Positions 1 to 64,000 of a stretch of 64,000 nt of DNA are shown piece after piece. Below the pieces are notes generated by a model. The model ran no database searches. It was not told the origin of the DNA and worked only from the letters and a program-made list of their open reading frames with translations. Origin of the DNA: Haloarcula pelagica (GTDB lineage Archaea > Halobacteriota > Halobacteria > Halobacteriales > Haloarculaceae); contig NZ_CP126161.1 in assembly GCF_030127105.1 (NCBI RefSeq), positions 744,001-808,000 on the forward strand, read 5' to 3'. Numbering within the stretch: the first letter of the stretch is position 1; each line of letters opens with the position of its first letter. A program made the translations under genes and the position numbers.

Positions 1-2
1 CC

Positions 3-266
3 CGGCGCGACCCGGACGGCTGGACCGTCGTCGACGAGGGCCAGCGACAGGAACGGGCCAGCGTCGGCCCGAGCGACGCCTTCGTCTGGACGCTGGGGCT
101 GAACGGCTCGGTCGAGTCGGAGCCGGGACATCACGACGTAGTCGTCGACACCAGGAACGGGCGCCACGCCTTCGCCGTCACCGGCGACCACCGCGACGGC
201 ACTCGGCTTGCCGTGATCGCGCTCTTTGACCTCCGCAAGCGGTGGACCGACACACGCAAGGAGTGA
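3..266 (+). CDS. C-terminal part of an unrecognised protein (5' end outside window)
   Basis: Only the last 87 codons are present; the gene begins before the window. The frame is open from base 3 to the TGA at 264-266 and has the GC-rich, acidic codon use of the genes around it. The visible part alternates short beta-type stretches (AFVWTLGL, HHDVVVDT, HAFAVTG, LAVIALFDL) and ends in a basic tail (RKRWTDTRKE). There is no membrane segment, cysteine cluster or catalytic motif in this portion, so no function is proposed. It converges on the next gene with only 6 bp between the two stop codons. Confidence 0.6.
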   Translation, partial: RRDPDGWTVVDEGQRQERASVGPSDAFVWTLGLNGSVESEPGHHDVVVDTRNGRHAFAVTGDHRDGTRLAVIALFDLRKRWTDTRKE

Positions 267-272
267 GCGGGG

Positions 273-875
273 TCAGTCGCCGGCGGCGTTCTCCGCGTCG
301 TCGTCGACGCCGGGCGCCTCGGTCGGCGAAACGTCGTCGGGTTCGTCCTGTCCGCCGACGATCACCTCGCCGTCCTCGGTCTCGACGTAGACATCGTCGG
401 CGAAGCCGCCCTCGGCGTGGGGGTGTTCCGGGTCGTCGAGCCGCTCGGGTGTCGAAGGGGCCTCGGCGATGCCGTCTGCCGGTTCGAACGCCCCTAGCGG
501 GTCCGAGATGGTGATGCCGTGGCGGTCGAAAAACTCAGCGTAGCGGTCGTAGTGGTCCTGGAGTTCGTCGCCGGGGAACTCCATCATCTCGGTCCAGCCG
601 TGGTTGTAGAAGTCGAAGTTCGCCTGGACGTGTGTGATCTCGCGGGCCTCGGCCTCCGGGTAGCCCGCCTCCAGCGCCGCGACGTAGGTGTCCATCGTGG
701 CGTCGAAGAAGTCGTCGAGGTGAGCACGCCGCTCGTCGGCGTGGTCGGGGTCGGCCTTGTCCGCGAAGACGTTGGTGTGCAGGCCGACCAGGCGGTCGTT
801 GACCTTCTCGCCGACGACCGGGAGTGTCAGTGCCTGCTTGGCCGCGAAGTGCTTGACGTTCTGACGGAGCTTCAT
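273..875 (-). CDS. Conserved haloarchaeal protein, DUF6149-like
   Basis: A 200-residue soluble acidic protein. The N-terminal ~120 residues are the conserved part: a basic start (MKLRQNVKHFAAKQAL), then VGLHTNVFADKADP, a helix around FFDATMDTYVAALEAGYPEAE, and the aromatic block HVQANFDFYNHGWTEMMEFP. I recall this pattern from a family found throughout Halobacteria and usually named DUF6149; no function is known to me. The C-terminal ~70 residues are low-complexity and acidic. I chose ATG at 875; a GTG one codon upstream (878) is possible. No signal peptide or membrane span is seen. Confidence 0.75.
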   Translation of the reverse strand: MKLRQNVKHFAAKQALTLPVVGEKVNDRLVGLHTNVFADKADPDHADERRAHLDDFFDATMDTYVAALEAGYPEAEAREITHVQANFDFYNHGWTEMMEFPGDELQDHYDRYAEFFDRHGITISDPLGAFEPADGIAEAPSTPERLDDPEHPHAEGGFADDVYVETEDGEVIVGGQDEPDDVSPTEAPGVDDDAENAAGD

Positions 876-919
876 CACGGCTTACTCGGGGCGCGAGCGT
901 CTTGAATGGCGTGCCTACT

Positions 920-935
920 GACTGTTTGTACAGTC
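920..935. promoter_or_regulatory. Perfect 6-bp inverted repeat upstream of the oxidoreductase gene
   Basis: GACTGT and ACAGTC (920-925 and 930-935) are separated by TTGT. The element lies about 40 bp before the TATA-like box of the gene at 1003 and could bind a dimeric regulator. It also lies close to the divergent start at 875. The regulator is unknown. Confidence 0.35.
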
Positions 936-975
936 CTGGCGGCGGCGCAGGTCCGATACGGAGATAGCAATCCAC

Positions 976-982
976 ATTAAGG
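976..982 (+). promoter_or_regulatory. TATA-like box of the oxidoreductase gene
   Basis: ATTAAGG lies 21-27 bp before the ATG at 1003, the usual spacing for a leaderless haloarchaeal transcript. Confidence 0.45.
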
Positions 983-1002
983 CCGATAGCAAACACTCCC
1001 CT

Positions 1003-2250
1003 ATGAGCACGTCGCACGTGATTATCGGTGACGGCATCGCGGGCGCATCCGCGGCCGAGACGATTCGGGAGGCAGACCCGGACGCCAACGTGACGGTCAT
1101 CACCGACGAGGGGGAAGCCCTGTACAACCGCATCCTCATCAAGGAGTTCGCAAAGGGGAAACTACCCGAGGCACCGATCTCCATCCACGAGCCGGAGTGG
1201 TACGAGGAGCGCGACATCGATCTCGAACTGAACACACACGTCACGAGTGTCGACGCCGACGCTCACGAGATCCACACGCACAAGGGCGTCACCTACGAGT
1301 ACGACAAACTACTGGTGGCGACGGGCGGGACGCCCTCCCAACTGCCCGTCGAGCACTCCGACGCCGACGGGATCGACCACTTCTGGACGTTCCAGGACGC
1401 CCGGAGCATCAAGCGACACGCCGAGGAGTGCGAGAAGGGCATCATCGTCGGCGCCGGCCTGCTGGGGATCGACCTGGCGGCGGTCTGTGGCGCCCAGGGC
1501 ATCGACGCGAAGTACCTGATGCGTGGCAACCGCTGGTGGCGCTACGCGCTCTCGGAGGACGGCGCCGAGATCATCCACGAGGCGCTGCGGGACAACGGCG
1601 TCGAACCGGTGTTCGACTCCGGCGTCGACCGCTTCGAGGTCGACGACGACGGCCGCGTCGAAGCCGCGGTCGACCCCGACGGGAACCGCTACGAGGGGTC
1701 CTGGGCCGGCGTCGCCATCGGGCTGGACTTCAACACCGAGTTCCTGGGCGACCTCGACATCGAGGAGGACGACGGCATCGTCGTCGACGAGTACATGCAG
1801 ACCAGCGTCGAGGATGTCTACGCGGCCGGTGACCTCACCCAGTACTACGATACGATCCTGAACGACCGCGCCCAGAACGGCTCGTGGGGCTCGGCGAAAG
1901 AGCAGGGCTCGGTCGCCGGCACCAACATGGTCGCCGACGCCGAGGACGAGGCGTTCCGCTGGGTCTCCTCGTACTCGATCACGCACTTCGACTTCCCGTT
2001 CCTCTCCTTTGGCCACCCGACCCGTGGCGACGACGAGGCCGAACGCAAGTACAGCGACACCGAGTGGCGCCGCCTCGCGTTCGAGGACGGCCAGCTCGTC
2101 GGTGGCGTGCTCATCGGGGACCTCTCCCAGCAGTCCGCGTTCAAACAGATCATGCGCGAGGAGCTCCGGGTCGCGGACAGGAAGGAGCTCCTGCTGGAGA
2201 AGGATGTCGATGTCGAGGAAGTGAAAGCCCAGGCGCCCCAGGCCGAGTAA
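1003..2250 (+). CDS. FAD-dependent pyridine nucleotide oxidoreductase (rubredoxin/nitrite reductase-like, class III)
   Basis: A 415-residue two-dinucleotide-fold flavoprotein. The N-terminal FAD-binding motif is GDGIAGASAAE (residues ~8-18). The second NAD(P)-binding motif is VGAGLLGIDLAA (~149-160). The late FAD motif is YAAGDLTQ (~273-280). The layout matches NADH oxidase, rubredoxin reductase and the NirB flavin domain, without an obvious redox cysteine pair, so the electron acceptor is not a disulfide. The C-terminal ~120 residues, including THFDFPFLSFG and a DLSQQSAFKQIM helix, are typical of haloarchaeal paralogs of unknown substrate. The next gene follows after a T-run, so it is probably monocistronic. 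The partner protein cannot be named from this locus. Confidence 0.8.
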   Translation: MSTSHVIIGDGIAGASAAETIREADPDANVTVITDEGEALYNRILIKEFAKGKLPEAPISIHEPEWYEERDIDLELNTHVTSVDADAHEIHTHKGVTYEYDKLLVATGGTPSQLPVEHSDADGIDHFWTFQDARSIKRHAEECEKGIIVGAGLLGIDLAAVCGAQGIDAKYLMRGNRWWRYALSEDGAEIIHEALRDNGVEPVFDSGVDRFEVDDDGRVEAAVDPDGNRYEGSWAGVAIGLDFNTEFLGDLDIEEDDGIVVDEYMQTSVEDVYAAGDLTQYYDTILNDRAQNGSWGSAKEQGSVAGTNMVADAEDEAFRWVSSYSITHFDFPFLSFGHPTRGDDEAERKYSDTEWRRLAFEDGQLVGGVLIGDLSQQSAFKQIMREELRVADRKELLLEKDVDVEEVKAQAPQAE

Positions 2251-2284
2251 CCCGCTCGCAGGACCGAACGAGCAAACGACGGCC

Positions 2285-2290
2285 TTTTTT
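2285..2290 (+). terminator. T-run terminator after the oxidoreductase gene
   Basis: Six T residues follow GGCC 35 bp after the stop codon. A T-run downstream of a GC-rich stretch is the usual archaeal intrinsic termination signal. Confidence 0.4.
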
Positions 2291-2313
2291 CGACAGGTAG
2301 CCCAGAGTGGTGT

Positions 2314-2730
2314 ATGGACGGCGGCAACGGCGACATGACCCTCGCGTTCGACCTCGACGCCCTGAAGCGACTCGCCCACCCGGACAGCGTGTTCAACGAC
2401 GCGCGTCAGTGGTCCGAGTACGTGGGCGTCATCTCCGATCAACCCACCTACGTGGTGACGAACTTCACGCGGAAACACCGGGTCCGGCAGGACTTCTTCT
2501 CCGGCCCCCGGAGCCGCGAGGAGAGCCTGGAGAACGTCAAAGAGCAGTTCGACACCGACCGACACGTCTACGTCGGGAGCGGCGACGACGACGCCGCCCT
2601 CGCCGAGCGGGTCGACTGGGAGTATCTGGCGGTCGAGGACGCCGCCGAGGCGGCCGAGTGGGAACTGGGCGAACCGTCGGCACCGGCCGCGACTGCTAAC
2701 GAGGACGACGAGCGCGACGACTGGCCCTGA
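2314..2730 (+). CDS. Conserved haloarchaeal protein, DUF7124-like
   Basis: A 138-residue acidic soluble protein. The conserved core comprises MTLAFDLDALKRL, FNDARQWSEYVGVISDQPTY, NFTRKHRVRQDFFSGPRSR and a segment ending WEYLAVEDAAEAAEWEL; the tail is acidic and low in complexity. I recognise the pattern as a family common in Halobacteria (DUF7124 as I recall it) with no assigned function. The block of basic residues around TRKHRVRQDFF could contact nucleic acid or a phosphate group, but that is speculation. ATG at 2314 is used; a second in-frame ATG at 2335 (MTLAF) is possible. Confidence 0.75.
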   Translation: MDGGNGDMTLAFDLDALKRLAHPDSVFNDARQWSEYVGVISDQPTYVVTNFTRKHRVRQDFFSGPRSREESLENVKEQFDTDRHVYVGSGDDDAALAERVDWEYLAVEDAAEAAEWELGEPSAPAATANEDDERDDWP

Positions 2731-2760
2731 TCGGGACGACCCGACAGTTTTTCCGCACCA

Positions 2761-2934
2761 AATCGAGTTCCCGATTTCCGTTCGCAGCTCGTCCTGGCGG
2801 TCGCTCCCACCTATGTGACGGTGTACGCGCTGGCGGTGATGACCGACGCCTACCAGCAGGCCGTCAGCACCGGAACCGCTGGAGGCGTCCCGGAGAGCGA
2901 TACGGTCGGTGACGCCGACGGCGCTGTGCTGTAG
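2761..2934 (+). pseudogene. Decayed 3' fragment of a DUF7847-like membrane-protein gene
   Basis: An open frame without a plausible start codon runs in the frame ending at TAG 2932-2934. Its translation includes YVTVYALAVMTDAYQQAV, which matches the end of the intact gene just downstream (FGIAVVTSAYQQAMADEQ), followed by a low-complexity tail. The N-terminal ~200 residues and all other membrane segments are missing. It is best read as the remnant of a tandem paralog removed by deletion. The alternative, a very small membrane protein starting at an internal GTG, is less likely. Confidence 0.6.
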
Positions 2935-2973
2935 CGGGGGTCGATACCTGTCCTGGTCGCGGGGACAGATAGC

Positions 2974-2981
2974 TTTATTAC
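2974..2981 (+). promoter_or_regulatory. TATA-like box for the gene at 3004
   Basis: TTTATTAC lies centred 27 bp before the ATG, fitting a leaderless start. Confidence 0.5.
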
Positions 2982-3003
2982 GCTGTCCGAGTGGGAATCG
3001 AAT

Positions 3004-3786
3004 ATGTCCCTGGAAGTCGGGCAAGCCCTCCGAGACGGAATCGACGATCTGACGAGCGAACGCGGCCTCCTCTTCGTCGCCGTGTTCGTGCTGTTCGGAC
3101 TACTCAACACCGTGGTGAGTCAGTCGCTCTCGCTGGCGATCAACCGGTCGATCGCCTCCGCACTCGACGTTCCGGCGTCGGCGATGCAACAGCAGGGCGG
3201 GTTCGGCGGCGCCTCGAACGCGCTGGGGCTGGAGCTCCCGATCGCCGTCGCGGCCGCCCTGACGGTCCTGCTGTGGGCGCTCGGTACCGCGCTCCGTGTC
3301 GTCGCCATCCGGTCGTTCGCCTTCGAGGGGCCGAGTCCGCTCCCGTCGGCCGCGACGGACAACCTCGTCCCGACCGTACTCACCGCACTGGGCGCGTCGG
3401 TCGTGATGACCGTCCTGCTGGCGATCGGGTTCCTGTTGCTCGTCATCCCCGGCCTCGTCCTCGCGGTGTTGTTCTTCTTCGTCATGCAGGAGGTCGCGCT
3501 CAACGACAGCGGCGTCGTCGAGTCGCTGAAAAACAGCATCGACCTCGTCGGAGACAACATCGGTGGCGTGGTCGCCCTCATCATCGTCACGTTCGCGCTG
3601 GGGGCCGTGATCACGCTCCCGCTCGGGGCGGCCTCGCTGGGACTCCCGGGATCGATCTCCTCGGCGCTGACGACGCTACTGGGCCAGATCGCCTCGGTGT
3701 TCGGGATCGCCGTGGTCACCAGCGCATACCAGCAGGCGATGGCCGACGAGCAGTCCACGGCCGACCAGCAGGCCGACGAGTTCTGA
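3004..3786 (+). CDS. Polytopic membrane protein, DUF7847-like
   Basis: A 260-residue integral membrane protein with about six hydrophobic segments: ~23-45, ~77-103, ~120-160 (probably a hairpin with a Pro-Gly turn in LLVIPGLVLAV), ~178-205 and ~215-240. This is the membrane domain seen in many Halobacteria proteins named DUF7847, related to the membrane part of glycerophosphodiester phosphodiesterase-like proteins. There is no catalytic domain. The motif AYQQAM near the C terminus is shared with the fragment immediately upstream. The next gene has its own TATA-like box. Confidence 0.7.
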   Translation: MSLEVGQALRDGIDDLTSERGLLFVAVFVLFGLLNTVVSQSLSLAINRSIASALDVPASAMQQQGGFGGASNALGLELPIAVAAALTVLLWALGTALRVVAIRSFAFEGPSPLPSAATDNLVPTVLTALGASVVMTVLLAIGFLLLVIPGLVLAVLFFFVMQEVALNDSGVVESLKNSIDLVGDNIGGVVALIIVTFALGAVITLPLGAASLGLPGSISSALTTLLGQIASVFGIAVVTSAYQQAMADEQSTADQQADEF

Positions 3787-3803
3787 GCGGGCGACACCGC
3801 GGC

Positions 3804-3810
3804 GTTTAAC
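3804..3810 (+). promoter_or_regulatory. TATA-like box for the gene at 3835
   Basis: GTTTAAC is centred 28 bp before the ATG at 3835. Confidence 0.45.
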
Positions 3811-3834
3811 CCCCGGACGGTCCAACACGGGGTA

Positions 3835-4368
3835 ATGGCAGAACCGCGCGTGCCCGGGAGCCGCGACTCCGCGCTCGAACTCCCCTGTGGCGAACACGTC
3901 GACACACACGACCTCCATCTGGGACTGCGGGAGTTCGACTGCGCCTGTGGCGGCACACACGCAGTCGTACTCGACCCGCACCCGCTGGCCCGGTTCGTCC
4001 CGGAGTTCCTCGTCGAGGTGTTACAGGCCACCGTGGAACCGAGCGACGACCACGACGAATTCACGACCGTCCACCTGCTGGGCGTGGTGATGGAGGAGTT
4101 CCCCGACTCGGTCGCCGTCGCCGACACGAGCGAGGACGGTGCGGTCGGCTACTCGATGGCCTGGGTGACGGACTTCGACTCCCGACGCCTCCACGAAGTC
4201 GTCGTGGAGTTGCTCGTCGAGCTGATGGAACACGCCGTCAGCCACGCCGAGGACGACGCGGTGATGGACGAGTTCGAAGAACAGATGCTGCAGTTCGATG
4301 TCGAGGCGTTCGTCGACCAGTACCGCGCAGAGCGGGACTTCGAGGACCGCCACGACAGCGCGGTCTGA
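3835..4368 (+). CDS. Conserved haloarchaeal protein, DUF5815-like
   Basis: A 177-residue soluble acidic protein. It has a cysteine element near the N terminus (LPCGEHV, then FDCACGGTHAVV) that could bind a metal, followed by a helical segment FVPEFLVEVLQATVE, a beta-rich centre (GYSMAWVTDFDSRRLHEVV) and a highly acidic C-terminal helix region. The pattern matches the Halobacteria family I know as DUF5815; its function is unknown. It has an independent promoter and is followed by a lipoprotein gene 49 bp downstream, so joint transcription with that gene is possible. Confidence 0.75.
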   Translation: MAEPRVPGSRDSALELPCGEHVDTHDLHLGLREFDCACGGTHAVVLDPHPLARFVPEFLVEVLQATVEPSDDHDEFTTVHLLGVVMEEFPDSVAVADTSEDGAVGYSMAWVTDFDSRRLHEVVVELLVELMEHAVSHAEDDAVMDEFEEQMLQFDVEAFVDQYRAERDFEDRHDSAV

Positions 4369-4417
4369 GAGGCGAGAGCGACCCGTACTGTTTCCTCCGT
4401 CGAGCCGTAGTGTCGGT

Positions 4418-5212
4418 ATGGCCTGGCGTCCCGTCCTGCTGGCAGTCACGGCGGTACTCGTGGTGACTGCCGGCTGTACCACCCTGAGCGGGCAGTCGGC
4501 CGAGCCCACGGCGGTGACGCCCGCGCCGGTCCCCGAGCAGACGCCGGGCGAGAACGGGCGCTCGCTGGTTCCGGGGCTGGCGACGGAGCGAGTCGTCGAC
4601 GCGGAGGCGCTCGCGGCCGCACACGCCGGGCAGGTCCGTAACCGATCGTACACGCTGTCGATGGACTGGGCGGCGGCGGGACAGGAGCGTGAGAGCCTGT
4701 TGCGCGTCGAGAACGAACGCCGCTACCGCTACCGGAGCGAGACCGCGACCGGCGGCTACGGCGACCGGTCGTTCGTCGACGGCGGGACCCGGTTCAGCCG
4801 CCACGAGCGCCCGCTGGGCGTCGAATACGTCACCGGAGAAGCGGTGCCCGCACGCGAGCGAGTCAGCGGGCTCACTCGCCGCCTCGTTCGGAACTTTCTC
4901 GGAGTGGGCAACAGCACCGTCACGGTTCGCGAGGGCGAGACGGGCCGGTACTACCTGGTACGGACGACCCATCCGGAACCGCCGTCACTGGACGACGTAC
5001 ACGACTTCCGTGCCCGTGCGCGCGTCGATCCGACCGGGCTCGTGCGCTCGATGGACCTCGCCTTCCGGAACCCCAGACAGAACACGACCGTGCGCTACAG
5101 CTTCGAGTACACCGCCCTCGACGAGACCGCTGTGGACCGCCCGACCTGGGTCAAGCAGGTGTGGCCCAACGCGACCGGCGGCGATAGACAGCGACTGTCT
5201 GACAGCGGGTGA
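4418..5212 (+). CDS. Exported lipoprotein of unknown function (possibly DUF7537-like)
   Basis: A 264-residue protein with a hydrophobic signal (RPVLLAVTAVLVV) and lipobox TAGC, so it should be cleaved before the Cys at residue ~20 and lipid-anchored. A Thr/Pro/Glu-rich linker follows, then a ~200-residue beta-rich domain with many Arg and Tyr residues (NERRYRYRSE). The overall shape resembles LolA-like haloarchaeal lipoproteins. I chose the ATG at 4418 because the signal starts there; the upstream in-frame extension overlaps the previous gene and lacks any signal. Confidence 0.7.
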   Translation: MAWRPVLLAVTAVLVVTAGCTTLSGQSAEPTAVTPAPVPEQTPGENGRSLVPGLATERVVDAEALAAAHAGQVRNRSYTLSMDWAAAGQERESLLRVENERRYRYRSETATGGYGDRSFVDGGTRFSRHERPLGVEYVTGEAVPARERVSGLTRRLVRNFLGVGNSTVTVREGETGRYYLVRTTHPEPPSLDDVHDFRARARVDPTGLVRSMDLAFRNPRQNTTVRYSFEYTALDETAVDRPTWVKQVWPNATGGDRQRLSDSG

Positions 5213-5277
5213 CAAACGCGGGTCGTCGCCGTCGTGCGGTTTCGTGAGATCGGGCGTCTGACTGCTGTCTGACGGCG

Positions 5278-5287
5278 TTATATGAGG
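5278..5287 (+). promoter_or_regulatory. TATA-like box for the small gene at 5308
   Basis: GTTATATGAG is centred about 26 bp before the ATG at 5308. Confidence 0.5.
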
Positions 5288-5307
5288 ATTGAGCTGTAAG
5301 GAATGGT

Positions 5308-5538
5308 ATGCGCATACGTCACGGTGAGTTCGAGCGCATCCGGTCGGTGCTCGAAGACGCCGACACCGAGGGGCCCCTGACCGCGCGCGAAATTCTCGAC
5401 GTGCTCGCAGCACACGACGAGGACTTCGACAGCGCCCACCGTGTCGCGACGGTACTGGGGCGGCGCGCCCAGACCGGCGAGGTAGAGGTCATCCAGGGCC
5501 AACCCTACCGGTACCAGTTGGGCGACGCGGAGAACTGA
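5308..5538 (+). CDS. Small winged-helix-like protein
   Basis: A 76-residue protein with the spacing of a compact winged helix: helix FERIRSVLEDA, helix TAREILDVLAAH, recognition-type helix SAHRVATVLGRRAQ, then a two-strand wing (GEVEVIQGQPYRYQL). It could be a DNA-binding protein or a protein-interaction fold; no ligand domain is present. It lies upstream of carB on the same strand but carB has its own promoter 120 bp downstream, so no functional link is claimed. Confidence 0.65.
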   Translation: MRIRHGEFERIRSVLEDADTEGPLTAREILDVLAAHDEDFDSAHRVATVLGRRAQTGEVEVIQGQPYRYQLGDAEN

Positions 5539-5591
5539 CACACCGACCGGGTGTGAACGGGACCCGTGTGAACCGGACACATTACGATATT

Positions 5592-5600
5592 CGAAATTCG
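5592..5600. promoter_or_regulatory. Candidate operator upstream of carB (CGAAATTCG)
   Basis: This 9-bp palindrome is centred 64 bp before the carB ATG and ~37 bp upstream of its TATA-like box. Its reverse complement is the core of the larger palindrome in the carA/lrp intergenic region, where it lies 59 bp before the carA ATG. The shared core and similar spacing suggest co-regulation. Confidence 0.4.
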
Positions 5601-5628
5601 GCTTCGAGCTTCGTACCTTTTCGCCGGG

Positions 5629-5637
5629 CTTATTACG
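5629..5637 (+). promoter_or_regulatory. carB TATA-like box
   Basis: CTTATTACG is centred 27 bp upstream of the ATG at 5660, giving a leaderless transcript. Confidence 0.55.
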
Positions 5638-5659
5638 ATGTGTAGACTCCGGTCGGGTA

Positions 5660-8600
5660 ATGACAGCCGAGGAAGACCGCACGATACTTCTCATCGGGAG
5701 CGGCCCGATCAAGATCGGACAGGCCGCCGAGTTCGACTACTCCGGCGCACAGGCGTGTCGCGCCCTGCAGGAGGAAGGGGCCCGAGTCGTCCTGGTGAAC
5801 TCGAACCCGGCGACCATCATGACCGATCCCGAGATGGCCGACAAGGTGTACCTCGAACCGATCAACACCGAGGCCATCAGCGAGATCATCCGGAAGGAAG
5901 ACCCCGACGGCGTCATCGCCGGCCTGGGCGGCCAGACCGGCCTCAACGTCACCGCCGAACTCGCCGAGGAGGGCGTCTTGGACGAGTACGACGTGGACGT
6001 GATGGGGACGCCACTGGACACCATCTACGCGACCGAGGACCGCGACCTGTTCCGCCAGCGCATGGAGGACATCGACGAACCGGTGTGTGCGTCGACGACC
6101 ATCGCGCTCGACGACGACGAGTCCGTCACGGACTTCGACGAAGAGACGTTCCGGCAGAAGGTCGAGGACGCCGTCGACGAGGTCGGCGGCCTACCGGTCA
6201 TCGCCCGGACGACCTACACGCTGGGTGGCTCCGGCTCCGGCGTCGTCCACGAGTTCGACGAACTCGTCGAGCGGGTGCGCAAGGGCCTTCGCCTCTCCCG
6301 GAACGGCGAGGTGCTCGTCACCGAGTCCATCGAGGGCTGGGTCGAACTCGAATACGAGGTGATGCGGGACGCCGACGACTCCTGTATCATCATCTGTAAC
6401 ATGGAGAACATCGACCCGATGGGGATCCACACCGGGGAGTCGACGGTCGTGACGCCCTCGCAGGTCATCCCCGACGAGGGTCACCAGGAGATGCGCGACT
6501 CCGCGCTGAAGGTCATCCGCGAACTCGGGATTCAGGGTGGGTGTAACATCCAACACGCCTGGCGTGACGACGGCACGCCCGGCGGCGAGTACCGCGTCGT
6601 CGAGGTCAACCCCCGCGTCTCCCGCTCCTCGGCGCTGGCCTCGAAGGCGACGGGCTACCCCATCGCCCGCGTGACCGCGAAGGTCGCGCTCGGCAAGCGG
6701 CTCCACGAGATCGAAAACGAGATCACCGGCGAGACGACCGCCGCCTTCGAGCCCGCCATCGACTACGTCGTGACGAAGGTGCCACGCTGGCCCATCGACA
6801 AGTTCACCGACGTGGACTTCGAGCTGTCGACGGCGATGAAATCGACCGGGGAGGCGATGTCCATCGGCCGGACCTTCCCCGAGAGCCTCCTGAAGGCGTT
6901 GCGCTCCTCGGAGTACGACCCGGCCGTCGACTTCAACGAGGTCGGCGACGGCGAACTCGAGTCGGAGTACCTCGAACGGGCCTCGCCCGACCGGCCCTAC
7001 GCCATCTTCGAGGCGTTCCTGCGCGGCTACAGCGTCGACGCAGTCGTCGACTTCACCGACATCCACGAGTGGTACGTCGAGCGGTTTGAGCAGGTCGCCG
7101 AAGCCGCGCGGGCGGCGATGGACGGCGACTACGAGGCCGCCGCACAGGCCGGCTTCACCGACCAGGAGATCACCGCACTGGCCGGCGGCGAGTTCGAGGA
7201 CACCCACGTCTCCTGGCTCCCCGCGGGGATCGAGGACGACGGCGGCGACGAACCGGAAGTCGAAGCAGCCACAGATGGCTCCGGTGTCACGGTCGACACC
7301 GTCGAGACCGACACCACCGACCGGGACTACAAGCTCGTCGACACCTGCGCGGGCGAGTTCAAGGCGACGACCCCGTACTACTACTCGACCCGCGATCCGA
7401 TCTCGGGGATCGACCGCAACGAACTCCAGATCGATCCCGATGTCGAGAGCGTCGTCGTGGTCGGGGGCGGCCCGATCCGGATCGGCCAGGGTGTCGAGTT
7501 CGACTACTGTTCGGTCCACGCGGTCCGTGCTCTGGAGGAACTGGGGATCGACGCCCACGTCGTCAACAACAACCCCGAGACCGTCTCGACGGACTACGAC
7601 ACCTCAGACGGGCTGTTCTTCGAGCCGGTCACCGCAGAGGAGGTCGCCGACGTGGTCGAGGCGACCAACGCCGACGGCGTGATGGTCCAGTTCGGCGGCC
7701 AGACCTCCGTCGACATCGGTCACCCGCTCGAACAGGAACTCGACCGCCGCGGGCTGGACTGTGAGATCATGGGGACCTCCGTCGAGGCGATGGACCTCGC
7801 GGAGGACCGGGACCGGTTCAACAAACTGATGGACGACCTGGGCATCGCCCAGGCCGAGGGTGGCACCGCCACCAGCGAGGACGAGGCCCTCGAACTGGCA
7901 GAAGAGATCGGCTACCCCGTCCTGGTCCGCCCGAGCTACGTGCTGGGCGGGCGCGCGATGGACGTGGTCTACAACGACGACGACCTGAAGACCTACATCG
8001 AGGAGGCAGTGCGTGTCTCCCCGGACAAGCCCATCCTCATCGACGACTTCCTGGCCGACGCCGTCGAACTGGATGTCGACGCCGTGGCCGACGAGGACGA
8101 CGTGCTCATCGGCGGCGTGATGGAACACGTCGAGACCGCCGGGGTCCACTCGGGCGACTCCGCGTGTATGATCCCGCCCCGCTCCCAGGAGATCAAGGAC
8201 GTGATGCCGCGCATCCGCGAGGTCACCGAGGACATCGCCGAGGCGCTGGACACGGTGGGCCTGCTGAACGTCCAGCTCGCGGTCCGTGACGGCGAGGTGT
8301 ACGTGCTGGAGGCGAACCCACGGTCCTCCCGGACGGTGCCGTTCATCTCGAAGACGACGGGCGTTCCGATCGCGAAGCTCGCCGCGAAGGTGATGGCCGG
8401 CGGCTCCCTGGCCGACCTGAACGTGGCAGAACAGATCCCCGAGCAGGTGTCGGTCAAGGAGGTCGTACTGCCGTTCGACCGTCTGCCGGGTTCGGACCCG
8501 CGGCTCGGTCCCGAGATGAAATCGACCGGCGAGGTCATGGGCACCGCCGGCTCCTTCGGCAAGGCCTACCAGAAGGCCCAGATGTGTGTCGACAAGCCGA

Positions 8601-8908
8601 TCCCGCTGTCGGGGACCGCCATCGTCGACCTGCCGGTGCTTGGCTACGAGGAACACTTCGATGTCAAGAGTCTCGACGACTACGAGGACACCGAGGCCGT
8701 CGTCGAGGCCATCCAGAACGGCGAGATCGACCTGGTCGCCTCCCGGGACCGGGACGTGCTCGAAGCGTGTGTCGAGGAGACCGTGACCTACTTCTCGACC
8801 CGCGAGAGCGCCGAGGCCGCGCTGGAAGCTATCAACTCCGACGACCAGCCCCTGGCCGTCCAGGCCGTCGGCGAGCGCCCGAAGACCCAGCGCGAGTGGG
8901 GCCGCTGA
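5660..8908 (+). CDS. carB: Carbamoyl-phosphate synthase large subunit
   Basis: 1082 residues. It makes carbamoyl phosphate from bicarbonate, ATP and ammonia delivered by CarA, for pyrimidine and arginine synthesis. Two homologous synthetase halves are clear: each opens with a conserved motif (LIGSGPIKIGQAAEFDYSG at ~11-29; VVGGGPIRIGQGVEFDY at ~599-615) and carries an ATP-grasp domain with EVNPR (~316) or EANPR (~893). An acidic linker (~525-560) joins the halves. The C-terminal allosteric (MGS-like) part after FGKAYQKAQ (~965) is only about 110 residues, shorter than in bacterial CarB. CarA is 2.3 kb downstream on the opposite strand rather than adjacent. Confidence 0.97.
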   Translation: MTAEEDRTILLIGSGPIKIGQAAEFDYSGAQACRALQEEGARVVLVNSNPATIMTDPEMADKVYLEPINTEAISEIIRKEDPDGVIAGLGGQTGLNVTAELAEEGVLDEYDVDVMGTPLDTIYATEDRDLFRQRMEDIDEPVCASTTIALDDDESVTDFDEETFRQKVEDAVDEVGGLPVIARTTYTLGGSGSGVVHEFDELVERVRKGLRLSRNGEVLVTESIEGWVELEYEVMRDADDSCIIICNMENIDPMGIHTGESTVVTPSQVIPDEGHQEMRDSALKVIRELGIQGGCNIQHAWRDDGTPGGEYRVVEVNPRVSRSSALASKATGYPIARVTAKVALGKRLHEIENEITGETTAAFEPAIDYVVTKVPRWPIDKFTDVDFELSTAMKSTGEAMSIGRTFPESLLKALRSSEYDPAVDFNEVGDGELESEYLERASPDRPYAIFEAFLRGYSVDAVVDFTDIHEWYVERFEQVAEAARAAMDGDYEAAAQAGFTDQEITALAGGEFEDTHVSWLPAGIEDDGGDEPEVEAATDGSGVTVDTVETDTTDRDYKLVDTCAGEFKATTPYYYSTRDPISGIDRNELQIDPDVESVVVVGGGPIRIGQGVEFDYCSVHAVRALEELGIDAHVVNNNPETVSTDYDTSDGLFFEPVTAEEVADVVEATNADGVMVQFGGQTSVDIGHPLEQELDRRGLDCEIMGTSVEAMDLAEDRDRFNKLMDDLGIAQAEGGTATSEDEALELAEEIGYPVLVRPSYVLGGRAMDVVYNDDDLKTYIEEAVRVSPDKPILIDDFLADAVELDVDAVADEDDVLIGGVMEHVETAGVHSGDSACMIPPRSQEIKDVMPRIREVTEDIAEALDTVGLLNVQLAVRDGEVYVLEANPRSSRTVPFISKTTGVPIAKLAAKVMAGGSLADLNVAEQIPEQVSVKEVVLPFDRLPGSDPRLGPEMKSTGEVMGTAGSFGKAYQKAQMCVDKPIPLSGTAIVDLPVLGYEEHFDVKSLDDYEDTEAVVEAIQNGEIDLVASRDRDVLEACVEETVTYFSTRESAEAALEAINSDDQPLAVQAVGERPKTQREWGR

Positions 8909-8933
8909 CGGGTTCGACACCGCCGGTTCGCGC

Positions 8934-8954
8934 TCGGTAGGCGAACACTACCGA
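8934..8954. promoter_or_regulatory. 7-bp inverted repeat between carB and the kinase gene
   Basis: TCGGTAG (8934-8940) and CTACCGA (8948-8954) are separated by 7 bp. It could be a hairpin at the end of carB or an operator for the downstream kinase; no T-run follows directly. Confidence 0.3.
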
Positions 8955-8998
8955 CCGGTTTCTGTGGCAAAACTGCTAAGACGCTTCCGCCGAAAGCG

Positions 8999-10687
8999 TT
9001 GCGGACCTTGGTCGTTGGAACCCCTCTGGGTTACCTGATCGTCGGGGGCACCGTGAGCGCCGGACTCTGCGCGTTCGGGCTGGCCGCCTATCTGCTGCGC
9101 CACCGCGGCAGTCCGGGGGTGAGTTGGTTCGTCAGCTCGTTTCTGGCGATCGGGCTCTGGTGTCTCACCTACGGCGCCGGCTTGCTCGTCGACAGCTACC
9201 CGCTCCGGATGTCCCTCGAAGCGGTCGGGCTGATCGCCGCAGTCTGGACCGGACCGCTGTTCCTGATGTTCACGCTGGAGTACACCGGCCGCACGGCGAC
9301 GACCCGGAGCTGGCAGGCGGGAGTGATTATGGCCCCGGCGGCGGCGATCTCGGGGTTGATCCTGGCCCCGCAGTACCACTCGCTGCTGTGGAGCGGGGTC
9401 CGGCCGGCACCAGTGTTCGGGCTCTCCGTGCCGACCTACACGATCGGCCCGCTCCTGTATCTGATCACGGTCTTCGTGCTCGTGTGTACCGGCGTCGGCG
9501 CGCTGTTGCTCGTCGAGACGGTGCTCAACTACGGCCCGCTGTATCGGACGGAGGCGGCCGCGGTCGCGCTCAGCACGCTCCCGCCGGCGGCGGGTGCACT
9601 GCCGTGGCTGTTCAACGTCGGCCCGGCTCCACAGCTCAACCTCGCGCCACTTCTGTTCCTCGGGCACATCGCCCTGGACGGCTACGCGTTCGTCGGGAGC
9701 AACATGTTCGAGACGAACCCGACGACGGAACGGGCGGCCGAACGGTCCGCCGTCGAGGACCTCGGGAGCCCGACGTTCGTTCTCGACACCGCCGACCGGG
9801 TGGTCACGGTCAACGACGCTGCTGCGGACGTGTTCTGTCTGGACCGGGAGACGGTGCTGGGCAGTCGACTGTCCGCCCTCGTCGACGTGGACCTGACGGA
9901 CGGCGCCGACCGGCAGATCGTCTCGGTTACCACCGACAGCCGCGACCGGCAGTTCTCGGTGGTCACGTCACCGCTGACCGATCCGGCCGACCGTCGCGTG
10001 GGCCGAACCGTCGTCTTCCAGGAGATCACGCGCGAGCGGGAACGCGAACAGCGACTGGACGTACTCAACCGCGTCATCCGGCACAACCTCCGCAACGAGA
10101 TGACGGTCATCATGGGCCACGCCGATCTCGTCAGCCGGCGCAGCGACGACGAGGAGATCGACGCCTCCGCCGAGACGATCAAAGCGAGCGGCGAGCGGCT
10201 GCTTGCCACCGGCGAGAAAGCGCGGGAGTTCGAGCGTCTCCGGGGCAGAGAGCCGCGGTCGGACCCCGTCGACGTTGTGGAACTCGTCGACGCGCTCACG
10301 ACCGAGATCGACATCGAGTTCCCGAACGCCACCGTCGAGGCGGATCTCCCGTCGACCCCGACGATCGTCGAGACCGACCCACAGGTGCTATCTCTCGTCG
10401 TGTCGAGCCTCCTGGAGAACGCGCTGGCACACAACGAGACCGACGATCCGAGGGCAGTCGCGGCAGTGGCCTCGGCTGCCGACGGGATCGAGCTCACGAT
10501 CAGCGACAACGGCCCGGGGATCGAGGCCGACGAACTGGCGCCGATCCGGAAGGGCGAAGAGACATCGCTGGAGCACTCGACCGGGATCGGCCTCTGGATC
10601 GTCAGCTGGGGCGTCTCGATGCTCGGTGGGGAGATCGATTTCGAGACGGACGGCGACGGGACGGCCGTCTCGGTCCGGTTGACGTGA
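8999..10687 (+). CDS. Membrane sensor histidine kinase with N-terminal 7TM domain and PAS domain
   Basis: 562 residues. The first ~235 residues form about seven hydrophobic segments like the 7TM sensor domain of haloarchaeal kinases, with no large extracellular loop. A PAS domain follows (~247-345: SPTFVLDTADRVVTVNDAA). The kinase core has the phospho-acceptor His in RHNLRNEM (~361), an N box (LENALAHN), a G1 box (DNGPGIE) and a G2 box (TGIGLWIV). The start is TTG at 8999 since no ATG occurs before the first membrane segment; a TTG three codons later or a GTG at 9053 are alternatives. No response regulator is adjacent, and the signal is unknown. Confidence 0.85.
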   Translation: MRTLVVGTPLGYLIVGGTVSAGLCAFGLAAYLLRHRGSPGVSWFVSSFLAIGLWCLTYGAGLLVDSYPLRMSLEAVGLIAAVWTGPLFLMFTLEYTGRTATTRSWQAGVIMAPAAAISGLILAPQYHSLLWSGVRPAPVFGLSVPTYTIGPLLYLITVFVLVCTGVGALLLVETVLNYGPLYRTEAAAVALSTLPPAAGALPWLFNVGPAPQLNLAPLLFLGHIALDGYAFVGSNMFETNPTTERAAERSAVEDLGSPTFVLDTADRVVTVNDAAADVFCLDRETVLGSRLSALVDVDLTDGADRQIVSVTTDSRDRQFSVVTSPLTDPADRRVGRTVVFQEITREREREQRLDVLNRVIRHNLRNEMTVIMGHADLVSRRSDDEEIDASAETIKASGERLLATGEKAREFERLRGREPRSDPVDVVELVDALTTEIDIEFPNATVEADLPSTPTIVETDPQVLSLVVSSLLENALAHNETDDPRAVAAVASAADGIELTISDNGPGIEADELAPIRKGEETSLEHSTGIGLWIVSWGVSMLGGEIDFETDGDGTAVSVRLT

Positions 10688-10708
10688 CGACGGGGCGGTA
10701 CCCCTTGG

Positions 10709-10717
10709 ATACTATAC
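10709..10717 (+). promoter_or_regulatory. TATA-like box for the small membrane protein gene
   Basis: ATACTATAC lies ~37 bp before the ATG at 10750, implying a ~10-nt leader. It argues against the upstream ATG at 10723. Confidence 0.45.
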
Positions 10718-10749
10718 AGGTTATGCTCGTGGGGAGCGTCTCCGTCGGT

Positions 10750-11175
10750 ATGGAGACAACAACCCGCTATCCGGCGCCGACGGGGGCCGGCGATCTGACC
10801 CGGCGGACGACCGCCGGTGTCCTGGTCGCCGTCGTCGCAGCGTTGCTCGTCCGTGCCGTCGTCACCACGCTCGGCCTCCCGGTCGGTCCCTCCGGAGCGA
10901 CGAGCCCGTTCGCGTCGTTCCCGATCGTCACGAGCGTCGTCGTCGCCGGTGTCGGTGCCGCCCTCGTGTACGCGGGGCTGGTCCGGACGACTGCCCGGCC
11001 GGTCCGGAACTTCGCGGCGCTGGTGGCCGTCGTGTTCCTCGGGATGCTCGTCCCGGTCGTCGCCGTGGCGCCGGCGCTGGGCGTGACAGCCGTCGGACAA
11101 GCAGTGCTGGTCGTCTTGCACCTCGTGGTCGCCGTTCCGATCACGGCGTTCGTCGTGGGCGCCGTCCGGCTGTAG
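10750..11175 (+). CDS. Small four-helix membrane protein, DUF6069-like
   Basis: 141 residues with four hydrophobic segments: ~20-42, ~55-78, ~86-110 and ~115-138. The pattern (an Arg-rich loop between helices 2 and 3, Pro-rich turns, no charged residues inside the helices) resembles DUF6069 proteins found in actinobacteria and haloarchaea; no function is known. ATG at 10750 is preferred because a TATA-like box lies 37 bp upstream; the longer in-frame ORF upstream is antiparallel noise from the kinase gene. It converges with carA. Confidence 0.65.
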   Translation: METTTRYPAPTGAGDLTRRTTAGVLVAVVAALLVRAVVTTLGLPVGPSGATSPFASFPIVTSVVVAGVGAALVYAGLVRTTARPVRNFAALVAVVFLGMLVPVVAVAPALGVTAVGQAVLVVLHLVVAVPITAFVVGAVRL

Positions 11176-11217
11176 ACGGGGAGCGAAACCCGCCCGTCAC
11201 CCGTTCCCTGACCGGCG

Positions 11218-12264
11218 TTACTTCTCTGCCATCGCCAGTACGTCGTCGAAGAAGCCCAGCGAGTCGTGGGGACCGGGGTTGGCCTCGGGGTGGTACTGGC
11301 GGGTGATGATGTCGAGGTCATCGTTCTCCAGCCCCTCCGGCGTGTCGTCGTTGACGTTGACCTGCGTGACGTTGAGATTGTCACCCGGGTCGGCGACCGT
11401 GTAACCGTGGTTCTGCGTTGTCATCACGACCTGGTTCGAGCGCAGGTCACGCACCGGCTGATTGACCCCGCGGTGGCCGAACTCCATCTTCTCCGTCTCG
11501 CCGCCGAGGGCGTTTGCGACGACCTGCTGGCCCAGACAGATCCCGGCCAGCGGAACGTCCCCCACATAGGTATCGACCAGTTCGCCGGCCTGTTCGAAGT
11601 TCTGTGGGTCGCCGGGACCGTTCGAGATAAAGAGCAGGTCGGGGTCGACCTCGGCCACGTCGCTCTCGCTCGCGTCGTAGGGGAAGACGTGGACGGCGGC
11701 GTCGCGCTCGACGAGCGACTCGACGATCGAGCCCTTCGCACCGCAGTCGACCAGCGCGACCGTGGCGCCGTCGCCGTCGGCGTTGTGGGTCTGGACCTCG
11801 TCGACGGAGACCTGCTCGCCGATGTCGGTGTGGTCGGACATGTGCTTACACTGGGCGAGCTGTTCGAGCGCGTCGTCCGCTGTCGCGTCGGGGCCGGCCG
11901 CGATCCCGCACTTCATCGCGCCCTCGTCGCGGATCTCGGTGACGATGTCGCGGGTGTCGAGGTGATCGACGGCGGGGACGCCCTCGCTTTCGAGCCACTC
12001 GGCCACGTCGTCGGTCATCTCGCGGGCGACGGCGGCGCGCGGGTGGACGCGGTCGGACTCGAAGCGTTCCTCCCGGACGCCGTAGTTGCCGATCAGCGGG
12101 TACGAGAACGTCAGGACCTGCTCCTCGTAGGACGGGTCGGTCAGGCTCTCCTCGTAGCCGGTGTAGGCGGTCGTAAACACCAGTTCGCCGCGTGCTGTGC
12201 CGGGGGCGCGAGCGCGCGCCTCGACGACGCGCTCGCCTTCCAGCGCCACGTATGCGTCTGCCAT
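11218..12264 (-). CDS. carA: Carbamoyl-phosphate synthase small subunit (glutaminase)
   Basis: 348 residues. It hydrolyses glutamine and channels ammonia to CarB. The N-terminal domain contains FTTAYTGYEESLTDPSY and LIGNYGV, both diagnostic of CarA. The C-terminal class I amidotransferase domain has the nucleophile Cys in GICLGQQ (~238) and the His/Glu pair in QYHPEANPGP (~330). Length is normal for the family. The gene is divergent from an Lrp-type regulator with ~100 bp between starts, which makes that regulator the natural candidate for its control. Confidence 0.97.
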   Translation of the reverse strand: MADAYVALEGERVVEARARAPGTARGELVFTTAYTGYEESLTDPSYEEQVLTFSYPLIGNYGVREERFESDRVHPRAAVAREMTDDVAEWLESEGVPAVDHLDTRDIVTEIRDEGAMKCGIAAGPDATADDALEQLAQCKHMSDHTDIGEQVSVDEVQTHNADGDGATVALVDCGAKGSIVESLVERDAAVHVFPYDASESDVAEVDPDLLFISNGPGDPQNFEQAGELVDTYVGDVPLAGICLGQQVVANALGGETEKMEFGHRGVNQPVRDLRSNQVVMTTQNHGYTVADPGDNLNVTQVNVNDDTPEGLENDDLDIITRQYHPEANPGPHDSLGFFDDVLAMAEK

Positions 12265-12289
12265 TACGAGATGCGTATACTATAGTGGC

Positions 12290-12297
12290 TGATAAGG
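12290..12297 (-). promoter_or_regulatory. carA TATA-like box
   Basis: On the minus strand CCTTATC is centred ~29 bp before the carA ATG at 12264. Confidence 0.45.
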
Positions 12298-12315
12298 GTT
12301 GCTTTCGAAGTCGAG

Positions 12316-12330
12316 TTACGAATTTCGTAA
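12316..12330. promoter_or_regulatory. Palindrome TTACGAA-T-TTCGTAA between carA and lrp
   Basis: A perfect 7-bp inverted repeat around one central base. It lies 59 bp before the carA start and immediately upstream of, or overlapping, the likely core promoter of the divergent Lrp gene at 12367. Its 9-bp core recurs upstream of carB. A dimeric Lrp-type protein binding here could control both directions. Confidence 0.5.
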
Positions 12331-12366
12331 TCCTCAAGAGGGGGGCCGGGGTAGATTCTACCCTCG

Positions 12367-12780
12367 ATGGACGAACTCGACCGCGAGATACTTTCGATCC
12401 TTCGGAAGGACGCCCGCACCCCGTACACGGAGATCGCCGACGCGATCGGGACCTCCGAGGGGACGGTCCGGAACCGCGTCGAGCGCCTCGTCGACGACGG
12501 CGTCATCGAGCGGTTCACCGTCGCGACGCGGACGGGCAACGTCAAGTCGATGATCGAGGTGAGTGTCGATGTCGATGTCGACACCGCGGCCGTCTCGGAC
12601 CGGATCGCGGAGTGGCCCGAAGTGGACTTCGTCTGGCAGGTCTCCGGCGAGGAAGACATCGTGGTCGTCGTCGACGCCGCCGACACGAACGCGGTCAACG
12701 ATCTCATCACGAAAGCCCGGGAGTTGGACGAGGTGGCAAGCACGAAGACGAGGCTGATTTTAGACGAGCGAGTCGGCTGA
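12367..12780 (+). CDS. Lrp/AsnC-family transcriptional regulator
   Basis: 137 residues. Residues 1-55 are an HTH domain (DREILSILRKDARTPYTEIA, recognition helix SEGTVRNRVERL). Residues ~60-137 form the RAM effector domain with beta-alpha-beta-beta-alpha-beta spacing (VEVSVDVDVDTAAV, then FVWQVSGEEDIVVVV). Length is slightly short for the family, and ligand contacts cannot be named. The head-to-head position with carA and the palindrome between them suggest control of pyrimidine or arginine precursor synthesis and of itself. The last 32 bases of the gene, including the stop, are repeated 70 bp downstream. Confidence 0.9.
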   Translation: MDELDREILSILRKDARTPYTEIADAIGTSEGTVRNRVERLVDDGVIERFTVATRTGNVKSMIEVSVDVDVDTAAVSDRIAEWPEVDFVWQVSGEEDIVVVVDAADTNAVNDLITKARELDEVASTKTRLILDERVG

Positions 12781-12784
12781 TCGG
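12749..12784 (+). repeat. Direct repeat copy A (3' end of lrp)
   Basis: A 36-bp sequence ending just after the lrp stop codon; an identical copy lies exactly 70 bp downstream. It encodes the last ten residues of the regulator (RLILDERVG plus stop). Confidence 0.85.
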
Positions 12785-12818
12785 ACTGAAGCGACGAGCA
12801 CCCTGAAATCCGCCGATT

Positions 12819-12854
12819 CGAGGCTGATTTTAGACGAGCGAGTCGGCTGATCGG
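12819..12854 (+). repeat. Direct repeat copy B (intergenic)
   Basis: Identical over 36 bp to 12749-12784. A third, diverged copy follows around 12876-12905 (GAAATCGCCAGTTCGAG then TTGTTTTAG). The unit is ~70 bp. The GATTTTAG / TTGTTTTAG parts are T-rich and may serve as transcription stops for lrp. Confidence 0.8.
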
Positions 12855-12920
12855 GGCGAGGTCACAACGCAGACGCGAAATCGCCAGTTCGAGGGTTGTT
12901 TTAGCCCCACGAAAACCGAG

Positions 12921-12928
12921 AGTTAATG
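12921..12928 (+). promoter_or_regulatory. TATA-like box for the kinase gene at 12952
   Basis: AGTTAATG is centred ~27 bp upstream of the ATG. Confidence 0.45.
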
Positions 12929-12951
12929 CCCCCGGCCAACCCATCAACGGC

Positions 12952-14412
12952 ATGTCCAGTTCTTCGGGGGGATCGGACCAGCGTATTCTGTACGTGCAGC
13001 CGAAACAGGACTGGACGATCCACCCGGACCAGCTACGGCACCAGCGACCGGCTCTTTCCGTCGAAGTCGCCGAGACGCTCTCCGAAGCGCTGGCACGCCG
13101 GGACGAATCGATCGACTGTCTCGTCGCGGGGTTCGAGATATCCGGCGGCACCGCCGTCGAACTGCTGGATCAGTCCACGACCGACCGGCCCGACCCGCCC
13201 GTCGTCCTCGCTGTCGCCGCGAGCGACGGCACTGTCCCGGTCGAGGCCGTCAGCGAACCGTTCGCCGACGTTGTCCCCGTCACCGACAGCGACGAGTCCG
13301 CAGCGGAGTTGGCCGGGGCGGTAGCGGCCGTGATCCCGGAGACGAACGACCCGGAGATCGCGGGCGTCCCCTTCCCTGACGCGCGGTCGATGAACGACTG
13401 GAAAGCCACGCTCTTCGACCAGTTTTTTACCGGCATCCCACAGCACATGTTCGTCAAGGACGAGTGCGGTCGGCACGTCGTCGTGAGCGAGAGCGCGATC
13501 TCACACCGCATCCACCGCAGGAGCGACGAGTACCTCGGCCGGCGGGACATCGACGGGGTCGTTCCCGACGCCGAGGCACGCGAACCGTACGAGGACGACA
13601 TCTCCGTGATCGAGACCGGCGAGCCGATACACAACAAGGAGGAGTACTACGCCGAAAGCGGTCGCTGGTTCCTGACCTCGAAGGACCGCTGGGAGGACGA
13701 GACGAGGGGCACGCGAGGGCTACTCGGCGTTGCACAGGAGATAACCGACCGGAAAGAACGGGAGCGACAGTTGCGAATCGTCACCCACCTCGTCCGGCAC
13801 AACCTGCGAAACCAACTCAACGTGATCAGCGGTCGGGCGGAGTACCTCATCGACAACCCGGGGGCCGCGCCCGAAGCGGGGCAGTGTATCCTTGACGCCG
13901 CGCTCGGACTGATCGAGCAACTGGACAAGCAACAGACGATCCTGAAGATCATGGTCGGCGAACCGGAGGTCCGGCCGGTCGATCTCGGCGAGGTCGTCCG
14001 GTCCGAAGTCGAGGCGCTCTCCAGGCAGTACCCGGCGGCGTCGATCGAGGCCGACATCGAAGACGGCGTCGTCGGGTCGGCGACAGACAACGTCAACCAC
14101 GCGATTACGGAGTTACTAGAGAACGCGATCAGTCACAGCAGTCGGTCCACACCCCACGTAGATGTCAGCGTTCGGATAGTCGACGGCGAGGCACGGATCC
14201 GTGTCGTCGACGAGTGTCCCGCGATACCGGAGTTCGAGGTGGAGGTGCTGACGGGCCAGCGGACGGTCGACCAACTGAGCCACAGCACGGGACTGGGGTT
14301 GTGGATCACGCAGTGGGTCGTGACTCATGCCGACGGCGCAGTCAGTTTCGACAGAGCTACCGACGGGAACGCGGTGACGGTGACCATCCCGACGGCGGAG
14401 TGGGGCGGCTGA
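12952..14412 (+). CDS. Cytoplasmic PAS histidine kinase with receiver-like N-terminal domain
   Basis: 486 residues, no membrane segment. Residues ~10-125 resemble a receiver domain (RILYVQPKQDW, IDCLVAGFEISGG), but the usual phospho-acceptor Asp position reads VAGFE, so it probably does not accept phosphate. A PAS domain (~145-265) carries IPQHMFVKDECGRHVVVSE. The kinase core has RHNLRNQLN (His ~283), N box ELLENAISHS, a variant G1 box VVDECPAIPE instead of DNGPGIP, and G2 box STGLGLWIT. The G1 change removes both conserved Gly residues, so ATP binding may be altered. It is followed after 240 bp by a HalOD1 gene. Confidence 0.85.
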   Translation: MSSSSGGSDQRILYVQPKQDWTIHPDQLRHQRPALSVEVAETLSEALARRDESIDCLVAGFEISGGTAVELLDQSTTDRPDPPVVLAVAASDGTVPVEAVSEPFADVVPVTDSDESAAELAGAVAAVIPETNDPEIAGVPFPDARSMNDWKATLFDQFFTGIPQHMFVKDECGRHVVVSESAISHRIHRRSDEYLGRRDIDGVVPDAEAREPYEDDISVIETGEPIHNKEEYYAESGRWFLTSKDRWEDETRGTRGLLGVAQEITDRKERERQLRIVTHLVRHNLRNQLNVISGRAEYLIDNPGAAPEAGQCILDAALGLIEQLDKQQTILKIMVGEPEVRPVDLGEVVRSEVEALSRQYPAASIEADIEDGVVGSATDNVNHAITELLENAISHSSRSTPHVDVSVRIVDGEARIRVVDECPAIPEFEVEVLTGQRTVDQLSHSTGLGLWITQWVVTHADGAVSFDRATDGNAVTVTIPTAEWGG

Positions 14413-14651
14413 GGACACTGGCGTCGGTCGTCGTTCCGGGTTCGTGTCAGTATCGAGTCTCGTTCGGGCCAGGGACGCGGTCTCGGAGCACGACTGGCGA
14501 GGACTCCTTCCGGAGGGTCGACGACCGGCGTTCGGTTACACACGAAGGAATCCGATAGCCGGCTGCTATCGGTCTGGTAAGCTGTCACAGTGTCTCGAAT
14601 GGCTCCAGCTAACAAAGGTGGTGTGTCCTGAACCGAGAGATACACACCACA
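14413..14651. other. Intergenic stretch, lower GC than surroundings
   Basis: No ORF with acceptable codon use is seen on either strand. The main feature is the inverted repeat next to the HalOD1 start. GCTAACAAAGG at ~14608-14618 may be the TATA-like element of the HalOD1 gene. Confidence 0.5.
14618..14650. promoter_or_regulatory. 9-bp inverted repeat abutting the HalOD1 start codon
   Basis: GTGGTGTGT (14618-14626) and ACACACCAC (14642-14650) flank a 15-base loop and end one base before the ATG at 14652. It may be an operator over the transcription start or an mRNA hairpin that touches the initiation site. Confidence 0.45.
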
Positions 14652-14960
14652 ATGACGGCACCGAACGGAACAACGGAGCGCCGACGGGGGTACGATCCGG
14701 CGACGGGAACCTACCACACCCACCACGACTGGAGTGGATCGACCCCGCTGCACTACACTGTCTGTACTGCTGTCGCGGCACTGACCGGCGACGATGTCTC
14801 GACGACCACGCCACTGGCGGATGTGGTCGAGCCCGACGCGCTGGAGACGCTGTTCCGGCCCGAGCAGCCGACGGGGGCTGCCACCGATCGCGCGACGTTC
14901 ACCTACGGGGGCTGTACGGTCACGATTTACCGCGACGGACGCATCCACATCGTTCCGTGA
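14652..14960 (+). CDS. HalOD1 output-domain protein
   Basis: 102 residues. The C-terminal 75 residues match the haloarchaeal signalling output domain HalOD1: LHYTVCTAVAALTG, TTPLADVVEPDALETLF, and the final strand pattern TFTYGGCTVTIYRDGRIHIVP. These proteins are usually stand-alone and thought to act downstream of haloarchaeal two-component systems; how they act is not known. Its position 240 bp after a histidine kinase gene on the same strand supports a signalling role. An inverted repeat directly before the ATG suggests tight control. Confidence 0.8.
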   Translation: MTAPNGTTERRRGYDPATGTYHTHHDWSGSTPLHYTVCTAVAALTGDDVSTTTPLADVVEPDALETLFRPEQPTGAATDRATFTYGGCTVTIYRDGRIHIVP

Positions 14961-14969
14961 GTCGCTTCG

Positions 14970-17336
14970 TCAGCGGTCCTCGCCCGTGAGCCCGTCCAGC
15001 AGCGCGATCGCACCGGCCTTGTCGAGCGGGTCGTTCGCGTTGCCACAGTGGGGCGACTGCACGCAGGCCGGACAGCCGTCGGCACAGCCACAGCCACGGA
15101 GCATCGTGAGCGTGGTCCGTGCGAGGGCGTCGATCTCCTCGTAGCCGGCGCGAGTCAATCCGATACCACCGGGGTAGCCGTCGTACACGAAGATCGTCGG
15201 CTCGCCCGTGTGTGGATGTCGCGGCGTCGACAGCCCGCCGATGTCGCCCCGGTCACAGAGATACTGGAATGGAAACAGCGAGATCATCGCGTGTTCGGCC
15301 GCGTGGATCGAACCGGGGAAGTCACCCGCCGGCGCGGCGTCGGTGGGCTGTCCGCCGTCGGTGTCGCCGCCTTCGGCGGTCACCCGGCGGATCTCGGTCT
15401 CGATGTCCTCGGGGACGGTGTAGTACAGCGCCGTCGTCTCCAGTGTCGTCTCCGGGAGGTCCAGGGGCCGCTGGCCCAGCACCTCGCCGGAGGAACCGTC
15501 GCGGCGCTCATAGCCGGTGATCTGCTTGCGCATCGTCACCGAGGCGAAACGGACGGGCACGTCCGGCCGCGCGTCGAAGGCTCGCTCGTCGTGGTCTTCC
15601 TCGACGGTGATCGTCTTGTCGTGGCGCACACGTGTGAAATAGTCCGCCCACGTCCGGTCGAGTTCGGCGACGCCCGCCGAGAGGTCGAGGTCGGTCACCT
15701 CGTAGCGCCGCCCCTGGTGGTGATAGATCGCGCCGGGGTGGGCGTCCCGTAACGCGTCCTCGAAGGGGAGAGTCGCCAGCACGTCGCCGTCGGCGACCAG
15801 TTTCACGTCGCGGTCGTCGACGGTCCGCAGGCTCATGTCGTGGTGGGGCGAGCCGTTCGCGAGCCAGCGGACGCCGTCGTCGGTCGTCCGGCGGTCCAGC
15901 GTCCCCTCGGCTTCGAGCGCCGCGACCACGTCGGGGAACGTGCCCCCGAAGTGCCGGTCGTCGTCGGGCGAGAGCCAGTTCTCGCGGGCGGCCGCGTGGA
16001 CGTGATCGGGGAGCAACTGCTCGTTCTCCGGGTTCGTGACGGCTTGCTCGGGCGGTTTCTCGAACAGTTCCGCCGGCGTCCGCATGACGAACTGGTCCAG
16101 TTGGTCCTCGCCGCCGACCAGCACCACGAGCGCGGGGTCGATCCCGCGGCCCGCGCGGCCGGCCTGCTGGAACGCGCGCATCCGCGTGCCGGGGTAGCCG
16201 TCCAGTAGCACGGCGTCCAGCCCGCCTACGTCGACGCCTAACTCCAGTGCGCTGGTCGACCACACTCCCCGGAGGTCGCCCGACTGGAGTCGGGATTCGA
16301 GGTCTCGGCGGCGTTCGTCGGTCAGGGCCGCCTGGTAGGCGCCGACCGCGTTCGCGAGGTCGTACTCGCCCCGGTCCCGCAGGTCGCCGGCGCTCTCGTC
16401 GGCGTAGCGCTCGGCGGTCTGGCGCGAGCCCGCGAAGACGACTGTCTGGTAGCCCCGCTCGACGAGATCGACGAACAGCCGCTTGGTCTCGACGTGGCTG
16501 GACCGCCGGCGGCCGCTGCCCCAGCCACCGTCGGACTCGTACTCGGGCGGGTTCCACAGCAGCCAGTGGCGCGGCCCGCTCGCGCTCGTGTCCTCGTCGA
16601 CGAGCGCGAACGACGACGCCGGGCGACCGGTGACCGCCGCGGCGTGTTCGACCGGGTTACCGATCGTCGCCGAGCAACAGATCCAGTCGGGGTCGTTGTC
16701 GAACCGCTCTGCGAGCCGCTGGAGGCGGCGGAAGACGAGCGCGACGTGGCTGCCGAAGATCCCCCGGTAGCCGTGGACTTCGTCGACGACGACGGTCTCT
16801 AACCGCTGGAAGAACCAGTCCCACAGCCGGTGCCCGTGGGGGAGAATCCCGTAGTGGAGCATGTCAGGCGTCGTCAACAGCACCGTCGGTTGGCGCTCGC
16901 GGATCGCCTCCTTCTCGGACTTCGACTGCCGGCCGGTGTACTGGGCGACCGAGACGCCGGAGGCGAAACCGAGCCCCTGAGCCAACTCCGAGAGGGTCTC
17001 GGTCTGGTCGTTGATCAGCGCGACCTGCGGGGCGACGTACAGCGTGGTCCCACGCCGGTCCAGCGCGCGCTCGAACGCCGGGACGGTGTAGGCGAGGCTC
17101 TTGCCGCTTGCCGTCTCGGTCGCCAGGACGACGTTGTCGCCGTCGCGTGTCGCCTCGATGGCGGCGGTCTGGTGGGCGTACAGCGAGTCGATCCCCTCGT
17201 CGGCGAGGACGGTCGCCAGCCGGGATTCGAGATCGCAGTCGGCGACGGTCGCCTCCCGGCCGGGCACCGTCCGCTGGTCGGCGATCTGGCCCTCGTAGTA
17301 AGGGCGGTCACGGAGCCAGTCGATAGTCTCGTCCAC
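14970..17336 (-). CDS. DEAD/H-box helicase with C-terminal metal-binding Cys cluster (MrfA/Hrq1-like)
   Basis: 788 residues from a GTG at 17336. Helicase motifs: Q-type HQTAAIE, motif I ATETASGKS, motif II VVDEVHGY, motif III SATIGNP, motif VI QQAGRAGRG. The C-terminal part is the DUF1998-type module with the Cys cluster CGCADGCPACVQSPHCGN, which in MrfA and Hrq1 binds a metal; family members are 3'-5' DNA helicases linked to repair. An ORF extends the N terminus to 17522, but it overlaps the upstream btuD gene and reads as Arg/Ser/Pro-rich noise, so I rejected it. The gene is 37 bp downstream of btuD on the same strand and probably cotranscribed. Confidence 0.85.
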   Translation of the reverse strand: MDETIDWLRDRPYYEGQIADQRTVPGREATVADCDLESRLATVLADEGIDSLYAHQTAAIEATRDGDNVVLATETASGKSLAYTVPAFERALDRRGTTLYVAPQVALINDQTETLSELAQGLGFASGVSVAQYTGRQSKSEKEAIRERQPTVLLTTPDMLHYGILPHGHRLWDWFFQRLETVVVDEVHGYRGIFGSHVALVFRRLQRLAERFDNDPDWICCSATIGNPVEHAAAVTGRPASSFALVDEDTSASGPRHWLLWNPPEYESDGGWGSGRRRSSHVETKRLFVDLVERGYQTVVFAGSRQTAERYADESAGDLRDRGEYDLANAVGAYQAALTDERRRDLESRLQSGDLRGVWSTSALELGVDVGGLDAVLLDGYPGTRMRAFQQAGRAGRGIDPALVVLVGGEDQLDQFVMRTPAELFEKPPEQAVTNPENEQLLPDHVHAAARENWLSPDDDRHFGGTFPDVVAALEAEGTLDRRTTDDGVRWLANGSPHHDMSLRTVDDRDVKLVADGDVLATLPFEDALRDAHPGAIYHHQGRRYEVTDLDLSAGVAELDRTWADYFTRVRHDKTITVEEDHDERAFDARPDVPVRFASVTMRKQITGYERRDGSSGEVLGQRPLDLPETTLETTALYYTVPEDIETEIRRVTAEGGDTDGGQPTDAAPAGDFPGSIHAAEHAMISLFPFQYLCDRGDIGGLSTPRHPHTGEPTIFVYDGYPGGIGLTRAGYEEIDALARTTLTMLRGCGCADGCPACVQSPHCGNANDPLDKAGAIALLDGLTGEDR

Positions 17337-17373
17337 GGCGTCGGTTGGGAGTCGACGGTGTTGAGTCGTGCGG

Positions 17374-18564
17374 TCAGTCGTCCTGTGCCGGCGGGGGCTG
17401 GGACCGACGCGGGTGGTCGCTGTCGAGTTCGGCACGGAGTCGAGAGAGGACGGCGTCGGCGTCTCCGTCGCCGGCGACGACCGTCTCGGCGGCGTCGACG
17501 ACCGGGCGGTTTCCGGGTGCAACGTCGCCGGCCGTCACGACGGCGTCGGCCCGGTCCGCCAGTTCGACCGCGCGCTCCCGGGTGCCGTCGTCGATGCCGG
17601 CGAACGCTGGGACGGTCACCGCCACACAGTCCAGTGCCGCCGCACGGTCGGTCGCGACATCGCCCGCGGGAGCGACACCGAGTGTCACCTCGAACCCGGC
17701 GCCCGCGAGGCGGGACAGCGCCGTCGCCGCCGACTGGCCGGTCCCGACGACGTGGACGCGTGCGTCGGCCGTCCCGGCGGTCCGTGCGGGCAGGGGCGTC
17801 ACCAGCGGCGCGTCGGTCACGGGGTGGTCCGTGACGAGGGCGTTGGCGTCGAACGCTTCGCCCAGCGTCTCGGCGCCCAGCACGTCTTCGGGCGGGCCGG
17901 CGGCCCGGATCTCACCGCCCGCGACCAACACGAGTTCGTCGCAGTACCGCGCCGCGAGGTTGAGGTCGTGGATGGCGGCGACGGCCGTCTTGCCGTCCGC
18001 GACGAGGTCGGCGACCAGTTCCAGCGTCCGGACGGCGTGGTTGATGTCCAGGCTGGCGGTCGGTTCGTCCAGCAGCAACACCGGCGTCGACTGGGCCAGC
18101 GCCCGCGCCAGGAGGACCCGCTGGCGTTCGCCGCCCGACAGCGAGGTCACGCGCCGGTCGGCGAACTCGGCGACCTCGGCCCGCTCCATCGCCTGCTCGA
18201 TGGCCGCCTGGTCGTCGGAGCCGGCGCGCTCGAACCGCCCCAGATGTGGCGTCCGTCCCATCTCGACGACCTGCTCGACGGTGAAGTCGAACGACAGCGA
18301 GGTCGACTGTGGGAGTCGGGCGATCAGCCGGCCGATCTCGCTGGCGCTGCGCTCGTGGACCTCGTGGTCGGCGACGGTGACGCGTCCCTCGTCGGGGACG
18401 AGCGTGCCGCCGACGGTTCGCAGCAGCGTCGTCTTCCCGGCCCCGTTGGGACCGACCAGCCCGACGAGTGAGCCCTCGGCGACGGCCAGGTCGATCCCCG
18501 AGAGGATCTCCTGCTCGGCGATCGACACCGACAGGTCCGTCGTCTCGACGATGGGACAGGTCAC
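17374..18564 (-). CDS. btuD: Corrinoid/heme-type ABC transporter ATP-binding protein
   Basis: 396 residues. Residues ~1-255 are an ABC ATPase: Walker [11 protein letters not shown] loop LPQSTSL, signature LSGGERQRV, Walker [14 protein letters not shown]-loop AIHDLN. The first part is typical of FecE/BtuD ATPases for iron complexes, heme or cobalamin. A further ~130 residues form a Rossmann-like extension ([20 protein letters not shown]), seen in haloarchaeal BtuD proteins and of unknown role. It overlaps btuC by 4 bp (ATGA). Corrinoid specificity is inferred from the haloarchaeal BtuF-like gene beside it. Confidence 0.88.
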
Positions 18565-19631
18565 AGCTCGTGGACCTCCCGTTTGCGCAGCAGATACAGG
18601 AAGAAGGGCGCGCCGAGTGCGGCCGTGACGATCCCGACGGGGATCTCCGCGCTGCCCGACCGGGCGAGGGTGTCCGTGGCGACGAGGAACGAGGCCCCCG
18701 CGAGCGCCGCCGTCGGCAGGAGCACGCGGTGGTCCGGTCCGACGACGAGCCGCATCGCGTGGGGGACGATGAGGCCGACGAAGCCGATGACGCCCGACAC
18801 GGCCACGCCGGCGGCCGTGACGACCGCCGACCCGGCCAAGAGAACCCGCTTGCTTCGCTCGACCTCGACGCCGAGGGCGTGGGCGTCCTCGCTGCCCAGG
18901 AGGAGGACGTTCAAGTCCCGTGTGTACACGAGCAGTGCGAGGAACGGAGCGACGACGAACGCCGTGCTGACCCCGACATCGGCCCAGGCGGTGTTCGCGA
19001 GGTGGCCCATCAGCCAGAACACGGCCCGGCGCATGCTCTCCCCGCTCTGGAGGAGCAGAAAGGAGACCACCGCACCCAGGAACGTCTGGACCGCGACGCC
19101 GGCCAGCAGCAGCGTCGCGACGGGAGTCTGGCCGTTGCGAGTCGCGATGAGGTAGACGCCGAACGCGGCGAGCAAGGCGCCGGCGAAGGCCGCGGCCCGT
19201 AGTCCAAGCCCCCAGGGGAGCGCGACGGGGAGCACGATGAACCCGACGGCGCCGACGGCCGCTCCGGAGGAGACGCCGATGATCGAGGGGTCGGCCATCG
19301 GGTTCCGGAACACGCCCTGCATCACCGTCCCGGCGGCCGACAGCGAGAAGCCGACGACCGCCCCCAGGACGATCCGCGGGAGGCGGACCTGCATGACGAT
19401 CTGGCGCTGGAGGTCTTCGACGGGAAACTGGAACAGCGGCGCCGTGGTGAGTTCGGGGCTCCCTCCGGCGACGGAGACGCTCGTGGGGACGGCGACGGCG
19501 TTCAGCAGGACCTTCCCCACGTCCGCCGGCGGGATCCAGACGGGGCCGATACCCGCACTCACCGTGACGACGACGAGCAACAGGCAGCCGAGCCCGCTGG
19601 ACCAGCCGAGTGCGCGCCCCGTCGTATGCAT
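18561..19631 (-). CDS. btuC: Corrinoid-type ABC transporter permease (FecCD family)
   Basis: 356 residues with about ten membrane segments. Family landmarks are visible: [41 protein letters not shown] near the cytoplasmic coupling region, and [17 protein letters not shown] close to the C terminus. Length is normal for BtuC/FecCD. The start at 19631 is supported by the shared TATA element 25-34 bp upstream. It is translated together with btuD (4-bp overlap) and is divergent from btuF. Confidence 0.9.
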
Positions 19632-19655
19632 GTTCGAAAGCTGAGTTGGAGTAGG

Positions 19656-19665
19656 TAAATATTTA
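19656..19665. promoter_or_regulatory. Symmetric bidirectional TATA box TAAATATTTA
   Basis: A perfect 10-bp palindrome centred almost midway between the two start codons (about 29.5 bp to the btuC ATG and 30.5 bp to the btuF ATG). It is the only AT-rich block in the 59-bp gap, so it probably serves both genes. Confidence 0.65.
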
Positions 19666-19690
19666 TTGTTCCTGTGTTCCCTCGTATACG

Positions 19691-21007
19691 ATGAGACGGT
19701 ACACGACGCTGTGTGTCGGACTGCTTCTCGTGGTGTCTGCGGTCGCCGCCGTGCCGACGGCGACTGCCGCGACCACGACGAGTTCCCACTGTAGCTTCCC
19801 GGTCACGATCACCGACGCGACCGGGACCGAAGTAACGATCGAGGAACCGCCCGAGCGCGTGACGACCACCAACCCCTCGGCCGCCCAGACGATGTGGGAG
19901 ATCGGCGGCCGCGAACAGGTCGTCGGACTCACCCAGTACGCCTCGTATCTCGACGGGGCCGACCAGCGGACGAACGTCTCCGCTGGGTTCGGCGTCAACG
20001 TCGAGAAAGTCGTCGGAACGAACCCGGATCTGGTTCTCGCGCCGAACGCCAGCGCCAGGGACGTGCGGCCGCTCCGCGACGCGGGGCTGAAAGTCTACCA
20101 CCTCCGGGCCGCGACGAACATCGACACCATCAGCGAGAAGACGAACACGATCGGTCGACTGACCGGTAACTGTCAGGGCGCTGAGCAGGCCAACGCCTGG
20201 ATGAACGCCAACGTCAACGCGATCAGGGACACGACCGACGGCATCGACAGCCGTCCGAGAGTCCTCTACCCGCTCGGGAGCGGGTTCGTCGCCGCCGACG
20301 ACACGTTCATCAACTCGCTGATCCAGTTGTCGGGCGGAGACAACGTCGCCGCACGGAGCCACACCGGCTACCCCCAGTTGAGCAGCGAGGTCATCCTGCA
20401 ACTCGATCCCGAAGTCCTCGTGGTGACGCGCAACCCCGGTATCGTCCAGCAACAACCCTACGCGAGCACGACCGCCGGCCAGCGGAACGCGACTGTCCAG
20501 GTTCAGACGAGACATCTCAACCAACCGGCGCCCCGCAGCGTCGTCCGTGCTGCACACAGCCTGACCAGCCAGTTCTACCCACAGGCCTACAGCGAGGACA
20601 GTTACGTCCCGCGGTCGGCGGTCGGCGGGTCCACTCCCACGGCGACTCCGATTCCCGAGCCCACACCGACAGCGACCTCGACCCCCACTCCCACTCAGTC
20701 CCCCGACGAATCGGGCAACGGTGGCGGCTCCGCGCCAGCGGACGACTCCGGTGACGTGAACGACGATGGGTCCGATTCATCGGTTGTGTCGGACGACGAA
20801 CAGGCGACGACGACTCCGACAGCGCAGTCGACTGTGACTCCGACCGACCGAGCAACTGCTACCCCGACATCACCGGCGACCGCGACCCCCGATCAGGGTA
20901 CGACTACCACAGCCGAACCGACGACGAGCGGTAACGGCCCCGGCTTCACCGCTGTCGCCGCCGTCCTCGCGCTGCTCGCGTGTGCGCTGCTCGCGCGACA
21001 TCGATAA
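19691..21007 (+). CDS. btuF: Surface-anchored corrinoid-binding protein of the BtuCDF transporter
   Basis: 438 residues. An N-terminal Sec signal ([19 protein letters not shown]) precedes a periplasmic-binding-protein fold of the helical-backbone type (residues ~35-300; [45 protein letters not shown]). A ~110-residue Thr/Pro/Asp linker rich in TPTATPT units follows, then a C-terminal [17 protein letters not shown] segment and Arg tail: a PGF-CTERM signal for archaeosortase processing and lipid anchoring. Haloarchaeal proteins with this layout are annotated as corrinoid-binding; the substrate itself cannot be proved here. Confidence 0.88.
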
Positions 21008-21141
21008 CGGTTCGACCGGCCGGTCGGCGCCGTCCGATGTCGGCCAACCGCCAGTTGCATTACCAACACGTATTTCGGGTGTTCGTCTCGATGTCCTCAC
21101 CGCATTACAGCGTTTGCGTCCAGTATAAACACACATAACAT

Positions 21142-21150
21142 TCTTAATTT
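21142..21150 (+). promoter_or_regulatory. Likely promoter of the oligopeptide transporter operon
   Basis: TCTTAATTT lies ~42 bp before the ATG at 21189, with a Shine-Dalgarno-like CAGGAG at 21175-21180. The 180-bp gap after btuF contains no ORF of interest. Confidence 0.4.
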
Positions 21151-21188
21151 AGGCGTCTCAGTGTCAATGTAGCTCAGGAGATCCCACA

Positions 21189-23162
21189 ATGACTAACGTA
21201 CCTGAAGATGTCCTCCCTGATGGACTGTCCCGACGACGACTCATGCAGAGCGCGGCCGGTATCGCCGCCGCTGCGATGGCCGGCTGTCAAGGCGACGGCG
21301 GCAGCGGTGGCGGTGGCGGCGGCTCTATCGACCCCGTCCAGGACCGGGTCGAAGTTACCCCCAGCGAGATCCAGGAAGGCGGAAGCTTCCGGACGGCAGT
21401 CGGTGCCAACCCCGACACGTTCGAGTTCGCCGAGAGTACCTCCGCACAGGCGTCGATCATGCACAATCTCATCTTCGAGGGGCTGACCACGACCAGCGCC
21501 AGCGGCGAGATCTACTCGTGGCTCGCCGAGTCCTACGAGCGAGTCGACGTACAGGAGGCGAGCCCGGCCGACTACACCGACTACATGACGACAGCCCCCT
21601 ACGCCGAAGGCGAGGAGGGCGCCGTGTTCATCGACACGGACAAACAGATCGTCATCCAGGACCCGGACAACCCCGACAGCCCCTCGGGCGGCGACGAGGC
21701 CCGCATCCTCACCGTCGACGAAGCGGCCGACGCCGTCGCCGACGGCACCTACGGGATGCACTTCCAGTTCCAGCTCCACGAGGGAGTCACCTTCCACAAC
21801 GGTGAGGAGATGACCGCCGACAACGTGGTCGCCTCCTACAACCGCCTCCAGAACTCCAGTCTCTCGGGACAGGTGTACGACTCCCTGCTCCACATCGCCG
21901 CCGACGGCGACTACACCGTCGACCTCTACGCTCAGACGCCCGACGCCGCCGCGATCCGCGAACTGGGTGAGTTCCCGATCTACCCCTCCGAGATCACCGA
22001 CAACCTCGAACTGGGGCAGATGGACCCCCGACAGGGGAACACCCCGCTGGGAACCGGCCCGTTCCAGCTCGCCGAGTTCGCAAACGAGGACTTCGTCCGC
22101 TTCACGGCGTTCGAAGACCACTGGTTCGAGACCGGGATGAAAGACTGGTTCGACGGCCCCTCCGAGTTCCCGAACGGCCCGGCCGTCGACGAGGTCGACA
22201 TCTCGATCATTCCCTCGGACGCACAGCGGTCGGCCGCGCTCCAGAACGACGAGATCGACATGGCCTTCGGCCTGACCGCCAGCACGCTGACGAACTACCA
22301 GGAGTCGGACGGCTTCCGGACCGCCCCGACAAACGGCGCCGGCTACACGTTCATGCAGTTCCCGGTCCGCCAGGAACCCTGGACCAACGCGAAGCTCCGC
22401 CGCGCCGTGAACAAGCTCATCCCGCGCCAGACGATCTCCGACGAGATCTTCCAGGGCTGGGAGAAGCCCGCCTGGGTCCCGCTCCCGCCGCTCGCGGCGG
22501 GTGCCGGTTCGACCGACTACGACGCGATGGTCGAGAACCTCCAGAGCTACAACACCTACGACACCGAGGAGGCTACCCAGCTCGCCCAGGAAGCCGTCGA
22601 CGAGATGGGGATCGAGACACCGATCGAGGTCACGCTGGAGACGAACTCCGACAACGACGACCGCGTCCGCACCGTCGAACTCATCGCCGAGTCGATGAAC
22701 CAGACGGAGTTTTTCGACGTGACTGTCAACACCAAGGAGTTCCTCACGTTCATCAGCCAACTGCTCAGCGAGAACTACTGGGAGGAGGGCAAGCTCGCCT
22801 TCATCGGGCTCTCGGGCGGGTTCAACCCCCACGGCTACGCGAAGTCGGTCCACCACCCGGACAACTTCGCTCAGTGTTGTAACTTCCAGAACATCGACAT
22901 CCAGGACCTCAACCAGCAGCTCCGCGAGGCACGCTACGGCGTCGATGTCGTCGAGGACGCCTCCCTCCGTGCCGAGCGCTACGAGACGGTCTGGGAGACC
23001 ATCCTCGAACAGAACGCCAACTCCTACGGGACCCACAGCACACTGGTAGGTGTCGTCAACGACTCCGTCAAGGGGTTCAACACCTACCCGAGTACCCAGG
23101 ACGTTGTCGGGTACGCGATGTACAACGCACCCGACCAACAGGTCACCTACCTCGACCAGTAA
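21189..23162 (+). CDS. ABC transporter substrate-binding lipoprotein, oligopeptide/dipeptide type
   Basis: 657 residues. The N terminus has a twin-arginine motif (SRRRLMQS) and lipobox (MAGC at ~33), so it should be exported folded by Tat and lipid-anchored; a Gly/Ser linker follows. The body is a family 5 solute-binding protein: GVTFHNGEEMTADNVVASYN, NTPLGTGPFQLAEFANEDFV and PTNGAGYTFMQFPVRQEPWT are family hallmarks. It is ~100 residues longer than bacterial DppA, with an insert around residues 110-165. It heads a five-gene operon with two permeases and two ATPases. The ligand (peptide, sugar or other) is not determinable. Confidence 0.92.
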   Translation: MTNVPEDVLPDGLSRRRLMQSAAGIAAAAMAGCQGDGGSGGGGGGSIDPVQDRVEVTPSEIQEGGSFRTAVGANPDTFEFAESTSAQASIMHNLIFEGLTTTSASGEIYSWLAESYERVDVQEASPADYTDYMTTAPYAEGEEGAVFIDTDKQIVIQDPDNPDSPSGGDEARILTVDEAADAVADGTYGMHFQFQLHEGVTFHNGEEMTADNVVASYNRLQNSSLSGQVYDSLLHIAADGDYTVDLYAQTPDAAAIRELGEFPIYPSEITDNLELGQMDPRQGNTPLGTGPFQLAEFANEDFVRFTAFEDHWFETGMKDWFDGPSEFPNGPAVDEVDISIIPSDAQRSAALQNDEIDMAFGLTASTLTNYQESDGFRTAPTNGAGYTFMQFPVRQEPWTNAKLRRAVNKLIPRQTISDEIFQGWEKPAWVPLPPLAAGAGSTDYDAMVENLQSYNTYDTEEATQLAQEAVDEMGIETPIEVTLETNSDNDDRVRTVELIAESMNQTEFFDVTVNTKEFLTFISQLLSENYWEEGKLAFIGLSGGFNPHGYAKSVHHPDNFAQCCNFQNIDIQDLNQQLREARYGVDVVEDASLRAERYETVWETILEQNANSYGTHSTLVGVVNDSVKGFNTYPSTQDVVGYAMYNAPDQQVTYLDQ

Positions 23163-23177
23163 CGGTCGAGTCCGAAC

Positions 23178-24131
23178 ATGAGCCTGCGACGCTTCATCGT
23201 CAAGCGGTTGTTGTTGGTGTTCCCGATACTGTTCGGTGTCTCGGTGATCACGTTCGCGCTCGTCCAGTTGACGCCGGGTGATCCGATCGACGTAGTGGTG
23301 GCGTTGAACCCGGACATCTCGCCGGCCGAGGAGGCCCGCCTCCGCGCCCGGTACGGGCTGAACGACCCGATCTGGTCGCAGTACATCCAGTGGCTGACCG
23401 ACGTGTTACGGGGCGACTTCGGGACGGTCATCGCGACCGACCGCGCCGTCAGCGACGTGATCGTCGAACGGCTCCCCGAGACGATCGCGCTGGGGCTGTT
23501 CGGCTGGGTGTTCGCGGTCGTCATCGCCATCCCGACCGGGATCTACGCCGCCGTCCGGAAGGACGAACTCGGTGACCACGTCAGTCGCTTCGTGGCGCTG
23601 TCGGGCATCTCGATCCCGAACTTCTGGCTCGGCCTGATGTTGATTCTGGTCGGCTCGCTCATCGTCGGCGCGTGGCCGGTGTTGCCACCGCGAAAGCCGC
23701 TGTATCACCCCGAAACGCTGTGGTATCTCCTCCTCCCGGGCATCACCATCGGTACCGCGTCGGCGTCGACGCTGATGCGAATCATGCGCTCGTCGATGGC
23801 CGAGGAGATGAACAAGGAGTACGTCACCGCCGCCCGCGCCAAGGGCCTGCCCGAACGCACGGTCGTGCTCAAACACGTCCTCCGGAACTCGCTGATCTCG
23901 GTGACGACGGTGGCCGCCTTCCTGACCGCGAGCATCGTCGCCGGCTCTGTCGTCGTCGAGTCGGTCTTTGGCTGGCCGGGGCTTGGACAGGCACTCGTCG
24001 GCGCCGTCAGGAACCGCGAGATCGACCTCATCCTGGCGATCACCCTCTTTATCGGGGTCGCGATCATCCTGGCGAACCTCGCGGCCGACATCATGTACGC
24101 GGTGCTGGACCCACGGATCAGGTACGATTGA
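23178..24131 (+). CDS. ABC transporter permease, DppB type
   Basis: 317 residues, six membrane segments. The N-terminal hallmark is LFGVSVITFALVQLTPGDP, followed by the long loop with YGLNDPIWSQYIQWL. The cytoplasmic EAA loop reads EYVTAARAKGLPERTVVLKH, which docks on the ATPase subunits. It lies 15 bp after the binding protein and is followed after 2 bp by the second permease, so it is part of one transcription unit. A standard length for the family. Confidence 0.93.
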   Translation: MSLRRFIVKRLLLVFPILFGVSVITFALVQLTPGDPIDVVVALNPDISPAEEARLRARYGLNDPIWSQYIQWLTDVLRGDFGTVIATDRAVSDVIVERLPETIALGLFGWVFAVVIAIPTGIYAAVRKDELGDHVSRFVALSGISIPNFWLGLMLILVGSLIVGAWPVLPPRKPLYHPETLWYLLLPGITIGTASASTLMRIMRSSMAEEMNKEYVTAARAKGLPERTVVLKHVLRNSLISVTTVAAFLTASIVAGSVVVESVFGWPGLGQALVGAVRNREIDLILAITLFIGVAIILANLAADIMYAVLDPRIRYD

Positions 24132-24133
24132 CA

Positions 24134-25170
24134 ATGTCAACTGAACGAGGACGGATCCGGGTAACCGGGTTCGACACGGACCAAGTGACCGAACGAGAAG
24201 CACTGTCGGACTGGAGCGAAGCCACGGGTGGCGAGACGGTGAGTCGGTGGCGCCGGGCGTTGCGGCGGTTCCGTCAGAACCGGGTCGCCATGCTCGGCGT
24301 CGTCGTCGTCACGGCGATGTCGCTGCTGGCGATCCTCGCCCGCCCGATCACCGTCGGCGGGATCCCCGTCCAGCCCATCTCCATCGCGCCCTACGACCCG
24401 AGCAACATCCTGTATCTGGACCCCACAGCGGACGTGGGTCGGTACGATCCGCCGACGCTGGCACACCCGATGGGGACCGACGCCTCCGGGCGTGACCTGT
24501 TCTCCCGGGTGCTCGTCGGCGGTCGACGCAGCATCTCTATCGGCTTCGTCGTCGTCGGAATCACGGCCACGTTTGGCCTCGTCTACGGGGCCGTCGCCGC
24601 CTACTACGGCGGCTGGATCGACGAGGTGTTGATGCGGTTCGTCGACGTGATGATCGCGTTCCCCGGTCTCGTGCTGGCGCTGGTCATCGTCGCGCTGCTG
24701 GGCGGGGGGTACTGGCCGCTCGTGATCGCCTTCTCCGTGCCCGGCTGGACCGGCTACGCGCGGATCATCCGCGGCGAGATCCTCTCGGTGAAGGAAAACG
24801 AGTACGTGCTGGCCGCCCAGGCGCTCGGTGCGCGCGACCGGTCGGTCATCTTCCGCCACATCGTTCCCAACGCCATGGCGCCGCTGATCGTCCAGGCCTC
24901 GCTTGCCATCGGGACGGTCGTCATCGGCGTCGCCGCGCTTGGCTTCCTCGGCCTGGGCTTCGAGCCCGGCACCCCCGAGTGGGGGACGATGCTCGACCAG
25001 ACCCGCGAGACGCTGATCCAGGGGCCGACCGGAACGATTCCCTGGTGGGCGACCGTGTTCCCCGGCGGCGCCATCTTCCTGTTCGTGATGGCGATGAACA
25101 TGATCGGTGACGGGGTCAACGACGCCTTAGACGCCCAGGAGGTCGGCAACGTCGACCAGGGAGGCGGCGG

Positions 25171-25174
<4 letters not shown>
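24134..25174 (+). CDS. ABC transporter permease, DppC type
   Basis: 346 residues. The first ~50 residues are hydrophilic (OppC N-terminal domain), with the first span at ~52-70 (MLGVVVVTAMSLLAILA). Conserved features: HPMGTDASGRDLFSRVL, then the transmembrane core, and the EAA loop EYVLAAQALGARDRSVIFRH. I chose ATG at 24134, two bases after the previous stop; the longer ORF upstream overlaps the DppB-type gene and is noise. Its stop overlaps the next start (ATGA at 25171-25174). Confidence 0.92.
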
Positions 25175-26260
<1,086 letters not shown>

Positions 26261-26271
<11 letters not shown>

Positions 26272-27586
26272 GGAACCGATCCTCCGCGCGGAGAACGTCA
26301 CGAAGTACTACGACGCCTCCAGCGGCTTCCTCGACAGCCTGCTCGGCGGCGACCAGTACGTCAAGGCCGTCGACGGCGTCGACCTGGAACTCATGGAAGG
26401 CGAGACGCTGGGCGTGGTCGGCGAGAGCGGCTGCGGGAAGACGACGCTCGGACGGACCCTGTTGCGACTCACCGAACCGACCGACGGCTCGGTGTACTAC
26501 CGCGGCGACGACCTCACGGAGATGGGGTCGAGCGAACTCCGTGACCTCCGGAAGGACCTCCAGTACATCTTTCAGGACCCCTTCGCCAGCCTGAACCCGC
26601 GGTTGACGGTCGGAGACATCATCGGCGAACCGCTGGACATCCACGACATCGCCTCCGGCAAGGCACGGACCCAGCGGATCTACGACCTGCTGGAGACCGT
26701 CGGTCTGAACCCCAGCCACACCCACCGCTACCCACACGAGTTCTCGGGCGGCCAGCGCCAGCGGATCGGCATCGCCCGGGCGCTGGCTGTCGACCCCGAA
26801 GTCATCATCTGTGACGAACCGGTGTCGGCGCTGGATGTCTCGGTGCAGGCCCAGATCCTCAACCTCTTGGAGGAGCTCCAGGAAGAGCTCGGGCTGTCGT
26901 ACATCTTCATCGCCCACGACCTGAGCGTGGTCGAGCACATCTCCGACCGCATCGGCGTGATGTACCTGGGCGAGTTCGCCGAGGTCGGGACGACGCGGGA
27001 CGTGTTCGAGCCGCCGTATCACCCCTACACGGAGGCGCTGCTGTCCGCGGTCCCCGAACCCGACCCGCTCTGGGAGGGCGAGGAGATCTTCCTGCCCGGC
27101 ACCGTCCCGTCGCCGATGGACCCGCCGTCGGGCTGTCGGTTCCACACCCGCTGTCCCGAGATCATCCAGCCCGAGGGCTACGACATGCCACAGGAAGTCT
27201 GGCGGTCGATCATGGACCTGAAGCTCCGGCTTCGCCAGGCCGACGGTCTGGAGTCGGTCACAGCCGTCTCCGAGGAGACCGACGACCCGGCCGAGGCCGA
27301 CCGGGCGACGCTGGGTGCGCTGGTCCGCGAGGAGTTCGACCTCCCCGAACGGGTACCGGACCCGCAGGCGGAAGACGAACTCTCGGCCGCCATCGACGAC
27401 CTCCACGCGGGCGACCTGTCGGGCGCGACCGCGGACCTGAACGAGGCCTTCGAGTCGCCCTGCGAGCGACAGCACCCCGAGATGATCGAGCCCGCCGAGG
27501 GCCACTCGATCGCCTGTCTGCTGTACGAGGACCAGTTCGACGACGATCACGCAAGCGCGACCGGCGGCGCGGCCGCCGACGACTGA
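26261..27586 (+). CDS. Oligopeptide-type ABC transporter ATP-binding protein, DppF type, with inserted segment
   Basis: 441 residues. Walker [11 protein letters not shown] loop [11 protein letters not shown], signature [12 protein letters not shown], Walker [13 protein letters not shown] loop IAHDLS. The oligopeptide C-terminal motif begins [13 protein letters not shown] (~291-303) but its usual second half ([13 protein letters not shown] then IACLLYE) appears only ~100 residues later. The intervening acidic, helical segment (~304-398) is absent from bacterial homologs. ATG at 26261 is supported by GAGGAGGAACAGG just upstream. Last gene of the operon. Confidence 0.92.
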
Positions 27587-27628
27587 CCCCTCGAAACAGT
27601 TTCCAGGACCGACACCCTACACGCTGTA

Positions 27629-28201
27629 ATGCGTCGAATCTACGAGTCGGGGGCCGTCTCCCGGGACGACGACGACTCGTTTGCCCCCAACGAGCGCGAC
27701 GAGGTCAAGCCCCAGGCGATGCGGTCGGTGCCCGGCAAGCGCCTGAGCAGCCTGCTCGTCCCGGAGTGGCTGTGCTACCGGGCGCTGTCGGTCGGCGTCG
27801 AGACACCGAAGCCCGACTTCGCGGTCGGGGAGGCCGTCCCGATCCGGGTGACGCTGCGCAACGCCCTCCCGATCCCGGTGACGCTGACGACCGAATCGCC
27901 GCTGCTGTGGACCTGGCACGTCGACGGCGTGCCGGAGGCGTCCCACGTCGAGCGGACGATCGCCGACGAGCCCGGGGAGTTCGCGTTCGATCGCGGGGAG
28001 CGAAAGACCTTCACCCGGACCTGGCAGCAGTCCGTTCGCGTCAGCGAGGACGAGTGGGAGCCTGCAGGGCCCGGCGAGTACACGATCGGGGCGCGGCTGA
28101 ACGTGCCCGACGCGGCCGGGAAGGGTGTCGCTGCGGAGACGACGATCCGCATCGAGGACCGGGCGACCGACTCTTTTACCAGCGGGCCGCCCCACTCGTG
28201 A
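27629..28201 (+). CDS. Unrecognised protein with an Ig-like (BsuPI-type) domain
   Basis: 190 residues, no signal peptide or membrane segment. Residues ~60-180 look like a beta-sandwich: FAVGEAVPIRVTLRNALPIP, VTLTTESPLLWTWHVDG, a Glu/Arg region, RGERKTFTRTWQQSVRV, and GPGEYTIGARLNVPD. That order (strand, NALPIPVTL, W-rich strand, Gly-hinge, PGEYT) is close to the intracellular proteinase inhibitor BsuPI domain, but family membership is tentative. It lies 42 bp after the transporter operon and 3 bp before the next gene, so it forms a tight pair with the latter. Confidence 0.65.
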   Translation: MRRIYESGAVSRDDDDSFAPNERDEVKPQAMRSVPGKRLSSLLVPEWLCYRALSVGVETPKPDFAVGEAVPIRVTLRNALPIPVTLTTESPLLWTWHVDGVPEASHVERTIADEPGEFAFDRGERKTFTRTWQQSVRVSEDEWEPAGPGEYTIGARLNVPDAAGKGVAAETTIRIEDRATDSFTSGPPHS

Positions 28202-28204
28202 GCT

Positions 28205-29065
28205 ATGAGCAGTGACGGCGCGTCGGTGACCGAACGGCTCAAGCACCCAGAGTACACCGGCGAGAACCGCTGCTGGCCGTGTACGGTCCTCAACCTCGGG
28301 ATCGCCGCGGTCGGCTGTAGCGCGGCGGCGCTCCTGGCGGTCGAACTCGGGGGCGTCCTGTTTGGCCTCTCGCTGGCGGCGATCTACTTCAAGGGGTATC
28401 TCGTCCCCGGGACGCCGGCGCTGACGGCCCGGTATCTCCCCGAACCCGTGTTGCGGGCGTTCGGGAAGGAGGCGGCGTCACCGCGGGACCCGGCTGCCGA
28501 CCAGGAGTGGGAGACGATCGAGCGGGTCAGAGACCACCGCGAGAACGCCGTCGACGTGGACGAGTATCTCCGGGAAGGCGGCGTCGTGGAAGGCGGCGAC
28601 GACGAGCGGGCGCTGACCGACGAGTTCCGGTCGGCGCTCGCCGAGCGGGTCGATCCGGCGGCCGAGGCGTCGGCTGTCCGGGACGGCCTGGCGACCCTGT
28701 TCGACGTGTCCCCGGCCGAGATCACCCCCGAGGACGAGCCGTATCCGGCCTTCGTCGTCGAGCGACGGGTCCGCCACTGGCCCTCACAGAGCGCGCTGGC
28801 GGTCGACCTCGCGGCCGACGCCGTGCTCCGGGAGCGACGCGAGGACTGGCCGACGGTGCCCCTGGAACAGCGACTCGACGCGCTCGGGACCGTCCGGACG
28901 CTGACCGAGCGGTGCCCGGCCTGTGGCGGGACCGTCGCCGAGACCAGCGACACCGTCGAGGCCTGCTGTGGCGTCCACGAGGTCGTGGGTGTCCAGTGTG
29001 TCGACTGTGGGGCGCGGCTGGCCGAACTGGACGCGACGACCGACGAGGCGAAACTGACCTCCTGA
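28205..29065 (+). CDS. Unrecognised membrane protein with C-terminal zinc ribbon
   Basis: 286 residues. An N-terminal CWPCTVLN motif is followed by two short hydrophobic segments (~28-60). A long acidic soluble region (~95-230) includes a DEYLREGG segment and VVERRVRHWPSQSALAVDLAAD. Near the C terminus four Cys pairs are spaced like a zinc ribbon: CPACGG, then EACCG, then CVDCG. I do not recognise the family. The gene is 3 bp after the Ig-like gene and 2 bp before the folate-ligase-like gene, so all three are probably one transcript. Confidence 0.65.
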   Translation: MSSDGASVTERLKHPEYTGENRCWPCTVLNLGIAAVGCSAAALLAVELGGVLFGLSLAAIYFKGYLVPGTPALTARYLPEPVLRAFGKEAASPRDPAADQEWETIERVRDHRENAVDVDEYLREGGVVEGGDDERALTDEFRSALAERVDPAAEASAVRDGLATLFDVSPAEITPEDEPYPAFVVERRVRHWPSQSALAVDLAADAVLRERREDWPTVPLEQRLDALGTVRTLTERCPACGGTVAETSDTVEACCGVHEVVGVQCVDCGARLAELDATTDEAKLTS

Positions 29066-29067
29066 CG

Positions 29068-29802
29068 ATGGACAAGCAAGCGATCCGCCAGCGCGTGTGG
29101 GACACCTTGGACGAAGCGGGGCTCGCCCGCTTCCCGTTTCCGCCACACGGGCGCATCCCGAACGTCGCCGGGGCCGACGAAGCGGCCGCTCGGCTGGCCG
29201 AGACCGACATCTGGCGTGACGCCGAGATCGTCAAGGCGAACCCCGATGCGCCACAGCTTCCCGTCCGGCGCCGTGCGCTGCGAGCGGGCAAGACCGTCTA
29301 CATGGCGGTGCCGCGGCTACGCGACGAGCGGTGTTTCTACGAACTCGATCCCGCCGAACTGGCCGACCTCGAACGGGCGCCCACCGTCTCGAACGTCGCG
29401 GACCACGCCAGCCAGGTCGGCCCCGAGGCCGTCCCGGAGATCGATCTCGTCGTCTCCGGGAGCGTCGCCGTCACCGAGGACGGCGCCCGAGTCGGGAAAG
29501 GCGAGGGGTTCAGCGACCTGGAGTTCGCCGTCCTCCGGGAGCTGGGGCTGGTCGGCGACGGGACGGCGGTCGTGACGACCGTCCACGAACGGCAGGTCGT
29601 CGGCGGCCCCTCGGGCACGGTCGAGTCGGCCTCGGTCCCCGTCGACGCCCACGACGTGCCGATGGACTGGGTAGTCACGCCCGAACGCACCGTCGAGACC
29701 GAGACGCCCGACGACCGTCCCGACGGCGTCGACTGGGGGGCGCTCCCGCCCGAACGGATCGAGGAGATGCCAGTTCTGGCCGCGCGTTCGCCCGACGAAT
29801 AG
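29068..29802 (+). CDS. 5-formyltetrahydrofolate cyclo-ligase family protein
   Basis: 244 residues. The N-terminal KQAIRQRVWDTLDEAG and a basic substrate loop (RRRALRAGKTVYMAVPRLR) match the family, as does the glycine-rich nucleotide loop GKGEGFSDLEFAVLRELG. In known members this fold converts 5-formyl-THF to methenyl-THF using ATP; the haloarchaeal proteins are more divergent and the real substrate is uncertain. ATG at 29068 is two bases after the preceding stop. Confidence 0.75.
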   Translation: MDKQAIRQRVWDTLDEAGLARFPFPPHGRIPNVAGADEAAARLAETDIWRDAEIVKANPDAPQLPVRRRALRAGKTVYMAVPRLRDERCFYELDPAELADLERAPTVSNVADHASQVGPEAVPEIDLVVSGSVAVTEDGARVGKGEGFSDLEFAVLRELGLVGDGTAVVTTVHERQVVGGPSGTVESASVPVDAHDVPMDWVVTPERTVETETPDDRPDGVDWGALPPERIEEMPVLAARSPDE

Positions 29803-29830
29803 GTCGTTCGGTCGTCATCTAGCCCATCGT

Positions 29831-29838
29831 TCTTTACC
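29831..29838 (+). promoter_or_regulatory. TATA-like box of the kinase gene at 29860
   Basis: TCTTTACC is centred 26 bp before the ATG. Confidence 0.45.
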
Positions 29839-29859
29839 CGCGTAGCGTCATACCTGTGT

Positions 29860-31893
29860 ATGAACAGCCCCGAACAGTTCGGGGGCGTGGGGAGCGACGG
29901 CGAAGACGCAGAGACGATCGAACTCCTGTACGTCGACGACACCGGCGCGACAGCGACTGTGACCCGGACGGCACAGTCGCTCGGGACTCCGTTCGAGGTC
30001 CACACTTGCGAGCGGGTCTCCGACGCCGTCGAGCGACTTGAAGCGGCGTCGATCGACTGTGTCGTAAGCGAGTACGCCCTGGCCGACCGGACGGGGCTGG
30101 CGCTGCTAGGCGAGGTCCGCGAACGGGCGCCCGAGATGCCGTTCGTCCTGTTTACCGACGACGGAGACGAGTCGGTGGCACGCGAAGCGATCACGCTCGG
30201 GATCACGGAGTACATCGAGAAGACACCGACCGAAGAGCAGACCGAGTTGCTCCTCCGCCGGGTCGTGGAGGCCGTCTCCGAGCGCGAGGAGCGGACGGCG
30301 ATCCTCGACCGGATGGCCGACGCCTTCTTCGCGCTGGACAGGAACTGGGAGTTCACCTACCTCAACGAGCGTGGCCGGGAGATCATCCGGAGTGCAGCCA
30401 GTGACCGAGTCGCGACGGCGGAACTCGTCGGGAGAAACATCTGGCAGATCATCCCCGGAGCCATCGGAACGGAGTTTTACGACCGATACCACGAGGCGAT
30501 GGACGAACAATCACCCGTGTCCTTCGAGGCCAGATACGACGCCCTGGACACGTGGTTCGAGGTGCGGGCGTACCCCTCCGCCACCGGCCTGTCGGTGTAC
30601 TTCCGGGACATCACCGACCGTGTGGAACGCGAGCAGTCGATCGCCGAGCGCGAGGAGGCGCTCAGAGAGATGTACCGGGTGACCGCACAGAAGGAAACGT
30701 CGCTCGAATCGAAAGTCGAAGCCCTCCTCGGGATCGGGAAGGACCTGTTGCGGACCGAGTTCGCCGCCCTCTCGCGCATCGAGGGGCAGACGTACGTCTT
30801 CGAGATCACGGACACGCCCGAAGACGGGCCGGAACCGGGCGATACCGTCCCGCTGTCGACGACGAACTGCGAGCGAGCGATCGACGAGGAGGAGACGCTC
30901 GTCCTGTCGGACATCGCCGAGCAGGCACCGGAGCTGACAGACCGCGCGGGGTTCACCGAGCAAGGGATCGCCTGTTACCTCGGGACCCCGGTCGTCGTCG
31001 ATGGCTCGGTGACTGGGACGTTCTGTTTCTACGACCGGGGCGCGCGGACGGAGCCGTTCGCCGACTGGGAGGTCACGCTGGTCGAGCTGATGGGCAACTG
31101 GGTCAGCTACGAACGCGAGCGACAGCGGCGCGAACAGGCGCTGACCCGCGAGCGCAATCGGATGGCCGACTTCGCGAACTTTGTGAGCCACGACCTCCGG
31201 AACCCGCTCAGCGTCGCGACCGGCCACCTCGACCTGATCGAGGCGGAGTACGACGGCGATCCGGAGCACGTTCGGAAGGTCGAGTCCGCACTGGAACGGA
31301 TGGACGCGCTCATCGAGGATGTCCTGACACTCGCCCGGTCCGGGGACCGAGTCGTCGAGGCGTCGCCGGTCGACGCCGAGTCGACCGCCCGCACGGCCTG
31401 GGCCGGCGTCGACACCGAGGCCGAGACGCTCGAAATCGTCGACTCGTTCACCCTCGACGGTGACGAGAACCGCCTCAGACAGCTGTTCGAGAACCTGTTT
31501 CGGAACGCCGTCGAACACGGTTCGACGGGCAACCGGACGGAGTCCGATGACAGCGTGGAACACGGCTCCACGGACAGTCGGCCGGAGGCCGACGACAGCG
31601 TCGAACGCACCGATGTCGAGGATGGAGACGGAAGGGACGGGGTGACCGTGCGTGTGGGCCCGCTATCGGACGACAGCGGCTTCTTCGTCGCCGACGACGG
31701 CTCGGGCATCCCTGCAGACGAGCGCGATCAGGTGTTCGAGAAGGGATACACCACGGCGACCGAGGGGACGGGGCTGGGACTGCGGATCGTCAGGGAGATC
31801 GCCAAGGCCCACAGCGGGAACGTGAGCGTCACCGAAAGCGACGACGGCGGTGCGCGCTTCGATGTCAGCGGTATCGATGTCGACAGTCGGTGA
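29860..31893 (+). CDS. Cytoplasmic histidine kinase with receiver-like, PAS and GAF domains
   Basis: 677 residues, no membrane span. Domain order: receiver-like (~20-140), where the usual Asp reads as Glu (IDCVVSEYALADRTG) so phosphotransfer is doubtful; PAS (~148-260, DAFFALDRNWEFTYLNERG); GAF (~285-420); HisKA with SHDLRNPLS (His ~443); HATPase with NLFRNAVEHG, DDGSGIP and GTGLGLRI. After the N box there is a ~45-residue insert made of repeats of a 15-residue unit (VEHGST...DD). Such inserts occur in haloarchaeal kinases. No response regulator is adjacent. Confidence 0.87.
   Translation: MNSPEQFGGVGSDGEDAETIELLYVDDTGATATVTRTAQSLGTPFEVHTCERVSDAVERLEAASIDCVVSEYALADRTGLALLGEVRERAPEMPFVLFTDDGDESVAREAITLGITEYIEKTPTEEQTELLLRRVVEAVSEREERTAILDRMADAFFALDRNWEFTYLNERGREIIRSAASDRVATAELVGRNIWQIIPGAIGTEFYDRYHEAMDEQSPVSFEARYDALDTWFEVRAYPSATGLSVYFRDITDRVEREQSIAEREEALREMYRVTAQKETSLESKVEALLGIGKDLLRTEFAALSRIEGQTYVFEITDTPEDGPEPGDTVPLSTTNCERAIDEEETLVLSDIAEQAPELTDRAGFTEQGIACYLGTPVVVDGSVTGTFCFYDRGARTEPFADWEVTLVELMGNWVSYERERQRREQALTRERNRMADFANFVSHDLRNPLSVATGHLDLIEAEYDGDPEHVRKVESALERMDALIEDVLTLARSGDRVVEASPVDAESTARTAWAGVDTEAETLEIVDSFTLDGDENRLRQLFENLFRNAVEHGSTGNRTESDDSVEHGSTDSRPEADDSVERTDVEDGDGRDGVTVRVGPLSDDSGFFVADDGSGIPADERDQVFEKGYTTATEGTGLGLRIVREIAKAHSGNVSVTESDDGGARFDVSGIDVDSR
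31510..31614 (+). repeat. In-frame 45-bp repeats in the kinase ATP-binding domain
   Basis: Units start at 31510, 31555 and (partial) 31600, each beginning with a Val-Glu codon pair (GTCGAAC or GTGGAAC); each full unit encodes VEHGST, a Ser/Arg/Glu stretch and DD. They lie just after the N box of the kinase. Confidence 0.8.
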
Positions 31894-31937
31894 GCGGCCG
31901 CTCCCGGCACGCCGTTCGCGATTCGTCGTGCGGGGAG

Positions 31938-33341
31938 TCACTCCAGTTGCGCCGCACAGTCCCTGATGAGGCCGTCGACGTTCTCCGGCAGCGTCGGGTG
32001 GTAGGCTCGGTCGGGCAGGTCACGAACGTCGAGTCCGAGTTCGACGACGATCTGGAGCGTCTTCGCGAAGCTGTCGGCGTGGTAGTGCAGGCCCTGCCAG
32101 CCCAGAACCGTCCCGTCGTCGGCGTCGACGACGAGTTTCGCGAGGCCCTCGGGAACGTCTTTGGACTTGAACACGCCGTCGTCGCTGGCCTGCCGGGTCG
32201 CCGTGACGGTGTCGTAGCCGGCCGCCCGCGCGGTCCCTTCGGTGTGGCCGACCCGGGCGAACGGGTAGACCCCCAGCCCGGAGAAGATGACGTGGTGGTG
32301 GACGTTCTCGTAGGGTTGTGGGTCGGCGCCGGCCTCCTGTCGGCGGATGTTCTCGGCAGCGGTGAACCCCTGCTCTTTGGCGACGTGGAGGATCGGCTCC
32401 TTGCCGTTGACATCCCCGATGGCGTAGACGTGGTCGGCGTCCCGGGTCTGCATCGTCTCCCGTGCCCAGTCACCCTCGGGCGTGATTCCGGCGTTGCCGA
32501 GGCCGAGACCGTCGACGGTCGGTCGACGGCCGGTGAAACAGAACAGTTGGTCGGCCTCGTAGACATCCTCCGTCCCGTCGTCGAACTCGACGTAGAGGCG
32601 GACGCCGCCGTCGGCCGTCGCTTCGAGTTCACACTCGTAGCAGTTGGTCGGGATGTCGATGGCCCAGTTGTCCTCGTAGATCCGGCGGGCCTCGTCGCCG
32701 AAGGCCGGGTCGGCCTCGTCGATGGGGCGCTCGTCGTGTTCGATCACGGTCAGGTCCATCCCGCCGGCTTCCGCGAGGTAGGGCACCAGTTCCATCCCGA
32801 TGTACCCAAAGCCCATCACGATCCCCGAATCCGGGAGGTCGGTGGCGTGGAGCACGTCCTTGCTCGTCATGAAGTCGACGGCATCGATCCCGGGGATGTC
32901 GGGGACGTTGACCGACGACCCCGTGGCGACGACGATGTAGTCGGCGTCGTAGTCCGTCCCACCGGCCCGGACGGTGTGGTCGTCGACGACCGTCGCGGTG
33001 TCGTGGACGAAGGTCACGTCGTCCCGGTCGGCCATCGTGTGGATCGACTCCCGCCGGTGGCCGGCCCAGCCCCGCGTCCGGTCGTTTTTCGTCTCGACGA
33101 CGCGCTCCAGATCGATTTCGGGAACGTCCCCGACGAGGCGGTCGTCGTGGCGCGCCTGGAAGCGGTGGGCGGCCGCCGACAGGACCTCCTTCGAGGGCAT
33201 ACAGCCTTCGAGGATACAGAGGCCGCCGCCGGGGTCGCCGTCGTCGATGAGTGTGAGTTCGATCCCGTCGGTCTCGACGAGTTCGCCGGCGGCCGCGGCG
33301 CCGGCGCTCCCGTACGCGCCGATGATGACGACGTGAGTCAT
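31938..33341 (-). CDS. Dihydrolipoamide dehydrogenase-like disulfide oxidoreductase
   Basis: 467 residues. The FAD motif IIGAYGSAGAAAAGEL at the N terminus is unusual (Tyr and Ser replace Gly in GxGxxG). The redox-active disulfide is in GGGLCILEGCMPSK (C-x4-C). The NAD(P) motif is VMGFGYIGMELVPYLAE, the second FAD motif is YAIGDVNG, and the C-terminal catalytic His-Glu pair is in YHPTLPENVD. These define class I oxidoreductases such as lipoamide dehydrogenase or mercuric reductase; the acceptor cannot be chosen because no 2-oxoacid dehydrogenase gene is nearby. Its promoter region carries several inverted repeats. Confidence 0.85.
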   Translation of the reverse strand: MTHVVIIGAYGSAGAAAAGELVETDGIELTLIDDGDPGGGLCILEGCMPSKEVLSAAAHRFQARHDDRLVGDVPEIDLERVVETKNDRTRGWAGHRRESIHTMADRDDVTFVHDTATVVDDHTVRAGGTDYDADYIVVATGSSVNVPDIPGIDAVDFMTSKDVLHATDLPDSGIVMGFGYIGMELVPYLAEAGGMDLTVIEHDERPIDEADPAFGDEARRIYEDNWAIDIPTNCYECELEATADGGVRLYVEFDDGTEDVYEADQLFCFTGRRPTVDGLGLGNAGITPEGDWARETMQTRDADHVYAIGDVNGKEPILHVAKEQGFTAAENIRRQEAGADPQPYENVHHHVIFSGLGVYPFARVGHTEGTARAAGYDTVTATRQASDDGVFKSKDVPEGLAKLVVDADDGTVLGWQGLHYHADSFAKTLQIVVELGLDVRDLPDRAYHPTLPENVDGLIRDCAAQLE

Positions 33342-33400
33342 ACTGGGTCCAGTATCCCTGCGGGGATAAAATCCACAGAAGTGTGTCCGGCCCGGACACG
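33341..33400. promoter_or_regulatory. Promoter of the disulfide oxidoreductase with stacked inverted repeats
   Basis: A minus-strand TATA-like box lies at 33365-33372, 27 bp before the start at 33341. Three palindromes surround it: TACTGG-GT-CCAGTA (33341-33354), TATCCC-TGCG-GGGATA (33353-33368) and GTGTCCGG-C-CCGGACAC (33383-33399). Confidence 0.55.
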
Positions 33401-33419
33401 ACCGGGGTCCGATCGCTCG

Positions 33420-35939
33420 TCAGTCGTCGACGCCGGCCGCCTGGTCGGTGACAGCCTCGGTGTCGTCGTCGGGTAAGACACCCAGTGGCCGGTCGCGGTT
33501 GAACAGGCGGTCCCAGACGACCAGCACCGACGGGAGGACCAGGAGCGACGAGAGGAAGGCGTACGCGACCGACATCGCCGTGAGGATCCCGAACTGACCG
33601 ATCGCCGGGAACACGGCGAGAGCGAGGACGCCGATCCCGAACACCGTCGTCAACATGCTTCCCAGCAACGCTCCGCCGGTCCCGCGGACGGTCCGGTCCA
33701 GCGCCGTCTCCAGGTCGGTCTCCTCTATCTCGTCGGCGAACCGGTGGGTGACGTGGACCGAATAGTCGACCCCGAGTCCGATGGTGATCGCGAGCATCGT
33801 CGCCGTCAGCGCGTTGAACGGGATGTCGAGCACCCGCATCGTCCCCGCCAGTACGGCGACGGTGATCACCACCGGGACGAGGTTCGCGACCCCCAGCGAC
33901 GCCCGGCCTTCGAGCAGGTGGTAGATCAACACCAGGAACACCGCCGTCCCAGCCAGTGCAATGGCGAGCGACTGGATCGCCGACGCGAAGATGGCGTCGG
34001 AGACGGCCTGGAAGACGACGATCGATCCCGTCGCCGTCGCCTCGTATCGGAAGTCCTCGGCGACGGTCCGTGCGTCGGTGGCGACCTCCGCGTCGGAGGC
34101 GTCGGACTCGACGGTGTAGACGACGCGCGTGCTCCGGTAGTCCTCGGTGATGTAGTTGAGCGCCTGTCCACGCACCGGGGAGTCGAGCAGGTAGTCGTAG
34201 ATCTTCCCGAGGTTGTCGTCGGGGATCCCGTTGTCGTTGGCGTCGTTGCGCTCGACGAGTCGCCGGAACTCCTCGTCGCGCTCGGCGTGGTCCTGGATGA
34301 CGGTCACGATCGATGTCGAGGACGCACGGCCGTTCTCGCGGACGAACGAGTCGGGCGGGTTGTCTCCCGCCCGATAGATCTGTTCGAGGGCGTCGTCTTT
34401 CCGCATCGGGCCCTCGACGTAGATCGTCGCCTGACTGCTCTGTGTCGAGGAGAACTTGTCTTCGAGGAAGTTGGTGACGCCGGTGACGGTGTACTCGCTC
34501 GGCGCGAACGGTTCGGGCAGTTCTTCGAGATATTCGGGGTTGTCCTCCGGCGGAAGGAAGTCCTCCTGGGAGAACGATGTCGAGACGCCCGTCGCGTAGA
34601 CGCTCGCCCCGCCGGTCACCACGAGCACGAGCAACAGGAAGACGACCGGGGCCCGTTCGGAGATGGCGACACCGCCACGGAGGACGCCACCCAGGGCCGA
34701 CTCTTCGGACCCGAGCGGTCGCTGGCTGAACGTCGGGATGGGGTAGTTCTCACGGAGCCGGTCCAGTTCCACCTTCGCGGCCGGGAGGAACACGCCGAAG
34801 ATGGCGAACGTGAACAGGATCCCGATAGCCGCGACGTAGCCGAAGTCCTGGATCGGCGGCAGCGAACTCGTCAGGTTCGCCAGGAAGCCGATGACCGTCG
34901 TCCCCGTGACGATGAAGAAGGCGACGATCAACTGGTCAGTCGTGATCCGCATCGACGTGCCGATACCGGTGCCGTTCTCGCGTTCCTCCCGGTAGCGGTT
35001 GATGGCGTGGATCCCGAAGTCGATCCCGACCGCCAGCAACAGCGGCGGGACCGCGATGAGCATCTGTGAGAACGGGATGCCCGCCAGCCCCATGAACCCG
35101 AACGTCCAGACGATCGTCATGAACAGGGCGATCAGGCCCAGCGCCATGTCCGCCAGGTCCCGGTAGGCGATCGTCAGGAACAGGAGGATAAAGAGGACCG
35201 CCGCCGGAACCGTCAGGATCAGCGAGTCACCGACGACGTTCGAGAACTCCGCGGCGAGGATGCCCGAGCCGAACACCGTGATACCGTTTGGCCCGGTCGA
35301 GGAGACGACGAAGTCCGAGCGCTGCTGGATGCTCGTCAGCGGACTCGACCCGCCCTGTCCCGACCCCGAGGAGAGGCCTGCCGGGACCTCGTGGGTGACG
35401 AGCCCGATGGTCGCGGAGGCGCTCGCAGACTCGCGGTTGAAGTCGTTGCTGACCAGCGAGGTGAACTGCGGTGTCTCCGTGGCCGCGTCGCGGACCGCGG
35501 CGTCGATCTCGCTGTTGGTCGCACGTTCGACCGCGCGGATCTGTGCCTCGGTGGTCGTCGCGTCAGGATCGAGCTGAGTGGCGACCAGTCCAGCGGCGGA
35601 GGATGTCGACGTGACCCGTAGCTCGGCGTGGTCTTCCAGGCGGTTCTGTGACCGGAGCATCCGCAACATCGACGCCTTCGAGAGGACGTTGTTGCTATCC
35701 TGGATGAGCTGTGTGTTGCCGGTGTCGGTCTCGAAGCTGGGAGAGAACTTCGTGTTGACCTGTTCGAACGCCTCCTCGGCGGGGAGTCCGGTGGTGAACT
35801 GCGAAGTCCCGGCGTTCGTCGAGACGCCGCCGAGGCCGGCACCGAACAGGAGCGTCACCACCAGGAAGGTGATGACGACTCTCCTGGAGTCCTCGACGAT
35901 CCGGTCGTCGATCCAGTCGATGTACCGCTGGTGATCCAT
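33420..35939 (-). CDS. RND superfamily (MMPL/HAE3-type) exporter
   Basis: 839 residues in two homologous halves, each with one N-terminal span, a large external loop and five further spans. Half 1 ends with GIDFGIHAINRYREERE, half 2 with GLGVDYSVHVTHRFADEIEE; the Asp in each is the kind expected for proton coupling. The second external loop contains NDANDNGIPDDN, which looks like a calcium-binding loop. I start at ATG 35939 (MDHQRYIDW), 1 bp after the upstream gene's stop; the longer ORF start is inside that gene. Transcribed after the CARDB surface protein gene and divergent from a TetR-type regulator. The cargo (lipid or amphiphile) is unknown. Confidence 0.9.
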   Translation of the reverse strand: MDHQRYIDWIDDRIVEDSRRVVITFLVVTLLFGAGLGGVSTNAGTSQFTTGLPAEEAFEQVNTKFSPSFETDTGNTQLIQDSNNVLSKASMLRMLRSQNRLEDHAELRVTSTSSAAGLVATQLDPDATTTEAQIRAVERATNSEIDAAVRDAATETPQFTSLVSNDFNRESASASATIGLVTHEVPAGLSSGSGQGGSSPLTSIQQRSDFVVSSTGPNGITVFGSGILAAEFSNVVGDSLILTVPAAVLFILLFLTIAYRDLADMALGLIALFMTIVWTFGFMGLAGIPFSQMLIAVPPLLLAVGIDFGIHAINRYREERENGTGIGTSMRITTDQLIVAFFIVTGTTVIGFLANLTSSLPPIQDFGYVAAIGILFTFAIFGVFLPAAKVELDRLRENYPIPTFSQRPLGSEESALGGVLRGGVAISERAPVVFLLLVLVVTGGASVYATGVSTSFSQEDFLPPEDNPEYLEELPEPFAPSEYTVTGVTNFLEDKFSSTQSSQATIYVEGPMRKDDALEQIYRAGDNPPDSFVRENGRASSTSIVTVIQDHAERDEEFRRLVERNDANDNGIPDDNLGKIYDYLLDSPVRGQALNYITEDYRSTRVVYTVESDASDAEVATDARTVAEDFRYEATATGSIVVFQAVSDAIFASAIQSLAIALAGTAVFLVLIYHLLEGRASLGVANLVPVVITVAVLAGTMRVLDIPFNALTATMLAITIGLGVDYSVHVTHRFADEIEETDLETALDRTVRGTGGALLGSMLTTVFGIGVLALAVFPAIGQFGILTAMSVAYAFLSSLLVLPSVLVVWDRLFNRDRPLGVLPDDDTEAVTDQAAGVDD

Positions 35940-35940
35940 C

Positions 35941-37866
35941 TTATCGGTACCTGAGGTATCCGGCCACCGCAAGCGCAACCAGTAGCACGATGCCACCGAT
36001 CAGCGGGAGCGGGAGTCCGCCGCCGCTCTGTTCCGTGACCGAAACCGGGAAGCGGTAGGTGTCGGAGATCGACGTGTCGCCGTCGGGCTCCTCGTACTGG
36101 AGGTCCATCGAGACGGGGTAGGTCTTCTCCATCGCACCGCCGCTGGCGCTGATACCGAACTTGAGCGTCGCCGACTCACCGGGGTCGAGCCCGGAGACGA
36201 ACGCGTTGTCGTCGGTCGCCGAGATGGGTGCGTTGGTGAACAGCTTCGCGTCGATGTTGGTCAGGCGCTGGTCGTTGGTGTTGGTGACCGTGAGTTCGAT
36301 AGTCTTGGTCTGGCCGGCACTGACGTTGACATCGGTCGTGTCGATGCGGAACTCGTCTGCGCTGTCGGCGACCGGCTGCAGGATCTCGATCGTGTCGCTC
36401 TCGCGGCGGTCGCCCTCACGGTTGCGATAGCGGGTCACGAAGTCGAACTGCCGGGGGCCGCCCTCGGCGGCGCTGGAGACATCGACGCCGAACGAGACCT
36501 GTGCGGAGGCGCCGGGTTCGAGGTTCCCGACGGCGTACTCGGTCTTCTGTGGCGAGATGTTGTCGTTCTCGCTGTCCCAGACGAGCACGACGTTCTGAAC
36601 CGCGTTCGCGCCGGTGTTGGTCAGAGTCGCGTTGAGCCGCCCGTCGTCGCCGGCCCGGAGGTTCGATTCGACTTCGGTCAGGCTGAACGTCTGTTCGGGC
36701 TCCGGCTGCAGACCCAGTTGGATGTTCTCGTCGGCGCCGGCGTCGCCCTCGGGATCGGTGTAGCCGACCGTCGCCACGAGCGCGTAGGGCCGTACCTGCG
36801 CGTTATCGCTGGTGGTCGCTTCGACGCGGACCGTCCGGGTTTCGCCGGGCTGCCACGGGCCGACGTACTGGGTCGTCGACTCGGAGCCGCTGAACGACAC
36901 GTCGCTGCTCTGTGAGGTGATCTGGACCGTCGCGTCGTTGACGGCGATGGGACCCTCGTTGCGGAAGGTCACGTTGTAGGTTCCGGTGTCGCCCACCGAC
37001 ACGTCGCTGTCGAGTGCGGTGACGCTGAACGTCTGTTCGGACGCCAGGTCGACGCCGACGGACTGGCGGGCCGAAGTACGGTCGGCGCCCGACTCGTCCT
37101 CGAAGTTGACGGAGAGGCCGAACTCGTAGGCGTCGGCTTCCGCGTTGGGCGTCGAGCCGACACGGTAGCTGAAGGTCCGGAGTTCACCGGGCTCCCACTC
37201 GGAGACGTAGCGGGAACTGGCCTGCTGGCCGCCGACGGTGAGTTCGGAGCTGCTGGACTCGAAGCTGACGGAGGCGTCACTGGCGTCCTGGGAGCCCGTG
37301 TTCTCGACGGTGACCGAGACGGTGCCTGTCGACCCGACGCGGGCGTTCGAGTCGACATCGGTCACGTCGAACTTCGCGCGGTCGGAGACTCTGACTGTGA
37401 CGTACTCCCGGACCGTCGCGTCCGTTTCATCGCGGTCGCCCGTGCTCTCGGAGATGTAGTCGGTGTACTTGTACTTGAGATCGACCGGGACGCGGTAGGT
37501 CCCGGGTTCGGCGTCGTCCTGAACGACGACATCGAACGAGATCGGTTCCGTGGTGGTCTCGGGCAGCGACCCGTAGACCTGCTGACCGGTCGTGATCGTG
37601 AACGGCCCGCCACCGTCTCTGACGGCCACCCGCAGTCCGCGGGCGGTCGTCACTTGGCTGTTGTAGTTCGGGTTGCGTGCGGATGCCGTCTCCAGTGATC
37701 CGGTGTTCGTCAGCACGACATCGAACGTCGTCTCCTCGCCGGGGACGACCGTCGATTCGGTGAGTGTAGCTGTGATGTCGGGGCTCCCGACAACGGCGCC
37801 GGCGGCGATACCGGGTACCAGCAACAATGCGACAACTGCCAGCGTGAGAAGTGTACGTGAGTTCAT
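35941..37866 (-). CDS. Surface protein with tandem CARDB/Ig-like domains
   Basis: 641 residues. A Sec signal (LLTLAVVALLLVPGIAAGA) is followed by about five Ig-like repeats, four opening alike: FDVTDVDSNARVGSTGTV, FSVTALDSDVSVGDTGTY, FSLTEVESNLRAGDDGRL, FRIDTTDVNVSAGQTKTI. A C-terminal membrane span (LPLIGGIVLLVALAVAGYLRY) anchors the protein outward. These features match COG1361-type S-layer-like proteins, which are often paired with MMPL exporters in haloarchaea. ATG at 37866 is chosen as it directly precedes the signal; 1 bp separates it from the exporter gene. It probably works with the exporter outside the cell. Confidence 0.87.
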   Translation of the reverse strand: MNSRTLLTLAVVALLLVPGIAAGAVVGSPDITATLTESTVVPGEETTFDVVLTNTGSLETASARNPNYNSQVTTARGLRVAVRDGGGPFTITTGQQVYGSLPETTTEPISFDVVVQDDAEPGTYRVPVDLKYKYTDYISESTGDRDETDATVREYVTVRVSDRAKFDVTDVDSNARVGSTGTVSVTVENTGSQDASDASVSFESSSSELTVGGQQASSRYVSEWEPGELRTFSYRVGSTPNAEADAYEFGLSVNFEDESGADRTSARQSVGVDLASEQTFSVTALDSDVSVGDTGTYNVTFRNEGPIAVNDATVQITSQSSDVSFSGSESTTQYVGPWQPGETRTVRVEATTSDNAQVRPYALVATVGYTDPEGDAGADENIQLGLQPEPEQTFSLTEVESNLRAGDDGRLNATLTNTGANAVQNVVLVWDSENDNISPQKTEYAVGNLEPGASAQVSFGVDVSSAAEGGPRQFDFVTRYRNREGDRRESDTIEILQPVADSADEFRIDTTDVNVSAGQTKTIELTVTNTNDQRLTNIDAKLFTNAPISATDDNAFVSGLDPGESATLKFGISASGGAMEKTYPVSMDLQYEEPDGDTSISDTYRFPVSVTEQSGGGLPLPLIGGIVLLVALAVAGYLRYR

Positions 37867-38021
37867 AACTGTGACTGGAGGCCGACTGTGCAAGTGTGAT
37901 TAGTAGCAGAACGGGACAGTTCGGGACGGTGGGGCACCGGCGTCGACAACGGGTTTGACAGGCTGGTATCGAACCCCCCACGAGTGTCTCGACTATCGTG
38001 TTCCATTCCGCGTTCTCGGAT

Positions 38022-38037
38022 CGAATGAACGTTCGGT
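38022..38037. promoter_or_regulatory. 16-bp candidate TetR operator, copy 1
   Basis: CGAATGAACGTTCGGT. It matches the site at 38088-38103 at 13 of 16 positions (consensus CGAAYGAAYRTTCGGT), 66 bp apart. It lies in the divergent region between the CARDB/exporter operon and the TetR gene. Confidence 0.55.
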
Positions 38038-38074
38038 TGGTTATCAACGTTGTGGTTCACCCGTCATCTACAGG

Positions 38075-38082
38075 GTATTTAT
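38075..38082 (+). promoter_or_regulatory. TATA-like box of the TetR gene
   Basis: GTATTTAT is centred 28 bp before the ATG at 38107. Confidence 0.5.
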
Positions 38083-38087
38083 GCACC

Positions 38088-38103
38088 CGAACGAATATTC
38101 GGT
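38088..38103. promoter_or_regulatory. 16-bp candidate TetR operator, copy 2
   Basis: CGAACGAATATTCGGT, with the 10-bp palindrome CGAATATTCG inside. It covers the expected transcription start of the TetR gene, so bound repressor would block its own gene. Confidence 0.55.
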
Positions 38104-38106
38104 CAG

Positions 38107-38724
38107 ATGGTCGATGGGGTTCCGTTCAGCGGTGAACCGGGCGATTCGAGAGAGGCGATCATGCACGCCACGTTCTGTGCGCTCCAGCAGCACGGCTACG
38201 CCGGACTCTCGATCCAGCGGATCGCGGACGAGGCGGAGCTGAGCAAGTCGACGTTCTACCACCACTTCGACGGCAAGGAGGACCTGCTGTTGTCCTTTCT
38301 GGAGTTCATCCTCGATACGTTCGATCAGCTGTTCCAGCTCGAATCCTCTGGCGACCCTCACGCCGATCTGAAGACTTTCGTGAGCCTGGTCCTCGGTGAC
38401 TTTCCACACGCAGAGGAGCTCCCCGACAGGGACGCCGCGTTGCGGACGTACGTCGAGTTGCGCGCCCACGCGGTTCGAACCCCCGAGTTCCGCGCGAAGT
38501 TCACCGAGACCGACCACCGGTTCACCGACCGGGTATCGACGATCATCGAGGAAGGGATCGAGGAAGGCGTGTTCGCCGATGTCGACCCCGAGCAGACGGC
38601 GCAGTTCCTGCTCACGATGATCGACGGGATCGTCCTCCAGAACGCGACCCGGGAGGACGACCCCGTCGCGACGATGCAGGAGTCACTGGAGACGTACATC
38701 GACGAGCGACTGGTCGTCCGGTGA
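38107..38724 (+). CDS. TetR/AcrR-family transcriptional regulator
   Basis: 205 residues. The N-terminal HTH shows YAGLSIQRIADEAELSKSTFYHHFDGKEDLL, split as helix-turn-helix, the most conserved part of TetR regulators. The C-terminal ~140 helical residues form the ligand and dimer domain (LRTYVELRAHAVRTPEFR, then FLLTMIDGIVLQN). ATG at 38107 is used because a TATA-like box lies 28 bp upstream; the ORF extends further in frame but overlaps the candidate operator. Divergent from an exporter operon, its expected target by analogy with AcrR systems. Confidence 0.9.
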   Translation: MVDGVPFSGEPGDSREAIMHATFCALQQHGYAGLSIQRIADEAELSKSTFYHHFDGKEDLLLSFLEFILDTFDQLFQLESSGDPHADLKTFVSLVLGDFPHAEELPDRDAALRTYVELRAHAVRTPEFRAKFTETDHRFTDRVSTIIEEGIEEGVFADVDPEQTAQFLLTMIDGIVLQNATREDDPVATMQESLETYIDERLVVR

Positions 38725-38727
38725 CGG

Positions 38728-39300
38728 TCAGCCGGTCTCCCGACGGATCGACTCGTGGGCCTGGACGAGCGCCTCGAAGTCGTCGATCGCCGTCCGGAGC
38801 GTCGTCTCGAGTTCGTCGGCACGGTTTCTGAGTGCTCGATACTCGCTGCTGGTGTCGAGTTGTCCCGGTGTCTTCTCGGCTTCGAGGACCGCGAGTTTCG
38901 CCGTGATCTCGAAGTACTCGTCGAGCCGCGCGTCCCGATCGGGCGTCGATAGCTGCTGGTCGAGCGCCGCGAGCAGCGTCTCGCGGTCGACGGGTTTGCA
39001 GAGGTAGTCGTCGAATCCCATTTCTAAGATGTTCAGGTCCGGATCGACGGCGGTGAGCATCACGACAGCGCCCTCGTACCCCCGCTCGCGGAGCCGATCG
39101 AGCACGTCGTCGCCGTGGATGTCCGGCATCCGGCGGTCCAGCAGGATCGCGTCGAACGCCGGCCCCGCGCGGTCGAGCGCGGCCTCGCCGCCGTAGACCG
39201 TCTCGGTCTCGTAGTAGCCGGCGAGACGGGCCGCCTGTGTGTCTGCGACCGCCTGCTCGTCGTCGACGATCAACACGCGACCGTTTTGGGACGATACCAC
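38728..39300 (-). CDS. HalX-type response regulator (copy 1)
   Basis: 190 residues. A complete receiver domain: acidic pair VDDE, phospho-acceptor Asp in AILLDRRMPDIHG (~54), and Lys in LCKPVD. The C-terminal ~70 residues are the helical HalX domain (LDEYFEITAKLAVLEAEKT, then a coiled-coil-like region), with no DNA-binding motif, so the output is probably protein-protein. It converges with the TetR gene (3 bp). Paralogous to the gene at 40008-40571; the two flank a membrane PAS protein. Confidence 0.9.
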   Translation of the reverse strand: MVSSQNGRVLIVDDEQAVADTQAARLAGYYETETVYGGEAALDRAGPAFDAILLDRRMPDIHGDDVLDRLRERGYEGAVVMLTAVDPDLNILEMGFDDYLCKPVDRETLLAALDQQLSTPDRDARLDEYFEITAKLAVLEAEKTPGQLDTSSEYRALRNRADELETTLRTAIDDFEALVQAHESIRRETG

Positions 39301-39386
39301 AGCTAATCTATCGTTGACGCGCGTTTATGCCTGACGCCCGATCGATGCGGAAAGGGTTAACCCGCGGCCGGTCGACGGATCGGGTG

Positions 39387-39989
39387 ATGGCCGGCAGATC
39401 GGAACAACAGGACGGGAGTCGGTTCGGGAGCGTCGCGACGATGGTCGCCTGGATCGGTGCCGGGGCGGTCCTCGTCGCCGGCGGGGCGCTCGCCGTCGGT
39501 TCGGTCGTCGACCTCCCGCTGTCGCGGACCGTCCTCGGTGGTCTGGGGATCGCACTCGGTGGCGGCATCGGTGCGGTCGGCTACATCGTTTCGGTCGACG
39601 ACATCGAGCACCCCGAGACCGATCGGCCGGCCGAGACCGTCGAACTCGACGACGAGGAGATCCCGGCCCCGGAACCGATCGACCTGTTCGGCGGCCACCC
39701 CGACCCGATCCTCTACTACACCGACGAAGGGTACGGGCCGGTCGTTCGGGCCGCGAACGAGGCGTTCGGCGCCACCTTCGATGTCCCGACTGCCCGGATC
39801 GCCGGGACGCCGCTGGGGGAGACACTGATGGCGGTCGACTCGGCGGCGATCGACACCGCGGCGGTCGCGGACGACGAGTTCGAAGCGACGAATACCTTCG
39901 AGACGGCGACCGGCCACAGGGAGTACCGATTGCGGTCGGTCGGGGACGGGGACGACGGCTATCTGCTGTACACCCCCCTGGAGCCCTGA
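39387..39989 (+). CDS. Membrane protein with a cytoplasmic PAS-like domain and no kinase
   Basis: 200 residues. Two membrane segments near the N terminus (SVATMVAWIGAGAVLVAGGAL, then VLGGLGIALGGGIGAVGYIV). Beyond an acidic linker, residues ~100-190 read like a PAS fold: HPDPILYYTDEGYGPVVRAA, FGATFDVPTARIAGTPLGETL, and final strands REYRLRSV and GYLLYTPL. No transmitter or receiver domain exists. ATG at 39387 is preferred for a TATA-like TTAACC about 31 bp upstream; ATG at 39327 is an alternative that adds 20 residues. It lies between two HalX regulators on the opposite strand. Confidence 0.65.
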   Translation: MAGRSEQQDGSRFGSVATMVAWIGAGAVLVAGGALAVGSVVDLPLSRTVLGGLGIALGGGIGAVGYIVSVDDIEHPETDRPAETVELDDEEIPAPEPIDLFGGHPDPILYYTDEGYGPVVRAANEAFGATFDVPTARIAGTPLGETLMAVDSAAIDTAAVADDEFEATNTFETATGHREYRLRSVGDGDDGYLLYTPLEP

Positions 39990-40007
39990 GCGTCCTCGCC
40001 GGCAGTC

Positions 40008-40571
40008 TCACCCCGGTCGGCGGCCGATCTCTTCGAACGCCGTCGCGATGTCTTCGAACTCCGCGAGCGCGTCGTCCATCTCCGCTCTGAGGCGTGCCGC
40101 CCGCTGTTGGAGCTGTGCCATCTCGTCGCTGTCCTCGATCGACTGTGGTGTCTTCTCTGCTTCCAGTAACGCGAGCTTGGATGTCGTCTCCAGATACTCG
40201 GTCAGTCGGTCGTCGTACCGACGGGCAGCGAGTTGCTGTTCGATGGCGGCGACGAGATCGTCCTTGTCGACGGGTTTGCACAGGTAGTCGTCGAAGGGCA
40301 TCTCGATGATGTCGAAGTCGGGGTCGACGGCCGTTATCATGATGACACGCACGTCGAGTTCCCGGTCGCGGATCGCTTCGAGCACGTCGTCACCGGAGAT
40401 GTCCGGCATCCGTCGGTCGAGCAGGACGACATCGATGTCGTCGTCGATCAACTCCAGTGCCTCCCCACCGCCGTAGGCCGTCTCCGTCTCGTATTCGTTC
40501 CGGAGGCGCAGCGCGTAGACATCCGCGACCTCCGTCTCGTCGTCGACGACGAGGACAGTAGCCTCTGTCAC
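40008..40571 (-). CDS. HalX-type response regulator (copy 2)
   Basis: 187 residues from a GTG at 40571. Receiver: VDDE, Asp in VVLLDRRMPDISGDDV (~54), Lys in LCKPVD. The C-terminal HalX domain reads LTEYLETTSKLALLEAEKTP followed by an amphipathic helix. It is clearly paralogous to the copy at 38728 (shared LLDRRMPDI, GDDVL, DDYLCKPVD, EAEKTP). GTG is chosen because a TATA-like box lies 30 bp upstream at 40598-40607; the longer ORF start falls in the promoter. Confidence 0.88.
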   Translation of the reverse strand: MTEATVLVVDDETEVADVYALRLRNEYETETAYGGGEALELIDDDIDVVLLDRRMPDISGDDVLEAIRDRELDVRVIMITAVDPDFDIIEMPFDDYLCKPVDKDDLVAAIEQQLAARRYDDRLTEYLETTSKLALLEAEKTPQSIEDSDEMAQLQQRAARLRAEMDDALAEFEDIATAFEEIGRRPG

Positions 40572-40597
40572 AATATCCTGTAGTGCCCGCTGTGTCC

Positions 40598-40607
40598 ATA
40601 TAACTAT
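40598..40607 (-). promoter_or_regulatory. TATA-like box of HalX copy 2
   Basis: Minus strand TAGTTATATG, centred 30 bp before the GTG at 40571, fixing that start. Confidence 0.5.
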
Positions 40608-40679
40608 ACTGGGGAAGCGGTCACGGTACGGCTGTAACGGAAGTTTAATGATTGCGTCACGGCGAGATTCGGGATAGGA

Positions 40680-40967
40680 ATGCTCGCGCCACCGCTGCAA
40701 CTCATCGACAGCTTCCTGCTGAACTACAACGTTGGCGATGTCCTGTTACTGAGCTTCGTCCTCGGCGCTGTCGGAGTGCTGCCGACGCGGTCGCTCCGGC
40801 TGCTGGGGCTACACACGGTCGGTATCGGCGTCGTCCTGCTGATCCTGCCGACGACGACGATGGAACCGAGCGCCGGGAGCTTTCTGACTTCGTCGTTCCA
40901 GTACAAGCTGTTCGGGCTCGTGTTGCTCGTGATCGCCCCCGTGCTGTTCTCGCTGGGCCGGCGCTAG
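40680..40967 (+). CDS. Small three-helix membrane protein, unrecognised
   Basis: 95 residues with three hydrophobic segments (~15-36, ~43-58 and ~74-92). It ends in a basic tail (SLGRR) and is translated from ATG 40680 behind a TATA-like AGTTTAATG at 40642. The stop overlaps the end of the convergent nadK gene by 4 bp. No conserved motif is recognised. Codon use matches the neighbours, which supports a real gene. Confidence 0.6.
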   Translation: MLAPPLQLIDSFLLNYNVGDVLLLSFVLGAVGVLPTRSLRLLGLHTVGIGVVLLILPTTTMEPSAGSFLTSSFQYKLFGLVLLVIAPVLFSLGRR

Positions 40968-41815
40968 GCGAGTTTCTCCAGCGCGGTGAAGAAATCGAGC
41001 GGCGGTCCCGCGAGGCGGATCGGGTCGCTCGCCCGCGAGATGGCGACCCGACACGGCGGTTCGATCTTCTGTCTGACACGCCCGTCACTGACGACGACAC
41101 CCGTGTCCGTCGCCGTCACCTCGACTACCACCTCGCTGTCGGCGTCGACGACGAGGGGTGGCATCCCCTCGTCACCGGCCATCTCGGTGACGATGAGGCC
41201 GTCGACATCGGGGTGGACGAGCGGCCCGCCCTCGCTCAGGTTGTAGGCGGTCGAGCCCGTGGGTGTCGCGACGAGGACGCCGTCGGCGTGGTCCGCGGTG
41301 TAGGTCGCCCCGTCGACCTGGACCCTGAAGGTTCCGCCGCCGCCGTGGCCGCGACGGGACCCCTGGACGACGACCTCGTTGAGCGCCGGCGACAGTTCCC
41401 AGTCGTCGCCGCTGGCCCGGATCCGCGCCAGTGCCCGGGTGCGTGCGCTGCCGGTCTTCTGGATGTGTTCGACCTCGGCGACGACCGTCTCGATCGCCTC
41501 CTCGGGCGCGATGGCGTTCAGAAAGCCGACTTCGCCGAGATTGACGCCCATGATCGGTGTCGATCCCGCCCCGCGGGCGGCATAGAGGAAGGTGCCGTCG
41601 CCGCCGATGCTCACGACGAGAGCACACTCGTCCATCGACTCGACGGGTGCGGTCTCCGGGGTCGGACGCTCCCAGGCGTCGTGGTCGTCGGCCGTCTCGC
41701 CGGTGGTCTCGTCGACCACGACAGCGGCGGAGACCTCGTGGAGCCGGTCCGACAGCGTACTCGCAAGCGAGATGGCCCGGTCGTTGTTGCGCTGGGCCAC
41801 GATGCCGACGGTCAT
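40964..41815 (-). CDS. nadK: NAD kinase
   Basis: 283 residues. It phosphorylates NAD to NADP. Key motifs: VSIGGDGTFLYAARGAG (the GGDG phosphate loop), NLGEVGFLNAI, the diagnostic LNEVVVQ, and the substrate strand GVLVATPTGSTAYNLSEGG. ATG at 41815 is preferred since a TATA-like box (41838-41846) lies 27 bp upstream; the ORF's further upstream start is in the promoter. Length is normal for archaeal enzymes. Confidence 0.93.
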   Translation of the reverse strand: MTVGIVAQRNNDRAISLASTLSDRLHEVSAAVVVDETTGETADDHDAWERPTPETAPVESMDECALVVSIGGDGTFLYAARGAGSTPIMGVNLGEVGFLNAIAPEEAIETVVAEVEHIQKTGSARTRALARIRASGDDWELSPALNEVVVQGSRRGHGGGGTFRVQVDGATYTADHADGVLVATPTGSTAYNLSEGGPLVHPDVDGLIVTEMAGDEGMPPLVVDADSEVVVEVTATDTGVVVSDGRVRQKIEPPCRVAISRASDPIRLAGPPLDFFTALEKLA

Positions 41816-41861
41816 ACCGGTAGCTACGGCGCGGGGGTCATAAACCAGCCAGGGTTCGCCC

Positions 41862-42020
41862 TCAGATCTCCTCGAGCGAGTCGAACTCGCTCCAGCACTC
41901 ACACTCCAGGTCCTCGATCGACGTTACCTCGTCGGGGAACGACGAGATTGGCATCCCGTCGTCGAACTCCCCACAGCCCTCCCGGTGGAGAGAGAAGTCA
42001 CCACTCGCCATGACCGGCAT
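41862..42020 (-). CDS. 52-residue acidic protein with clustered cysteines
   Basis: An ORF too short for most gene callers. The predicted product begins MPVMASGDFSLHREGCGEFD and ends ECECWSEFDSLEEI, with Cys at positions 16, 41 and 43, and about 30% acidic residues. A TATA-like box on the minus strand (42043-42053, GTATAAATC in the plus sense) is centred 27 bp before the ATG at 42020, strong support for a leaderless transcript; ATG at 42011 is the alternative. The His/Cys pattern could bind zinc. It sits in a separate unit between nadK and top6A. Confidence 0.6.
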   Translation of the reverse strand: MPVMASGDFSLHREGCGEFDDGMPISSFPDEVTSIEDLECECWSEFDSLEEI

Positions 42021-42042
42021 ACACACAGCAACGGCGTTCTGG

Positions 42043-42053
42043 TGTATAAATCT
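42043..42053 (-). promoter_or_regulatory. TATA-like box of the 52-residue protein gene
   Basis: Plus-strand GTATAAATC; on the minus strand GATTTATAC lies ~27 bp before the ATG at 42020. Confidence 0.5.
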
Positions 42054-42113
42054 CGCCTTCGGGGGCGGTTTTGCGGTGTGTCGCCGGTCCCGAGTAGACG
42101 CCGGCGAACCCCC

Positions 42114-43214
42114 TTACAGCACGCCCATATCGGTCAGCCGCTCGGGGAGGTAGGTGTCGGTCACGAAGTCCAGCCCGCGGGAGGCAAGCGCCTGCTGCTC
42201 GGCCTTCTTCCCGATGTCGAGCTGGAGTTCGATCTGTTCCTCCCAGAACTCGGTCTGGAAGCGCGGGTCCTCCAGTTCCGACTCCAGGGCGTTGATGTCG
42301 GAGTCCGACAGCGGGTCCGTCGGGAGGTCGTACTCGACGATGTCTTCCGGGCGGATGCCCACGAACTGCGCCTCCGGCGTCGCCAGGTACTCAGAGAGGT
42401 GCGCGGACTTGATCGAGCCGTAGGCGACCGAGCCGTAGATGCGGTACGACCAGGGGTCCCCGTCAGTGAAGACCACGACCGGGAGGTCGAGTTCGTCGTG
42501 GAGCCGTTTGGTGATCCGCCGGGTCGCCCGGGCCGGCTGGCCCTTCAGGTGGACGACGATGACGTTGTGCTCCTCGTCGAAGCCGTTCTCGACCAGCCGG
42601 TCGCGCATCCCGCCGGTCTCGACACAGAGGACGAAGTCGGCGTCGTTGTCCAGGAACTCGATCGTGTCGGGGTTGTTCGGGATCTGGTAGCCGCCCTCTC
42701 CCACGTCCTCCTGACAGTGGATGACCCGCTCGCCACGCCGGGTCTGTTCGCGCAGTTCTAGAGGCCCCATGATCGTCGCGCCCGACTCCTCGGGACGCAT
42801 GTGGAAGTCCTCGCGAGTCACCTCAGAGACGATCTCCAGGTCCTCGATGAGCTGGTTCGACTCGTCCTGGCTGGAGAACTGGGCGTCTTCGAGGTCCCAG
42901 GACTCCGAGAGGTAGTACAGTTCACGCAGGGTCGACGAGCGGTCCTCGTCCAGTTGTTTCGAGAGGAACTCGATGGTGTAGATCGCCTTCAGGAGCTTCT
43001 GTGCGCCCGAGACGGACTTTGCCGACCGCGTGGAGGTGCGGTCGCCGTACACCCAGACGTGCTTGTCCTCGTCGTACTCGATGTTTGACTTCGTCCGGGT
43101 GGGAATCGTCATGGTCGGTACGTCCCCCTGGGCGAACTGGTCGTAGAACTCCGCCGCGAGGTCGATCAGTTGCTCGCGGGCCTCCGTCGAATCGGGTGTC
43201 GTGCTCTCGCTCAT
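42114..43214 (-). CDS. top6A: DNA topoisomerase VI subunit A (catalytic, Spo11-like)
   Basis: 366 residues. Cuts and rejoins both DNA strands. The catalytic Tyr lies in [12 protein letters not shown]; the Toprim Mg-binding motif is [11 protein letters not shown]; other conserved blocks are [12 protein letters not shown] and ETGGMRDRL. Length matches Sulfolobus Top6A. ATG at 43214 is used, 1 bp after the top6B stop; an ATG at 43223 would give an 8-bp overlap. Cotranscribed with top6B and divergent from gyrBA. Confidence 0.95.
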
Positions 43215-43215
43215 A

Positions 43216-45603
43216 TCAGGCATCCACCGTCAGTTTCTCGTCTTCGATACCGTCGACCGAGACGGTGAACTCGGCCGCCTCGGTGACGCTGTACTCCAGA
43301 GTCGTTCGGTCGCCGGCGCCCACCGTCGGCGACCACTTGACGAACCACTCGCCGTCCATCTCGACGACCGTCGCGCCGTTGGTGTCTGTCGGCTCGGCGG
43401 TGACGATGTCGGTCAGTTCGATGTCGGCGTTCGTGTCGTCGTTGTTCTCGACGGTCAGCCGAACCGTGCCGTCCTCGACCTCCCGCTCGACGAGGACGTT
43501 GTTCATGATCCGGGCCAGCGAGTCGTCGATGTGTAACTCGTCGTTGCCGGTGACCTCGGTGAGCTTCTGGGCCATCTCCGGCAGGATGGTCGCCAGTTTG
43601 TTCTGCTTTTTGCGGCGCTGTTGCATCGACCGGCGCTTGTTGAGGTAGCTCTTGAGTTCGCGGGCGGCCTCCCGGATGGCGAGTTCGATCTCGTCTTCCA
43701 TCTCGGGGACGTTGGCGATGGCGTCTTTCGACTCGCTCGTGAACGGGACGTTCGTCGAGGCGACGTGGACCATCAACACGGCGGGGCCGTTGGGGATGCC
43801 GGAGCCGCCGGGCTGATCGAGGTTGTAGTTGCGCCAGTTGATCCCTTTGATCACGTCCGTCGTCGCACAGGCGCCCCGCTGGTAGACCAGCGGGACCCGG
43901 TTGGCAAAGCGCATCACGTCGATGGCACCCTCGGCGGGGATGTCCCCGCCGTAAGCGATGCCGGCTTCCACGATGAACGGGTCGCCCCCGTGGACGGCGG
44001 CGTCCCGGGTCGAGGCCGCGTAGAAGTCCGCGTCGAACTCCTTGCGAAGCCCCTGTTCGACCAACTCGGCGCTGATCGGGGCCAGACAGTCCGTCGGCGG
44101 CGCGATGATGTCGGTCTCGCGCATCGCCGAGAGCAGTTCGCTCGCCGTGTCGCGGTCGTCGGCCACGTCGGACACCGTCGGCGGGTCGTCGGGCACCCGA
44201 ACGGCCACGTCCCACAGCCGATCGAGAATTTTCTCGCGGGCCGTCTCGCCGAAGGTCTCGTCGTCCTGTTCCTCGGTCATGTCCGCGGCGCGGTCGACGT
44301 ACTCGCCGAGTTCGTCCCGGGTCAGCCGGTGGCGCCCGTCGCCGAACTTGTCCGCGAGTCGGCTGGCGAGGCCCTGGACGGCAGCGTCGTCCTTCCGCGT
44401 GGTCGTCGCCGCGTCGACCAGTTCGTAACAGTCGCTCGTCCGTTCGGCGGTGACGGCCGCCCAGGCCGCCTCGACGGCGTTCTCCCGGACCGTCGACCCG
44501 AACGTCGTGTCGTACTCGGCTTCTACGTCGGCGGCCGTCTCGTCGACGATCTCGGCGATCTCGTGGTGAGCGACCCGGTCGCTATCTTCGATTGCGTCGG
44601 CCACCCCGGCGGCGAACGCGGCGGTCGCGTCGGCGCCCTTGTTGGCGACCGCGTCCTCGACGGCCGCCTCGATCGCCTCGTCCTCGTGGGCCTGGGGCGG
44701 GCACCAGGCCATCCCGCGACCGTAGTGGCGGTCGTTGAAGTTCGCGATGACCTTGTCGGAGGTCTTGCCGCCGACGCGGGTGAACTCCTCCTGGAGAAAG
44801 CCGGAGATGGAGTAGGAGTCGGTCGCCTCCAGCATCTTCAACAGGGTACCGAGTTCGACGCCGTGGGGGTGGGGTCGGATCTCCTCGGTCTCATCGGGGA
44901 GGTCGGCGCCCTCGACGCGCTCGAACTTCTTCGGTTCGTCCAGCCCGGGTTCGTCGAACTCGATCCGGGCGTGGGGGTTGACGACCGCCGTGTCCTGGAT
45001 GTAGTCGTGCAGCGACGAGCGGGCCCGCATGTTGGCCTCCATCTCCAGTTCGATGCGGGTCCCGTGGGGGCGCTCCCAGGTGGTCGTCTCGTCGACGCTG
45101 ATCTCCGGTTCGTTCGTGTCGGTGTCGACGATGAGTTCGAAGTACTGGGCCTCGGACTGGCCTTTCGGCCGGGAGGTGATCTTGGCGGGTTTGCCCGAGG
45201 TGAGCTGTGAGTACAGGACGGCCGCCGAGATACCGATCCCCTGCTGGCCGCGGTTCTGCTCACGGGCGTGGAACCGGGAGCCATAGAGGAGCTTCCCGAA
45301 GATCTTGGGGAGCTGTTCTTTCGTGATCCCGGGGCCGTTGTCCTCGACGATCAGCCGGTAGTAGTCGCCGGCCTCCTGGATCTCGACGTAGATGTCCGGC
45401 CGGATACCCGCCTCCTCACAGGCGTCGAGAGCGTTGTCGACGGCCTCCTTGACGGCCGTCACGAGCGCCCGGGCGTCCGAGTCGAAGCCCAGCATGTGCT
45501 TGTTCTTCTCGAAGAACTCGGCGATGGAGATGGCCCGCTGGGACTCGGCCAACTCCTCGGCGATCCCCTCACCCTCGCCGAGTCGCGACTGATACGAAGT
45601 CAT
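43216..45603 (-). CDS. top6B: DNA topoisomerase VI subunit B (ATPase), with internal duplication
   Basis: 795 residues versus ~530 in Sulfolobus. GHKL ATPase motifs: [18 protein letters not shown] and [11 protein letters not shown] near the N terminus. The transducer and switch Lys region follow (~560-640). Two additions explain the length: a ~190-residue insert at ~305-495 built of two related ~63-residue units (322-384 and 404-467), and a C-terminal ~110-residue beta-rich domain ([20 protein letters not shown] and a final [13 protein letters not shown]). The start at 45603 has a minus-strand TATA-like box at 45631-45638. Confidence 0.95.
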
Positions 45604-50200
<4,597 letters not shown>

Positions 50201-50222
50201 GACCGCGAGCGAAGCGAGCGGC

Positions 50223-50227
50223 TTTTT
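50223..50227 (+). terminator. T-run terminator after gyrA
   Basis: CTTTTTC follows the GC-rich GAGCGAAGCGAGCGG stretch 22 bp after the gyrA stop. A second T-run lies at 50236-50240. Confidence 0.5.
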
Positions 50228-50338
50228 CGCCCACGTTTTTGCGGTGAGTGGTGGCCGAGCGTTGTGTGCCTATCTGAGCCGGCGGCCACGTCAGCGAATA
50301 AAAACCTGTCGCCGATTGCGCTTGGTCGCAACCCGGCC

Positions 50339-50349
50339 TTTTATATAAT
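50339..50349 (+). promoter_or_regulatory. TATA box for the Tat lipoprotein gene
   Basis: TTTTATATAAT, a strong box, centred 34 bp before the ATG at 50378. It shows that the ATG at 50348 is inside the promoter. Confidence 0.6.
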
Positions 50350-50377
50350 GATCCCGGCGGTCGTCCGTCTACACGCG

Positions 50378-51595
50378 ATGGTCCCCGAGAAGACGACACG
50401 ACGTGAGGCACTCCGACTCGCCGCGGGTTCGCTCGCGGCCGGCACGGCCGTGAGTCTGAGTGGCTGTACCTCCGCACTGCCGCCGCTCGGCTCACAGTTG
50501 GATTTCGGCCGTGTCGACGTTCCCGACGCGGACGACCCGGCGTACAGACAGTGGCTACCGGCACCCGCCCGGATCGCCGACGACCGCCACCACTACGACG
50601 TGTTGGTCCGCCGACCGACCGCCCTCGACTACACCGCGCCAGTGCGGTTCGTGGTCCCGAAGAAGTCCCTGCTGACCGATCTCGACTACGTCGGCGTCGG
50701 CTACGCGAACTACGACCGCTTGCTCTCGACGCCCTTCGGCGTCGTCCTCGAAGGCCAGTTCGACGCGGCGACGGTCACGGCCACGCTGGCCGACACCGGC
50801 TACGCCCGTGACGGCGCCTTCCACGAGTACGACCTGTTCACCCGCGCGGACGACCCGCGGACGGTCGCGGTCCGTGACGGCACCGTGGTGTACGCGAACG
50901 AGCGCCGCCACGAGGCGGCCGACGTGCGAGCCCTCGTCGACGCCGAGGCCGGTCGTATCGACCGCTATCACGAGGCCGAGGACCGGTTCGCCCGGGCGAG
51001 CGCGGCCATCGGCGAGAGCCGCATGGTCGAGTTCCTCCGCCCGAACGACGCGCGTAGCTGGCTCAAAGCCGAGGGGTTTCGCTTCGACGGCGACACCGCG
51101 TACCACGTCGTCACCCACCTCTACCCCGACGGCGAGGCGGTCCCGACCGACCGACTCAAACAGCGCAGCGTCCAGAAGACGCTGCTGACCCGAGAAGTCG
51201 ACGCGTTCCACTACGAGGAACGCGGCCAGCGAGCGACGGTCGCCGGTCGGATCCCACCGGGCGAGGGGCTCGACCCCGCGACGGAGCCGTACCCGCCACA
51301 CGCCACCTGGGGCGGGGCCGTCGATCCCGACGCCGGGACCGCGACGCTCCGTCACGAGGCCGGCGAGCCCGTCGACCCGTCGAACCTGCGATTCGAACTG
51401 CGCTCCCCTGACGGGACTGTCGGAGAGGATGGGACGCCGTGGACCGGGGCCGATTCGGTCCGGCCCGGCGACACCACGACCGTCCCCTCGAACGGAGCGG
51501 CGTCGGCCGACGTGGCCGCGTCCACCCTCCAGTACACGGCCGAGGGCGCCAGCTACGGCTCGCTGTTCACTATCGAGACGGAGGGCGACGGATGA
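50378..51595 (+). CDS. Tat-exported lipoprotein of unknown function
   Basis: 405 residues. The N terminus holds a twin-arginine signal (TTRREALRLAAG) and lipobox (LSGCTS, Cys ~30). The mature part has no recognised domain; it contains repeated Asp-Arg-Tyr rich segments (VGVGYANYDRLLSTPFGVV, FDAATVTATLADTGYARDG, VRDGTVVYANERRHEA) and an Ala/Gly/Pro-rich C-terminal half. The order of a solvent-exposed beta domain and an ATP-independent helix bundle cannot be resolved. ATG at 50378 fits the TATA box. It lies 89 bp before a regulator gene on the same strand. Confidence 0.75.
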   Translation: MVPEKTTRREALRLAAGSLAAGTAVSLSGCTSALPPLGSQLDFGRVDVPDADDPAYRQWLPAPARIADDRHHYDVLVRRPTALDYTAPVRFVVPKKSLLTDLDYVGVGYANYDRLLSTPFGVVLEGQFDAATVTATLADTGYARDGAFHEYDLFTRADDPRTVAVRDGTVVYANERRHEAADVRALVDAEAGRIDRYHEAEDRFARASAAIGESRMVEFLRPNDARSWLKAEGFRFDGDTAYHVVTHLYPDGEAVPTDRLKQRSVQKTLLTREVDAFHYEERGQRATVAGRIPPGEGLDPATEPYPPHATWGGAVDPDAGTATLRHEAGEPVDPSNLRFELRSPDGTVGEDGTPWTGADSVRPGDTTTVPSNGAASADVAASTLQYTAEGASYGSLFTIETEGDG

Positions 51596-51684
51596 CCGTA
51601 GCGACCGCGCCCGCCGGCCGACAGACCCGACCCCCGTCCCCGCCTGCCGAGCCCCGCCACCACGGGAGGTTATTTCCCCAGCAC

Positions 51685-52044
51685 ATGACAGAGACATCTG
51701 TGGCCGAGGACACCGACCTATCGACCGTCGTCAGCCTCCTCGACGACGAGCACGCCCGGTCGATCCTCGTCGAGACGAGCGAGGAACCGCTGTCGGCGGC
51801 GGAGCTGAGCGAGCGGTGTGACGTGTCCGTCTCGTCGATCTATCGCCGCCTCGACCGACTAGAGGCGGCGAACCTGCTGGACGAACAGACACGACCGCGC
51901 CGCGACGGCCACCACGACACCGTCTACGCCTCCCTGCTGGGCCGGTTCGAGCTCACGATCCAGGACGGGAGCGTAGAGTGGACCGTCGAGGAGACCGACA
52001 CCGACGTGGCCGACGAACTCACCCGCCTCTGGGGGAACTTCTGA
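51685..52044 (+). CDS. Winged-helix transcriptional regulator (ArsR-like)
   Basis: 119 residues. Helix LSTVVSLLDDEHARSILVETS, then LSAAELSERCDVSVSSIYRRLDRLEAANL is a clean winged helix, with a wing RRDGHHDTVYASLL. The C terminus is short and acidic (EETDTDVADELTRLW) and has no ligand domain. The gene starts 2 bp before, and shares a transcript with, a small DUF7521-like membrane protein; this pairing recurs in Halobacteria and suggests the membrane protein signals to the regulator. Confidence 0.8.
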   Translation: MTETSVAEDTDLSTVVSLLDDEHARSILVETSEEPLSAAELSERCDVSVSSIYRRLDRLEAANLLDEQTRPRRDGHHDTVYASLLGRFELTIQDGSVEWTVEETDTDVADELTRLWGNF

Positions 52045-52045
52045 G

Positions 52046-52378
52046 ATGGTCGCACTCGGTTCACTCGTCGACGTGCTTACCGGCGCGGCGGCGACGGGGT
52101 CGGCCATCATCGGTCTCTACATCGGGGCCCACGCGTACCGGGGGCTCCGGCGCCACGGCGACCCCTCCATGCGATACCTCTCCATGGGGATGATCCTCCT
52201 GTTCGGCGTGACGTATCTGGTCGCGCTGCTCGGCCAGGGACTGATCGCCTCCCACGTCGTCGGGATCCGCTACCAGGGGGCGTTCCGACTCGTCGTCAGA
52301 CTGCTCCAGTTCGCCGGCCTGGGGCTCATCGCGTACTCCCTGCGGCTCGCCACCGACGGCGGGGCGCTCTCGCGGTGA
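52046..52378 (+). CDS. Three-helix membrane protein, DUF7521-like
   Basis: 110 residues with three membrane segments (~8-28, ~45-66 and ~83-102); the loop between 1 and 2 holds YRGLRRHGDPSMRYLSMG, the most conserved part of the family as I know it. No enzymatic motif is seen. It starts 1 bp after the stop of the winged-helix gene. Being small, membrane-bound and coupled to a regulator, it may act as a sensor or anchor for that regulator. Confidence 0.75.
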   Translation: MVALGSLVDVLTGAAATGSAIIGLYIGAHAYRGLRRHGDPSMRYLSMGMILLFGVTYLVALLGQGLIASHVVGIRYQGAFRLVVRLLQFAGLGLIAYSLRLATDGGALSR

Positions 52379-52416
52379 GTGAGGCCGGGCCGGTGGCGAC
52401 ACCGTGCGTGTGCGGT

Positions 52417-53331
52417 TCAGAGGATGCGTTCGCCGAACGCGCTGGCGACGAGTTCACAGGCCAGCTCCGCGGTCTGGTTGTGTTCGTCGAGGATCGGGTT
52501 GACTTCGACGACCTCCATCGATCGGAGCGACTCCCGGTTGTCGGCGACGTACTCCATGGCGACGTGGGCTTCCCGGTAGGAGACACCACCCCTGACCGGC
52601 GTCCCGACACCGGGTGCCTCCGTCGGGTCGAGCCAGTCCAGGTCTAGCGAGACGTGGAGCCCGTCGGTCCCGTCGGTCGCGATCGACAGCGCCTCCTGGA
52701 CGACCGCCGAGGCCCCGCGGGCGTCGATATCTGACATCGTGAACGCGGTCACGTCGCTGTCGGCGACCAGCCGTCTCTCCCCCTCGTCGAGGCTCCGCAG
52801 TCCGACGAGGACGACGTTCTCCTCGCTGACGCCCGGGACGTGTGCCCACCCGGCGTCAGCGAAGTATCCTTTTCCCAGGATGCCAGCGAGCGACATCCCG
52901 TGGATGTTGCCACTCGGCGTCGTCTGTGGCGTGTTGAAGTCCCCGTGTGCGTCGAACCAGACGATCCCGAGTTCCTCGTCGGGGTCGGTCGCCCCGTCGA
53001 CGGTCCCCATGGCGATCGAGTGGTCACCGCCAAGCACCAGCGGGAACTCGCCGTCGGCACGCGTCGCGGCGACGGCCGTCGAGATGTCCGCACAGACCTC
53101 TCGTGTCTGGGCGAGGAACTTCGCTCGGCCGTCGGGGAGCCCGTCCGCGTCCGGGTCCCCCTCCTCCGGTCGCGGGACCGCGATGTCACCGCCGTCGACA
53201 CAGTCGAGCCCGAGTGTCCCGAGCTGGTCTGCCAGTCCGCCGTACCGGATGGCGGACGGCCCCATGTCGACGCCTCGTCTGTCGGCGCCGAGGTCCATCG
53301 GAACGCCGAGGACGCGCACGTTCGGTCGCAT
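52417..53331 (-). CDS. rocF: Arginase (ureohydrolase family)
   Basis: 304 residues. The binuclear manganese site is complete: LGGDHSIAMG, WFDAHGDFNTP and VSLDLDWLDPTEAPG. The loop GNIHGMSLAG is typical of arginase. The predicted reaction is arginine to ornithine plus urea. Agmatinase or formimidoylglutamase cannot be excluded, but GGVSYREAH favours arginase. It is convergent with the DUF7521-like gene and divergent from a histidine kinase. Confidence 0.88.
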   Translation of the reverse strand: MRPNVRVLGVPMDLGADRRGVDMGPSAIRYGGLADQLGTLGLDCVDGGDIAVPRPEEGDPDADGLPDGRAKFLAQTREVCADISTAVAATRADGEFPLVLGGDHSIAMGTVDGATDPDEELGIVWFDAHGDFNTPQTTPSGNIHGMSLAGILGKGYFADAGWAHVPGVSEENVVLVGLRSLDEGERRLVADSDVTAFTMSDIDARGASAVVQEALSIATDGTDGLHVSLDLDWLDPTEAPGVGTPVRGGVSYREAHVAMEYVADNRESLRSMEVVEVNPILDEHNQTAELACELVASAFGERIL

Positions 53332-53370
53332 ACGTTCACTACGAGAGCCGCTAGCAAAAAAATGACACCA

Positions 53371-53376
53371 ATTAAG
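53371..53376 (+). promoter_or_regulatory. TATA-like box of the kinase gene at 53403
   Basis: ATTAAG is centred 30 bp before the ATG. Confidence 0.4.
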
Positions 53377-53402
53377 TCGGTCTGTCGGTTACATCTGGTA
53401 GC

Positions 53403-54956
53403 ATGGACCAGCGCGAGTCGCACCGATCGGACGCGGGATCGACGCACGTGCTCGTCGTCGATCCCAGTCCGACCCGGGGTGATCGACTCGCGGACAGGCT
53501 CGAAACCCACGCTGCCATCGAGGGGTACGCGAGCGCGTCCGTCGACGCGGCCATCGATCGGCTCGCCTGGCCGGATATCGACTGTCTGGTCGTTCGCCAC
53601 GACGGCGACGGGTTCGATGCCGTCGGGGCGGCCGAAACAATCTGTGAGAAACACCCCTGTCTTCCGGTCGTGTTGTACACGACTACGGAGTCGACGGTCG
53701 CCCAGGAGGCGGTTGGGACCGCGATCGACGAGTTCGTCGACGGAACCAGCGGTGACCGGGTCACCGAGCTTGCGGCCGCGGTCGAGGACACTGCGCTGGA
53801 TTCGACCGCACAGGACGACCTGACGACACCGCCGCTCGACGACCCACCGACCCCGAACGTCGATGCCGGGACTGTCGAGGAGTTGCTCTCGGCCGGCATC
53901 GACGCCGACCAGCTCTCCAGGCTCCTCCACAAGAGCCGGCTGTTCGATACGATCATGGAGTCGATCCCGGTCCACCTCTACATCAAGGACATCGACGCGC
54001 GACACCTCTACGTCAGTACCGGCTACTTCGAGGAGTCGCTCGACGAGTTCATCGGAAACACCGACCCCGAGATCGGACTCGTCGCCGACAGACACGCCCG
54101 ACGGGCACACCGGGAGGACGAGCACGTGATCAGGTCGGGCGAGCCGGTCCTGGACAAAGTAGAGTACCTGCCGATGCTCGATCAGTGGAACCTCACCTCG
54201 AAAGTGCCCTGGCACGGTCCCGACGGGGAGGTCGTCGGGCTCATCGGTGTGACCCGCGACATCTCGGCCCGCAAGGAGCGCCAGAACGAGGTCAGACGAC
54301 AGAACGAGCGTCTCGAACGGTTCGCCAACATGGTCAGTCACGACCTCAGGAACCCCCTCCAGTTGGCCACGATGCGACTCGAACTCGCCCGGCGGGCCGA
54401 CGACCCGACACAGCATCTCGACGACGTTGACGCCGCACTCCAGCGGATGGACGCCCTCATCGAGGACGTGCTCGCGCTGGCGAGACAGGGCAAGCGTGTC
54501 GTCAACCCCGAACCGATCGACCTCGACGAGGTCCTCCACATGGCCTGGAACTCCGTCGACGCACCGGACGCGACGTTCGTGCTCGCCTCGTCGCCGGGGA
54601 CGGTCCTCGGCGACGAGGGGCGCCTCCGACAGCTCGTGGCCAACGTCTTCCGGAACGCGATCGAACACGCCGGGACGGCAGTGACGATCAGCGTCGGCCG
54701 GCTGCCGGACGAGACCGGGTTCTACATCGAGGACGACGGCCCCGGGTTTCCGGACCCGGACGACAGCGAACTGTTCGAGGCCGGCTACACCACGAGCGAG
54801 ACGGGAACCGGCTTCGGGCTCTCGATCGTCGCCGAGATCGCCGACGCCCACGACTGGACCGTCCGTGCCACTACGGGCGACGAGGGCGGCGCGCGACTGG
54901 AGTTTACCGGCGTCGACAGACCGTCCTTCGACAGCCCCGAGCCTCGGGACAGCTGA
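53403..54956 (+). CDS. Cytoplasmic PAS histidine kinase with receiver-like N-terminal domain
   Basis: 517 residues. A receiver-like domain (~12-125) where the expected Asp position reads VVRHD (IDCLVVRHDGDG), so phosphorylation is doubtful; an acidic linker; PAS (~180-295: FDTIMESIPVHLYIKDIDAR); HisKA with SHDLRNPLQ (His ~312); HATPase with NVFRNAIEH, DDGPGFPD and TGTGFGLSIV. No membrane segment. No adjacent response regulator. The gene is followed after ~35 bp by a convergent PH-domain gene. Confidence 0.87.
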   Translation: MDQRESHRSDAGSTHVLVVDPSPTRGDRLADRLETHAAIEGYASASVDAAIDRLAWPDIDCLVVRHDGDGFDAVGAAETICEKHPCLPVVLYTTTESTVAQEAVGTAIDEFVDGTSGDRVTELAAAVEDTALDSTAQDDLTTPPLDDPPTPNVDAGTVEELLSAGIDADQLSRLLHKSRLFDTIMESIPVHLYIKDIDARHLYVSTGYFEESLDEFIGNTDPEIGLVADRHARRAHREDEHVIRSGEPVLDKVEYLPMLDQWNLTSKVPWHGPDGEVVGLIGVTRDISARKERQNEVRRQNERLERFANMVSHDLRNPLQLATMRLELARRADDPTQHLDDVDAALQRMDALIEDVLALARQGKRVVNPEPIDLDEVLHMAWNSVDAPDATFVLASSPGTVLGDEGRLRQLVANVFRNAIEHAGTAVTISVGRLPDETGFYIEDDGPGFPDPDDSELFEAGYTTSETGTGFGLSIVAEIADAHDWTVRATTGDEGGARLEFTGVDRPSFDSPEPRDS

Positions 54957-54990
54957 GCCCGCCACGCTGTCGAGAGCCGCGTCGGCGAGC

Positions 54991-55719
54991 CTACTCCGAC
55001 CGCGCTGTGTCCTGTTCGTCGGGTTCTGTCGCGGCCTGCCCTTCGTTCGGGCCGTCGGTCAGTTTCGAGCGGACCAGATCCGCGAACTCGCTGGGTTCGT
55101 AGATCTCGCCGACCGAGACAGTCAGCCCGCCACTCGCGCCGGATCGAACCGCGACCGTCCCCAACCCGAACAGCGATTCCCACGCCGACCGCCGTTCCTC
55201 GACGCCACGGACCTTCTCCAGCGGAACCTCGTTGCGCAGCAGCGAGATGAACCGGTACTCTTCGAGGACGCGCTGGTTCGTCAGGAAGTACGTCGTCAGC
55301 GTGTGCTGCCAGTACCGATACAGGCCCCTGGAAAACAGGAAGAATCCGACGGCGAACACGACGGTCGGCTGGATCAGCGGCCGCTCCGTGAAATACAGCA
55401 GATAGCCGGCGACGCCCAGGATCGGCGCCCCGACGATCGCTTCCGCGAGGGCGTTGCGCTGGGCCGGTTTCCGCTCCTCGACGACGTGTTCGTCGTCCCG
55501 CATCCGGGGCGCCTCCGGCGCGGCGACGAAGTGGACGTACGTCCCGAGGGCGACGACGAACAGCCCGAAGACCGACAGGGCGATCCCGACTTCCGGGGGT
55601 GTCGCAGGCTGTGACGCGACGAGTGGATACCGTGTCTCGAACTCGTAGAGATACACGCCGCCGGCGATCATCGGGAGCCCGAACAGTGCGCTCCAGACGG
55701 CTGGAAGTCCTCGTGCCAT
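54991..55719 (-). CDS. Membrane protein with PH-like domain (bPH_2)
   Basis: 242 residues. Four hydrophobic segments (~8-28, ~45-66, ~91-110 and ~114-135), then a PH-like domain: YFLTNQRVLEEYRFISLLRN, EVPLEKVRGVEERRS, and GLGTVAVRSGASGGLTVSVG. This order, a strand with LTNQRV followed by I/VPLEKV, defines bacterial PH-like (DUF304) domains. The C terminus is acidic. The gene starts 3 bp after a surface protein gene and is probably in its operon. Confidence 0.8.
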   Translation of the reverse strand: MARGLPAVWSALFGLPMIAGGVYLYEFETRYPLVASQPATPPEVGIALSVFGLFVVALGTYVHFVAAPEAPRMRDDEHVVEERKPAQRNALAEAIVGAPILGVAGYLLYFTERPLIQPTVVFAVGFFLFSRGLYRYWQHTLTTYFLTNQRVLEEYRFISLLRNEVPLEKVRGVEERRSAWESLFGLGTVAVRSGASGGLTVSVGEIYEPSEFADLVRSKLTDGPNEGQAATEPDEQDTARSE

Positions 55720-55722
55720 CAG

Positions 55723-57294
55723 TTACCCCCCCGTGAACATCTCGTAGAGGATCCCCAGTATCGAGGAGACGGTCCCGATGAGCGTCAGCGTCATCTGATC
55801 GAACGATGTCTCCCCACACCGGGTGAAAAAGCCACGGGAACAGCCATCGGTGCCGGCCGAACCGCCGGCTTCGTCGGTATCGTCCGCGAACGTCGGCGAC
55901 CCGCGCGGGGTCGGGGTCGGTGTCGGAGTCCGAACCCTCTCGATGGTCACCTGCCCGCTGGCGACCGACTCGTTCCCGACCGTGATCCGCTGGCGCTGTG
56001 TCGGCGACGAGAGCGGGAACGTGGCTCGCTGGATCGCGCCGTAGCCGGCGTCGAACGCGACGGTCCGCTGTTGTCCCGTCGGGAGTTCGATCCGCTGGGT
56101 CGCGACGACGGTCTCGCCGATCCGATAGACGAACTGCCCGTCGAACGGAACCGTCCCCACGTTCCGGACGGTGATCGTGGCGTTTCCGGCATCGCCCTCC
56201 TCGATCCGCGTCGGGAGCGAGCGGTCCTGCGTCGCCAGCGCGTCGGCACTCGCGCTCGATCCGCCGCCCAGTCGGATCGCATCACCCGCGCTGGCACCGC
56301 CGGAGGTGACGAGCCCGTGGTCGTACGTCGTCCCGGTCCGGGTCGACACACCGGCGGCGTCGATCGCTGCCGCCGTGACCGCGAACGCCACTTGCTTGCG
56401 CTCGCCGCCGCCGACGGTCACCGTCTTTCGCTCGACCGTCGTCCCGGCGAACTGGTACGCGACCTCGCGTGTGACGGTCGTCGCCGAGGGGTTCGAGACC
56501 GTCCCCAGGACGACGAACTGTTGCTCTGTGGGTGCCGTCACGGGTGACTGGAACCCGTCGAGCCCGAGGTCGACATCGGGTGTCACACGGAGATAGCGTG
56601 GCACCCCCTCACCGGACGCGTTGCGGACGCCGTGGACGTACGTCCCGGTGTCGAGCGACTGTGCGTCGGTCAGCGACGCCTCGGCGGCCGGTTCGAAGGT
56701 GACGACCTGGGACTGGCCACCGTCGAGCGTCACCGATCGAGCGGCGACTGTCGATCCCGCGAAGACGTACTCGACCCGCTCGGATCGTCGTTCGCTCGCC
56801 GGGTTCGCCACGGTCGCCGAGACGGTGATGGTCTCGCCCGGTCGGACCCGCTCGGGCGCAGCGAGGTCGGTGATCACGAGCCCCGAAGACGCGTCGGCAG
56901 TGGTCGATGTCGACGCCGTCTGGCGACCGTCTGCCCCACCCTGTGGGTTGGTCGTCGTCGGTGTCGCGGTCGGCGTCACTGTGTCGGTTGGTGTCGCGGT
57001 CGGCGTTGCCGTCGCGGTTGGTGTCGTCGTCGGCGTTGCCGTCGGCGTCCCGGTCGGGGTTGGTGTCGCCGTCGGTGTCGCGGTCGATGTCGGGGTCGCG
57101 GTCTCCGACGGCGAACTCGTCGGTGTCGCTGTCGTATTCTGGCTCTGCGTGTGGTGTGTCGTTTCGACCGTCCGCGGTCTGTGGTCGGTGTCGGGACCGT
57201 CGGCGGCGGTGATCGCCGGCGCCGATGCGACGAGAACGAGGGCGCCGACGAGGAGTATCACTACCGCTGGAGGGGGATCGACGCGGGGCAACAT
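55723..57294 (-). CDS. Exported surface protein with CARDB-like domains and Thr/Pro repeat
   Basis: 523 residues. A signal segment (VVILLVGALVLVASAPAITA) leads into a ~65-residue Thr/Pro tract with repeated TPTATPT units (residues ~55-118). Three Ig-like repeats follow (VITDLAAPERVRPGETITV, a second around FQSPVTAPTEQQFVVLG, a third with GNATITVRNVGTVPFDG). Near the end a Cys pair (CSRGFFTRCG) precedes a hydrophobic tail (LTLIGTVSSILGILYEMF) that could anchor it. The repeat tract is probably O-glycosylated, as in haloarchaeal S-layer proteins. The downstream gene encodes a PH-like membrane protein. Confidence 0.8.
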   Translation of the reverse strand: MLPRVDPPPAVVILLVGALVLVASAPAITAADGPDTDHRPRTVETTHHTQSQNTTATPTSSPSETATPTSTATPTATPTPTGTPTATPTTTPTATATPTATPTDTVTPTATPTTTNPQGGADGRQTASTSTTADASSGLVITDLAAPERVRPGETITVSATVANPASERRSERVEYVFAGSTVAARSVTLDGGQSQVVTFEPAAEASLTDAQSLDTGTYVHGVRNASGEGVPRYLRVTPDVDLGLDGFQSPVTAPTEQQFVVLGTVSNPSATTVTREVAYQFAGTTVERKTVTVGGGERKQVAFAVTAAAIDAAGVSTRTGTTYDHGLVTSGGASAGDAIRLGGGSSASADALATQDRSLPTRIEEGDAGNATITVRNVGTVPFDGQFVYRIGETVVATQRIELPTGQQRTVAFDAGYGAIQRATFPLSSPTQRQRITVGNESVASGQVTIERVRTPTPTPTPRGSPTFADDTDEAGGSAGTDGCSRGFFTRCGETSFDQMTLTLIGTVSSILGILYEMFTGG

Positions 57295-57351
57295 GGGCGG
57301 CGTTTCCGAGTAGGGGGTAATAAAACGCCGACATTCACGACGATACGTCGC

Positions 57352-58269
57352 TCAGTTGTACTGTTGGCAGACGCGTTCGATGCCCGCTTCGAAGTCGATC
57401 TGTGGTTCCCAGCCGGTGGCGTCGTTGATCTTCGCGTAATCGGCGCAGGTGTCGTGGACGTAGACATCCTCGGGGATCGGGTTCTCGACGAACTCCGGAT
57501 CGATATCCGTCCCCAGTTCGTCGTTGAGCAGGTCGACGACGGTCAGGAAGTCGTAGGCCTCGCCCGTCCCGAGGTTGTACACGCCGTTCAGTTCGTGGTC
57601 GGCGGCCTGTTCCAGGCCGCGGACGATGTCCTCGACGTGGGTAAAGTCACGGGTCTGCGTGCCGTCGCCGTACAGCACCGGCGCCTCGCCGTGTGCCATG
57701 TCGTCGGCGAACTGCGCGATCACGTTCGCGTACTCGCCTTTGTGTTCCTCGGCGCCGCCGTAGCCCTGATACACGGAGAAAAAGCGCATCCCCGCGAGCG
57801 AGAGGTCGTAGTGGTTCTGGAAGTACTCGGCGTAGGTCTCGCGGGCCATCTTCGAGGCCTCGTAGCCCGTGTTGACCGTCACGTCCATGGCCTCCGGCGA
57901 GGGCTCGGTTCGACTCCCGTAGATCGAGGAGGTCGAGGCGTACACCACGGTGTCACAGCCGTCGTCGCGGGCCTGCTCGACCGTGTTGACGAACCCCTCG
58001 ACGTTGACCCGTGCGCCGTGTGTCGGGTCGTCCTCGTGCATCGCGTACGAGGACAGCGCCGCCAGGTGGAAGACGACATCCACGTCCGTCGGCAACTCGT
58101 CCTCGACGACGCTTCGCTCGACGTACTCGACATCCTCGCGGACGTTCGCCGGCGTCCCCAAGTAGCCGTCGTCGACCACGACCACGTCGTTGTCGACAGC
58201 CAGCGAGTTCGCCAGGTTCGACCCGATGAATCCGCCGCCGCCCGTGACCAGCACGCGCTCTCCGTTCAT
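57352..58269 (-). CDS. NAD-dependent nucleotide-sugar epimerase/dehydratase (GalE-like SDR)
   Basis: 305 residues. Extended SDR: NAD motif VTGGGGFIGSNLAN, DDGYLGTP, catalytic Ser/Thr in ASTSSIYGS, and Tyr-Lys pair in TGYEASKMARE. The C-terminal substrate region has VYNLGTGEAYDF and RDFTHVEDIVRG. Related proteins interconvert UDP-sugars (glucose/galactose or their uronates) for glycan synthesis; the exact sugar is not inferable. ATG at 58269 is chosen. It is 57 bp upstream of the surface-protein gene, a natural client of glycosylation. Confidence 0.87.
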   Translation of the reverse strand: MNGERVLVTGGGGFIGSNLANSLAVDNDVVVVDDGYLGTPANVREDVEYVERSVVEDELPTDVDVVFHLAALSSYAMHEDDPTHGARVNVEGFVNTVEQARDDGCDTVVYASTSSIYGSRTEPSPEAMDVTVNTGYEASKMARETYAEYFQNHYDLSLAGMRFFSVYQGYGGAEEHKGEYANVIAQFADDMAHGEAPVLYGDGTQTRDFTHVEDIVRGLEQAADHELNGVYNLGTGEAYDFLTVVDLLNDELGTDIDPEFVENPIPEDVYVHDTCADYAKINDATGWEPQIDFEAGIERVCQQYN

Positions 58270-58340
58270 GATTGCTGCACGAACACGGGCTGGCAAAGGG
58301 GTGTCGGTTGCCGGCGGCCGACCCGAACCCACCACCGTCG

Positions 58341-58349
58341 CTTTTAAGG
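58341..58349 (+). promoter_or_regulatory. TATA-like box of the gene at 58373
   Basis: CTTTTAAGG is centred 28 bp before the ATG, predicting a leaderless transcript. Confidence 0.55.
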
Positions 58350-58372
58350 ACGGCTGTACCGAACGAAATATT

Positions 58373-58906
58373 ATGTCATCAATAGAACTGACTCCGAGTC
58401 AGAAGAATATCTTGCAGGAGCTCGTAAACCTCTACCGCGAGAGCGAGAGCGCTGTCAAGGGCGAAGATATCGCAGAGAAGGTCGACCGGAACCCCGGCAC
58501 GATACGCAACCAGATGCAGAGCCTGAAAGCGCTCCAGCTCGTCGAGGGTGTTCCCGGACCGAAAGGCGGGTACAAACCGACCGCGACCGCCTACGACGCC
58601 CTCCAGATCCAGGACATGGACCAGGCCGCCGAGGTCCCGCTCCGACACAACGGGGAACTCGTCGAGAACGCCAACGTCGAGGAGATCGACCTCACGAGCG
58701 TCCACCACCCCGAGGAGTGTCGGGCCGAGATCCAGCTCCAGGGATCGATCTCGCAGTTCCACGAGGGCGATTCGGTCACCGTCGGTCCCACCCCGCTCTC
58801 GAAGCTCCAGATCATCGGCACACTCGAAGGGAAAGACGACACGAACAACAAACTCATCCTGACGATCGACGACATGCGGGCCCCGGCCGGCGAGCCCGAG
58901 CACTGA
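58373..58906 (+). CDS. Winged-helix regulator (Rrf2-like HTH) with C-terminal beta-rich domain
   Basis: 177 residues. Residues 1-75 are a winged helix (LTPSQKNILQELVNLYRESE, NPGTIRNQMQSLKALQLVEG, wing GPKGGYKPT). The following ~95 residues form a beta domain (VPLRHNGELVENANVEEIDL, then ECRAEIQLQGSISQF and LSKLQIIGTLEG) with two His-Cys-type residues (VHHPEEC) that could bind a metal. There is no ligand domain I can name. The start is supported by the TATA-like box. It is divergent from the epimerase. Confidence 0.75.
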   Translation: MSSIELTPSQKNILQELVNLYRESESAVKGEDIAEKVDRNPGTIRNQMQSLKALQLVEGVPGPKGGYKPTATAYDALQIQDMDQAAEVPLRHNGELVENANVEEIDLTSVHHPEECRAEIQLQGSISQFHEGDSVTVGPTPLSKLQIIGTLEGKDDTNNKLILTIDDMRAPAGEPEH

Positions 58907-59000
58907 TCGGATCGACCCCCTTCTCCTCCTGTTTCCGTCGCCGCGGATCGATCACGAACGATCACCCGGAACACGACTCCAGACAGCGATTTCAAAGCCT

Positions 59001-59009
59001 TTGTATCAC
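59001..59009 (+). promoter_or_regulatory. TATA-like box of the NDH-2-like gene
   Basis: TTGTATCAC lies 22-30 bp before the ATG at 59030. Confidence 0.4.
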
Positions 59010-59029
59010 CTGACTACTGAGCCCCGTGT

Positions 59030-60193
59030 ATGACAGACCACGTCGTCGTCCTCGGTGCAGGCTATGCCGGTGCTGGCACGATAAACAGCCTCGAATCCGA
59101 ACTCAACGGTGAGGCCGATATCACCTGGATCTCCGAGACGGACTATCACCTCGTGCTCCACGAGTCCCACCGCTGCATCCGTGATCCCAGCGTCCAGGAG
59201 AAAGTCTCGATCCCCGTCCACGAGATCAAAGAGCCAAGCACTGCCTTCATCCAGGACGAAGTCACCGGCATCGACACCGACGACCGCCAAGTCGAACTCG
59301 CCGACGGCGACGATGTCGAGTACGACTACCTGCTGGTCGGGCTGGGTACCAGTACCGCCTTCTTCGGTATCGACGGGCTCGAAGAGTACGCCCACACGCT
59401 CAAGAGCTTAGACGACGCGCTGGGCATCCACGACGCCATCCAGCAGGCTGCCCGCGAGGCATCCCGGAACGACCCCGCACAGATCGTCGTCGGCGGTGCC
59501 GGCCTGTCGGGCATCCAGACCTGCGGCGAGATCGCCGAGTTCCGCGACGAACACCGCGCGCCGCTCGACATCCACCTCGTCGAGGGCCTCGACGAGATCT
59601 TCCCCGGGAACGACCCCGAACTCCAGGGCGCGCTGCGCAAGCGCCTGGAGAAACGCGACGTGAACATCATGTGTGGCGAGTTCATCGGCGAGGTCGACGA
59701 GGAGACGGTCTACATCGGCGACGACGAGGAACTCGACTACGACGTGCTCATCTGGACCGGCGGCATCACCGGCCGGGAGTGCATGCAGGACATCACGCTG
59801 GACAAGGACGAACGCAACCACCGCGTCCACGCCGAAGGCGACTTCCAGACCGACGACGAGCGGGTCTTCGCCATCGGCGACTGCGCGCTGATCGACCAGC
59901 CCGGCGAGAACCCCGCGCCGCCGACGGCACAGGCCGCCTGGCAGGCCGCCGAGGTCGCCGGCGAGAACCTGGCCCGGGCCGTCCGTGGCCAACCCCTGAA
60001 GACCTGGACCCACAAGGACAAGGGGACGGTCATCTCCGTCGGCGAGGAGGCCGTCGCCCACGACGTGATGAACGTCCCGGTCGACACGTTCGGCGGGCTC
60101 CCGGCGAAACTGCTCAAGAAGGGTATCGCCGCCCGCTGGATCTCCGACGTGACCGGCTACGGCCGCGCCGCGAAGGCGTGGCCCGATATGTAA
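59030..60193 (+). CDS. Type II NADH dehydrogenase-like FAD oxidoreductase
   Basis: 387 residues. FAD motif VLGAGYAGAGTINSL, NADH motif VGGAGLSGIQTCGEIAEF, and FAD-binding FAIGDCALIDQ. The loop PPTAQAAWQAAEVAGENL and the Gly/Lys-rich C terminus, with an amphipathic helix, match NDH-2-type membrane-associated dehydrogenases that pass electrons from NADH to quinone without proton pumping. The quinone site cannot be seen directly, and sulfide:quinone oxidoreductase is less likely since the paired redox Cys are absent. Confidence 0.85.
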   Translation: MTDHVVVLGAGYAGAGTINSLESELNGEADITWISETDYHLVLHESHRCIRDPSVQEKVSIPVHEIKEPSTAFIQDEVTGIDTDDRQVELADGDDVEYDYLLVGLGTSTAFFGIDGLEEYAHTLKSLDDALGIHDAIQQAAREASRNDPAQIVVGGAGLSGIQTCGEIAEFRDEHRAPLDIHLVEGLDEIFPGNDPELQGALRKRLEKRDVNIMCGEFIGEVDEETVYIGDDEELDYDVLIWTGGITGRECMQDITLDKDERNHRVHAEGDFQTDDERVFAIGDCALIDQPGENPAPPTAQAAWQAAEVAGENLARAVRGQPLKTWTHKDKGTVISVGEEAVAHDVMNVPVDTFGGLPAKLLKKGIAARWISDVTGYGRAAKAWPDM

Positions 60194-60199
60194 AACCAC

Positions 60200-60204
60200 T
60201 TTTT
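60200..60204 (+). terminator. T-run terminator after the NDH-2-like gene
   Basis: CACTTTTTACTG begins 7 bp after the stop codon. Confidence 0.4.
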
Positions 60205-60399
60205 ACTGCGTCGGGTGTCCTCGCTCGCTTCGCTCGCTGCGGACACCACTCCTTGTAAAAACCTGGGGAAAAACTGCTCGTGCCAGCCTGCCTTTCCCCG
60301 TCTTCGCTCGGCCGCGACGGCAGTCGCGGCACTCGCTCACGGCCACCGCACTGCACAGACAGTCACCGTACTCCACTCCGCACGACCGCCCACCCGTCA
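60205..60399. other. Convergent intergenic region with hairpins
   Basis: Contains two inverted repeats: GGTGTCC ... GGACACC (60214-60220 / 60241-60247), enclosing a GC-rich TCGCTCGCTTCGCTCGC stretch, and a very strong stem GCCGCGAC-GGCA-GTCGCGGC (60311-60330). No plausible ORF. It resembles intergenic hairpin elements common in haloarchaea and may act as a two-way terminator. Confidence 0.5.
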
Positions 60400-61170
60400 C
60401 TACGCGGCGACCGCCCAGAAACCGAGCGTCCGTGGGACCCTGGACATCAGTTCGGGTGAGGTGCTAGGCTGATCGTCGTAGTCCTCGGGGTCGGAACTGT
60501 CCGGAGCCTCGTAGACCTCTTTCACCGTGAAGCTGGCCTCGACGAGTGCCGTGTGGAGGTCCCCGACCGTCCGGTCGAAGACGACGATGTCGTCGTGGAG
60601 GACCGGGTCGTGCTTGTCCCGGCGAGGACCAGTGTCGTGGTAGCTCCGTTCGAGCGTCAGGGTCTCGGGGTCGAACAGTTCGTGGTACGGATGGGGAACG
60701 TCGAAGGTCAGGAGGCCGCCGTCCCTGAGAATCCGGTAGGCCTCCGAGAGCGCCGCGTCGATGTCCTCGACCATGAAGTAGACGAACCCCGAGTACGCCA
60801 GGTCGAAGGTGTCGTCGGGGAGTGGCAGATCAGTCACGTCGCCGGTGACGAACTCGGCGTCGACATCGTAGAGGTTCCGCAGGCGAGTCGCGTGGCGGAG
60901 TTGCTCGATCGAGAAGTCGACGCCGACCGCCCTCTCGACGCCGTCCCGGGCGAGGCCGACCGTCCCCTGGCCGCCGCCACAGCCCAGTTCGACGACCGAC
61001 ATCTCCGCACGGGCTGGAAGGTGGTCGGCCTGCCAGTCGGCCATCGAGTCGGGAAGCGGCGAGTACACCGGCGGGAGTCCACCCTCGGCAGTCCCGGCGT
61101 TCCACAGCGCCTGATGCTCGTCGCTCCACGCGTCCCACAACCGTCGGTTCTCCCTGTCAGGCTCCGCCAT
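60400..61170 (-). CDS. Class I SAM-dependent methyltransferase
   Basis: 256 residues. The cofactor motif is VVELGCGGGQGTVGLA (~59-74), then GVDFSIEQL (adenine/ribose) and VTGDVTDLPLPDDTFDLAY (motif II/III); the middle has YFMVEDIDAALSEAYRIL. These define a Rossmann-fold methyltransferase of the UbiE/COQ5 broad group. The acceptor is unknown; the C-terminal half is acidic and divergent. Its start at ATG 61170 has no clear TATA-like box. Confidence 0.8.
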   Translation of the reverse strand: MAEPDRENRRLWDAWSDEHQALWNAGTAEGGLPPVYSPLPDSMADWQADHLPARAEMSVVELGCGGGQGTVGLARDGVERAVGVDFSIEQLRHATRLRNLYDVDAEFVTGDVTDLPLPDDTFDLAYSGFVYFMVEDIDAALSEAYRILRDGGLLTFDVPHPYHELFDPETLTLERSYHDTGPRRDKHDPVLHDDIVVFDRTVGDLHTALVEASFTVKEVYEAPDSSDPEDYDDQPSTSPELMSRVPRTLGFWAVAA

Positions 61171-61359
61171 ATCGGTCGGTCACACTTCTGTCGAAAGAGT
61201 GTTCTGGTCGCGTGTCAGGCCCCACCACACCCGAATTCGATCGCTGTTGACGGGCCGGTATATCGCGCCACGCCCTGTCGCATCAGTTCGTCCGATCAGG
61301 AGAGTACGGCAGGTGTTGCTTCCGGCCGGACGTCATCACGAACTGAGTTCACACAATGA

Positions 61360-61368
61360 CTTTATTAC
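61360..61368 (+). promoter_or_regulatory. TATA-like box of the dockerin-like protein gene
   Basis: CTTTATTAC is centred 27 bp before the ATG at 61391 in a distinctly AT-rich stretch. Confidence 0.55.
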
Positions 61369-61390
61369 ACATAGATGATATGAGGAGTAC

Positions 61391-61714
61391 ATGGAAACTG
61401 GTGATTCGAAGAACTACTCCCGTCGAGCCGTGTTACGAACAGCGGCAGGTGTGGGCGCACTCTTCTCGCTCGGAACGGGGGTCGGGGCTGCACAGTCGAC
61501 TGGGGGGTACGGGACCGGGGGCTACGGCGCTGGTGGCTACGGGGGCAGGTCGCCGTCGTCACCCGTCTCGCGGTTCGACACGAACGGCCAGCAGGGCATC
61601 CAGCGGTCGGAAGTCGTCGTCGCGATCGACGCCTACGACAAGCAACAGCAGGTCGGCGGGCGACCCGTCACGGCCGAAGACGTGATGGCAGTCATCGCGG
61701 CGTACAACTCCTGA
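61391..61714 (+). CDS. Tat-exported small protein with Gly-Tyr repeat and dockerin-like domain
   Basis: 107 residues. A twin-arginine signal (NYSRRAVLRTAAGVGALF, cut near GAA) is followed by a Gly-rich repeat (STGGYGTGGYGAGGYGG) and an EF-hand-like segment: FDTNGQQGIQRSEVVVAIDAY then RPVTAEDVMAVIAAY. This F-D-x-N-x-x-x-I-x-x-x-E loop with a paired helix is the pattern of dockerin-like C-terminal domains in haloarchaeal secreted proteins. Here it stands alone with no enzyme. The lower-GC promoter suggests active regulation. No cohesin partner is visible in the window. Confidence 0.7.
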   Translation: METGDSKNYSRRAVLRTAAGVGALFSLGTGVGAAQSTGGYGTGGYGAGGYGGRSPSSPVSRFDTNGQQGIQRSEVVVAIDAYDKQQQVGGRPVTAEDVMAVIAAYNS

Positions 61715-61748
61715 CCGACGGCAACACCGGCATCAACGGCGCCGCCGG

Positions 61749-62573
61749 CTACCGCTCGATCGAGAGCCCGGCGTGCCACTGGTCGGCGTCGGCGGCCGCG
61801 ACGGCCTCGTCCATCCGTTCGAGGTAGGTGACGGCGAGACTCGCACACTTCGCGGCCTTGCGCTCGCCCTCCGTGCGGAACTCGCCGGTGACGCGGTTGG
61901 CGTACACCGTACAGACCGCGCCCGCCCGGAGCCCGTAGATGCTCGCGAGCGTGAGGATGCTGGCGGCCTCCATCTCGAAGTTGAGGACGCCGGCCTCGCG
62001 GAGTTCGTCGAGTCGCTCCGCCGAGCCGCGGGCCTCGAAGCCGTCGAAGCCGGGGCGTGACTGGCCGGCGTAGAAGCTGTCCGTCGAGCATGTCACGCCG
62101 AGGTGGTAGTCGTAACCCAGCTCCTCGGCGGCGGCGACCAGCGCCGAGACGACCCGGTGGTCCGCACTCGCGGGGTAGTCCTCGCGGACGTACTCGTCGC
62201 TGGTCCCCTCCTGACGGACCGCCCCGGTCGTGATTATCAGGTCGCCGACGCTCGCTTCTTCGCGGATAGCGCCACAGGACCCCACCCGGAGGAGCGTGTC
62301 CGCACCGACCCGTGCCAGTTCCTCGACGGCGATCGCCGCGGAGGGGGAGCCGATCCCCGTCGACGTGACCGAGATCGGCGTCCCCTCGTGGGTACCGGTC
62401 GCGGTGCGGTACTCCCGGTGGTCGGCGACGACCTCGTGAGCGTCCCAGCCGTCGACGACCTTCGCGACCCGTTCGGGGTTGCCCGGCAGGAGGACGCTGT
62501 CGGCCACGTCGCCCGGCCCGACTTCCAGGTGGTACTGCTCTTCGTCGTTGGGGTCCTCGCTGTCGCCGGTCAT
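61749..62573 (-). CDS. udp: Uridine phosphorylase (nucleoside phosphorylase family)
   Basis: 274 residues. Family motifs: PGNPERVAKVVDGW, GIGSPSAAIAVEELARVGAD, LRVGSCGAI (phosphate site), and the Glu-Met-Glu of FEMEAASILTLASIYG that contacts ribose. The predicted reaction is uridine plus phosphate to uracil and ribose-1-phosphate; other nucleosides are possible. It overlaps cdd by 4 bp (ATGA), so uridine made by cdd would feed straight into this enzyme. Confidence 0.9.
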   Translation of the reverse strand: MTGDSEDPNDEEQYHLEVGPGDVADSVLLPGNPERVAKVVDGWDAHEVVADHREYRTATGTHEGTPISVTSTGIGSPSAAIAVEELARVGADTLLRVGSCGAIREEASVGDLIITTGAVRQEGTSDEYVREDYPASADHRVVSALVAAAEELGYDYHLGVTCSTDSFYAGQSRPGFDGFEARGSAERLDELREAGVLNFEMEAASILTLASIYGLRAGAVCTVYANRVTGEFRTEGERKAAKCASLAVTYLERMDEAVAAADADQWHAGLSIER

Positions 62574-62962
62574 ACGTTCAGATGGGCCTTCGTGATGGTG
62601 TTCGGGAGCAGTTCGCCCAGCGTGTACTCGCTGCCCTCGCCGTCGCCCTCATCACAGTAGATGGGGAGGTCCTCGCCACAGAACTCCGCGAGCGACTGGC
62701 GACACATCCCACAGGGCGTGACGCCGTCGCGTTTGTCCGAGGCGACCGCGAGCCGAGCGAACTCCCGGTGGCCGTCCTGGACTGCTTTCCCCAGCGCGAG
62801 TTCCTCGGCGTGGATGCTGTTGCTGTAGTTGGCGTTCTCGATGTTACAGCCGGTGTAGACCGTCCCGTCGGCCGTCTCGATCGCGGCACCGACCCGGTAT
62901 TCCGAGTAGGGGGCGTACGAGTCCTCGACGGCCGCACGGGCTGTCTCCAGCAGGTCGTCCAT
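62570..62962 (-). CDS. cdd: Cytidine deaminase
   Basis: 130 residues. The zinc-binding motifs are complete: TGCNIENANYSNSIHAEE (Cys, Glu in HAEE) and PCGMCRQSLAEF (C-x2-C). The reaction is cytidine to uridine plus ammonia. I use ATG 62962 (MDDLLETARAA); the ORF's earlier start adds nine residues with no conservation. It overlaps udp and lies 45 bp after the mutase-family gene on the same strand. Confidence 0.93.
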   Translation of the reverse strand: MDDLLETARAAVEDSYAPYSEYRVGAAIETADGTVYTGCNIENANYSNSIHAEELALGKAVQDGHREFARLAVASDKRDGVTPCGMCRQSLAEFCGEDLPIYCDEGDGEGSEYTLGELLPNTITKAHLNV

Positions 62963-63007
62963 ACGCCGGGGCACTCGCGGCGAGGGCAAATACCCACCGG
63001 CGTCCGC

Positions 63008-64000
63008 CTACACGGACTCGGCGGCGACGGCGTCCTCGACCGTCTCGACGACGCCCGCGACGAGCGTGTCCACGTCGTCGCTCTCGGCGTACACCCGGAC
63101 GTACGGTTCGGTCCCGCTGGGGCGCACGAGCGTCCAGGAGCCGTCCTCGAACGAGAGCCTGACGCCGTACTCCGTGGAGACGCCCGCGTCGGGGTAGGCG
63201 GCGGGGAGTGACTCGGCCAGCGTCGCCATCGCGCCGGCTTTCGCGTCGTCGGGACACTCGACGCTGACCTTCCGGTAGGGTCGCTCGGGGACGACCGCAC
63301 GCCGGTCGGCGAGCGATTCGTCCGCGAACAGTCGCGTCAGGACCGCCGCGCTGGCGACGCCGTCGATCCACCCGCCGAACGCGGGGTGGATGTGTTTCCA
63401 GGGCTCGCCGGCGAAGACGACCGCGGTCTCCGCGCCGGCGTCGGCCCTGACCCGGGCGATGCCCTCGTGGAGCGCGCCCAGCCGGACCCGTTCGACCCGG
63501 CCGCCGGCGGCCCCGACCCGTTCGTCGACCCGCCCGGACGCGTTGGGCGTCGTCACGACGACGGGGTCGCCCGCGGTCGAGACCCGGGTGTAGTGTTCGC
63601 CCAGGATCGCCAGAACGGTGTCCTCGTGGACGACCTCGCCGCCACCGTCGACGACGACGATCCGGTCGCTGTCGCCGTCGTGGCCGATCCCGACATCGAC
63701 GGCGGTGTCGGCGACGAAGGCCCGGAACTTCGACAATGTCTCGGCCGTGGGTTTGCTCTCCCGGGCCGGGAAGTAGCCGTCGACGTTGGCCTCGACGGCC
63801 CGGACGCTCACACCTAGTTCCCGGAGGACCTGTGGCGTCGCGACGCCGGACATCCCGTTGCCGCTGTCGACCGCGACGGTCAGCCCGTCGGGAGCCGCGC
63901 CGTGGTCGCCGGCGTACCCGGCGACCGCACGGCGGTAGTCCGCCAGTACGTCGACCCTGTCGGTGTCACCCCACCGGCCCCACTCGGCCGGCGCGAGGCC
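63008..64000 (-). CDS. Phosphohexomutase-family enzyme, C-terminal part (5' end outside window)
   Basis: The open frame continues to the window edge; at least 330 residues are present. Visible motifs: metal-binding VGIGHDGDSDRIVVVD, sugar-binding GEPWKHIHPAFGGWIDG, and phosphate-binding LVRPSGTEPYVRVYAES. These are the later domains of the PMM/PGM/GlmM superfamily; the active-site Ser is beyond the window. The adjacent cdd and udp genes suggest a phosphopentomutase, converting ribose-1-phosphate to ribose-5-phosphate, but phosphomannomutase or GlmM remain possible. Confidence 0.85.
   Translation of the reverse strand, partial: GLAPAEWGRWGDTDRVDVLADYRRAVAGYAGDHGAAPDGLTVAVDSGNGMSGVATPQVLRELGVSVRAVEANVDGYFPARESKPTAETLSKFRAFVADTAVDVGIGHDGDSDRIVVVDGGGEVVHEDTVLAILGEHYTRVSTAGDPVVVTTPNASGRVDERVGAAGGRVERVRLGALHEGIARVRADAGAETAVVFAGEPWKHIHPAFGGWIDGVASAAVLTRLFADESLADRRAVVPERPYRKVSVECPDDAKAGAMATLAESLPAAYPDAGVSTEYGVRLSFEDGSWTLVRPSGTEPYVRVYAESDDVDTLVAGVVETVEDAVAAESV

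Follow-up and report, generated by a model that had tools for sequence, protein, structure and literature searches.

How a single short stretch of DNA can serve two oppositely oriented genes of one transporter is the question raised by the btu locus of Haloarcula pelagica. The window analyzed here, a 64-kb (64,000-nucleotide) stretch of its genome, carries btuC and btuD on the minus strand and btuF on the plus strand, in divergent orientation with 59 bp between them. The gene btuC (18561–19631, minus strand) encodes a corrinoid ABC transporter permease (NF007081, 569.5 bits, cut-off 461; FecCD), its end is overlapped by the ATPase gene btuD (17374–18564, minus strand; NF007082, 524.3 bits, slightly under the cut-off of 537), and btuF (19691–21007, plus strand) encodes a PGF-CTERM anchored binding protein (TIGR04281, 394 bits, cut-off 325). 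With NF007081 and TIGR04281 both above cut-off, the names btuC and btuF given in the initial annotation hold; the closest named BtuC in the BtuC search was that of Haloarcula amylovorans (79%). The start codons of btuC and btuF lie at 19631 and 19691, respectively.

The initial annotation had singled out a perfect palindrome, TAAATATTTA (19656–19665), as one TATA element for both genes. The palindrome is its own reverse complement, lies midway between the genes (centre 19660.5; 29.5 and 30.5 bp to the start-codon A's of btuC and btuF, respectively) and, by reading of the sequence, is the sole AT-rich block of the gap, all as originally described. It is present in a single copy in the 64 kb and in 0 of 100 dinucleotide shuffles. 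The annotation was thus right on the position and probably right on one core for two genes, the surrounding putative cobalamin operator having been missed. Judged from sequence comparisons, the symmetric AT-rich spot, set within a longer haloarchaeal control sequence, appears to be both start site and switch for the two genes. We consider it probable that a bidirectional core promoter lies embedded in a cobalamin operator in this gap, an arrangement that would switch btuC and btuF together.

Conservation of a 32-bp element at btu loci

A contig scan with BtuC yielded 80 loci, of which the 41 archaeal ones were used. The counts below refer to 37 gaps (36 loci plus the window), all haloarchaeal by title except L037 and L040 (“uncultured archaeon”); excluded from them were L027 and L033, with no btuF relative in the locus, and L039, L041, and L044, whose titles are not haloarchaeal. 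Read toward btuC, the gaps contain an element of nearly fixed spacing, CAA-Y-AA-R-TA-Y-TT-R-N-CTA-M-N-S-CAA-N6-TT, in which 16 letters (CAA, AA, TA, TT, CTA, CAA, and the T at offset 29) are invariant in 37/37 gaps, a count that, like the others given here, comes from related species and is not made up of independent cases. Of the 37 gaps, 36 have T at offset 30 and 34 have a purine (A or G) at offset 6; the rest of the gap varies.

In the window, this element, CAATAAATATTTACCTACTCCAACTCAGCTTT (19637–19668, minus strand), has the form CAA-N6-TTK-N3-TA-N3-CAA-N6-TTK, that is, two CAA-N6-TTK boxes with a 20-bp period and TA between them, and we regard it as a candidate cobalamin operator. The palindrome corresponds to its offsets 3–12. 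Box 1 (CAA-TAAATA-TTT, offsets 0–11, 19657–19668, minus strand), which would hold the core promoter, ends in btu loci in YTT, not TTG. The central TA (19652–19653) is part of the invariant CTA found in all 37 btu gaps, and box 2 (CAA-CTCAGC-TTT, 19637–19648, minus strand) has G as its last letter in 28 of them. The distance to the flanking genes is likewise constrained: on the btuF side, the nearest long open reading frame (ORF) starts 19–28 nt away in 37/37 gaps, and on the btuC side, the nearest long-ORF start lies 11–18 nt past the second CAA-plus-one in 36/37 gaps and 24 nt past it in one.

A sequence-only model of the element, R1, matched 178 of the 195 genomes of the order and 151 of the 157 good ones, with some overlap with the training species, as well as 31 of the 32 genomes of the genus; no R1 match was obtained in 17 of the 195. 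In 59 R1 loci (L115–L173), a long ORF begins 20–25 nt to the btuF side every time. More than one R1 match was found in 28 of the 178 genomes, and some of the second matches adjoin second btuF or btuC genes. At the btuF paralog of L106 and L110, we observed a similar element with an intact box 2 (GCAA-N6-TTGC) and a different AT core. The same element also occurs between btuF and a divergent gene that replaces btuC, namely a cobT-like gene in L185 (by eye) and a CbiE-like gene in L184 (86.1 bits, under cut-off).

The AT-rich core and its symmetry

Haloarchaeal leaderless genes carry TATA boxes at the expected distance of ~24–31 bp from the transcription start. Two TATA-like TATTTA hexamers overlapping by 2 bp on opposite strands were recognized in the palindrome, one for btuC (19656–19661, minus strand, −30 to −25 of the start codon) and one for btuF (19660–19665, plus strand, −31 to −26). 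Assuming starts at or near the ATGs, each gene thus has a TATA-like sequence at the expected distance, with bases shared between the two. The degenerate form of the block, YAARTAYTTR, fits two inverted TAYTTR hexamers with a common TA, and the AA in the upstream element of each serves as the TT of its counterpart; each hexamer is centred ~27 bp before its start codon, and both mRNAs would therefore be leaderless or nearly so. The letters AA.TA.TT are kept in 37/37 btu gaps (TA and TT for the btuC hexamer, AA at offsets 4–5 for that of btuF). Given this geometry and conservation, no sequence but the central AT core is plausible as TATA for the two genes, and a core promoter common to btuC and btuF is a well-supported prediction. 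The proposal of one site for both directions is upheld to this extent; the view of the block as a mere TATA box is not supported, as the longer conserved element to which it belongs carries operator boxes.

The perfect symmetry stressed in the initial annotation is not what is conserved. The degenerate form YAARTAYTTR was found in 34 of the 37 gaps, and the palindrome is perfect in only 13. We further compared 103 distinct elements that had been preselected for the presence of at least 15 of the 17 invariant letters, so that only the unselected positions are informative. Perfect 10-bp symmetry was found in 43 and YAARTAYTTR in 98 of these 103 elements. The inner pair (offsets 6 and 9) is complementary in 50 elements, where independence predicts 50.0, and the outer pair (offsets 3 and 12) in 76, versus 61.3 expected. 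Within YAARTAYTTR, AA, TA, and TT are fixed, and the mirror positions vary mostly by transitions. As far as these comparisons reach, the perfect symmetry is a local variant, incidental to the conserved feature. Only 3 other divergent gaps of 50–70 bp were found in a scan, too few to judge how common one shared TATA is.

Loci in which the two genes are separated also bear on the core. The double core is broken in 5/5 tabulated split loci, in which either btuC (L027, L033, L191, and L192) or btuF (L197) stands by itself: 4 of the 5 have a letter other than A at offset 5, 2 have lost the TA (offsets 7–8), and the AA (offsets 4–5) is altered in 3 of the 4 loci with btuC alone. Box 2 is kept before btuF of L197, and at btuC of the same genome (L191), the CAA is kept and the TT altered. 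Locus L196, where no btuF relative was found beside btuC in an incomplete genome, retains AA and TA and has lost T11, which counts against the split-gene argument for the core promoter. L085 and L088 contain both genes, yet read AAGTTCTT, with the central TA missing. In L044, non-haloarchaeal by title, the core differs, and the gene on the opposite side is a distant btuF (28%).

Recurrence beside cobalamin-biosynthesis genes

Several additional R1 matches pointed to B12 genes: in G104, a weaker second match immediately precedes a CbiE gene (over cut-off), partial second matches in G105, G005, G098, and G135 fall by coordinates within 10 kb of CbiE rows, and a weaker match in L019 lies inside a stretch read by eye as cobT-cobD-cbiZ. 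We therefore took 30 stretches around CbiE matches, together with 10 control stretches. With a matrix derived from btu sites (btu offsets 9–33), without any biosynthesis gene in its training set, we obtained 54 hits scoring 14 bits or more in the 30 cbi stretches (597,030 b) versus 2 in the reversed control, some of the hits being the two strands of one site, and 1 hit versus 0 in the 10 control stretches (199,010 b). In relatives, the element thus recurs beside several B12 genes beyond chance.

Refined on the cbi sites, the element emerged as a 32-bp dyad with two CAA-N6-TTG boxes 20 bp apart and a central TA. At a threshold of 18 bits, the refined symmetric matrix found 96 sites versus 6 in the complement control in the cbi stretches, and 3 versus 1 in the control stretches; the count of 96 is inflated, because the matrix was refined on the same stretches, and the comparison of 54 with 2 is the fair test. 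In 34 of the 37 btu loci, the gap is the top-scoring place for the cbi-derived matrix, with which the window element receives 22.8 bits and the next best place in the 64 kb 8.5; as this matrix was seeded from btu offsets 9–33, only its left part is independent. At offsets 0–2, which lie outside the seed matrix, the cbi-cluster sites again show CAA, or else AAA, and the central T15 and A16 are each present in 202 of 239 cbi hits. The core letters, in contrast, are rare among the same hits (A4 in 7/239, A5 in 61/239, T7 in 28/239, and A8 in 49/239). Since AA and TA are no feature of the cbi sites, their retention at btu looks like a core-promoter constraint.

Flanking ORF families were named by NCBIfam using one member each, spurious-frame clusters being ignored. 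The neighbours found most often, each in 29 of the 30 stretches, were CobN (over cut-off) and a ChlI/D-like cobaltochelatase subunit (under cut-off). They were followed by a CbiX-like protein in 15 stretches (under the NCBIfam cut-offs; Pfam CbiX over cut-off for the L267 protein), CbiT (over cut-off) and CbiH (under cut-off) in 7 stretches each, CobT in 6 (over cut-off for the haloarchaeal-type model and just under it for TIGR00303), CbiA in 3, and CbiM in 1 (both over cut-off). The divergent gap between cobN and chlI/D measures only ~34 bp in most of L257–L286 and is occupied by the operator (e.g., L265:12568–12599). Elsewhere, operators are clustered, with two or three within 140 bp (L271:18986–19121, L262:11229–11294, and L266:899–981). 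All three control-stretch sites are located in L294. One of them (L294:2636–2667, 22.3 bits) lies 112 nt from a B12-dependent ribonucleotide reductase-like gene, with a second site (25.4 bits) ~0.8 kb off; the first 220 residues encoded by this gene best match B12-dependent ribonucleotide reductase models (under cut-off, fragment).

In the genome of H. pelagica itself, a 22-bp pattern (up to 3 mismatches) and R1 returned the btu site alone and no second operator, so that the regulon argument rests on relatives. A looser pattern, TTNNCTANNNCAA, occurs at 21 places in this genome, fewer than its reversed control (48). Of the 20 other places, 17 are inside ORFs of at least 190 aa and 3 are without a neighbour recognized by eye as a B12 gene, but this ORF screen is weak because even the btu gap falls within a spurious frame of 332 aa. 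A second model, R2, trained on 42 out of 59 cbi sites, gave no match in the genome; it missed the btu site too and hence has little power, so that this result says nothing. Across 42 sources, R2 produced one match, in L019, and in the window, searched unfiltered, it found the btu site alone (E 0.69). CbiC (PF02570) was not found in the H. pelagica genome (0/1), which gave one weak CbiE-type match; strong CbiE matches were obtained in 5/5 genus relatives searched. Corrin synthesis may thus have been lost in this species though its genus relatives keep it, and H. pelagica may depend on imported or salvaged corrinoid.

Regulatory model, rival readings, and a candidate regulator

In the proposed mechanism, the core would consist of two inverted TAYTTR hexamers, one per gene, that share the central TA and fill the spacer of the first CAA-N6-TTK box of the operator, the same operator that is also found beside haloarchaeal cobalamin-biosynthesis genes. 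A regulator bound to both boxes, 20 bp apart on one helix face, would cover the TBP/TFB sites of both genes at once, so that btuF and btuCD would be turned off together, presumably when corrinoid is plentiful.

Several other readings were weighed against this one. One symmetric TATA box that alone drives both genes, as first read, would explain the central position, the sole AT block, and the two TATTTA hexamers. The invariant CTA, CAA, and TT(G) letters, however, fall outside any TATA/BRE and are found again in cbi clusters, where the TATA core is missing, and the inner palindrome pair is complementary no more than by chance, which makes the plain TATA box quite unlikely. An activator site, at which a regulator upstream of the btuF BRE would recruit the machinery while overlapping the start region on the btuC side, agrees with the location of box 2 upstream of the core relative to btuF (−54 to −43) and with the activation of Halobacterium cob/cbi genes by TrmB and a second regulator inferred in the available text of PMC3794607. 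At btuC, in contrast, box 2 sits between the core and the start codon, and in 25 of 29 stretches the operator contains the start codon of the longest chlI/D ORF; a repressor suits both arrangements better, and activation appears rather unlikely to us.

TrmB itself controls cob/cbi genes in Halobacterium, according to the same portion of PMC3794607, and could act here through its motif TACT-N7/8-GAGTA, but this motif was found in 0/37 gaps with up to 1 mismatch and in 5/37 with 2. We rejected TrmB regulon membership on this basis and regard action of TrmB at this site as scarcely credible. A conserved RNA element (a riboswitch or a peptide-coding leader) in place of a DNA site is suggested by transition-like changes at each third base (Y-AA-R-TA-Y-TT-R), which look like codon wobble. 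The variable positions, however, are mirror-symmetric, for which reason the codon-wobble reading was set aside, and if the TATA boxes are used, both starts would be too near for a leader. No Rfam family reached the gathering score in 18500–21100, where two sub-threshold hits were obtained, neither in the gap, and the riboswitch was rejected; we consider an RNA element of any such kind very improbable. For Halobacterium cob/cbi genes, riboswitches were likewise judged unlikely in the text available from PMC3794607.

The operator built around a common core promoter remains our preferred reading, and a protein that might bind it was noted among the neighbours of the cbi sites. A helix-turn-helix protein with MarR_2 and DUF7839 domains lies to the left of the site in two stretches. 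DUF7839 was found in 188 of 190 genomes and, among the matches listed, lies no more than 6 kb from a cbi methyltransferase row in at least 24 of 47 genomes, where chance predicts ~0.8% per genome. DUF7839 proteins form two clades, and the copy of H. pelagica (L327:7360–8175) is 63–74% identical to the cbi-type and 46–48% to the other. The N-terminal domain is predicted to be a winged helix (mean pLDDT 79.1, pTM 0.49), and a fold search with the model, which tests mainly the N-terminal part and names no ligand, retrieved winged-helix domains that bind DNA, among them that of CggR (Z 12.9, 91 residues, 2.0 Å). These observations make the DUF7839 winged-helix protein a lead, as a candidate regulator of the element. 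A site of more than 24 bits is present in 8 of 30 DUF7839 loci (5 of the 8 in near-cbi genomes) and missing from the other 22, and a partial site of 12.9 bits lies 24 nt before the H. pelagica copy, a weak indication that DUF7839 may regulate its own gene. The name DUF7839 was not found in the literature searched.

In the available part of a 2013 study, Halobacterium cob/cbi genes depend on TrmB and on an inferred second, unidentified regulator (PMC3794607). The factor proposed here resembles that second regulator of Halobacterium salinarum in that it would act on cob/cbi genes beside TrmB, and where the accessible text of the study names neither site nor protein, a site and a candidate are proposed here. 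We tentatively put forward, as a possibility that we would not yet call likely, that an undescribed B12 regulon spans the order, with this element as its operator and with DUF7839, as the missing second cob/cbi regulator, reading it. The btu site would then be a single gate at which the regulator competes for one TBP site serving two divergent genes, and in H. pelagica the regulon would perhaps be reduced to that gate. The 32-bp operator, its target list, and the candidate protein make the control of haloarchaeal B12 synthesis and uptake testable in common laboratory strains of haloarchaea.

A CBL-box for a hypothetical B12 regulator in some archaea was reportedly described by Rodionov and colleagues in 2003. 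It resembles the present element in being a DNA site at archaeal B12 genes, and the two may be the same. In the literature searched, which included the available text of PMC8305020 and PMC8123684 and mostly left subscription journals outside, we found no haloarchaeal B12 operator. The symmetric bidirectional promoters of Warman et al. 2021 (Nat Microbiol; as cited in the accessible text of PMC12825309) are likewise reported to have a single pseudo-symmetric core from which transcription starts in either direction; in contrast to them, the core described here is conserved order-wide, is flanked by two genes of the same transporter, and is placed inside a putative operator. The btu gap would be a natural example of an archaeal promoter that is bidirectional, conserved, and equipped with a built-in regulator site. 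The bacterial cobalamin riboswitch, as presented in the available text of PMC8123684, also ties the control of genes for B12 uptake and synthesis to B12, whereas the element here is a DNA dyad, with no RNA family in the window region. A RAGATH-31 Rfam match inside btuC (19476–19527, minus strand) scored 26.9 bits versus a gathering score of 71.8 and is probably due to chance.
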